Shown here piece after piece: positions 1-32,352 of a stretch of 32,352 nt of DNA. Every line of letters begins with the position of its first letter. Positions within the stretch are counted from its first letter, which is position 1. Source of the DNA: Nevskia sp. (lineage in GTDB: Bacteria > Pseudomonadota > Gammaproteobacteria > Nevskiales > Nevskiaceae); assembly GCA_028291705.1 (NCBI GenBank), contig JAQGNS010000577.1, forward strand, positions 1-32,352, in the 5' to 3' direction. The translations under genes were made by a program, and so were the position numbers. The notes under the pieces are model-generated. The model made no database searches, was not told where the DNA came from, and saw only the letters and a program-made list of their open reading frames with translations.

Positions 1-339
1 CGCGCCGACATCCGCCTGCGGCTGGCGCAGCGCCTGTTCGAGGCGAGGCGCGCCGCCGGTTTCGCTGAAGTGGCCTTGCCGCTCGAAGCCGTGCTCAGTC
101 CGGAAGCCTGGGAGCGCGTGCGCGCCATGGGGCATGAACTGCTGCCCTCCGATTTCCGCTTCCAGCCGCAGGCGGGAATCGCGCCGGCGCCGGAGCTGCT
201 GTCGCTGCTGGATCAGAACGCGGCGGCACGGCAAGCGGCGGCGTCGCCGGCCGCCGAAGGCGGCACCATCGATTTCGACTTTCACGGCGAGATGGCGCGT
301 GTCGACAAGGCGCGCAGCGACGTATTCGGCGGGAGCTGA
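1..339 (+). CDS. C-terminal part of an unknown protein (5' truncated by window edge)
   Basis: Frame 1 is open from the first base to a TGA at 337-339, giving 112 visible residues, so the true start lies outside the window. The visible part is helical and Ala/Glu/Leu-rich, with an Ala/Pro-rich linker (about residues 80-88) followed by an acidic tail containing FDFHGEMARVD. I see no membrane segment and no motif I can assign to a family. Third positions are strongly G/C, supporting real coding. It converges on the phosphoesterase gene on the other strand, 28 bp away. Function unknown. Confidence 0.7.
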   Translation, partial: RADIRLRLAQRLFEARRAAGFAEVALPLEAVLSPEAWERVRAMGHELLPSDFRFQPQAGIAPAPELLSLLDQNAAARQAAASPAAEGGTIDFDFHGEMARVDKARSDVFGGS

Positions 340-367
340 TCGCGGCTGACGCGCGAAGGTTGTCGGC

Positions 368-1564
368 TCAGGGGTGGGCGGACGGCTCTGGCAATTGCGT
401 ATACACGTCGTCGCCGAATCCCGCAGACGTCTTCGCCGCATATCCCAGGTAAGGCAGGCCGAAAATATCCTCGACACTGCGCAGCATTGAATAGTGGTTG
501 TACGGTGTGGCGCTGATCGTGCCGGGCCGGATGAAGGGCGACAACAGTACTGCGCCGATGCGGCCGCCGCCGCGGCCGGTGAGCCCCGGAAACCGCGCGT
601 TCGGTCCCGACGTTTCGCCGCAGCAGGCCGAAGAGTCGGTTTGCGGGCCGTTGGATTCGTCGAAGGTCACGATCAGCAGGCCATCCTGTTTGAAGGCCGC
701 CGAGTCGAGGATCAGCGGCACCCACTGCCGCAGGAAGGCGTCGGCCGATACCAGGCCGCCGGGCTCGCCGTTGACGCAGGGTGAATCGTGGCCGTCGTGG
801 CACAGGCTCGGGGTAATGAAGGCGAAGTTCGGCGTGGTGGCGGCGCTGGCCAGATCGGCGCCCAGCTGCTTCAGGTTCACCACGTGCCGGTCGCAGCGGT
901 CGGGATCGTCGATGACGCGATGGAAGTAGACGAAGGGGTTGTGCTTGGTGGCGTACTGGTCGCCCGGCTCCGCTTTTCGCGCCGGGTCCTTCGCGCCGAT
1001 CCGCGGCCGCCCGCAACTGGCGGCCTCGCGTTGCAGGTTGTTGCCCATGTCTTCCATGTAGCCGCGCCAGCTCAGGCCGGCCTGCTCCAGCTGGTCCGGC
1101 AGGCTGGGCACGTCGGCGGCATAGACGCAGCCGCGGCCGACCGCCTGCCCGTCGGCATCGGCTGACGCGGTGGCCTTGAACTCGACGTAGTCGTGGCAAT
1201 CGGACTGCGTGTCCGGATTCGGTCCCTGCCCGCTGATCATGGCGATGTAGTTGCCCTGGCTGTAGTGGGCGGTGCCGTAGTAGTTGGACAACAACGCGCC
1301 TTGTGCCGGCAGCGTCTTCGCCAGATAGGCGGCGGGGGAAGTCGCGCCGAAGGAATTTTCGTAGTCCTCGTTCTCCAGCACCAGCAGGAAGACGTGGCCG
1401 ATGCGCGGTGGTTTGGCCGGTGTTGGCGCAGCGGGTGATGCTGTCATGGCAACGCCGGCTTCGACGGAACGCGCGCCGCTGCCGCAGGCGACAAGCAGGC
1501 CGAGCAGCGTGCAGTTGCCGATGAAGGCGAGGTGGCGGCGAAAGCTCCGTGCGGATGTGCGCAT
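368..1564 (-). CDS. Phosphoesterase-family lipoprotein (acid phosphatase / phospholipase C-like)
   Basis: The protein looks like a secreted or membrane-anchored phosphatase of the phosphoesterase family (PF04185 type: acid phosphatases and phospholipase C relatives). The N-terminus has a basic stretch, a hydrophobic core and the lipobox LVAC, implying lipidation after export. Family hallmarks follow in order: LVLENEDYENSFG near residues 62-73 with the metal-binding acidic residues, HYSQGNYIAMISGQ near 100-113, KHNPFVYFHRV, FITPSLCHDGHD, LLIVTFDES and RIGAVLLSPFIRPG near the C-terminus. About 398 residues is normal for the bacterial acid phosphatase branch. A TTG two codons upstream (1570) could also start it; I prefer the in-frame ATG at 1564. 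No strong ribosome-binding site is visible. Substrate cannot be told from sequence. Confidence 0.85.
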   Translation of the reverse strand: MRTSARSFRRHLAFIGNCTLLGLLVACGSGARSVEAGVAMTASPAAPTPAKPPRIGHVFLLVLENEDYENSFGATSPAAYLAKTLPAQGALLSNYYGTAHYSQGNYIAMISGQGPNPDTQSDCHDYVEFKATASADADGQAVGRGCVYAADVPSLPDQLEQAGLSWRGYMEDMGNNLQREAASCGRPRIGAKDPARKAEPGDQYATKHNPFVYFHRVIDDPDRCDRHVVNLKQLGADLASAATTPNFAFITPSLCHDGHDSPCVNGEPGGLVSADAFLRQWVPLILDSAAFKQDGLLIVTFDESNGPQTDSSACCGETSGPNARFPGLTGRGGGRIGAVLLSPFIRPGTISATPYNHYSMLRSVEDIFGLPYLGYAAKTSAGFGDDVYTQLPEPSAHP

Positions 1565-1740
1565 ATTCAAGGCAGAGGAACAGGGTGGAGGGAATGGAGC
1601 AGTGTAGGGCCTGACGGCGAGGCCGGGCCAATGCGGCGGCGCGCAACTTTTCGCAACGCTTGCGGAGGGCGACCGGCAAAACGTGCAAAATGGGATATGG
1701 CCGGCTCAGGGCCCATGCTTTCCTACCTCGATACGAGCGC

Positions 1741-2142
1741 ATGTCCAAGTACAAACGTGCCGGCCTGGTCTTCGTCTTCCTCTGGTTCTTCGGCGGCGGC
1801 ATCGGCCACTTCGTCGTCACGGATTTCTTTGTCGGCATCGTGCCGCCTTACATCCCCTGGCCGCTGGCGGCGGTCTACGTCAGCGGCGTGTTCGAATTGC
1901 TCGGGGCTTTCGGCCTGATCCCGCGGGCGACGCGGCCGTGGGCCGGCGCGGGTTTGTTGCTGCTGATCCTCTGCGTGTCGCCGGCCAATATCTACATGTG
2001 GCAGCACCCGGAGCTGTTCCCCAAGTTTCCACCCGCGCTGCTGGGTGTGCGTCTGGTGATCCAGGCGCTGCTGATCGTGGTGGTGTGGTGGAGCACGCGC
2101 GTGCCGCGCGGTCCGGCGCCGCTTGCCGCACGCCAGGTCTGA
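1741..2142 (+). CDS. DoxX-like integral membrane protein
   Basis: A 133-residue protein with four hydrophobic segments (roughly 8-28, 41-62, 70-92 and 103-122), the size and topology of the DoxX/DUF4267-like small membrane proteins. FELLGAFGLIPR after the second segment and the NIYMWQHPE stretch are typical of that group. The frame stays open upstream to 1660, but the ATG at 1741 gives a normal short cytoplasmic N-terminus (MSKYKRAG) before the first helix. It converges on the fatty acid hydroxylase gene, with 21 bp between stop codons. The biochemical role of this family is poorly defined; I infer only a membrane protein. Confidence 0.75.
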   Translation: MSKYKRAGLVFVFLWFFGGGIGHFVVTDFFVGIVPPYIPWPLAAVYVSGVFELLGAFGLIPRATRPWAGAGLLLLILCVSPANIYMWQHPELFPKFPPALLGVRLVIQALLIVVVWWSTRVPRGPAPLAARQV

Positions 2143-2163
2143 GCAAGACGCAAGCTGCCGGCG

Positions 2164-2886
2164 CTACTTGCGCAGGCCCAGTGTGCTGGTGGTGCCGGAG
2201 CGGCCGATGTCTTCCACCGCCGGCGCGGTACCGAAGAAACGGTCGCCGCTGCCCATCGATACACCCCACCAGAAGTTTTCGTTGCGGAAGTGGTGGTAGC
2301 GGTGTTCGCGCACGCGCCGCTGATAGTGGCCGATATCCGGGCACCAGGGAATGTGCGCGAGGTAGTGCACCCATTCGTAGTGCAGGCCGAGGAGCAGGTA
2401 AGTCACTTCACCGGTGAGCACCAGTTCCTTCCATGGCCACAGCGCCCATAGGAGCAGCGCCACAGTAGGCAGGGTGAGCACGTGGACATGGCGCGGGATG
2501 AACACCCACTTCAGATTCCAGGGATCGGCATGGTGGCGGCGATGCGTCACCGGCAGGTAGAAGTCGAAGGTACGGCCGAACAGCCGGCGTGGCCGGTAGT
2601 GCAGCAGGTAGACGTGGATCAGCCATTCGTTGAAGGGGAAGTAGGCGAGCACCGCCAGCGCCACCAGTGCGTCCTTCCAGCCGAACGGGGCGATCGCACC
2701 GCGCCAGGCACCGAAGCCGAGTGCGAAGGCGGCGATCAGCAGCGGGCTGGGGTGGGCCCAGAACAGCCTGAGTGCACTGCGCCGGTCGCGCGGCAGTGTA
2801 TCCGGCGGACGCATGGGATTGCGCCGGGCGGTTTCCTCCGCGCCGATCATGACCTGGTCGTCGCTGCGATTGGCTGTCTGGTTCAT
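2164..2886 (-). CDS. Fatty acid hydroxylase / sterol desaturase family protein
   Basis: A 240-residue integral membrane di-iron oxygenase of the fatty acid hydroxylase superfamily (PF04116 type). The histidine clusters expected to bind the two irons are present in order: HVYLLH (H91, H96), THRRHH (H115, H118, H119), HYEWVHYLAH (H169, H174, H178) and HRYHH (H195, H198, H199). Hydrophobic segments lie near 48-66, 72-92, 135-150 and 157-170. The frame extends upstream to 2985, but that part overlaps the regulator gene; the ATG at 2886 lies one base after the regulator's TGA, so the two genes are almost certainly one operon with coupled translation. Relatives hydroxylate fatty acids, sterols or carotenoids; the substrate here is not identifiable, though the FadR-type partner favours an acyl lipid. 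Confidence 0.85.
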   Translation of the reverse strand: MNQTANRSDDQVMIGAEETARRNPMRPPDTLPRDRRSALRLFWAHPSPLLIAAFALGFGAWRGAIAPFGWKDALVALAVLAYFPFNEWLIHVYLLHYRPRRLFGRTFDFYLPVTHRRHHADPWNLKWVFIPRHVHVLTLPTVALLLWALWPWKELVLTGEVTYLLLGLHYEWVHYLAHIPWCPDIGHYQRRVREHRYHHFRNENFWWGVSMGSGDRFFGTAPAVEDIGRSGTTSTLGLRK

Positions 2887-2887
2887 C

Positions 2888-3631
2888 TCATGCCCCTTCG
2901 CCGGTGCTTGTATCAAGCGTGCGTTCCAGCGCCCGCCGGCCGATCTCCACGTGACGCCGGCCAGCCGTGCGTGCGGCCTCGGCATCGCCCGCCGCCACCG
3001 CCCGCACGATGCGGCCCAGGCCGGCGAGGTCGCGGAATTCCGCTTCCATGACCCGGGTCAGCAGCCCCCATACCTGGCGATAGGTTCTCTGCATCGAGTT
3101 GAACGCCAGGCGGAAGGCGATGTTGTCGCTCGCCGCGACCAAGGCCTTCCAGAATTCGAAGCAGTGGTTTTGCAGTGCGCCGACGTCGCTGTCCGCTGCG
3201 CGCATCTGTTTCAGCAGTGCCTGCAGTTCCGCGGCCAGTATGGCGCCGCCGTGTTCGGCCGCGGCGGCGGCGATGTCCGGCGCCAGCGCCGAGCGCATCG
3301 CCATGATCGAGCGCACCGCCGCGCCGCTGACGCGGCCGCGCTTGTCGAGCAACAGGCTCGGCAACAATTCCAGGCCGGCCTCGTCCAGGTAATCCAGCAC
3401 GACATGGTTGCCGCCCTGGCGCACCGCGATCAGCCGCGACTGCTGCAGGCGCTTGATGGCCTCGCGCACGGCGCCGCGATTGACGCCGAGGGCTTCCGAC
3501 AACTCGCGCTCCGAAGGCAGGCTGGCGCCGGCCGTGAGTTCGCGCCGGACGATGCGGTCCTTGAGCTGGAGGTATACGGATTCCGACAGCGATTGCCGGG
3601 AGACCGGACGGAATGGACTGGCGACGGACAT
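2888..3631 (-). CDS. GntR family transcriptional regulator, FadR (FCD) subfamily
   Basis: A 247-residue GntR-type regulator. The N-terminal winged helix (about 12-75) carries the hallmarks SLPSERELSEALGVNRGAV (a run of the recognition helix region) and AIKRLQQSRLI; the C-terminal helical ligand-binding domain (about 85-235) matches the FCD type, with metal-site-like residues in HCFEFWKALV and RRHVEIGRRALE. FCD regulators bind acyl-CoAs or small carboxylates. It is the first gene of a two-gene operon with the fatty acid hydroxylase (1-bp gap), so it probably controls that gene and itself. An imperfect inverted repeat directly upstream is a candidate operator. Confidence 0.88.
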   Translation of the reverse strand: MSVASPFRPVSRQSLSESVYLQLKDRIVRRELTAGASLPSERELSEALGVNRGAVREAIKRLQQSRLIAVRQGGNHVVLDYLDEAGLELLPSLLLDKRGRVSGAAVRSIMAMRSALAPDIAAAAAEHGGAILAAELQALLKQMRAADSDVGALQNHCFEFWKALVAASDNIAFRLAFNSMQRTYRQVWGLLTRVMEAEFRDLAGLGRIVRAVAAGDAEAARTAGRRHVEIGRRALERTLDTSTGEGA

Positions 3632-4313
3632 GTGGTCATCTTATCATACCAGTTGGGGCGAGGGTCAGACGCAAGGAACGGACAGGACAAGCCGGTCGCG
3701 TACCGGCTGGTTGTTATTTCAGTACCGGGCCAATCGGTACGGTACATTCCAGAATCGCGCAGGCGGCGTCGGCTCAAAGAGCAAAACTGGTGCAAAAATG
3801 AACAATTGATGCAGTGCAAAAATCGCCGGATGCCCTGCGCGCGGGCATGTTGCATTGCGATTTATTGCGGCGTTGGCGTCTTTGGCGGCAATCGCTCTCA
3901 AACAGTGCAGGCGTGTACGCCGCGGCGTCGGTGCAATGGCTTGTAGACTTTATTATTCAAGCGGGCAAATAGCACTTCACAAGCGATGGTGCAATCGACT
4001 AAAGTCAGCCCACGATCAGGGACGATCTGCGCCGCACAGGCGCGCAAGCAAAATAAAAAAGGGAATCACGCAAACTTCCACCAAGTAGATCTTGGCAACC
4101 CACGGCAGGGCGACATTCGCGCTTCAGGTGTAGACGCCGAATATCGTTGCACTTGCGCCGTCCGTCTGCCCTGATTTCAGGTACCCGCCCGACGGCATTC
4201 GGTGGCGTATGGGCGGTGCGGTGGAGACGCGGGGTCTGTTGTGAAATGGGGCATTGAGAAAAAAGGCGTCGGACTTTTCCGCCGTCGATTCTGGGATACC
4301 TGGGAGGTAGCCT
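3632..4313. other. 680-bp intergenic region with no convincing gene
   Basis: Between the regulator and the small membrane protein the sequence is locally less GC-rich and no frame has coding-like third-position composition. Candidate ORFs here begin with weak starts and encode Arg/Ser-rich shadow-like peptides. Visible details are a perfect 12-bp palindrome ACGCCGCGGCGT at 3917-3928 and A-rich tracts near 4047-4061 and 4259-4265. I see no RNA gene or transposon end. Confidence 0.5.
3633..3651. promoter_or_regulatory. Candidate operator/promoter of the FadR-type regulator operon
   Basis: TGGTCATCTTATCATACCA has TGGT/ACCA inverted arms separated by 11 bases, immediately before the regulator's start codon (3631). 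On the minus strand it contains TATGAT (3647-3642), a good -10 box placed so that the transcript would start a few bases before the ATG. TGGT/ACCA half-sites are typical of FadR-type GntR regulators, although the usual spacing is much shorter. No convincing -35 is present. Confidence 0.35.
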
Positions 4314-4556
4314 GTGAAAATTGTAAAGCCCGTCCGGAGACTCCACTTCGGGGATGCACTGGCACGAGAGGATTACGCTGAGCTGAGTCTGATCTGGCCC
4401 GATACGGTGAATCAGAATTTCACCGCGGACCTCGTCGATGTTGCCCGTACCCTGGTTTACCTGACGATTTCGGTGCCCTTGTACCTGCTGGCCAGCATCG
4501 CCTTGGCCGTTGCGCTGTATATCCGCTGCGCCGGCCTGTTGCTGCTGGCCGACTAG
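4314..4556 (+). CDS. Small membrane protein, unknown function (GTG start)
   Basis: An 80-residue protein starting at GTG 4314, preceded at a six-base spacing by GGAGG (4303-4307), a strong ribosome-binding site that decides the start. Residues 1-44 are polar; 45-78 form one long or two short hydrophobic segments (TLVYLTISVPLYLL and IALAVALYIR), suggesting a C-terminal membrane anchor or hairpin. Third positions are mostly G/C, unlike the preceding 600 bp, which supports genuine coding. I do not recognise the family. It is isolated and converges with the Fpg/Nei gene over a 418-bp gap. Confidence 0.6.
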   Translation: MKIVKPVRRLHFGDALAREDYAELSLIWPDTVNQNFTADLVDVARTLVYLTISVPLYLLASIALAVALYIRCAGLLLLAD

Positions 4557-4615
4557 CGAGGGTATCGCTGCGACGGCGACCGCAGGCCGGTGCCGTCGCC
4601 AGCCGCGATGCCTGA

Positions 4616-4629
4616 ATGGGAGGTCCCAT
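4616..4629. repeat. Perfect inverted repeat ATGGGA-GG-TCCCAT
   Basis: A 14-base near-palindrome with six-base perfect arms, 60 bases after the small membrane protein gene and 12 bases before a larger hairpin (4641-4677). It could be a dimeric protein binding site; no U-tract follows, so it is not a standard terminator. Confidence 0.35.
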
Positions 4630-4640
4630 CCGGCTTTCCC

Positions 4641-4677
4641 TCGAACATTGTAAAAATCCCGTGTCGGGAATGTTCGA
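4641..4677. other. Two-part hairpin: nested inverted repeat in intergenic DNA
   Basis: Outer arms TCGAACATT (4641-4649) and AATGTTCGA (4669-4677) are perfect 9-bp complements. Inside them, directly stacked on the 3' side, CCCG (4658-4661) pairs with CGGG (4665-4668) around TGT, leaving an A-rich bulge (4650-4657) on one side only. This would fold as RNA or be read as a bipartite protein site. No T-tract follows. Confidence 0.45.
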
Positions 4678-4974
4678 TTCCTGTAAATATCGCGTTGCAT
4701 CCAAAATCTTTCCGGCGATGACGGTCCCGGCTTCAGCTTGGTGCACCCAAGGCTATCCACAGTCCCTGTCGATAACTTTTGTACAACTCCCGCCGGCCGG
4801 CGCCGGAATGCCCGTCGTTGCGCGCTTTTTACCGGTTGTGACGAAATTCTGACCAAGCCGTGAAGGCTGTGGATGAAGGGTTTTTCGCTGCACTGCAAAA
4901 ACGCCTGTCGACCACGGCTTGTGCGCTGTAATAATTTTCTGGGGCACGCTGCGCCCGCTTTGGGCCCTGCTGTT

Positions 4975-5862
4975 TCAGCGTTCCAGTTCGTCGATGGTCT
5001 TGGGCCAGTTGCTCTTCAACAGCCGCGACAGGGCGCGATCCGCCAGCAGACGGCCTTCGGTCTGGCAGCGTGCGCAGTAGTTGGCTTCGTTGTCGGCGTA
5101 GACGATGCGCTGCACCGGCGCGCCGCACACCGGGCAGGGCTGCCTGTAGCGGCCATGTACCGCCATCTCCGGGCGGAACGCGGTGACTTTCTCCGGCCAG
5201 CCGGTGCCGGCTTCACGGCGCAGACGCTCGGTCCATTCGGCGAGCACGTTACGTGTTGCGTCGAACAGTCTTTGCTGTTCGGCGCCGCTGAGCGCGCGCG
5301 TCTGCTTGAAAGGAGAGAGTTGCGCGCGATGCAGGATCTCGTCGGAGTAGGCATTGCCGATGGCGCTGAGCACCCGGGGATCGGTCAGCGCGCGCTTCAG
5401 CGTGTGATTCTCGCGCGCCAGTGCGGCGACGAAGGCGTCGAGGCTTGCCTGCGCCACTTCCAGGCCGCCGCGGTCGAAGTCTTTCAGACTGTCCCGGCCG
5501 CTCAGCAGGTGCAGCGCCGCACGGCGCTTCTTGCCGTGTTCCACCAGCAGCAGCGTGCCGTGTTCGAAATCGAATGCGGCCAGGCCGGTGCCCTTGGGCA
5601 GCGGCGCATCCGGCTTCTTCCAGTGCAGCCGGCCCAGGATCATCAGGTGGATCACGGCGAAGTACTCGCCCTCGAATTCGAACACCAGCCGCTTGCCGAT
5701 ACGCGAGGCACCTTTCAATTTGCGCATTGCGAACGCCGCGGGCGGCGGTTCCACCGTGCGCAGCACGAAGGGATTGCCGATGCGCAGCCGCAGCAGCGGC
5801 GCATCCAGGGCGATGGCCTCGATGCGTTCCAGATAAACCGTCAGGTCCGGCAGTTCGGGCAT
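4975..5862 (-). CDS. Fpg/Nei family DNA glycosylase
   Basis: A 295-residue base-excision repair glycosylase/AP lyase. It starts MPELPD, giving the catalytic Pro2 and Glu3 after Met removal; RIGKRL holds the conserved beta-clamp lysine (K57). The helix-two-turn-helix region is at about 155-185 (IGNAYSDEILHRA). The C-terminal zinc finger has C243, C246, C263 and C266. In place of the usual finger-loop arginine motif of Fpg and Nei (as in GGRxTxxC), this protein has YADNEANYC, a feature of a separate, widespread Fpg/Nei subfamily, so damage specificity may differ from MutM. It is last in a leftward run of four genes. Confidence 0.88.
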   Translation of the reverse strand: MPELPDLTVYLERIEAIALDAPLLRLRIGNPFVLRTVEPPPAAFAMRKLKGASRIGKRLVFEFEGEYFAVIHLMILGRLHWKKPDAPLPKGTGLAAFDFEHGTLLLVEHGKKRRAALHLLSGRDSLKDFDRGGLEVAQASLDAFVAALARENHTLKRALTDPRVLSAIGNAYSDEILHRAQLSPFKQTRALSGAEQQRLFDATRNVLAEWTERLRREAGTGWPEKVTAFRPEMAVHGRYRQPCPVCGAPVQRIVYADNEANYCARCQTEGRLLADRALSRLLKSNWPKTIDELER

Positions 5863-5930
5863 GGCTGAGCCGAGTCGGTGACCGTTGCAGTGTAGCCCGG
5901 ACCCGATTCAGAAAGCCGCATGGCGATGCG

Positions 5931-6566
5931 TCAGCGCATGCCGTTGGCGCGTCGAGTGCGCTCGATATCGAATTGCCAGGGCTGGCCGTAGCCGGGCGCG
6001 CTGTAGACCAGGAATTGCGGAAAGCGCGGATCGGCGTGCTCGCGGCTGGTGACGAGCACGTTGCGCTCGATATCGACGTGGCCGAAAGCATAGGGAGCAT
6101 CCGGCAGGTTCAGGCCGAGGCTGCCGGTTGCACCGGTGTCGCGCCGTCGCAGGTAGTCGCGCAGGAAGAACGGGGCGGCGCCGAACGGCTGTGTCGTTAC
6201 CCGGTACCAGTAGGGGCCTTGCCGCATGGGCCAGCGCTGGAAGACATAACACCCGAAGACGATCACGCAGCGTTCGCCGCTGCGCATCAGTTGCGGGCGG
6301 GCCATGGCGGCCGCCGCATCGCCCGCCGCAATCTCACCCATGGCCTCGCACGGTGCCGTCGCGTTGTGCTGGAAATACAGCCGATGCCGGGATTCCGGCC
6401 GGCCGCGCGCGTACTCGCGCCAGGCTTCGTCGATCAGCCATTCGCCGCCGGTGAAACGCAGGCAGACGCTGGTGCGCTGTATCGGCTCGTGAATCGGTAT
6501 GGCGGTGGTCGCTGCGGGCGGCGTTGGCCGTGCGGTAATGGACTGCAAAGCTGGAGAGGATGACAT
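5931..6566 (-). CDS. Hypothetical protein
   Basis: A 211-residue protein with good coding composition and an ATG start. It has no signal peptide or membrane segment. Tryptophan, tyrosine and arginine are frequent, with recognisable stretches such as GPYWYRVTTQPFG and FPQFLVYSAPGYGQPW. The first 30 residues are Thr/Pro/Ala-rich and probably disordered. I do not recognise the family. It lies between the Fpg/Nei glycosylase (68 bp downstream) and an alpha/beta hydrolase (97 bp upstream), all on the minus strand, which allows cotranscription but gives no functional clue. Confidence 0.7.
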   Translation of the reverse strand: MSSSPALQSITARPTPPAATTAIPIHEPIQRTSVCLRFTGGEWLIDEAWREYARGRPESRHRLYFQHNATAPCEAMGEIAAGDAAAAMARPQLMRSGERCVIVFGCYVFQRWPMRQGPYWYRVTTQPFGAAPFFLRDYLRRRDTGATGSLGLNLPDAPYAFGHVDIERNVLVTSREHADPRFPQFLVYSAPGYGQPWQFDIERTRRANGMR

Positions 6567-6663
6567 GGCGCACTCGATGCGGCGGGCGGGATCGGCCCTG
6601 CATTGATGCTAGGGAGTGCAGATGCCGTCCCGGTGCGGGATTTGTGCAAAAAATGTGGAATCG

Positions 6664-7488
6664 TCAGCGACCAGCCAAGAAAGATTCCAGTGCCTGGTTG
6701 AAGGCCGGCGCATTCCACAGGTTCATCGCGTGCGAAGCGCTGGCGATGGTGGCTCGCTGTGCGCCGGGCAGGAGCGCGGCGAGCGCCTCCAGTACGGCGG
6801 GATAGGGCGCGGGACTTTGCGCGCCGCCGACCAGCAGCAGGGGCAGGCGCAGACCTGCCGCCGTGGCCGCGGTGACGGTTGCGTAGGTCTCCGCCACCTG
6901 GCCGAACAGGGTGTTGGCGTTGTCGCGCATCATGCGCTTGAGCCAGGGCACCATGCGCGCCCAGGTGCCGGCGCCGCTGACGGTGTCGATGAACAGCTCG
7001 AGCGCGCCATCCGCATTTCCGGCCTGGAGCAGCGCTAGCGAGCGGCGGCGGAAGCCGCTGCGGTCCAGGTCGGCCGCTTGGCCGCCTGATACCGTGCCGA
7101 CGCCAAGGCCCGGTTCGGCGAGCACCAGGGAGCGCAACAGTTCCGGGTGCTGCCGCGCCAGCAGCCAGGCCACGGTGCCGCCGCGTGAGTGCCCCACCAG
7201 ATCCACCGGCCCCGTTTCCAGGGCGTCGATGAAGGCGGCGAGATCGTCGGCATGCTGCTGCGGCGAAAAGCCGGCGCCGCTGCCGTCCCAGCTTTCGGGC
7301 CAGTAGTGGCGCAGGCTGACCGTGATGACGTGGCGCTGCGCCGACAGCGGTTCCATTTGTGGCCGCCAGAAACGGTAGTCGCAGAGACTCCCGTGCACCA
7401 GCAGCAGGGGCTTGCCGCTGCCGGCTTCGACATAAGTCATGTCGTAGCCGTTGACGCGGAGGGTGAGGGGAGCGGAGGTGGTCGGCAC
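6664..7488 (-). CDS. Alpha/beta hydrolase
   Basis: A 274-residue hydrolase of the alpha/beta fold. LLLVHGSLCDYRFW (28-41) provides the oxyanion-hole HG; DLVGHSRGGTVAW (96-108) is the nucleophile elbow with Ser101; SHAMNLWNAPAF near 252 supplies the catalytic His. The acid residue is expected just after strand 6, but I cannot place it with certainty. The start is a GTG at 7488 that gives a full first beta strand (LTLRVNGYDMTYVEAGSGKP); the first in-frame ATG would cut into that strand. No signal peptide, so cytoplasmic. It lies 54 bp after the LexA-like repressor gene on the same strand. Substrate unknown. Confidence 0.85.
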   Translation of the reverse strand: MPTTSAPLTLRVNGYDMTYVEAGSGKPLLLVHGSLCDYRFWRPQMEPLSAQRHVITVSLRHYWPESWDGSGAGFSPQQHADDLAAFIDALETGPVDLVGHSRGGTVAWLLARQHPELLRSLVLAEPGLGVGTVSGGQAADLDRSGFRRRSLALLQAGNADGALELFIDTVSGAGTWARMVPWLKRMMRDNANTLFGQVAETYATVTAATAAGLRLPLLLVGGAQSPAPYPAVLEALAALLPGAQRATIASASHAMNLWNAPAFNQALESFLAGR

Positions 7489-7542
7489 GGGATCGTGGGT
7501 TATGGGTATGGGCGGTGGATATTGTGCGGGCTTGCGGGCTCC

Positions 7543-8223
7543 CTATCCCCCTCTCCAGACCACCCGGCCGATCACCTTGAGGCGTTCCATCTGGTCGGCG
7601 GTGATGAGTTCCATCGCATACTGCGGCGCGGGATTGTCGCTGTGCATTTCCACGCTGCCGTCGGCTCTTTGCACCAGGCGCTTGACGCGCAGTTCGTCGC
7701 CGATGGTGAGGGCATAGACCTCGCCGTTCCTGATGGCCTGGTCGGTGATATGCACCAGCACCACGTCGCCGCTGCGCAGGAAGGGCGACATCGAGTCGCC
7801 CTCCACGCTGACGATGCGGCAGTCGTTCGCCGCCAGCCCCTTGCGCGCCAGCCAGTCGCGGCGGAAGGCGTGGGAGTGGCCGATTTCCTCATGTTCCCAG
7901 CTGACCAGCCCGCCGCCGGCGGAAAGCAGGGGGCCATGGACGCGGGTGACGAAGGTATAGCTGTCAGCCGGTTCATCCGCGGTGCTGCCGGCCGACGCGG
8001 CGGGAGCCGCCTGGCGTTCGCCCTTGCCGGAGTTGAGCCATCGGGGATTGAGGTTGAGCAGCTCCGCGAGTTGCAGCAGGTTGTCGTCGCGGAGGGATTC
8101 GATCTGCCCCGATTCCCACATGGTGACAGTGGCGCGGGTGACGCCAACGCGGCGCGCCAGTTCGGCCTTGCTGATATCGAGCTGCTTGCGGGCCTCGACG
8201 ATGCGGTTGGCCAGGGTGTTCAT
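7543..8223 (-). CDS. XRE-type HTH / S24 peptidase-like repressor (LexA/CI-like)
   Basis: A 226-residue regulator with the architecture of phage CI and related repressors. Residues 5-60 form a Cro/CI helix-turn-helix (SKAELARRVGVTRATVTMWE). A linker of low complexity (68-86) leads to an S24 domain: catalytic Ser144 in VEGDSMSPFL and Lys181 in LRVKRL, both intact. The Ala-Gly pair in LLSAGGG (100-105) is a possible self-cleavage site. Intact residues suggest DNA-damage or RecA-linked release, though many such chromosomal proteins do not cleave. No phage genes surround it. The promoter overlaps inverted repeats that fit autoregulation, and the transcript would be leaderless or almost so. Confidence 0.88.
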   Translation of the reverse strand: MNTLANRIVEARKQLDISKAELARRVGVTRATVTMWESGQIESLRDDNLLQLAELLNLNPRWLNSGKGERQAAPAASAGSTADEPADSYTFVTRVHGPLLSAGGGLVSWEHEEIGHSHAFRRDWLARKGLAANDCRIVSVEGDSMSPFLRSGDVVLVHITDQAIRNGEVYALTIGDELRVKRLVQRADGSVEMHSDNPAPQYAMELITADQMERLKVIGRVVWRGG

Positions 8224-8231
8224 GGTGCGAC

Positions 8232-8260
8232 ACTATACGAGTGTTAATTGTACTTAACAA
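8232..8260 (-). promoter_or_regulatory. Sigma-70-type promoter of the S24 repressor with embedded operator-like repeats
   Basis: On the minus strand TTGTTA (8260-8255) and TATAGT (8237-8232) are separated by exactly 17 bases. The predicted transcription start, about seven bases beyond the -10, falls at about 8225, two bases from the ATG at 8223, so the mRNA should be leaderless or have a leader of one to three bases. Inverted repeats overlap it: GTTAA-N6-TTAAC at 8243-8258 in the spacer and -35, and CACT-N5-AGTG at 8231-8243 over the -10. These are likely self-binding sites. Confidence 0.6.
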
Positions 8261-8335
8261 CCTCGGAGCGGCGACTGCACGATCCATGCTTGAATCCGGA
8301 ATGCCGGTTCGCCGCATCCAATAGCCGACATCGAA

Positions 8336-8356
8336 GCGGCGCCATGGAGGCGCCGC
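8336..8356 (+). other. Hairpin in the leader of the DUF2884-like gene
   Basis: GCGGCGCC (8336-8343) and GGCGCCGC (8349-8356) are perfect 8-bp arms around ATGGA, 25 bases before the start codon at 8382. No T-tract follows, so it is more likely a structured 5' leader than a terminator. Confidence 0.35.
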
Positions 8357-8381
8357 CCTGTACCGGAGCCCCGAGCTTGCC

Positions 8382-8975
8382 ATGAATCACATCAATGCCA
8401 GATTCCTGATCCTGTTGCTGGCCATATCGTTTTCCGCCTGCGCCCACGCCGCTTCCAATCACCACGGCTTCATGATTTTCGACAACGGTGCGATTTCGCT
8501 GAAGAACGGTTCCGTGGTGATCAAGGCCAAGGGCCACGATAAGGCGCGGGTCAATGGCGAAGGCAAGCTGAGCATTGGCGGCAACGAAGTGGCGGTGTCC
8601 CCGCAGGGGCAGGCGGCCCTGGCCAGGTACAACGCCAGCGCCCTGGTATTCACCGACAGGGCGAAGGACCTGGGCCTGGAGAGCGCGGACTTCGCGCTGC
8701 ACACCCTCGGCCAGGTATTCAAGAGCGTATTCACCGGCACCACCGATCAGGCCAGTGAAGAAGCGGAGCAGGGCAGCAAGGTGATCGAGGCCAAGGCCAG
8801 GATGCTGTGCAAGCGCATGGACGACTGGCACCTGGCCCAGGATGCCGTGGTGCAGGCAGTGCCTGAGTTCAAGCCCTATGCGGTGATCGGCGCCGACGAT
8901 GCCAAGGATTGTTTCGTCGACTCGAAGGACCCCGCGCCCGACATGCCGGATCCGAGCCCGCGAATCGCCAGCTGA
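8382..8975 (+). CDS. Secreted protein resembling the YggN/DUF2884 family
   Basis: A 197-residue exported protein. The N-terminus is a signal peptide (RFLILLLAISFSACAHA), probably cut after AHA; the FSAC within it could alternatively serve as a lipobox. The mature part begins with a region of beta character (GAISLKNGSVVIKAKG, then GEGKLSIGGNEVAVSPQGQAAL) followed by helices (FALHTLGQVFKSVF). That order, inner strands then a 'sequence-number-of-glycines' turn and a helix ending in a conserved hydrophobic stretch, resembles DUF2884 (YggN) periplasmic proteins. The C-terminus is Asp/Pro-rich. The assignment comes from memory of the family pattern and is moderate. It faces away from the repressor gene. 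Confidence 0.7.
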   Translation: MNHINARFLILLLAISFSACAHAASNHHGFMIFDNGAISLKNGSVVIKAKGHDKARVNGEGKLSIGGNEVAVSPQGQAALARYNASALVFTDRAKDLGLESADFALHTLGQVFKSVFTGTTDQASEEAEQGSKVIEAKARMLCKRMDDWHLAQDAVVQAVPEFKPYAVIGADDAKDCFVDSKDPAPDMPDPSPRIAS

Positions 8976-9132
8976 AGCCGGGGCCACGATAGCTGATTGA
9001 ACTGTCAGCGGGAGGCGTGGTCAATCTGGTGACGGGCGGGGAAATCCGCAGCAAGCTGGTGACCGTGTGTCGCCGTTCCGTCTGGCTGGATTTCCCAGCA
9101 CCTGCGTAGGTTCCACTTCATGGAGGAAGGCA

Positions 9133-9339
9133 ATGGACATGTTGAAAAACGTCGCGCTCGCCCTGGGTATCGTCGCTGTTGGCGCCGGCTTGGGTGCGTG
9201 CAACAAGAATGAAGCGCCGCCGGCGAATGCAGCGAGCAGCCCGGCTGCTCCGTCGACGGCCCCGGCGTACGGCGCCTCGTCTTCATCCAGCTCCTCGGGT
9301 GGTGCTGCGATGGGCAGTTCGTCGGGTTCCGGCAACTGA
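9133..9339 (+). CDS. Small Ser/Ala-rich lipoprotein
   Basis: A 68-residue protein starting at ATG 9133, chosen because GGAGGAAGG (9122-9130) lies directly upstream; the frame's earlier ATG at 9067 lacks a comparable site. Residues 1-20 form a lipoprotein signal peptide ending in the lipobox LGAC, so the mature protein starts at that cysteine. The mature part is short and low in complexity (Ala/Pro then a run of Ser/Gly), likely disordered in the periplasm or cell surface. A perfect intrinsic terminator follows within 35 bases. Function unknown. Confidence 0.75.
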   Translation: MDMLKNVALALGIVAVGAGLGACNKNEAPPANAASSPAAPSTAPAYGASSSSSSSGGAAMGSSSGSGN

Positions 9340-9372
9340 AGTCACACGCGGCAAATAGACTTGATTTGCCGA

Positions 9373-9404
9373 GGGCGAACCGCGAAAGCGGTTCGCCCTT
9401 TTTT
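9373..9404 (+). terminator. Intrinsic terminator after the small lipoprotein
   Basis: GGGCGAACCGC (9373-9383) pairs perfectly with GCGGTTCGCCC (9388-9398) around a GAAA tetraloop, followed by six T (9399-9404). It is a textbook rho-independent terminator for the rightward lipoprotein gene. Confidence 0.95.
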
Positions 9405-9482
9405 GATGGCGCGCCAACTGCTGGAGGCCGAGCCTGAAATACACGCCTTGGCCGCCGCCTGATTCCTCTGCGGTGACAGTGG

Positions 9483-11330
9483 TCAGACACCCTGACGCAC
9501 GATCTCCGATGAATCGAGGATCGGCAGCTGGATGGTGCCGGACAGATCCACCGCCGGCACGAACACGTCGCGCGACCAGGTAATCGGATATTGCGTGTGG
9601 TAGGCGTACACCAGTAGCCCCAACTGGTCGCCCTGCTTGAGGCGGATGCCGATGCCGTTCATGTCGGCGGCGTGGTCGCCGAAGCTGCGGATCGGGGTCA
9701 GTTGGGCGTCGACCAGCTTCCAGTCCTGCGAGCCCTTGGCCAGGTAGCCGACGCCGACGAACAGGATCGGATCGCAGCCGCCGATGTTGAGCGGGTTGCT
9801 GCAGTCGGTGGGGCTGGAGCCGACCGCGTTCTTCATGTTCATCGACAGGGTCGGGATGCCGGCCACCAGCACATTGTCGGTCGCCGCGGTGTAGAGCGGC
9901 TGCACCGACAGCAAGGCCTTGCGCACATCGCCGCCGAGCAGCGAGCCGACCACGCCGAGCAGGCTGTTGAGCTGCGGCGTGGTGGCCTTGAGCTGGAATT
10001 CCTGGCCGCCGTGCTTGATATCGTGCACCTGGATGGCGTCGCCGTCGGCGATGCTCATGCAGAAATCGGTGCCGGTGGTCAGCACCTTGTCGAGCGCGCC
10101 GCCGACACCCTGCAGCTTTTCCTGGAACCAGGCGAAATCGGCGTCGCTGACCTTGATGCTGCCGCAGGCCGAAGCGCCGCTCGGGCCCTGGAACTCGGGC
10201 GGATTGATCACGGCGTAGAACGGGTCCAGCGCATCCTGCAGGTTGCTGCCCGGCGGCAGCGGCACGCTGGCCAGCGACACCGGCAGGATGTGGCCGGACT
10301 GGTGCGAGATCAGGCGCACGTCGCCGCCGCCCTTCTTCAGGCATTGCCAGTTGGCGTAGCCGTTGTTGAAGTTGAACAGCGTGTCCGGCATGCCTTGCGA
10401 CAACAACACATCGGCCTTGGGAAACGGCGTCGGCTGCACCAGGAAGGTGTCCGGCACCGAAATCGGCAGCAGGAATTTCTGCGGCCCGGCCTGCTCGCCG
10501 TCACAGAAGTAGGCCACGCTGTGATACTTGAAGTAGTTCAGCCCGGTCTGGCTGAATTCGTTGGTCAGGCCGGCGGTGATCAGGGTTTCGTAGACGGTCG
10601 GGTCCTGCCGCGTCGGCAGTTCGCCCGAGGCCAGCCGCGTCAGCAACTCCGGCAGCACCAGCGCCGGCGTGCCGGCAAGTTCACCGGCTTCACCGCCGGC
10701 GACCAGCGCCAGGCCCCAGCCGGACTTGACCACATTGCCCTCGTTGAGCGCGAAGGTCAGGTCATGCGGCGTGATGTCCGGCGCCAGTACGTGCAGGCGG
10801 TGCCTGGGGTCGGCGCCCATCAGCAGGAACTGGTACATGCCGCCATAGGAACCGCCGTAGCTGCCCACCACCATGCTGCCATCGCCGTGGCGGCGCAGGC
10901 CTTCCAGCTGCTCGGCCCAGTCGAGCACCGCCACCAGGTCCTGGCCCTCGTAGTCCGGATCCATCACGCGCACGGTGCCGCTGGACTGGCCGTCGCCGCG
11001 TTCGTCGATGGAGATGACGTAGTAACCGTTGTCCATTAGCTGCTGGATGAAAGCATCCGGCTTGGTGGCGCGCGTGCCGCCGTAGCCATGGCTGTTCAGC
11101 ACCAGCGGATAGGTCTGTCCGGCCTTGAGATGGGTCGGTTCGAATACCTGGAACCAGACCGTGTCGCCGATCGGCGAGAGGATCTTCTGGGCGTAGATGG
11201 TGCCGTCGCGGTCCTGCGCGACCGGCGTGATGGTGCTGCCTTCACCGCCGCTGACAGGCGAGCTGTTGCCGCCGCAAGCCTGCAACAACAGCAACAGGAA
11301 CAGCGGAAACAGCCGTTTGAACTGGCGCAT
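9483..11330 (-). CDS. CocE/NonD (S15-like) alpha/beta hydrolase lipoprotein
   Basis: A 615-residue exported lipoprotein: hydrophobic leader then lipobox LLQAC (Cys19). An alpha/beta hydrolase domain follows, with the oxyanion-hole motif NSHGYGG (79-85), SIDERGDGQSSG (107-118, characteristic of CocE/X-Pro dipeptidyl-peptidase relatives) and the nucleophile region GSYGGSYGGMYQ (156-167), where Ser161 is the best nucleophile. The C-terminal part (about 440-610) looks like the beta-rich domain usual in S15/CocE proteins, ending with SRDVFVPAVDLSG. Family members cleave esters, amides or Xaa-Pro peptides; the substrate here is unknown. GGGGGAG four bases before the ATG is a good ribosome-binding site. 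Confidence 0.85.
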   Translation of the reverse strand: MRQFKRLFPLFLLLLLQACGGNSSPVSGGEGSTITPVAQDRDGTIYAQKILSPIGDTVWFQVFEPTHLKAGQTYPLVLNSHGYGGTRATKPDAFIQQLMDNGYYVISIDERGDGQSSGTVRVMDPDYEGQDLVAVLDWAEQLEGLRRHGDGSMVVGSYGGSYGGMYQFLLMGADPRHRLHVLAPDITPHDLTFALNEGNVVKSGWGLALVAGGEAGELAGTPALVLPELLTRLASGELPTRQDPTVYETLITAGLTNEFSQTGLNYFKYHSVAYFCDGEQAGPQKFLLPISVPDTFLVQPTPFPKADVLLSQGMPDTLFNFNNGYANWQCLKKGGGDVRLISHQSGHILPVSLASVPLPPGSNLQDALDPFYAVINPPEFQGPSGASACGSIKVSDADFAWFQEKLQGVGGALDKVLTTGTDFCMSIADGDAIQVHDIKHGGQEFQLKATTPQLNSLLGVVGSLLGGDVRKALLSVQPLYTAATDNVLVAGIPTLSMNMKNAVGSSPTDCSNPLNIGGCDPILFVGVGYLAKGSQDWKLVDAQLTPIRSFGDHAADMNGIGIRLKQGDQLGLLVYAYHTQYPITWSRDVFVPAVDLSGTIQLPILDSSEIVRQGV

Positions 11331-11344
11331 GGTACTCCCCCTGG

Positions 11345-11361
11345 GCCGCCATATTTGCGGC
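11345..11361. other. Short inverted repeat upstream of the CocE-like gene
   Basis: GCCGC (11345-11349) and GCGGC (11357-11361) flank CATATTT, 14 bases upstream of the start codon on the minus strand. It would form a small leader hairpin close to the ribosome-binding site. The surrounding 11362-11420 stretch is AT-rich and probably holds the promoter, but I cannot place -10/-35 boxes confidently. Confidence 0.25.
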
Positions 11362-11522
11362 GTTTATTTATTTGAAGTTACGGGCCGCTTGATGGCGGCT
11401 GCGTACTTTTTCAAATTGTATACCCATGTACGGCGAGTGGATTAGCCCTGGGGCCGCGGTCGCTGTCCGCAAAGCCAGCCCCCGACGCCTTACACTTGCC
11501 CGGCGAGAAAACTGGAGAAGAC

Positions 11523-12413
11523 ATGAACTACAACACCCTCGACTGGTCGATTGCCGACCGCGTTCTCACCCTGACCCTGAACCGTCCCGAGCAGCTCAAC
11601 TCCTTCACCGTGGAGATGGCCAACGAACTGGTGCACGCCTTCGGCCACGCCAGCGAGGACGACGCGGTGGGCGCGGTGGTGGTCACCGGCGCCGGCCGCG
11701 CCTTCTGTGCCGGCATGGACCTGACCAAGGCCGGCAACGTCTTCGGCCTGGACGAGTCGCTGGCGCCGAGCCTGCGCGACATGAACGAGCGCCTCGACGA
11801 TCCGGAGATCTTCAAGGGCCTGCGCGACACCGGCGGCCGCGTCACCCTGTCGATTTTCGACTGCAAGAAGCCGGTGATCGCCGCCATCAACGGCCCGGCG
11901 GTGGGCATCGGCGCCACCATGACGCTGGCAATGGACGTGCGGCTGGCTTCCGAGAAGGCGCGCATCGGCTTCGTCTTCGGCAAGATCGGCATCGTGCCGG
12001 AGGCCTGCTCCACCTGGTTCCTGCCGCGCATCGTCGGCATCGCCCAGGCGCTGGAGTGGACCTACAGCGCCGACATCATCGACGGCGAGGAAGCCAAACG
12101 CGGCGGCCTGGTCAAAGCGGTGTACCCGCCGGACCAACTGCTGGCCGAAGCCTACAAGCTGGCCCACCGCATCATCGACAACCGCTCGCCCGTGGCCATC
12201 GCCCTGACGCGCCAGATGATGTACCGCAACGCCGCGCAGCCGCACCCGCTGGAAGCGCACAAGGTGGATTCGCTGGCGGTGTACTACACCAGCCTGCAGG
12301 ACGGCAAGGAAGGCGTGCAGTCGTTTCTGGAGAAGCGTGCGCCGGAGTTCAAGGGCAAGGCGTCGGAAATGCCGCCGTTTTATCCTTGGTGGGGTGAGCA
12401 GAAAAAACGATGA
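11523..12413 (+). CDS. Enoyl-CoA hydratase/isomerase family protein
   Basis: A 296-residue crotonase-fold enzyme acting on acyl-CoA thioesters, probably hydrating 2-enoyl-CoA in fatty acid or related degradation. FCAGMDL (61-67) and NGPAVGIGA (123-131) form the two oxyanion-hole loops; Glu160 in GIVPEACS is the conserved catalytic acid. The C-terminus ends PPFYPWWGEQKKR. The frame is open upstream to 11496, but the ATG at 11523 is preceded by GGAG (11514-11517) at good spacing. The last codons (QKKR-stop) also form the 5' arm of a long terminator. It may serve the same acyl-CoA metabolism as the thioesterases and the FadR-type regulator in the window, though it is not linked to them. Confidence 0.9.
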   Translation: MNYNTLDWSIADRVLTLTLNRPEQLNSFTVEMANELVHAFGHASEDDAVGAVVVTGAGRAFCAGMDLTKAGNVFGLDESLAPSLRDMNERLDDPEIFKGLRDTGGRVTLSIFDCKKPVIAAINGPAVGIGATMTLAMDVRLASEKARIGFVFGKIGIVPEACSTWFLPRIVGIAQALEWTYSADIIDGEEAKRGGLVKAVYPPDQLLAEAYKLAHRIIDNRSPVAIALTRQMMYRNAAQPHPLEAHKVDSLAVYYTSLQDGKEGVQSFLEKRAPEFKGKASEMPPFYPWWGEQKKR

Positions 12414-12436
12414 CTCAATGTCATCGTTTTTTCTGC
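12398..12436 (+). terminator. Long-stem terminator overlapping the 3' end of the enoyl-CoA hydratase gene
   Basis: GCAGAAAAAACGATGA (12398-12413) pairs perfectly, over 16 bases, with TCATCGTTTTTTCTGC (12421-12436) around CTCAATG. The 5' arm includes the last four codons and the TGA stop. The T6 lies inside the 3' arm opposite A6, so on either strand the stem could end transcription, which suits its place between convergent genes. Confidence 0.85.
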
Positions 12437-12581
12437 GAACGCCCGGCCATGGATGGCCGGGCCGGGGGTAGCGTGCAGCGGTGAAGTCCCGCCAGGGATG
12501 GCCAGAATGATGTTTGTTGCGGAAGCCGCTTTGAGCTTTCCGCTCGATTGAAAATAACGCATCGCTTCCCTGAGCGTTGCG

Positions 12582-12647
12582 CCCCTCACCCCAACCCTCT
12601 CCCCACGTTCGTGGGGTGAGGGGGATACAGGGTTTGTAGGGAGAGGG
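12582..12647. repeat. C/T-rich intergenic inverted repeat element
   Basis: CCCCTCACCCCA (12582-12593) and TGGGGTGAGGGG (12612-12623) are perfect 12-bp arms. Inside, CCCCAC/GTGGGG (12601-12606, 12611-12616) can form an alternative hairpin around GTTC. A further CCCTCTCCC (12595-12603) complements GGGAGAGGG (12639-12647), so three mutually exclusive pairings are possible. This composition (CCCTCACCCC...CTCTCCC) is that of a short intergenic repeat common in many gammaproteobacterial genomes; copy number cannot be judged from one window. Confidence 0.7.
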
Positions 12648-12666
12648 AGTTGCTTCAGGTGATGCT

Positions 12667-13674
12667 TCAAATCCCTGCGAAGTAGCCCTTCACCGCTTTC
12701 ACCACGATTGCCACGTCGGCTTCCGCAATATCCAGGTGCGTCACCAGGCGCGTGCCGTACAGCGCCTGCAGCAGGATGCCGTGCTGCCGCAGGTGGTGTT
12801 CCAGCGGCGCGCAGTGCTCCTGCGGAATCTGCAGGAACACCATATTGGTCGCCTGTCCCGTCACGCGGATCTGCGCGATCTGCCCCAGTCCCTGCGCCAG
12901 CGCGGCGGCATTGGCGTGGTCCTGCGCCAGGCCTTCGACGTTGTGTTCGAGCGCATACAGGCAAGCGGCGGCAAGCACGCCGGACTGGCGCATGCCGCCG
13001 CCCAGCACCTTGCGCCAGCGATGCGCGTCGGCGAGCAGGGCCTTGTCGCCCACCAGCACCGAGCCCACCGGCGCGCCGAGGCCCTTGGAGAAGCAGATGG
13101 AAACGGAATCGAACGGCGCGCAGATCTCCTGCACGCTGCGGCCCGAGGCCACCGCCGCATTGACGGCGCGGGCGCCGTCGAGATGCGTGGCCAGGCCCTT
13201 GCTGCGGGCCAGCCGCGCTGCCTCTTCGACGTAGGCGGCCGGCAGCACCATGCCGTGGATGGTGTTCTCCAGCGCCAGCAGGCGGGTGCGGGCGAAGTGG
13301 GCGTCGAGCGGCTTGATCGCGGCGGCGATCTTCTCCAGCGGCAGCGTGCCGTCGGCGGCGTTCTCGATCGGCTGCGGCTGGATGCTGCCCAGCACCGCCG
13401 CGCCGCCGCCTTCGTGGCGATAGGTGTGCGCCAGCTGGCCGACGATGTATTCGTCGCCGCGCTGGCAATGCGCCATCAGGGCGGCGAGATTGCTCTGCGT
13501 GCCGCTGGGGAAGAACAGGCCCGCCTCCTTGCCGGCGTGCTCCGCCACGGCGGCTTGCAGCCGGGCGACAGTGGGGTCGTCGCCCCAGACGTCGTCGCCG
13601 ACTTCGGCGGCGCCCATGGCTTTGAGCATCCCGGGCGAGGGGCGGGTAACGGTATCGCTGCGCAGGTCGATCAT
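12667..13674 (-). CDS. ltaE: Low-specificity L-threonine aldolase
   Basis: A 335-residue PLP enzyme that splits L-threonine or L-allo-threonine into glycine and acetaldehyde. It begins MIDLRSDTVTRPS and has GDDVWGDDPT (26-35), both typical of the family. FFPSGTQSN (54-62) binds the cofactor phosphate, HLDGAR (164-169) carries the Asp that pairs with the pyridine nitrogen, and ICFSKGLGAP (193-202) holds the Schiff-base Lys197. Length is normal. GGTGG lies 11 bases upstream of the ATG as a weak ribosome-binding site. It stands alone and converges on the enoyl-CoA hydratase. Confidence 0.92.
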   Translation of the reverse strand: MIDLRSDTVTRPSPGMLKAMGAAEVGDDVWGDDPTVARLQAAVAEHAGKEAGLFFPSGTQSNLAALMAHCQRGDEYIVGQLAHTYRHEGGGAAVLGSIQPQPIENAADGTLPLEKIAAAIKPLDAHFARTRLLALENTIHGMVLPAAYVEEAARLARSKGLATHLDGARAVNAAVASGRSVQEICAPFDSVSICFSKGLGAPVGSVLVGDKALLADAHRWRKVLGGGMRQSGVLAAACLYALEHNVEGLAQDHANAAALAQGLGQIAQIRVTGQATNMVFLQIPQEHCAPLEHHLRQHGILLQALYGTRLVTHLDIAEADVAIVVKAVKGYFAGI

Positions 13675-13917
13675 CGATGTAATCCACCGCCGGTGGGGGC
13701 GGCGGCGGGTCTCCGCATAAGGGTGTGGATGCGGACTTTAAGCGATCCGGCGGGGTCGAGTCTGCCTCGATCCGTGACAGCGGCGCGTGTTGCTCGGGGC
13801 AGGTGAACCGTTCGTCATGAAAGCGCCGCCTCCGGGCCGTGCGCGCCGTTCAGGGACCGTAAAGCGGAGGAGTCTTGTAATCGGAACACCACAGCCGCTA
13901 CACCAAGGGGGCGCGTC

Positions 13918-14085
13918 ATGAATACAGGCATCCGCATCGTCATCGCCGCAAGCGCTCTGCTGCTGTACCTCAGCCTGCGACTGCTGTCCGTGTTCAAGCT
14001 CGATCGGGCCCTGCTGTTGCGCATCGCCGGCGGTTCGCACCTCGCCGCCGTACCGGTGCGGGCGCAGCGGGTGGAGCGGCCGTAG
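13918..14085 (+). CDS. Small membrane protein, 55 residues, unknown
   Basis: A short ORF (ATG 13918 to TAG 14085). AAGGGGG (13905-13911) six bases before the ATG is a good ribosome-binding site and is why I call it. Residues 5-22 (IRIVIAASALLLYLSLRL) form one membrane helix; the rest is basic. Codon use is like its neighbours. It sits between the divergent threonine aldolase and another small membrane protein on the same strand, 73 bp further on, so the two may be cotranscribed. No family recognised. Confidence 0.5.
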   Translation: MNTGIRIVIAASALLLYLSLRLLSVFKLDRALLLRIAGGSHLAAVPVRAQRVERP

Positions 14086-14123
14086 AGCCTGCACGGCGAA
14101 TCTGATCGGGGCAGTCGAATCCC

Positions 14124-14143
14124 GTTATGCTTCGCGGCATAAC
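14124..14143 (+). other. Hairpin next to the ribosome-binding site of the 14159 gene
   Basis: GTTATGC (14124-14130) and GCATAAC (14137-14143) pair perfectly around TTCGCG. GGGGGAG follows directly (14145-14151), so the stem abuts the ribosome-binding site. It could protect the leader or affect translation; it has no terminator T-tract. Confidence 0.4.
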
Positions 14144-14158
14144 AGGGGGAGAGCGGCG

Positions 14159-14596
14159 ATGCGCTTCGATCATGTTCCGCCGGGGACGGTGCGGTTCTGG
14201 GCCTGGGTGGATTCCAGCACGACCCTGACCCTGGCGATTCCGCCGGTGGCGGTTGGCTTCCTGCATCTCCTCTACCGGGTCAACGGCTGGCTCGGCGGAC
14301 AGGCCGTATTGCCGGAATTCGCGCCGATCCAGCTGTTCTTCGTCTGCCTCAGCGGCGTCCTGATCAGCCTGTGGGTGCTGGTGCGGCTGCTGCATCCGGT
14401 CGGCGTGCTGGCCTTCGCCGACGCCATCGGCCGTGCAGTGGTGGCTTTGCTGATCGTCTATTTCCTGGTCTGCACCGATGCGCCGGGTGTTCTCGGCCTG
14501 TTCGTTTTTACGGAATTGGCTGGCAGTCTTGCGCAATTCCGGGCGGTGCTGCGCCAGCCGGCGCATCCGCAGCCCGGTGCGGCACGTATCGATTGA
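14159..14596 (+). CDS. Four-helix membrane protein, unknown function
   Basis: A 145-residue protein with four hydrophobic segments at about 24-42, 57-77, 84-105 and 106-125, and short polar ends. GGGGGAG eight bases upstream of the ATG is a strong ribosome-binding site. DAIGRAVVALLIVYFL and the loop before it are distinctive, but I do not recognise a family with confidence. It is followed 64 bp later by a GST gene on the same strand, so they may share a transcript. Confidence 0.75.
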   Translation: MRFDHVPPGTVRFWAWVDSSTTLTLAIPPVAVGFLHLLYRVNGWLGGQAVLPEFAPIQLFFVCLSGVLISLWVLVRLLHPVGVLAFADAIGRAVVALLIVYFLVCTDAPGVLGLFVFTELAGSLAQFRAVLRQPAHPQPGAARID

Positions 14597-14660
14597 CCAG
14601 CTGCCGCATTTACGGAATGGTGGCGCCACATCCCGTTTCTCACAGGAATCCTTCGCCGCC

Positions 14661-15332
14661 ATGATCACGGTCCACCATCTCAACAATTCCCGCTCGCAGC
14701 GCGTGCTCTGGCTGCTGGAAGAGCTGGGCCTGCCGTACGAGATCAAGCATTACCAGCGCGACAAGCAGACCATGCTGGCGCCGCCGGAGCTGCGGGCGAT
14801 CCATCCGCTCGGCAAGTCGCCGGTGCTCACCGACGCGGGCAATACCATCGCCGAGTCCGGCGCCATCGTGGAGTACCTGGTCGGCCGCTACGGCAGCGGC
14901 CGCCTGATCCCGGCGGAAGGCACGCCGGAGCGGCTGCGCTACACCTACTGGCTGCACTACGCCGAAGGCTCGGCCATGCTGCCGCTGCTGCTCAAGCTGA
15001 TCTTCGGCCGCATCGCCACCGCACCGATGCCGTTCTTCATCAAGCCCATCGCGCGCGGCATCGTCAAGAACGTGCGCAACGCCTTCATCGATCCGCAGCT
15101 CAAGCTGCACCTGGAATTCATGGAGAGCGAGCTGGGCAAGAGCACCTGGTTCGCCGGCGAGGAATTCACCGCCGCCGATATCCAGATGAGCTTTCCGCTG
15201 GAAGCGGCCGCCGCCCGCGGCGGCCCGGATGCCGGCGCGGCGAAGCTGCAGGCCTTCCTGCAGCGCATCCACGCCCGGCCGGCCTACAAAACCGCCCTGG
15301 AGAAGGGCGGGGTTTACGAACTACTGAGCTGA
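14661..15332 (+). CDS. Glutathione S-transferase
   Basis: A 223-residue cytosolic GST. The N-terminal thioredoxin-like domain (1-80) starts MITVHHLNNSRSQRVLWLL with the Ser/Arg glutathione site, then HPLGKSPVL (cis-Pro) and ESGAIVEYL (the glutamate-serine pair that grips the gamma-glutamyl part). The C-terminal helical domain (90-215) contains FTAADIQMSFPLEAA with the conserved N-capping Asp. The frame extends upstream to 14478, but only the ATG at 14661 gives a normal GST N-terminus. The last 12 bases overlap the 3' end of the opposite-strand hypothetical gene. Substrate unknown. Confidence 0.9.
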   Translation: MITVHHLNNSRSQRVLWLLEELGLPYEIKHYQRDKQTMLAPPELRAIHPLGKSPVLTDAGNTIAESGAIVEYLVGRYGSGRLIPAEGTPERLRYTYWLHYAEGSAMLPLLLKLIFGRIATAPMPFFIKPIARGIVKNVRNAFIDPQLKLHLEFMESELGKSTWFAGEEFTAADIQMSFPLEAAAARGGPDAGAAKLQAFLQRIHARPAYKTALEKGGVYELLS

Positions 15333-15647
15333 GGCTTCGGCCCTGCGTGGCGCAGCCGCGGTCGGTCCGATCGCGGTCTCGTCCTCGGCGTCGAGGTGCA
15401 GCAGTTCCCAGCTGTCGAGGTAGGGCTGCCAGGTGGCGTACCAGCGGCGATGCCGGTCGAGCTGCACCACCACGTAGGCCTCGTCCAGCAGGGCGGTGAC
15501 GGCGTGGACGCCGGGGGCCTCGTGCAAGTGCCGCAGGCCCTGCTCGGCCACGATGGCGCCGGCCGGCAGCGGCAGCGAACGGTTCCGGTATGGTCCGTCC
15601 GCCTGGGCGGAATCCGGATACAGCCACGAGCGCAACTTCTTCAACAT
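15321..15647 (-). CDS. Hypothetical protein, 108 residues
   Basis: Start at ATG 15647 (MLKKLRSWLYPDSAQ); the frame stays open upstream to 15809 but that part is Arg/Gly-rich with poor composition. The protein is soluble and rich in Trp, Tyr and His (RHRRWYATWQPYLDSWELLHL). The N-terminus could be a short amphipathic helix. It has no ribosome-binding site of note and I do not recognise the family. It converges on the GST gene with a 12-base overlap of the coding ends. Confidence 0.55.
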   Translation of the reverse strand: MLKKLRSWLYPDSAQADGPYRNRSLPLPAGAIVAEQGLRHLHEAPGVHAVTALLDEAYVVVQLDRHRRWYATWQPYLDSWELLHLDAEDETAIGPTAAAPRRAEASAQ

Positions 15648-15829
15648 GGTTCGATCTAGGTCGGCCGCGAGCGGCCCGTGCGCTATAAGGCGGCAAAAAC
15701 GGACCCTGATTCGCACGGGCGCGATGGACGGCGTCCCGCACCCGACAAGGCCGTCAGTTCCGCTCCCCATTTTTGGAACGGCGGCTTCCACCCAGCATAA
15801 TCCACTCATCCATCTCCAGCGGAGCCGCC

Positions 15830-16288
15830 ATGCAAGCCCTCGATCCGGACTACGCCAGTCGCGTGCGCGACAGCTTTGCGCGGCAAGGTGCGATGGCCCT
15901 TCTCGGCGCCTTCCTGCACGAAATCCAGCCCGGCCGGGTGGAGATCGATCTGCCGTACCGCCCGGAACTGAGCCAGCAGCACGGCTACTTCCACGCCGGC
16001 ATGGTCGCCACCGTGGCCGATTCGGCCGGCGGTTACGCGGCCTACACCCTATTCCCCGCCGAGAGCTCGGTGCTGACCGTGGAGTTCAAGGTCAACCTGA
16101 TCGCTCCCGCCGACGGCGAGCGCGTGCGCGCTGTAGGCCAGGTGATCCGCAGCGGACGCACCCTGACCATCTGCGAACTGAAGGCCTATGTGCTCAAGGC
16201 TGGTAAGGAAACACAATGCCTGCACGGCATGGCCACGCTGATGTGCCTGGCTGGGCGCAGCGATGCGCCGTCTCAGCCGCCGAAGTAG
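15830..16288 (+). CDS. PaaI-type hotdog-fold acyl-CoA thioesterase
   Basis: A 152-residue hotdog thioesterase. HGYFHAGMVATVADSAGG (51-68) is the hallmark helix region of the PaaI group, with the HG loop and Asp64 as likely catalytic features. EFKVNLIAPADG and VIRSGRTLTICELKAYV complete the fold. GGAG (15821-15824) precedes ATG 15830, so I choose this over the upstream start at 15773. Family members hydrolyse aryl- or acyl-CoA thioesters. The 3' end overlaps the convergent PD-(D/E)XK gene by 16 bases. Confidence 0.88.
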   Translation: MQALDPDYASRVRDSFARQGAMALLGAFLHEIQPGRVEIDLPYRPELSQQHGYFHAGMVATVADSAGGYAAYTLFPAESSVLTVEFKVNLIAPADGERVRAVGQVIRSGRTLTICELKAYVLKAGKETQCLHGMATLMCLAGRSDAPSQPPK

Positions 16289-17106
16289 CGGGCTTCCAGG
16301 TAGGCAAGGTAGTCCGCCTCCACCGGCGGCACGGATTGCCGCAGGCGCGCAAACAGCTCCTGGTAGCTGAGCGCCTGGAAGCCCAGTTCCGCGCCGACGC
16401 GGCCGGCGAAGCGTTCGATTTCCCGCCGGTGTTCCCGCGCCGACGGCCCGCTTCCGTCGTAGTAGAGATAGTAGATGCCGATGCCGCCGCTGCATTGCGT
16501 GGCCATGCCCAGGGCATGCTTCAGCAATTGGGTCGCGTAGAAAAAGCGGTAGCGGGTGCGGCCGTCCTGGAGTTCCTCGGCCAGAACCTGGCAGCCGGGC
16601 AGGCCGCGGCTGGTCCAGAGCTTCGCCCCGTCCGGAAAGTACTTGTCCTTGAAGCGGATATTGGCCGGGCGCCGCGGCACATGCCATTCGGTGAACTTGC
16701 TTTCGATGCCGATGCTGCGGCCGTCGGCCAGCGCGATGCAGACGTCGACGTTGGGCGGCGTGCCGTCCGGGCTGATCGGAAAGCGCGCTTCGAAGTCGAT
16801 GCGCTGGGCGCTGCCGGTGATGCCCAGGGCGCTCAATAGCGGCCCGGCATCGCGTCCAACCCAGTGCTCGAACACATTGACCACCAGCGCCGCCGAGGAA
16901 AACAGCGCGCGGAGCTTGGCCGGGTAACGCGGAAAATCCTTCAACTCCGCCGCTTCCTCGGCCTGGAATGCGGCGAGTGTGCGCGGCGCCATCGGCCGGC
17001 GCAGGTTGGCTTCCACGCTCTCCAGGTACCCGGGCGCGATCACCCGCAGGCCGGCGCCGAGTGCCCACGCCTTCTGCTGCTCGACAATGCGCGAACGCGA
17101 CGACAC
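16273..17106 (-). CDS. PD-(D/E)XK-like putative nuclease (PGN_0703-type)
   Basis: A 277-residue soluble protein. It carries a PD-(D/E)XK signature: PPNVDVCIAL (Asp121) and, 14 residues later, GIESKF (Glu135, Lys137), with Glu106 before them. The N-terminal pattern, SRIVEQQKAWALG, then NL..P, then ALFSSAALVVNVFEHW, resembles the PGN_0703 family of putative restriction endonucleases as I remember it. C-terminal helices include FFYATQLLKHALGMA. GTG start at 17106, 10 bp after the ClC antiporter's stop on the same strand, so it is probably in that operon. No methyltransferase or specificity gene is near, so a classical restriction system is not supported. Nuclease fold: likely; function: unknown. 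Confidence 0.7.
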   Translation of the reverse strand: MSSRSRIVEQQKAWALGAGLRVIAPGYLESVEANLRRPMAPRTLAAFQAEEAAELKDFPRYPAKLRALFSSAALVVNVFEHWVGRDAGPLLSALGITGSAQRIDFEARFPISPDGTPPNVDVCIALADGRSIGIESKFTEWHVPRRPANIRFKDKYFPDGAKLWTSRGLPGCQVLAEELQDGRTRYRFFYATQLLKHALGMATQCSGGIGIYYLYYDGSGPSAREHRREIERFAGRVGAELGFQALSYQELFARLRQSVPPVEADYLAYLEARYFGG

Positions 17107-17116
17107 CGGACCGGCC

Positions 17117-18427
17117 TCAGACCGGCCGCGGTGGTTTGAGGAAGGGCAGCGCCAGTGCGCGATAAATCTGTTCCTTGCATACCAGGCGCGATACGGCGAG
17201 GGCGAGGAAAGAGGTCGCGAGCATCGGCAAGATCAGCGCGTGGTCATCGACCATTTCCATCACGATCACCGCCCCGGTGAGCGGCGACTGCGTCACCCCG
17301 GTGAAATACCCGGCCATGCCCAGCACCACCATGGTTTCGAGCGGTGCCTGCGGTACCAGCGGCGCCAGGTCGGCACCGATGCCGGCGCCGGTGGCGAGCG
17401 AAGGCGAGAAAATGCCGCCCGGGGTACCGGTCAGGTAAGAGGCCAGTGTGGCCAGCCACTTGTAGACGGGAAACAGCAGGCCGGGATTGGCCTGCCCGGT
17501 GAGCAGGCCGCGGGCCTGGTCATAGCCGGTGCCGTAGGTGCTGCCCTGCGACAGCAGGCCGAGCATGGCCACCAGCAGTCCCAGCGCGAAGGCCAGCGCG
17601 ATGGGCCGTTGTGCCGCCAGCGCGGCGAGGCGCCGGCCGCTGGCGATCAGCGCGGTGGCGAACAGCCCTCCGCCAAGACCACCGACGCAGCCGCAGAGCA
17701 ACACCCCGAGCCAGGCTCCCGCGGTCGGCAGGTGCGCGTTGGACACGCCGAAATAGGTGTAGTTGCCGAGCAGGGCGGTGCTGACCACGCCGGCCAGGAT
17801 CACCGCCGTGAGCAGGGTGCCGGTGGTGCGCTCCTCCATCGACCGCGCCATTTCCTCCACCGCGAAGACGATGCCGGCGATCGGGGTATTGAACGCGGCG
17901 GCGAGCCCCGCTGCGCCGCCGGCCAGCACCAGGGCGCGGCGCAGGTAATCGTAGGGAAAGCGCGCGAAGCGGCCGAGGGCATCCATGATCGAAGCGCCGA
18001 CGTGCACCGTCGGGCCTTCGCGCCCGACCGAGGCGCCGCCGAGCAGGGCCAGCACGGTGAGCGCGATCTTGCCCAGGGCAATGCGCAGGGACAGCAATCG
18101 TGAACGGTCGTCCGTCTCCGGCAGGTCGAGCGCGGCGATGGCCTGCGGAATGCCGCTGCCGCGGGCGCCAGGGACGAAACGCTGGGTGGCCCATACCACC
18201 AGCACGAAGCTCAGCGGGGTCAGCAGGGGCGCCGCCAGCGGCCAGCGGGTGATGAAGCGGGCGTGGATATGGATGGCCCAGTCGCAGGCCTCGGCAAAGC
18301 CCACCGCCACCAGTCCCACGCTGATGGCGCCGCACCAGAACACCGCGCGGGTGCGCCAGTTGCGCAGCAGGGCCGAACGGCTCGGGCGCGTGGTCCAGTT
18401 CAGTTGCGGGAATGCCATCGCGCCCAT
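17117..18427 (-). CDS. ClC family voltage-gated chloride channel / H+-Cl- antiporter
   Basis: A 436-residue integral membrane protein. It has the ClC signatures in order: GSGIPQ (90-95), GREGP (135-139) with the gating glutamate E137, NTPIAGIVFAVEEM (180-193) with the internal proton glutamate in the EE pair, GGIFSPSLATGAG, and a tyrosine in KEQIYRAL corresponding to the central-site Tyr. Presence of both glutamates predicts a 2Cl-/H+ exchanger rather than a passive channel. It lacks C-terminal CBS domains, like bacterial ClcA. Such antiporters help in acid resistance. The nuclease-like gene follows 10 bp downstream on the same strand. Confidence 0.92.
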   Translation of the reverse strand: MGAMAFPQLNWTTRPSRSALLRNWRTRAVFWCGAISVGLVAVGFAEACDWAIHIHARFITRWPLAAPLLTPLSFVLVVWATQRFVPGARGSGIPQAIAALDLPETDDRSRLLSLRIALGKIALTVLALLGGASVGREGPTVHVGASIMDALGRFARFPYDYLRRALVLAGGAAGLAAAFNTPIAGIVFAVEEMARSMEERTTGTLLTAVILAGVVSTALLGNYTYFGVSNAHLPTAGAWLGVLLCGCVGGLGGGLFATALIASGRRLAALAAQRPIALAFALGLLVAMLGLLSQGSTYGTGYDQARGLLTGQANPGLLFPVYKWLATLASYLTGTPGGIFSPSLATGAGIGADLAPLVPQAPLETMVVLGMAGYFTGVTQSPLTGAVIVMEMVDDHALILPMLATSFLALAVSRLVCKEQIYRALALPFLKPPRPV

Positions 18428-18463
18428 GTTAACGCCTGCAGCCGCGGCTTCTGCTGCAGACCC

Positions 18464-18498
18464 AAAAAAAACGCCCCGTGCCGTTGGGCACGGGGCGT
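18464..18498 (-). terminator. Intrinsic terminator of the SBBP protein gene
   Basis: ACGCCCCGTGCC (18471-18482) and GGCACGGGGCGT (18487-18498) form a perfect 12-bp stem with a four-base loop. On the minus strand it is followed by a run of T (A7 at 18464-18470 plus the base of the stem). It lies 30 bases after the SBBP gene's stop and ends that leftward transcript before the ClC gene. Confidence 0.93.
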
Positions 18499-18527
18499 GG
18501 TCAACGGCTCCGGTCGCGGTGCGGACG

Positions 18528-20867
18528 CTAGGGAGCCGGTTGCGGCTGTCCGCAGGGTGCGTGGCTGGGATAGAGAATCTCGATCGGGAACACCACGCCG
18601 TCCGGCAGGGCGCGCAAGGTGCAGCCGATGATGCCGTGGATCGGAATGGAGATGCCGATGCCCTTGCCGCCCGCGGTGACCAGCCCGGCGAAGACGTTGG
18701 TCTCTCCCAGGTAGGTCGAGTACATCAGGGTTTGCCCGTTGGGGCTGAACTTGGAGACGAAGCCGTCGCCGTGGCCGAAGCTTGCACCCTGTACCGGCTT
18801 GGTGGCGGGGAAGTTCTTCGAGTTGGTGTTGCCGGCAATGTAGGCATTGCCCTGGCTATCGATGGCGACGGCGCTGGCGGTGTCGTTGCCGGATGATCCC
18901 AGGTAGGTGCCGTAGATCAGGCCGCCGCTGCCGTGCGGCCTGATCTTGATCAGGAAGGCGTCGCCGCTGCCCGAGTTCGCCGGCTGGTAGGGCAGGCGCG
19001 TATGGAAGGTGGTGGAACCGGTGTAGCCGGTGACGTGGATGTCACCAGCCGCGTCCAATGCTACGCCAGTGGCGAAGCCATCCAGGTAGCTTGAGAACAC
19101 CAGGGCATTGCCGGCCGAACTCAATTCGGTGACGAAGCCGGGGCCGGACGTGGTCTGCAGCGGCGCCTGCTGCGGGAAGTTATTGGCGGTGCTGTAGCTG
19201 TAGTAATTGGAGGTATTGCCTGCCAGGTAGGCGTTGCCCAGCGCATCCACGGCGATGGCGTTGACCGAATCGTCGAAGGTGCCGCCGAGGTAGGTCGAAT
19301 ACACCAGCGCGCTGCCGGCCGGATTGATCTTGGCGGCGAAGGCATCGTAGAACTGGTTCAAGTACGTCGGCTGTACGAAGGGCGGCGACAGCGCGGACTG
19401 GAAGGCGTTGCGCACCGGAAAGTCCGCGGAGATCGTGGTGCCGCCGACATAGGCGTTGCCGCCGGCGTCGATGGCGATGGCGTTGACCGAATCCGAATTG
19501 CTGCCGCCGATCAGCGTGGCGTAGATCAGCGTGTTGCCGGCGGGGCTGAGCTTGGCGACGAAACCGTCGTAGTTGCCGCCGGCGTAGCTGGTCTGTAGCG
19601 CGCCGCTGGTGGTGGGGAAGAACAGCGAGGCGGTGTAGCCGCCGATATAGGCATTGCCGGCGGCATCGACCGCGATCGCCTCGCCGACGTCGTTGGCGGT
19701 GCCGCCGAGGAAGGTGGAGTACACCATGCCCTTGCCGTCCGGCCTGAGCTTGACCACGAAAGCGTCGTCGTAGCCCTGCTTGCTGCCCTGAGCGGGATTG
19801 AGAGTCGGGAAATCGTTCGAGGTAGTGTAGCCGGTGACGTAGGCGCTGCCCGCAGCATCCACCGCGATGGCCTTCGCCTCGTCGTCGCTGCTGCCGCCGA
19901 AATAGGTCAGGTAGACCAGGGCGTTGCCGGCCGGATTCAGCTTGGCGACGAAGGCGTCGTAGTGGATCAGCGTGCCGACCAGCGGCAAGTTGCGCAGCCA
20001 GCTCATCGGCGTGGAGTAGCCGGCGATGTAGGCGCTGCCCGCGCTGTCCACCGCCACCGCGTTCTCCACCTCGGTATTGACGCCCGGCACGTACAGGTTC
20101 AGCGCCAGGATCGGATCGATCACCAGTGTGCGGCCGGTGTCGTAAGCGGCCACCTGGAACGCGACCTTGTCGCGGCCGACCAGCCGGTAGGCGGCCGCCA
20201 CCGCGGTGCGCTGCCCGTCCGCATCGTCCTGGTACACCTGCGGACGCTGCTGCACCACATCGCCCGCGGCGGTGGTGATGAGCAGGTTGCCGTCGGCATC
20301 CAGGCGCAGTTTCCGGGCGCCGTCGAACTGCAGCAGGATGTTGCGCGGATCGGCGCCGGGGGCCACGTTGAAGTCGTATTCGAGGCGGTTCTGGTTGCCG
20401 TAATAGACCAGGTCCACACCGGGATAGACGCCGGCCTGCCGTACCCTGGCGTACTGCGCGATGCCGGTATGCCATTGCCGCGCGTCGTTGCCATCGAGAT
20501 AGTTGCTGCTGCCGGGCAGCGCTGCCTCGCCGCTCAACATGGCCGCGCTGTTGCCGCCGACCAGGTGTTCATGCAGCACGGCGCCGAGCGCCTGCCGCCG
20601 GCCGTGGGCATCGGCTGGGGCCGTCACCGGCAGGCTTAATACCGCGCCCCTGGCGCCGAGGCCGATGCCATAACCGGCGCCCCGCGCCAGGAATTGCATC
20701 GAAGGGTCCGCCTGACCTTGATTGACCTCGAAGGCCAACGGCAGGTTGCCATATTGCGCCGCGACCGTCGTTTTACGTGCGACGTCCGGGGTGCTGGAAT
20801 AGGCGGGAAAGACGAGAAACGCGCAGCCACAAAGCAGCGAGGTCGCTGCCAGACTCTTACGGTCCAT
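18528..20867 (-). CDS. Secreted SBBP-repeat beta-propeller protein
   Basis: A 779-residue exported protein. A signal peptide (1-about 24) is followed by an N-terminal domain (about 35-255) seen in front of many SBBP propellers, with the typical stretches FEVNQGQAD, YPGVDLVYYGNQNRLEYDF and GRTLVIDPIL. Then come seven repeats (about 258-735), each built on a (G/S)NAYIAGYT-like core following an AIAVDAAG strand, and linked by DAFVAKLNPAG / STYLGG motifs. Seven repeats fit one seven-bladed propeller. The C-terminus ends in a short Cys-Pro-rich tail. GGAGGAG lies 8-14 bases before the ATG. Role unknown; such proteins are surface or periplasmic and probably mediate binding. Confidence 0.9.
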   Translation of the reverse strand: MDRKSLAATSLLCGCAFLVFPAYSSTPDVARKTTVAAQYGNLPLAFEVNQGQADPSMQFLARGAGYGIGLGARGAVLSLPVTAPADAHGRRQALGAVLHEHLVGGNSAAMLSGEAALPGSSNYLDGNDARQWHTGIAQYARVRQAGVYPGVDLVYYGNQNRLEYDFNVAPGADPRNILLQFDGARKLRLDADGNLLITTAAGDVVQQRPQVYQDDADGQRTAVAAAYRLVGRDKVAFQVAAYDTGRTLVIDPILALNLYVPGVNTEVENAVAVDSAGSAYIAGYSTPMSWLRNLPLVGTLIHYDAFVAKLNPAGNALVYLTYFGGSSDDEAKAIAVDAAGSAYVTGYTTSNDFPTLNPAQGSKQGYDDAFVVKLRPDGKGMVYSTFLGGTANDVGEAIAVDAAGNAYIGGYTASLFFPTTSGALQTSYAGGNYDGFVAKLSPAGNTLIYATLIGGSNSDSVNAIAIDAGGNAYVGGTTISADFPVRNAFQSALSPPFVQPTYLNQFYDAFAAKINPAGSALVYSTYLGGTFDDSVNAIAVDALGNAYLAGNTSNYYSYSTANNFPQQAPLQTTSGPGFVTELSSAGNALVFSSYLDGFATGVALDAAGDIHVTGYTGSTTFHTRLPYQPANSGSGDAFLIKIRPHGSGGLIYGTYLGSSGNDTASAVAIDSQGNAYIAGNTNSKNFPATKPVQGASFGHGDGFVSKFSPNGQTLMYSTYLGETNVFAGLVTAGGKGIGISIPIHGIIGCTLRALPDGVVFPIEILYPSHAPCGQPQPAP

Positions 20868-21426
20868 GAGATCTCCTCCCTGTGCGACACCTGAATCCTA
20901 AATCATATTTTCCGCGCACTCCCGGTAAATCAGGCGATTGCCGCAGGTTTCCGCTGCAGCGCCATGAAGGCGCAGCAAATTTTCCGAATTGGGAGGCACT
21001 GCGGGGAAGAACAGGCGCAAGGAGCGGGCGGACCCGAACTTGTACCGTTCGGGCCCGTACTGCTTCAGGCTCGCACTTCTCCAGGATGGATAAGGGGCTG
21101 CGCCGTCGCGGTCGAAGGACGCCGGGGGCAAGAAACGCGCCCCGCACATAGAGTCATGGACGGGGCGCGGGTTGCCGGCTCTGGCGGTCGTGCGGAACAC
21201 TCAGGTACCGGGAGTGGTTGCCCACAGTTGCCCGATCAGAATAATGGATTTGGATGCCAAAAGCAGTTCCGGTACGTAAAGTAAGTTGTCGCTTTCCGGA
21301 TACGGATTGCGGCCCTTTCGCGAAACACCGCATGGGCCTCGCCAAGGTCCGGCATCTTCCAGGCCGGTCGGGGCCGACGGCTGTGGTAGTGTCATCCGCC
21401 AGCCATTCGAATCACCAGACCGGCCC
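20868..21426. other. 559-bp divergent intergenic region with two hairpins
   Basis: No frame here has convincing coding composition. Two inverted repeats stand out: CCCGAAC/GTTCGGG (21033-21039 and 21047-21053, 7-base loop) and CGCGCCCCG/CGGGGCGCG (21136-21144 and 21161-21169, 16-base loop). Neither has a T-tract. The region must hold promoters for both the SBBP gene (leftward) and the GtrA operon (rightward). Confidence 0.5.
20902..20929 (-). promoter_or_regulatory. Candidate sigma-70 promoter of the SBBP gene
   Basis: On the minus strand TTTACC (20929-20924) and TATGAT (20907-20902) are 16 bases apart, in a locally AT-rich stretch. The start of transcription would be near 20895, about 28 bases before the ATG at 20867, leaving room for the GGAGGAG ribosome-binding site. 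Confidence 0.45.
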
Positions 21427-21921
21427 ATGATGGATTTTTCAGTGAACGATGAGCAGGAGCTTGAGCGGGAGCCTGGGACTGCGACGCGACTTGCCGGCGG
21501 CTGGCGGGGGATGCTGGGCCACACCGCGCTGAAATTCGCCGGCGTCGGCGTGATCAACACGCTGCTCTGTGTTGCCGTCATCTTCGGCTTGAAGTCGATG
21601 GCCGGCTTTGCCGATGTGCCGGCCAACATCGCCGGCTATGCGGTGGGCCTGGCCTGCAGCTTCCTGCTCAACCGGCGCTGGACTTTCGCGCATGATGATC
21701 GCCTGTTGCCGGCGCTATTGCGCTTCATGCTGGTCTTCGTGGTGTCCTACCTGCTCAATATCGCGGCGGTCCTCGGCGCGCTTCATCTCGGCTGCAACGA
21801 CTACCTGGCGCACCTCGTCGGCATGCCGCTGTACTCGGTCGCCTTCTATTTCGGCTGCCGCTACTTCGTCTTTCCCCAGTCCGGTCCGCGCAAGGTCGAT
21901 ACGGCGGCCGGGGCGCCCTGA
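21427..21921 (+). CDS. GtrA family membrane protein
   Basis: A 164-residue protein of the GtrA type, thought to flip undecaprenyl-phosphate-linked sugars across the inner membrane. Four hydrophobic segments lie at about 37-58, 62-82, 97-118 and 125-145. The family signature is NIAGYAVGLACSFLLNRRWTF, split here over residues 61-81. The start at ATG 21427 gives MMDFSVNDEQ; the ATG one codon later is equally possible. The frame extends upstream to 21286 without a good start. A membrane glycosyltransferase gene begins about 60-95 bp downstream, forming an operon. The GtrB-type partner that loads the lipid is not adjacent. Confidence 0.85.
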   Translation: MMDFSVNDEQELEREPGTATRLAGGWRGMLGHTALKFAGVGVINTLLCVAVIFGLKSMAGFADVPANIAGYAVGLACSFLLNRRWTFAHDDRLLPALLRFMLVFVVSYLLNIAAVLGALHLGCNDYLAHLVGMPLYSVAFYFGCRYFVFPQSGPRKVDTAAGAP

Positions 21922-22014
21922 AGGCATTCGTGGCGGGAGCCGGCGGCGCGAACCGGCGGCTCATTACCGGCTGGCTGGCGCATGCCGCGCCAATCGGCAA
22001 TCCTATGCCCCTCC

Positions 22015-23448
22015 ATGCAAACCCCATCGTCCATTTCCGCCGTCCCGGAGCGGCCAGCCGGGCCGCTGCCCGGCGGCGGCGCGGAACCGCGCAGCGTCCA
22101 TGTGCTGCGCTGGATTTTCGGTACCGCCCTGCTGCTGCGGCTGTTGTTCCCCTTTTACAACTCACCGCTCAGCCACCTCTTTTCCGATCCCGGGCGGCAC
22201 TGGGAGAACGGCATGCGCCTGTTCAATCCCACCTTCATGGGCAGCGGCGATCCGCTGCTGTACCAGGTCTGGCTCTACCTGCTGATCCAGATCAAGGGCA
22301 ACGTCGGGGCGGTGGTCTCCACCGGCACCGGTTTCCTCTGCGCCGCCATGCCCTATGGCTGGTATCGCGCGCTGAAGGAACTGCTGCCGAAAAACTGGGC
22401 GCGCAGCGGCGCCCTGGTGATCGCGGCGGTGCCGGCCTTCATCGGCGTCTACGCCTACTTCATGAACGAAACCCTGCTGCTGAGCCTGACCGGCTTCGCC
22501 TTCTGGGCCACGTTCCGGGCGCAGCGCAAGCGCACCGTGGCGGCGTTCACCCTGGCCTGCGCCTTGTGGCTGCTTGCCGGCTTCACCCGCAGCGTGGCCT
22601 TGCCGCTGGCGCTGCTATGCCTGCTGTGCATCTGGCTGCCGCAGCCGCGGCGCGTGGCCAAGGCGCTGATCGGCGTGGTGTTGCTGCTCCTGGTGGCGGT
22701 TCCGGCCGGCCTGCATGGCCGCGTCAACCTCCATTATTTCGCGCCGTTCGGCAACGGCTACCTGAATCCGATCTACCAGGCCAGCGGCAACAAGAACATC
22801 AATATCGAACTGGGTCCGGCGGGGCGTTACCAGTTCGGCTCGCCGAGTTTCTACAACCCGACCTTCTATCCTTTCTCGGACTGGCTCACCGACCGCAGCG
22901 ACACCGTGTTCATTGCCGTCGATCTGAGCCAGGGTCGTGCCGGCTGGATCACCGAACTCAAGCGCGTGGGGCAACAGCCCAGTCTTTCCACCCTGCGCAG
23001 CTATTGGGAGAATTTTCTCTACCTGTCGTTCGCGCAGTCCTGGCCGGACAACGATCGCGCCGCCGTCACCGGCTGGCTCACGGTGTGGACGCGCTGGATC
23101 TGGCTGCCCCTGGTGCTGGCGGTCGCCGTCGGCGCGGTGCGCGGCCGCTTCCGCGGACGCGAGTGGCTGCTGCCGCTGTGCGGCCTGGGCATGTTCCTGT
23201 ACTTCATGGTGCAGCAGGAAGCGGTGATGGAAGGCCGCTACCGCAAGCCGCTCGATCCGATCTTCATCGCCGCCGCGGTGGTGATGACGTACCGCAGCAC
23301 CCGGCGCAGCAAACCGCAGATGTCCGCGCTTGCAACGCCGCCGGTGGAAGCCGCCGTGGCCGAGGCGCCGATCGCCGGGATTCCGCTCGCCGAAGCGCCA
23401 CCTGCGGAAGCGGCGGCCGATGAAGCGCCGGCGCAGCCGCCCGCATGA
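22015..23448 (+). CDS. Multi-pass membrane protein, probable GT-C glycosyltransferase
   Basis: A 477-residue protein with about ten hydrophobic segments and a large loop between the middle ones (about 230-330, containing HYFAPFGNGYLNPIYQ and FYPFSDWL). The layout and an acidic residue after the first helix (FSDPGRHWENG) fit GT-C transferases, which use lipid-phosphate sugars, as does QEAVMEGRYRKPLDP near the C-terminal helix. The last 40 residues are Ala/Pro/Glu-rich and probably cytoplasmic and disordered. A start at 21982 is possible; I favour ATG 22015 but neither has a clear ribosome-binding site. Pairing with GtrA suggests sugar decoration of a cell-envelope glycan. The stop overlaps the next gene's start (ATGA). 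Confidence 0.75.
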   Translation: MQTPSSISAVPERPAGPLPGGGAEPRSVHVLRWIFGTALLLRLLFPFYNSPLSHLFSDPGRHWENGMRLFNPTFMGSGDPLLYQVWLYLLIQIKGNVGAVVSTGTGFLCAAMPYGWYRALKELLPKNWARSGALVIAAVPAFIGVYAYFMNETLLLSLTGFAFWATFRAQRKRTVAAFTLACALWLLAGFTRSVALPLALLCLLCIWLPQPRRVAKALIGVVLLLLVAVPAGLHGRVNLHYFAPFGNGYLNPIYQASGNKNINIELGPAGRYQFGSPSFYNPTFYPFSDWLTDRSDTVFIAVDLSQGRAGWITELKRVGQQPSLSTLRSYWENFLYLSFAQSWPDNDRAAVTGWLTVWTRWIWLPLVLAVAVGAVRGRFRGREWLLPLCGLGMFLYFMVQQEAVMEGRYRKPLDPIFIAAAVVMTYRSTRRSKPQMSALATPPVEAAVAEAPIAGIPLAEAPPAEAAADEAPAQPPA

Positions 23449-23888
23449 GCGCCCCGTTCCGCTACTACCTGCGCGTGCGCTACGCCGAATGCGACGCGCA
23501 GAAGGTCGTGTTCAACGCCCGTTACGGCGCCTTCGTCGATCTGGGCTTTACCGAATTCCTCCGCGCCCTGGGCTATGGCGAGGCGCTGGCCGATGGCGGC
23601 ATCGATTTCCAGCTGGTGCGGCAGACGTTCGAATGGAAAGCATCCGCGCGCTATGACCAGGTGATCGAGTTGTCGCCGCGCTTGACGCAGCTCGGCAATA
23701 CTTCGTTCACCCTGTATACCGAATTCCGCATTGCCGGCGAGGAACGCGTCTTTGCCACCGCGGAGACGGTGTATGTGCACGTCGATGCATCGACTCTGGG
23801 CAAGCAGTCCTTGCCGGTGCACCTTCGCACCGCGCTGGAGCGCGGCGCACCGGATGTGGTGATCGATCATGCGGCTTATTTGAAATAG
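23445..23888 (+). CDS. YbgC/FadM-type acyl-CoA thioesterase
   Basis: A 147-residue hotdog thioesterase of the 4HBT class. The hallmark RYAECDAQKVVFNARY (12-27) contains Asp17 as the likely catalytic residue and the NARY helix start; FRALGYG-like and FEWKASARY stretches follow as expected. These enzymes hydrolyse acyl-CoA or acyl-ACP thioesters. Its ATG overlaps the preceding gene's TGA (ATGA at 23445-23448), so translation is coupled to the glycosyltransferase. A thioesterase in a GtrA/GT-C operon is unusual and may be coincidental. Confidence 0.88.
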   Translation: MSAPFRYYLRVRYAECDAQKVVFNARYGAFVDLGFTEFLRALGYGEALADGGIDFQLVRQTFEWKASARYDQVIELSPRLTQLGNTSFTLYTEFRIAGEERVFATAETVYVHVDASTLGKQSLPVHLRTALERGAPDVVIDHAAYLK

Positions 23889-24009
23889 GCAGCCTGGTTG
23901 CCGGGCCATCGGCGCCCATGACTGGCCTGATCCCGCTGCGGCGGATTCCGTCTGAACTCCGGCGCTCCCCGGGTTGTCAGTAGTCCTGTACGTTCAGGGA
24001 TGGACGACT

Positions 24010-24028
24010 GCCGCCGCATTCCGGCGGC
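24010..24028 (+). other. Leader hairpin before the 24049 lipoprotein gene
   Basis: GCCGCC (24010-24015) and GGCGGC (24023-24028) pair around GCATTCC, 20 bases before the start codon. No T-tract follows. No clear ribosome-binding site is visible, so the start at 24049 rests on the signal peptide alone. Confidence 0.3.
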
Positions 24029-24048
24029 CCTGACGGGCTGTAGAAAAC

Positions 24049-24666
24049 ATGTTCAAGCAAATTTCCCTGGCATTGCCGGGGGCCTTGTTGCTGTCGATTG
24101 CCGGCTGCGCCACCTATCGACAGACCGATCCACCAAGAACTGCCACTGAAGAACTGCTGGTTTCCACCGCCGTCGACCACGCGGTGGACCAGATCAAGCT
24201 GCCGCTGCCGGCCGACAGCAAGGTCTTCGTCGACACGCAGTATTACGATACCGATGGCGTGGTGCTGCCCAAGTACACCATCGCCGCCGTGCATGACCAG
24301 TTGCTGCGGCAGGGCGCCCATCTGATGAGCGACCGCAAGGACGCCGACGTGGTAGTGGAATTGCGTTCCGGAGCGCAGTCGATCGACTACAGCACCTTCC
24401 TCATCGGCATCCCGAGCTTCCCCCTGCCGATTCCCTTCGCCGGAACCCTGACCTTCCCGGAAATCGCCTTCTTCAAGATCACCAGGCAGATCGGTGTGTC
24501 CAAGCTGGCCCTGACCGGCTTCACCCAGAAGGAAGGCGGCCTGGTGGCGTCGAGCGGACCGGAGTACGGCCAGTCGCAGCGCAAGACCGTGATGGCCTTG
24601 TTCGTATCCTGGACCGACAGCAACCTGCTGCCGCCGGAAAAGCACGACGAAGCCGCATCAAAGTGA
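24049..24666 (+). CDS. Lipoprotein of unknown function (DUF6655-like pattern)
   Basis: A 205-residue lipoprotein: leader with lipobox SIAGC (Cys20). The mature start, TDPPRTATEELLVSTAVDHAVDQI, is a distinctive conserved stretch that I associate with a lipoprotein family of unknown function (possibly DUF6655; recalled, not checked). The rest is mixed alpha/beta with a Gly/Pro-rich hydrophobic loop (IGIPSFPLPIPFAGTLTFPEI). It lies 160 bp after the thioesterase gene on the same strand and converges on the CNBD-DUF1003 gene with 13 bp between stops. Confidence 0.75.
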   Translation: MFKQISLALPGALLLSIAGCATYRQTDPPRTATEELLVSTAVDHAVDQIKLPLPADSKVFVDTQYYDTDGVVLPKYTIAAVHDQLLRQGAHLMSDRKDADVVVELRSGAQSIDYSTFLIGIPSFPLPIPFAGTLTFPEIAFFKITRQIGVSKLALTGFTQKEGGLVASSGPEYGQSQRKTVMALFVSWTDSNLLPPEKHDEAASK

Positions 24667-24679
24667 TGTCCGTTAGGCC

Positions 24680-25504
24680 CTAGTGCGATTCCTGCGAATG
24701 CAGGTGCTGCAGCATGGTGCCGCGCAGCTCGTCGATCTTGCGGTGCAGCTGCTGCACCGCGATCTCAGCCTTGACGTTGATCTGGAATTCCTGATCGGCC
24801 TGCAGCCGGTCCTTAATGTTCTGCCGGTTCTGGCTCATCATGATCACCGGCGCCTGCAGCGCCGCGACGCAGGACAGGATCAGGTTGAGGAAGATGTAGG
24901 GAAACGGGTCCGGCGGCGAGCTCATCAGGTAGGCGGTATTGGCCAGCATCCACAGCAGCAGGAACGACATGAAGCTGATGATGAATGTCCAGGAGCCGCC
25001 GAAACGCGCCACTTTGTCGGCGACGCGGTCGCCGATGCTCATGCGCCCGTCGGCGATCTCGTTCACGTTCTGCACCTGCAGCCGCGACAGCAGGTCGTCG
25101 GCGCTGCGCAGGCGCAGGGCCAGGGCGCTGATGAACTGGCGCGCCGCCGGCGCGTGGTTCTCCACCAGTTCGGCCATCGCCTGCAGGGGAATGCAGATCA
25201 GGCAGGTTTCGGCCGCTGCGCGCGCGCCGGCGCTGCGCGGCTGCCGGTCGAATACCGCCAGCTCGCCGAAGAAGGATCCCGCCTCGAAGCTGGCGACCAC
25301 GATCTCGCCGGCCTGCGCCGGCACCGCCACGTCTACCGCGCCGCTCTCCACCACGTAGAAGAAGTCCGGCGCCTCGCCATGACGGAAGATCGGCTCGCCC
25401 GCGGCGAAGCTGCGCTTTACCGCCGCCGCCTGCAGCGGCCGCAGCAATTCGGCCGGGAGATTGCGGAACAGCACCAGGTCATGCAGCAGGTCTACCCCTT
25501 CCAT
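24680..25504 (-). CDS. Cyclic nucleotide-binding domain plus DUF1003 membrane protein
   Basis: A 274-residue two-domain protein. Residues about 10-125 form a cyclic-nucleotide-binding-type domain (GEPIFRHGEAPDFFYVVESG, then the phosphate-binding-cassette-like FEAGSFFGELAVFDRQPRSA). Residues about 160-245 are DUF1003, with two hydrophobic helices (TFIISFMSFLLLWMLAN and PFPYIFLNLILSCVAALQAP) and the signature IMMSQNRQNIKDR. The C-terminal tail is coiled-coil-like (EIAVQQLHRKIDELRG). The cassette is consistent with ligand binding, but which nucleotide is bound is unknown. A GTG at 25507 could start it one codon earlier; I chose ATG 25504, with GGGGAG upstream. Confidence 0.88.
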   Translation of the reverse strand: MEGVDLLHDLVLFRNLPAELLRPLQAAAVKRSFAAGEPIFRHGEAPDFFYVVESGAVDVAVPAQAGEIVVASFEAGSFFGELAVFDRQPRSAGARAAAETCLICIPLQAMAELVENHAPAARQFISALALRLRSADDLLSRLQVQNVNEIADGRMSIGDRVADKVARFGGSWTFIISFMSFLLLWMLANTAYLMSSPPDPFPYIFLNLILSCVAALQAPVIMMSQNRQNIKDRLQADQEFQINVKAEIAVQQLHRKIDELRGTMLQHLHSQESH

Positions 25505-25898
25505 CACCAGATCTCCCCGAGTTCTTGGCCCAATCCGCCATGGACCTGCCCGACACCCTACGTCCTGCGCCGCTCGCGGCGCAAGCCGCGTTTCAGGGGG
25601 CTCCAGGGCGGCGGACCTCGTTCATGCCGCCTCGGCAGCCGTGTCCGGGAACGGCGGGTATCGCCTGTACCGCGGCGGGGCCTGCCAGCACCTCTTCATA
25701 GTCGTCAGCCCGGTCCGAAAGCCGCCAGATGATTGCCGCCCGGCGTCACCGTCCGGGGCAAGGGCCACCGGGCTGTCAAGGCCACCCCGCTGATATCCAG
25801 TGCGGCCACATCCGGTTATGCTCAGCGCAGGACCTCCTGATCGGCGCCCAACTGGCGGATTTCGGGAGCATTTTGACCGGGCGGCGGCGCGACAGGAC
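25505..25898. other. 394-bp divergent intergenic region with a GC-rich palindrome
   Basis: The frame of the following GGDEF gene is open from 25800 but the composition there is not clearly coding. A near-palindrome TGCGCCGC-TC-GCGGCGCA occupies 25566-25583, with perfect 8-base arms. Promoters for both flanking genes must lie here; I could not place boxes confidently. No ORF or RNA gene is convincing. Confidence 0.45.
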
Positions 25899-28001
25899 AT
25901 GCAAGGCTCACAATTCAGCGTCCGTTTCAGGCTGCTCGGCTTGTGCCTGGCGCTGCTGACGATCTTCGGCGGTTCCAGCCTGCTGCTCGGCTATCTGATC
26001 CAGCGTAACCAGACCGAGCAACAGGCGCAGCAGGAGCAGTACCGCAGATTCGAGATCATCCAGGCGACCCAGCAAGCCATCAACCTGTTGCGGCACAACG
26101 GTGGCCAGCTCAACTCGGCCATCCTGCTTAAAGATGCGCAACTGGAAAGCCAGATGCGCCAAGCGCTGGACCAATCGCGCCGGGATGTCGATGTCCAACT
26201 GGTCCGCCTCGGTTCGTTCGACCCGGCCAGCACGCGGGTGATCGAGTCGGCCTTGAATGAAATGCCGCAATACGTGCAGACCGCGATCGCCGCGATCGCC
26301 GCCGGCAAGCAGGCGGAAGCGGCGCCGGTCCTGGCCGAATTGCAGCGGCGCCTGAACCTGATCGAGGGTACGCTGGCCGCGGCCAGTCAACGCGAGCACC
26401 TGCTGGCCGAGCGGATCCAGCGCGAGGCGCGCGAGCGCGGCGTGCTGGCCATGCGCATCGCCATATCGATGATCGTCGCCGGCGGCATCGTCGGCGTGCT
26501 GCTGGTGCTGATCGTGCTGCGTTCGATCATCCGGCCGCTGCAGATCACCACCGACGCTTTGCGGCAGGTGAATGCCGGGCAGCTCGACATCGACCTGCCG
26601 CCGTTCCGCGATGACGAATTCGGCCAGATGGCACTGGCCCTGCGGCAGTTCCGCGACGGTGCGGAAAAGCTGCGGCGCCTGGCCTACCAGGACCCGCTTA
26701 CCGGGCTTGGCAATCGTGCCAGGCTGGAGGAAAGCCTGCAGGCCTCGCTGGCACTGCAGCGGCAGCCCGACGAGCGGCTGGCCTTGTTCTACTTCGACCT
26801 CGACAACTTCCGCTCGGTCAACGATCGCCTGGGACACAAGGCTGGAGACCTCTATCTGTGCGAGGCCGCGGCGCGGCTGCGCCGCCTGCTTCCGCCGGGG
26901 ACGGAATTGCTGCGTTACGGTGGCGACAAGTTCATCGCCCTGATCGAGGACGGTACGGCCCTCGACGACGCGCCCGATCTGCGGCTACGCCTGATCGCGG
27001 ATCGCGTGCTGCTCGGCATGGTCGAACCCTACCGGACCGGCAGCGAGTTGCTGCACATGTCGGTTTCGATCGGCATTGCCGCGAGCCCCGGCGACGGCAC
27101 CAGCGCCGAGCATCTGATCAACAGCGCCGAGGCGGCGGGACATGCGGCCAAGCGCAGCGGGCGCAACAATGCGCGCTTTGCCGGCGGACAGCTGACCGGC
27201 CAGTTGCGCCGGCAACTGGCCTTGGCCGGAGAAATCGGACGCGGGCTGGAGCTGGACGAGTTCGAGCTGTTTTACCAGCCGATCATCGACGTGGAGCTGC
27301 ATCGGGTGATCGGGGCCGAAGCCCTGGTGCGCTGGCGCCACCCGGAGCGCGGCCTGCTGCTGCCGGGCGAATTCATCCAGGTGGCCGAAGACGAAGGCCT
27401 GATCAAGGCGCTGGGCGAACGTTGCCTGCGCCTGGCCCACGCGCAACTGCGCAGCTGGCGCGAACAGGGCCTCGAGTTCCGGATGGCCGTGAACCTGTCG
27501 GCCCGCCAGCTGCAGGACGGCAAGCTGCTGCAGCAGCTCGACGCGCTGCGCCGGGAGGATGCCGCGGCGGCGGCCATGATCGAGCTGGAACTGACCGAGA
27601 GCGTGCTGTTCGACAGCACCGAGAACACGCGCAAGATGCTGGAGGAGATCAAGCGGCTGGGCTACCGGCTGGGCATGGACGACTTCGGCACCGGCTATTC
27701 CTCCTTCGCCTACCTGCAGCGCCTGCCGATCGACAAGATCAAGATCGACCGCCAGTTCGTCGTCAACCTGGGGATCTCGCGCCAGGCGGAGGCGATCGTC
27801 TCCGCCATGCTGGCGCTGTCGCAAAAGCTGGATCTGGCGATCGTCGCCGAAGGCGTGGAAACAACGCAGCAGATGCGCATCCTGAGCGAGCAGGGCTGCC
27901 GCCTGCAGCAGGGCTTCCTGTTTTCGCCGGCCTTGCCGGTCGCGGAATTCATGCGCTGGGCCGAGGCTTACCGACAGACGCAGCTTCCTGCCCCGGCCTG
28001 A
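25899..28001 (+). CDS. Membrane-bound GGDEF-EAL protein, probable c-di-GMP phosphodiesterase
   Basis: A 700-residue signalling protein. Helix 1 (about 11-34) and helix 2 (about 185-210) flank a helical periplasmic sensor region; a HAMP segment follows (about 211-262). The GGDEF domain (about 268-425) begins DPLTGLGNRARLEE, but its catalytic motif reads RYGGDKF (341-345), with Lys344 where a glutamate is needed, so cyclase activity is doubtful. The EAL domain (about 440-690) has Glu474 in EALVRW, NLSARQ, LTESV, MDDFGTGYSS, KIKIDRQFV, AEGVET and QQGFLF, all intact. The net role is probably c-di-GMP breakdown, with GGDEF perhaps as a regulatory GTP-binding site. The start at ATG 25899 is the best fit to helix 1; 25800 and 25818 are alternatives. 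Confidence 0.87.
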   Translation: MQGSQFSVRFRLLGLCLALLTIFGGSSLLLGYLIQRNQTEQQAQQEQYRRFEIIQATQQAINLLRHNGGQLNSAILLKDAQLESQMRQALDQSRRDVDVQLVRLGSFDPASTRVIESALNEMPQYVQTAIAAIAAGKQAEAAPVLAELQRRLNLIEGTLAAASQREHLLAERIQREARERGVLAMRIAISMIVAGGIVGVLLVLIVLRSIIRPLQITTDALRQVNAGQLDIDLPPFRDDEFGQMALALRQFRDGAEKLRRLAYQDPLTGLGNRARLEESLQASLALQRQPDERLALFYFDLDNFRSVNDRLGHKAGDLYLCEAAARLRRLLPPGTELLRYGGDKFIALIEDGTALDDAPDLRLRLIADRVLLGMVEPYRTGSELLHMSVSIGIAASPGDGTSAEHLINSAEAAGHAAKRSGRNNARFAGGQLTGQLRRQLALAGEIGRGLELDEFELFYQPIIDVELHRVIGAEALVRWRHPERGLLLPGEFIQVAEDEGLIKALGERCLRLAHAQLRSWREQGLEFRMAVNLSARQLQDGKLLQQLDALRREDAAAAAMIELELTESVLFDSTENTRKMLEEIKRLGYRLGMDDFGTGYSSFAYLQRLPIDKIKIDRQFVVNLGISRQAEAIVSAMLALSQKLDLAIVAEGVETTQQMRILSEQGCRLQQGFLFSPALPVAEFMRWAEAYRQTQLPAPA

Positions 28002-28021
28002 CGGGTTGTGGTTATGCCGGC

Positions 28022-28909
28022 TTAGCTCCCGGCTTCGGCAAGTCGTTTGCGGGCTGCCTGCACCACCAGCCGTTCAGGGTCCTTGCAGGCGGATTCCCAG
28101 ATTTGCCCGGCCTGCGCCGGATCGAGTTGCGCCAGCGCCTGGTAAGCGGCCAGCCGCGTGCGCCGGCACGGATGCTGGCGTGACAGATCGTCGAGCAGTT
28201 GCCGGGTGTCGCCGTTGCCGACCTGGGCCGCCATTTTCAGCACCGAGATGCGGCGCGAGCTGTCCAGTTCGGCGGGGTAGTCGAGCAGGGTCCGGCTTTC
28301 CAGGTCGAAGAAAAACTGGTCGCGCACGCGTACTTCGGGCGTGGATACCATGAAATTGAGCGTGACGCTGAGCTGTTCCGGCGGGTACTGGATATGCACG
28401 TCCTTGCCGGCCCGGTACATCATCACCATGCCGGTGGTGAAGTGGATGCGCTCGAGAAAGCGGAAGTCGATCGTTTCGCCGGGACGGCCTTCGAGCTGGT
28501 CGTAATCGTACTCGTAGATCTCGGTGCTGTACCCGGGGCCGTGGTAGCCCACCGTCATGAAATTGTAGTTGTGGTCGTGGGCCAGGTTGTAGGAGAACTG
28601 GTCCTGGTAGACCCGGCCGCTGGCGATATCGGCGTCGGAGGGCCAGACATTGGCGCGGATATAGAAATCCCTGCCTTCGCCGAGAAAGATCACCTGTGCC
28701 GAGGCCACACTCTGGCTTCTGAACTGGTGTTTGACCTGGCGGTTGAGCTGGCGCACCACCAGTTCACTATCGTTGGCCAGCCCCCGGAACATCGGCGCGG
28801 CTGCGGCGACGCTGTCCATGTCATGCAGGTCCACATTGGCGCGGACATGATCGATGAACTGCTCAAGGCTGACGGTATCGGCGTTGTCGCAGGCAATGGT
28901 GAGGGCCAC
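28022..28909 (-). CDS. Cupin-like protein with HEAT-like C-terminus (candidate active paralogue)
   Basis: A 295-residue soluble protein. Residues about 70-200 look like a cupin barrel: NLAHDHNYNFMTVGY (108-122) gives an HxH pair (H111, H113), then YEYD, and a second segment GKDVHIQYPPEQL (168-180) gives H172 and, later, SVTLNFMV. H111, H113 and H172 would form a metal site. Residues about 218-295 are helical repeats (TRLAAYQALAQLDP, then VVQAARKRLAEAG) of HEAT type, usually for protein binding. The GTG start at 28909 lies five bases after the stop of the paralogous gene upstream, so the two are one operon. I do not know an established function; metal-dependent oxygenase or other modification chemistry is inference. 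Confidence 0.75.
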   Translation of the reverse strand: MALTIACDNADTVSLEQFIDHVRANVDLHDMDSVAAAAPMFRGLANDSELVVRQLNRQVKHQFRSQSVASAQVIFLGEGRDFYIRANVWPSDADIASGRVYQDQFSYNLAHDHNYNFMTVGYHGPGYSTEIYEYDYDQLEGRPGETIDFRFLERIHFTTGMVMMYRAGKDVHIQYPPEQLSVTLNFMVSTPEVRVRDQFFFDLESRTLLDYPAELDSSRRISVLKMAAQVGNGDTRQLLDDLSRQHPCRRTRLAAYQALAQLDPAQAGQIWESACKDPERLVVQAARKRLAEAGS

Positions 28910-28914
28910 GGCTT

Positions 28915-29787
28915 CTATTCCGGAGTTTGTTGCCGGACCTGATTCAGGGTCCTGGCCGCGGCCTGGCGCACATGCGGATGAACGTCGTCGAGCGCGCTTT
29001 CGAGCTTGTCGAGTGCCGCGCCGCGGCTGAGGCGGCCGAGGTTCTGGATCGCCGCCCAGCGCACGGCATGGTGCGGGTGGGTGCTCAGCAGTTCGAGCGG
29101 TTCCAGGGAAGTTTGCTGCGCCAGCCGGCCCAGGATATAGGCGGCGACGCGCAGCTGCGTCCAGTTCAACTCGCTATCGTTGGCTTGCCGGGCCTGCAAC
29201 TGGTCTTTGTCGAACAGCCATTCCAGGTTCTGGAAGGCGGCCGTGGTGAATTTCACCACGGCGACAGGGCGTTCGATCTTGAAGTCGTAGGTGTAACGGT
29301 CCGCTTGCAGGCGCAGGACTTCGCCGGGCTCGCAAGTTCCGGAGCCGGCCGATTCAAGCCTGAGCGCTGCATCGAACACATCGTTGCGGTAGTCCGCTGG
29401 CAGCCGGTAGAGGTCGTAACGCAGGCTTTCCGTTCCGATCGGCACATACATGCCGAAAAACGGCGTGGTATGGATGTATTCGCGAGCCTGATCGAACAGC
29501 CCGATCGAAAGCGCGAAGCCGCGGCCGCGATGCAGTACCAGTTGCTTGGGACGCCAGTCCCCCATGTAGCTGGGGTTGGCCGTCAGCTTTTCGAGTTCGC
29601 GATTGAGCAATTCGCCAAGACAGCCGCTGTCGATGAACCGGCGGAATTCCGCTTCGAGATCCCAGAACGATTCCAGCGCATCCCGGCGGAAACCCCGGTC
29701 AACCTGCTCGACGAAGCGGCTCAGTTGCGCGTCTGCGCAAGCCGCTTCCGCCTGGAGGGGCATGGAAACGGATGGAGGGGGCTGCAT
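28915..29787 (-). CDS. Degenerate paralogue of the cupin-like HEAT protein
   Basis: A 290-residue protein sharing the layout of the gene downstream: LNR near 61-63, then QLVLHRGRGFALSIGL (82-97), IHTTPFFGMYVPIG (105-118) where the neighbour has HDHNYNFMTVGY, and RYDLYRL where it has EIYEYD. Only one histidine (H106) of the HxH pair remains and the third position is not evident, so the metal site is probably lost. The C-terminus (about 206-290) has clear HEAT-like repeats (HHAVRWAAIQNLGRL, HPHVRQAAARTLNQV). Starts at 29832 (GTG), 29787 and 29763 are possible; none has a strong ribosome-binding site and I chose the ATG at 29787. Likely a non-catalytic binding partner. Confidence 0.7.
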   Translation of the reverse strand: MQPPPSVSMPLQAEAACADAQLSRFVEQVDRGFRRDALESFWDLEAEFRRFIDSGCLGELLNRELEKLTANPSYMGDWRPKQLVLHRGRGFALSIGLFDQAREYIHTTPFFGMYVPIGTESLRYDLYRLPADYRNDVFDAALRLESAGSGTCEPGEVLRLQADRYTYDFKIERPVAVVKFTTAAFQNLEWLFDKDQLQARQANDSELNWTQLRVAAYILGRLAQQTSLEPLELLSTHPHHAVRWAAIQNLGRLSRGAALDKLESALDDVHPHVRQAAARTLNQVRQQTPE

Positions 29788-29930
29788 GGATGTTCCGCTC
29801 GATCCGGTGGCGCGACTACGCTGACCGCGCACACCTGCGGAACTTCGCGTGGAATGCGCCGGTGCGGATATCGATAAGGCGAGGCGGGTGGAGAGCCGTC
29901 TTCAGGCACTCCGTCCGGATGCGAACCCGA

Positions 29931-30080
29931 TCAGCCGTTTTCGGGGAGGCGGTAATAAACCAGGAAGAAAGCGGCCTGATTTTCCTCGGAAGCGGAAGGT
30001 TCGGTCGAACCGACACTGGCTACGTCATATTCCAGATCGCAGATTTCGAAGGCGTCGGCAGGCTGATTTTGGCGGGTCAT
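29931..30080 (-). CDS. 49-residue acidic peptide, candidate precursor or small partner
   Basis: ATG 30080 to TGA 29931 encodes 49 residues. The N-terminal half includes DAFEICDLEYDVASVG (residues 9-24), acidic with one Cys; the middle is Ser/Glu-rich (STEPSASEEN); the end is hydrophobic and aromatic (AAFFLVYYRLPENG). Twenty-nine of 48 sense codons after the start end in G or C by my count, somewhat less than in the neighbours. No strong ribosome-binding site is visible. It is on the same strand as, and about 143 bp upstream of, the two cupin-HEAT genes. The bipartite layout recalls RiPP precursors (leader then core), but I recognise no family and it could be a chance ORF. Confidence 0.42.
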   Translation of the reverse strand: MTRQNQPADAFEICDLEYDVASVGSTEPSASEENQAAFFLVYYRLPENG

Positions 30081-30392
30081 GGCGGTTCACTTTAGTGTCG
30101 CGCCCCGAATCCATGGGGCCAAACCACGATAGTGCAAAACGCGCCAATAAAACAGGGGGTGCAACCAAATATTATCTCAGATGTAAGTTCGATAAACGAG
30201 GGAATAGGTAAAAAGAGCTACATCGCCGGTTCACAGCGCACTAGTCGGCATCTTCCGGGGACTATCTATGACTTTGCCGCCCAAACCTGACGGAATGCGG
30301 AATTCGTGATTCCGCCGCAGCGGGGATCTACGCCGCGCAACGCGGCGGCTGTTCGAAACCCGAATCCGGCAGCGCGGACGCCGTCGTGGCGG
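30081..30392. other. 312-bp intergenic region, AT-rich in part, with hairpins
   Basis: The part 30120-30230 is clearly AT-richer than its surroundings (for example AATATTATC) and probably holds the promoter of the peptide/cupin-HEAT unit, though I cannot place -10 and -35 boxes. Two perfect stems lie nearer the next gene: GCGGAAT/ATTCCGC (30297-30303, 30309-30315) and CGCCGCG/CGCGGCG (30331-30337, 30341-30347). They follow the small secreted protein gene on the minus strand and may end its transcript, but lack T-tracts. Confidence 0.45.
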
Positions 30393-30614
30393 CTACTTCG
30401 TTCCGACCGGCGAATAGACCACGGGCGTGAAGCCGGTTACCGGGATGCTCGCTTCGGCATCCACCAGTTCGATGCCGTGGCTGCTCATGGCATCCGCCAG
30501 GGCCGCACTGGTCTTGTGTGGGCTCGACGGGATGGCTGCGTGGTGATGGGGTGGGGCGGCTGTCACCAGCAGCGCCATTGCGGTACAGCCGAGTAATGCC
30601 AGGGCGATTTTCAT
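30393..30614 (-). CDS. Small secreted protein, unknown function
   Basis: A 73-residue protein with a signal peptide (MKIALALLGCTAMALLVTA, cleavage likely after VTA or TAA). The mature part of about 54 residues starts with a His-rich stretch (PPHHHAAIPSSPH) and continues helical then beta. GGAGA (30619-30623 on the minus strand) lies four bases before the ATG, a good ribosome-binding site. The His-rich start might bind metal; this is speculation. I do not recognise the family. It is transcribed toward the peptide/cupin-HEAT unit but is separated from it by 312 bp. Confidence 0.65.
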   Translation of the reverse strand: MKIALALLGCTAMALLVTAAPPHHHAAIPSSPHKTSAALADAMSSHGIELVDAEASIPVTGFTPVVYSPVGTK

Positions 30615-30745
30615 GAGTTCTCCGCTCGCCGCATCGTCATTGATGGGCGTTCCCCGGGTTTGTTACAGCAAAAATCCCGCCAAATCGGCCCCGGATATGA
30701 CCGTCGCCGGCAAAAAAGCCCTCCCGTGGAAGGAAGACGGAAAGG

Positions 30746-31672
30746 CTACTTGCGCCGTGCGGCGGCCTTGCGTCGGAGCTTCGTCGGCGGCGGACCAAAG
30801 CCGGCGCCCGCGGTGAACAGCCAGTCGGCGAGGATCTGCACAGCCGGCAAGCGCGCCTTGGCTGCCGTGGTGACAAAGTAGTAGGCGCGGTGATGGTGCA
30901 CCGCCCAATCCGCCGCGCAGACCACGCGGCCCGCCTGCACGTCTCCCGCCGCCAGCGACCAGCGGGCCATGGCCACGCCGTGGCCGCGCTCGGCGGCGAT
31001 GATCGCGGAGGCGGAGTCGTCCAGCTCGGAGCGTACCGGCACCTCGTGCCGCCGGCCGAAGACGGGCTTGACCCAGTCGTTCCAGGGTTCGGTATTGGCG
31101 TGCAGCAGGGGGTAGCGGGACAGGTCGGCAAAGGCGGTGATCGGTCCCAGGCGGCGCAGCAATTCGGGATTGCAGACCGGCACCAGCCAGTCGTCCAGCA
31201 GGCGCCGCGACTGCAGGCCGGGCCAGCGGCCGGCGCCGAAGCGGATCGCGGCGTGGAAATCGCTATCGCCGAGGTCAACTACCTGGGTGCTGGCGCTGAG
31301 TCGCAAGTCGATGTCGGGATGCGCGGCCTGGAATTCCGGCAGGCGCGGCAACAGCCAGCGCTGCAGGAAGGAAGCGAGCAGGCTGACGTTGATCTGCCGG
31401 GTATCCTGCGACTGCAAGGCTTCTTCCATTGCCCGGCGCAGTTCGTCGAAGCCGCGCCTCACGCGCGGCAACAGCCGCGCACCTTCAGCGGTGAGCCGGA
31501 TCGATGCGCCCAGCCGCTCGAACAGGGGATAGCCGAGGCTGCTTTCCAGCGCGCGGATCTGCTGGCTGATGGCGGCCGGGCTGACGTACAAGGCCGCCGC
31601 CGCGGTGGTGAAGCTCATGTGCGAGGCTGCCGCTTCAAAGGCGCGCAAGGCGGTAAGAGGGAGGCGGTTCAC
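30746..31672 (-). CDS. LysR family transcriptional regulator (GcvA-like)
   Basis: A 308-residue LysR regulator. The N-terminal winged helix-turn-helix starts LPLTALRAFEAAASHMSFTTAA (first 20 residues after MNR) and continues AISQQIRALESSLGYPLFERL, a typical GcvA-type pattern. The effector-binding domain (about 90-295) includes LPRLPEFQAAHPDIDLRL and DFHAAIRFGAGRWPGL. The C-terminus is a basic tail (KLRRKAAARRK). The start is a GTG at 31672. It is divergent from a GST gene 197 bp away, the usual arrangement for a regulator and its target, and an inverted repeat lies directly upstream. Confidence 0.88.
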   Translation of the reverse strand: MNRLPLTALRAFEAAASHMSFTTAAAALYVSPAAISQQIRALESSLGYPLFERLGASIRLTAEGARLLPRVRRGFDELRRAMEEALQSQDTRQINVSLLASFLQRWLLPRLPEFQAAHPDIDLRLSASTQVVDLGDSDFHAAIRFGAGRWPGLQSRRLLDDWLVPVCNPELLRRLGPITAFADLSRYPLLHANTEPWNDWVKPVFGRRHEVPVRSELDDSASAIIAAERGHGVAMARWSLAAGDVQAGRVVCAADWAVHHHRAYYFVTTAAKARLPAVQILADWLFTAGAGFGPPPTKLRRKAAARRK

Positions 31673-31678
31673 GCGAGA

Positions 31679-31693
31679 TTAAGAAAAACTTAA
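31679..31693. promoter_or_regulatory. Inverted repeat TTAAG-N5-CTTAA, candidate LysR operator
   Basis: Perfect 5-base arms around AAAAA lie seven bases upstream of the regulator's GTG (31672). On the minus strand TTGAAA (31704-31699) is a good -35-like box; the -10 would fall in or next to the repeat. The transcript would then begin at or near the start codon. Fits autorepression, and perhaps control of the divergent GST gene. Confidence 0.45.
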
Positions 31694-31869
31694 CATGATT
31701 TCAAAACATATCGTTTGATCGGGGCCGTGTCCACAAGGAAAATGCGAGCACTGGCCAGACGCAGGGCGGAGCCGGCAGAGCAACATCTGCTTGCCAGGTG
31801 TGGCTGGCGTTTGATGTCGCAGCGGCGGCTGCGGTCCTGTTCCTTGCACTATTCCCGACGGAGCGCTTC

Positions 31870-32352
31870 ATGCAATTGATCGGCATGCTCGATTCACCCT
31901 ACGTCCGCCGTGTCGCGATTTCCCTCAAGCTGTTCGGCTTGCCGTTCGAGCACCGTCCGGTTTCGGTATTCCGCCATTTCGATCAGTTCCGGCAGATCAA
32001 TCCCCTGGTCAAGGCGCCGACCCTGGTCTGCGACGACGGCGAAGTGCTGATGGATTCGACCCTGATCCTCGACTACCTGGAAGCGCTGGCTCCCGGTAGC
32101 CGGCGCCTGATGCCGTCCGAGGGCGCGCCGCGGCGGCAGGTGCTGCAACTGCTGGGCATCGCCCTGACCGCCTGCGACAAGACCGTGCAGGCGGTGTACG
32201 AGCGGCAACAGCGGCCGCCTGAGAAATTGCACCAGCCCTGGCTCGACCGCATCCAGTTGCAGATCGATGCGGCTTATGTGGAGCTTGAGCGCGCCGTTCA
32301 GCGGGCAAGTCCCTGGCTGCTCGGCGGCCAGTTGACCCAGGCCGATGTCAGC
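31870..32352 (+). CDS. Glutathione S-transferase (3' truncated by window edge)
   Basis: From ATG 31870 the frame is open to the window end, giving 161 residues. The N-terminal thioredoxin-like domain has MLDSPYVRRVAISLKLFG (5-22), with the Ser that activates glutathione and the following Arg pair, NPLVKAPTL (cis-Pro) and DSTLILDYLE. The helical domain begins near residue 88 and reaches LGGQLTQADVS, the start of the conserved N-cap motif, at the end of the window. It is divergent from the LysR gene and probably its target. The substrate cannot be told. Confidence 0.88.
   Translation, partial: MQLIGMLDSPYVRRVAISLKLFGLPFEHRPVSVFRHFDQFRQINPLVKAPTLVCDDGEVLMDSTLILDYLEALAPGSRRLMPSEGAPRRQVLQLLGIALTACDKTVQAVYERQQRPPEKLHQPWLDRIQLQIDAAYVELERAVQRASPWLLGGQLTQADVS

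Follow-up and report, generated by a model that had tools for sequence, protein, structure and literature searches.

What does an open reading frame of 49 residues do beside two adjacent genes for related cupin-like proteins? This question is raised by a 32,352-nucleotide stretch of DNA from Nevskia sp. (hereafter the window), in which three minus-strand genes follow each other in the order pep, pse and cat. A preliminary description of the sequence had viewed them as encoding a peptide substrate, a pseudoenzyme partner and a catalytic subunit, respectively, and had suggested a RiPP-like pathway. Here, we followed this proposal through the relatedness of the two proteins, the distribution of their genes and the nature of the short peptides encoded alongside.

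Locus layout and relatedness of Cat and Pse

The genes of the locus are summarized in Table 1. The coordinates agree with the preliminary description in that cat and pse are neighbors only 5 bases apart and that the short reading frame is located just upstream on the same strand. The latter lies 98 bases upstream of the longest pse reading frame, whose start is uncertain, as an in-frame ATG is present at 29787 and several homologs begin further in. Further upstream, the 73-residue ORF has a signal-peptide-like start and yielded no confident family in Pfam or NCBIfam scans. The genome of the window also harbors the entire unit a second time in diverged form (G000:C203:79570-81583; loci L002 and L029), with a cat that is 59% identical and with its own pep, pse and GGDEF-EAL neighbor.

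Table 1 Genes of the unit and of its surroundings in the window
Feature	Position	Strand	Description
pep	29931-30080	minus	49-aa ORF, ATG start; candidate precursor peptide (ORF list, homologs, profile, alignment, purifying selection)
pse	28915-29832	minus	305 aa from GTG; degenerate CDO-like cupin and HEAT paralog of cat
cat	28022-28909	minus	295 aa, GTG start; cupin-like, H111/H113/H172 and C-terminal HEAT-like part
HAMP-GGDEF-EAL gene	25800-28001	plus	Pfam HAMP, GGDEF and EAL; convergent neighbor of cat
LysR regulator	30746-31672	minus	upstream of pep
73-aa ORF	30393-30614	minus	upstream of pep

The proposal of an enzyme and a pseudoenzyme had been built on the relatedness of the two proteins and on their shared layout, and both were confirmed by comparison of the family profiles with hhalign, which matched Cat and Pse over their whole length (probability 96.6%, E 6.6e-10). 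After removal of the HEAT part, residues 13-85 of Cat still matched Pse with an E-value of 4.2e-7. The HEAT-like C-terminus that had been ascribed to both proteins is clear in Pse but weak in Cat, where Pfam HEAT_2 scores below the cut-off (E 8.7e-5); the Cat proteins of Vibrio and of locus L145 lack this part. The ligand-bearing barrels of the two proteins could not be aligned confidently. In the whole-profile alignment, H113 of Cat is the only one of its ligands to face a histidine, H106 of Pse, which is itself not conserved in the wider Pse alignment.

Cat contains H111, H113 and H172, and the corresponding HxH...H pattern is kept in 83 of 84 distinct complete homologs. For this census, 97 matches were reduced to 84 by leaving out incomplete copies and counting equal cores once; its f217 part (see below) comprises only genomes fetched as loci, 30 of them the best-scoring of a larger search. 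A 19-row alignment of Pse revealed no conserved set of histidine ligands, so that the contrast drawn earlier between a protein that keeps these residues and one that has lost most of them holds at the level of the families. The sole Cat of the 84 with a changed ligand (H113N; L007, G012:C188) lies next to a peptide with a diverged C-terminus. Moreover, an arginine (Arg85) is kept in 82 of the 84 homologs and precedes the first histidine by 26 residues in 66 of them. In cysteine dioxygenase (CDO), R60 and H86 are spaced by the same 26 residues, and the arginine at this position binds the carboxylate of the substrate.

Structure prediction, which had been recommended for both proteins, yielded an AF2 model of Pse with a pLDDT of 78.2 and a pTM of 0.77. 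Its top Foldseek matches were thiol dioxygenases (4tlf, E 1.5e-6, TM of about 0.4 by query and 0.5 by target), and VIA gave a Z of 12.2 and an rmsd of 3.0 over 159 residues against 4qma. Judging from this model, the predicted fold of Pse is best matched by cupins of the cysteine/thiol-dioxygenase type, at moderate TM-scores. Together with the HxH...H pattern of Cat, this match indirectly suggests that the three histidines cluster in the fold, as the preliminary description requires. An AF2 model of Cat, built from a three-sequence alignment, was set aside due to its pLDDT of 42. Scanning Cat and Pse against Pfam returned no CDO, PCO or other cupin family, and their cores matched no Pfam or NCBIfam model beyond noise. 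Sequence searches against solved structures with four queries, one of them a short Cat, gave HEAT/alphaRep proteins or noise.

Distribution of the pair and conservation of pep in Nevskiaceae

We identified cat in 25 of 58 Nevskiaceae genomes, at 26 loci, and pse adjoins it at every one of these; the other 27 genomes of the order were devoid of cat. Beyond Nevskiaceae, four other families and two plasmids contain related pairs, which almost always have a short ORF next to them. Distant Cat proteins were detected by profile or protein search in 6 of 140 genomes of f46, a family that is AT-rich and probably Legionellaceae. The family f217, presumably Sphingomonadaceae as judged from its gene order, contributed 12 genomes of a 398-genome phylum sample, and a larger search found cat in 74 of 199 genomes and in 41 of 96 genera. 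The gene is also present in 6 of 119 genomes of f18, in 4 of 118 genomes of f144 and, as one copy each, on a plasmid of Alteromonas stellipolaris and on one of Vibrio sp. ED002. In a 369-genome sample of the class, cat was confined to the genome of the window and one f46 genome, and the unit is thus patchy. Viral contigs searched with close-match patterns of the Nevskiaceae profile yielded no relatives, nor did phage records searched with the Alteromonas Cat. Duplicates were dropped from the counts (L005, L013 and L029 equal L003, L004 and L002); likewise, L146, L151 and L168 repeat genes of L139, L141 and L142, with seed peptides located in L146 and L168. One record titled Verrucomicrobia bacterium (L003; CAJCJI010000341.1) carries a unit of the Nevskiaceae type, and its title is probably wrong.

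The Nevskiaceae peptides share a consensus of roughly LEICDLEYDVAGVGATE..EENQAAFxLVxYRLPE. Homologs of pep were found upstream of pse at 15 of the 26 loci, and a profile added three loci (in G052, G053 and G055) at which the GGDEF-EAL gene stands between pep and the pair. In total, pep is present at 18 of 26 loci and in 17 of 25 pair-bearing genomes, compared to none of the 33 Nevskiaceae genomes without the pair. The preliminary description had staked its proposal on the conservation of the peptide next to the pair in related genomes, which most of the loci bear out. The aligned sequences further show that pep is under purifying selection: pN is lower than pS in all 78 pairs of 13 peptides (out of 18), with a pN/pS of 0.45 at synonymous sites near saturation, and the same applies to all 15 pairs of the six f46 peptides (pN/pS 0.18). 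Together with the co-occurrence, this selection indicates that the association of pep with the pair is more than chance. The peptide of the window contains a cysteine (Cys14), which is kept in 11 of 15 aligned Nevskiaceae peptides, and displays no obvious site for cleavage between a leader and a core.

At the other eight loci, pep was not detected near the pair. A motif search for a diverged peptide in these eight pair-only genomes gave nothing, and the small ORFs near their pair genes were unconvincing as pep. With E-values of up to 10 allowed, the pep profile produced only weak matches; the best match genome-wide (E 0.011) resides inside a 200-residue frame and did not convince us either. 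These loci are the strongest result against a RiPP-type system. They would also fit a small ORF that has no function with the pair and is associated with it by linkage only, as would the lack of significant similarity between the peptides of Nevskiaceae and f46 (hhalign probability 2%, P 0.024). Mere linkage nevertheless appears highly improbable to us, given that pep does not occur in pairless genomes, is under purifying selection, is still located close to the pair where it lies beyond the EAL gene (G052, G053 and G055), and has a counterpart of fixed place and strand in f217 (see below).

Peptides and neighboring genes in other families

In f46, an ORF of 50 residues (49 in three copies) is encoded divergently from pse at all six loci. 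For f217, we built a profile from five seeds and ran it on 5572 six-frame segments of 15 loci (13 from f217 and one each from f18 and f144). It matched ten of the 13 f217 loci, i.e., the five seeds and five others, with E-values from 4.7e-20 to 0.078, two of which were weak (0.0067 and 0.078). Each of these peptide genes shares the strand of cat and lies upstream of it; for L138, L145 and three additional f217 loci, the peptides were chosen by eye. When applied to the 30 best-scoring f217 loci of the 74-genome search, two of which hold seeds and one of which repeats a scanned locus, the profile matched 29 at the same place and on the same strand, and the sole miss (L172) is cut by the end of the record. 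As a control, 20 column-shuffled versions of the profile each matched none of the 30 loci. The f217 consensus reads roughly MNLPKIDLSSLPDLDTxTGLFGSLSDxATAxxDDRIVVIMVYVYExxPPExLL, and conservation of the peptide in these probable sphingomonads is strong right up to the C-terminus.

Cysteine is absent from all 29 sphingomonad-type peptides, as judged for L154, L156 and L159 from their uncut sequences. We therefore rejected oxidation of a peptide thiol as the general reaction of the unit. It could still take place where a cysteine is present, i.e., in 6 of 18 representative peptides including that of the window, and a small thiol may likewise be a substrate.

Inspection of f18 and f144 by eye provided candidate peptides at seven of eight further loci, and none was found at L190. 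The peptides of L193 and L194 start with a double-glycine-like leader, and that of L131 contains a similar motif. At L189 (G1168:C2), two pse-cat pairs flank a single peptide ORF; the core of this peptide is repeated twice in near-identical form (STLFIFAAR and STAFIFAAQR). The peptides of L187, L188 and L192 have tails rich in valine and isoleucine, that of L187 being encoded downstream of cat, while the candidate at L191 is weak. The Alteromonas plasmid encodes two candidates and the Vibrio plasmid one, again downstream of cat. The peptides of f18, f144, the plasmids and three f217 loci are thus by-eye picks.

The acidic N-terminal half and hydrophobic end noted for the peptide of the window proved to be an unusual combination. 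For 14 of the 18 representative peptides, it was equaled by less than 1% of 3638 background ORFs, and for the other four (L191, L193, one Alteromonas candidate and Vibrio) by 1.2-5.1%, although this test is partly circular because several peptides were picked by eye, and its background still includes the peptides themselves. Searches of the peptides against Pfam and NCBIfam gave noise only. On the basis of their sequences, the peptides of different families appear alike in place and make-up rather than in demonstrable homology.

Could the peptide instead serve as a small subunit, structural or regulatory, of a heteromeric dioxygenase whose substrate is a small molecule? Conservation up to the C-terminus, as in the sphingomonads, resembles a subunit more than a variable product, and the arginine of Cat at the substrate-binding spacing of CDO (66 of 84) would suit a small substrate; yet Cat can be aligned across families whose peptides differ, the pair occurs without a detectable peptide at eight loci, and the repeated core of L189, the leaders of L193 and L194 and the exporters at L111 and L188 (see below) are not what a subunit would call for. 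We consider this explanation unlikely.

In Nevskiaceae, 25 of the 26 loci have a GGDEF-EAL gene next to cat and convergent with it, and the remaining locus is cut by the contig end. Such conservation is unusual for a convergent pair, all the more as the flanks differ between lineages. In the three genomes G052, G053 and G055, the gene is divergent from pep. The EAL motif is retained in 23 of 25 of these neighbors and GGDxF in 12 of 25. No such neighbor was seen in the gene lists of f217 and f46. The GGDEF-EAL protein is a candidate partner of the unit, seen as a conserved neighbor in Nevskiaceae only. At L131, its place is taken by a CHASE3 histidine kinase-receiver hybrid (L131:9456-11399), which is convergent with cat. 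All six f46 loci (L100 and L106-L110) have a Cupin_8/JmjC gene adjacent to pep (Pfam match from the L100 copy), and its product could be a second peptide-modifying enzyme.

The preliminary description had found no transporter nearby. This stands for the scanned neighbors in the window, among which there was neither an exporter nor a protease, but not for all relatives, as exporters flank the trio on the Alteromonas plasmid (L111) and in G1167 of f18 (L188). In both clusters, one flank holds genes for HlyD, an ABC ATPase and a MacB-type permease, and the opposite flank holds a gene for an ABC ATPase; Alteromonas also has an ABC-2 permease, and the matching ORF of G1167 is without Pfam match. 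Pfam scans of the genes examined revealed no protease and no RRE.

The signaling genes next to the unit, i.e., the GGDEF-EAL gene conserved in Nevskiaceae and the CHASE3 kinase beside L131, together with the hydrophobic tails, are features one would also expect if the peptide were an unmodified signal, toxin or pheromone that the pair senses, sequesters or neutralizes in the manner of an immunity protein or antitoxin. We regard this as improbable, as the histidine triad in 83 of 84 Cat proteins favors catalysis, and a PADLOC scan of four proteins matched Pse alone and only with HEAT-repeat models. On the same PADLOC result, a reading as a defense system was dropped.

A RiPP-type reading and its relation to known systems

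Taken together, the most economical reading is a RiPP-type modification system, in which Cat would be the metal enzyme, Pse its pseudo-cupin partner and the C-terminal segment of the peptide the site of modification; we assign it a probability of roughly two in three. It draws on what was computed here: the trio recurs, Cat and Pse are related, the model of Pse matches a CDO-like fold, the histidine triad of Cat is conserved, and the peptides stand out by their co-occurrence with the pair, their selection and their composition. The enzyme, pseudoenzyme and peptide of the preliminary description thus recur as a unit in several families, but not without exception: a short precursor-like gene is linked to the enzyme genes apart from 8 of 26 Nevskiaceae loci and L190, and several of the peptides are by-eye picks.

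The ribosomal precursor would be recognized through its acidic N-terminal segment and carry a short, hydrophobic, often beta-branched or aromatic core at its C-terminus. Cat and Pse would form a complex, in which Cat may bind a metal, probably Fe(II), through H111, H113 and H172 in a cysteine-dioxygenase-like cupin, while Pse may bind or position the peptide. The reaction on the core probably uses O2 to oxidize aliphatic or aromatic side chains, a guess made from the fold and the peptide cores. Following a presumed cleavage, the product may be sensed in Nevskiaceae by the neighboring GGDEF-EAL protein, and it would probably be exported in the Alteromonas and G1167 clusters.

A bolder version of this proposal, to which we give somewhat less than even odds, is an undescribed class of ribosomal peptide modification in several families of Pseudomonadota. 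Its only recurring machinery would be a three-His CDO-like cupin joined to a pseudo-CDO as a heterodimer, which would use O2 to act on aliphatic or aromatic residues that are not activated and lie in a hydrophobic core. The strongly conserved product of the sphingomonads would then act as an endogenous cofactor or signal and not as a variable antibiotic. Given that cat occurs in 74 of 199 f217 genomes and that 29 of the 30 loci with the best scores encode the same kind of peptide, common environmental bacteria may possess an unknown yet testable pathway, for which the precursor sequences provide direct substrates for assays.

Among known systems, thiol dioxygenases (CDO, 3-mercaptopropionate dioxygenase, PCO and ADO) are the closest in fold, as judged from the Pse model, and the HDH...H triad and conserved upstream arginine of Cat resemble those of CDO. 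The unit differs from these enzymes by its HEAT part, the degenerate paralog next door and the adjacent peptide gene. Moreover, no thiol dioxygenase appeared among the Pfam or PDB sequence matches of its proteins, and the 29 sphingomonad-type peptides offer no cysteine to oxidize. To our knowledge, the three-His thiol dioxygenase fold has not been reported to modify ribosomal peptide cores. The phycobilin lyases CpcE and CpcF are likewise two related HEAT subunits encoded together, and the HEAT part of Pse is weakly similar to the NCBIfam models of CpcE, CpcF and NblB; this similarity is confined to the HEAT repeats and far below the family cut-offs. Among the papers listed by searches of the openly licensed PMC literature, no title or abstract opening described a precursor peptide together with a cupin-HEAT or CDO-like pair. 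Cat also differs from the JmjC or 2-oxoglutarate cupin hydroxylases, as it has HxH...H instead of HxD/E...H, and the Cat proteins scanned gave no Cupin_8/JmjC match in Pfam.

Cupin-fold proteins that act on, or are encoded beside, a ribosomal precursor have precedents: the cupin-type hydroxylase PbsQ of the biphenomycin-like pbs RiPP cluster, which is described as related to a JmjC-domain protein and acts beside MNIO, arginase and B12-radical-SAM enzymes (PMC12257519), and the cupin-4 genes that occur with NHLP precursors (PMC9426513). Here, unlike for PbsQ, no enzymes other than an HxH...H cupin and its degenerate paralog were found at the loci of all families, and the recurrence of the trio in distantly related bacteria suggests an undescribed way of chemically modifying small peptides.
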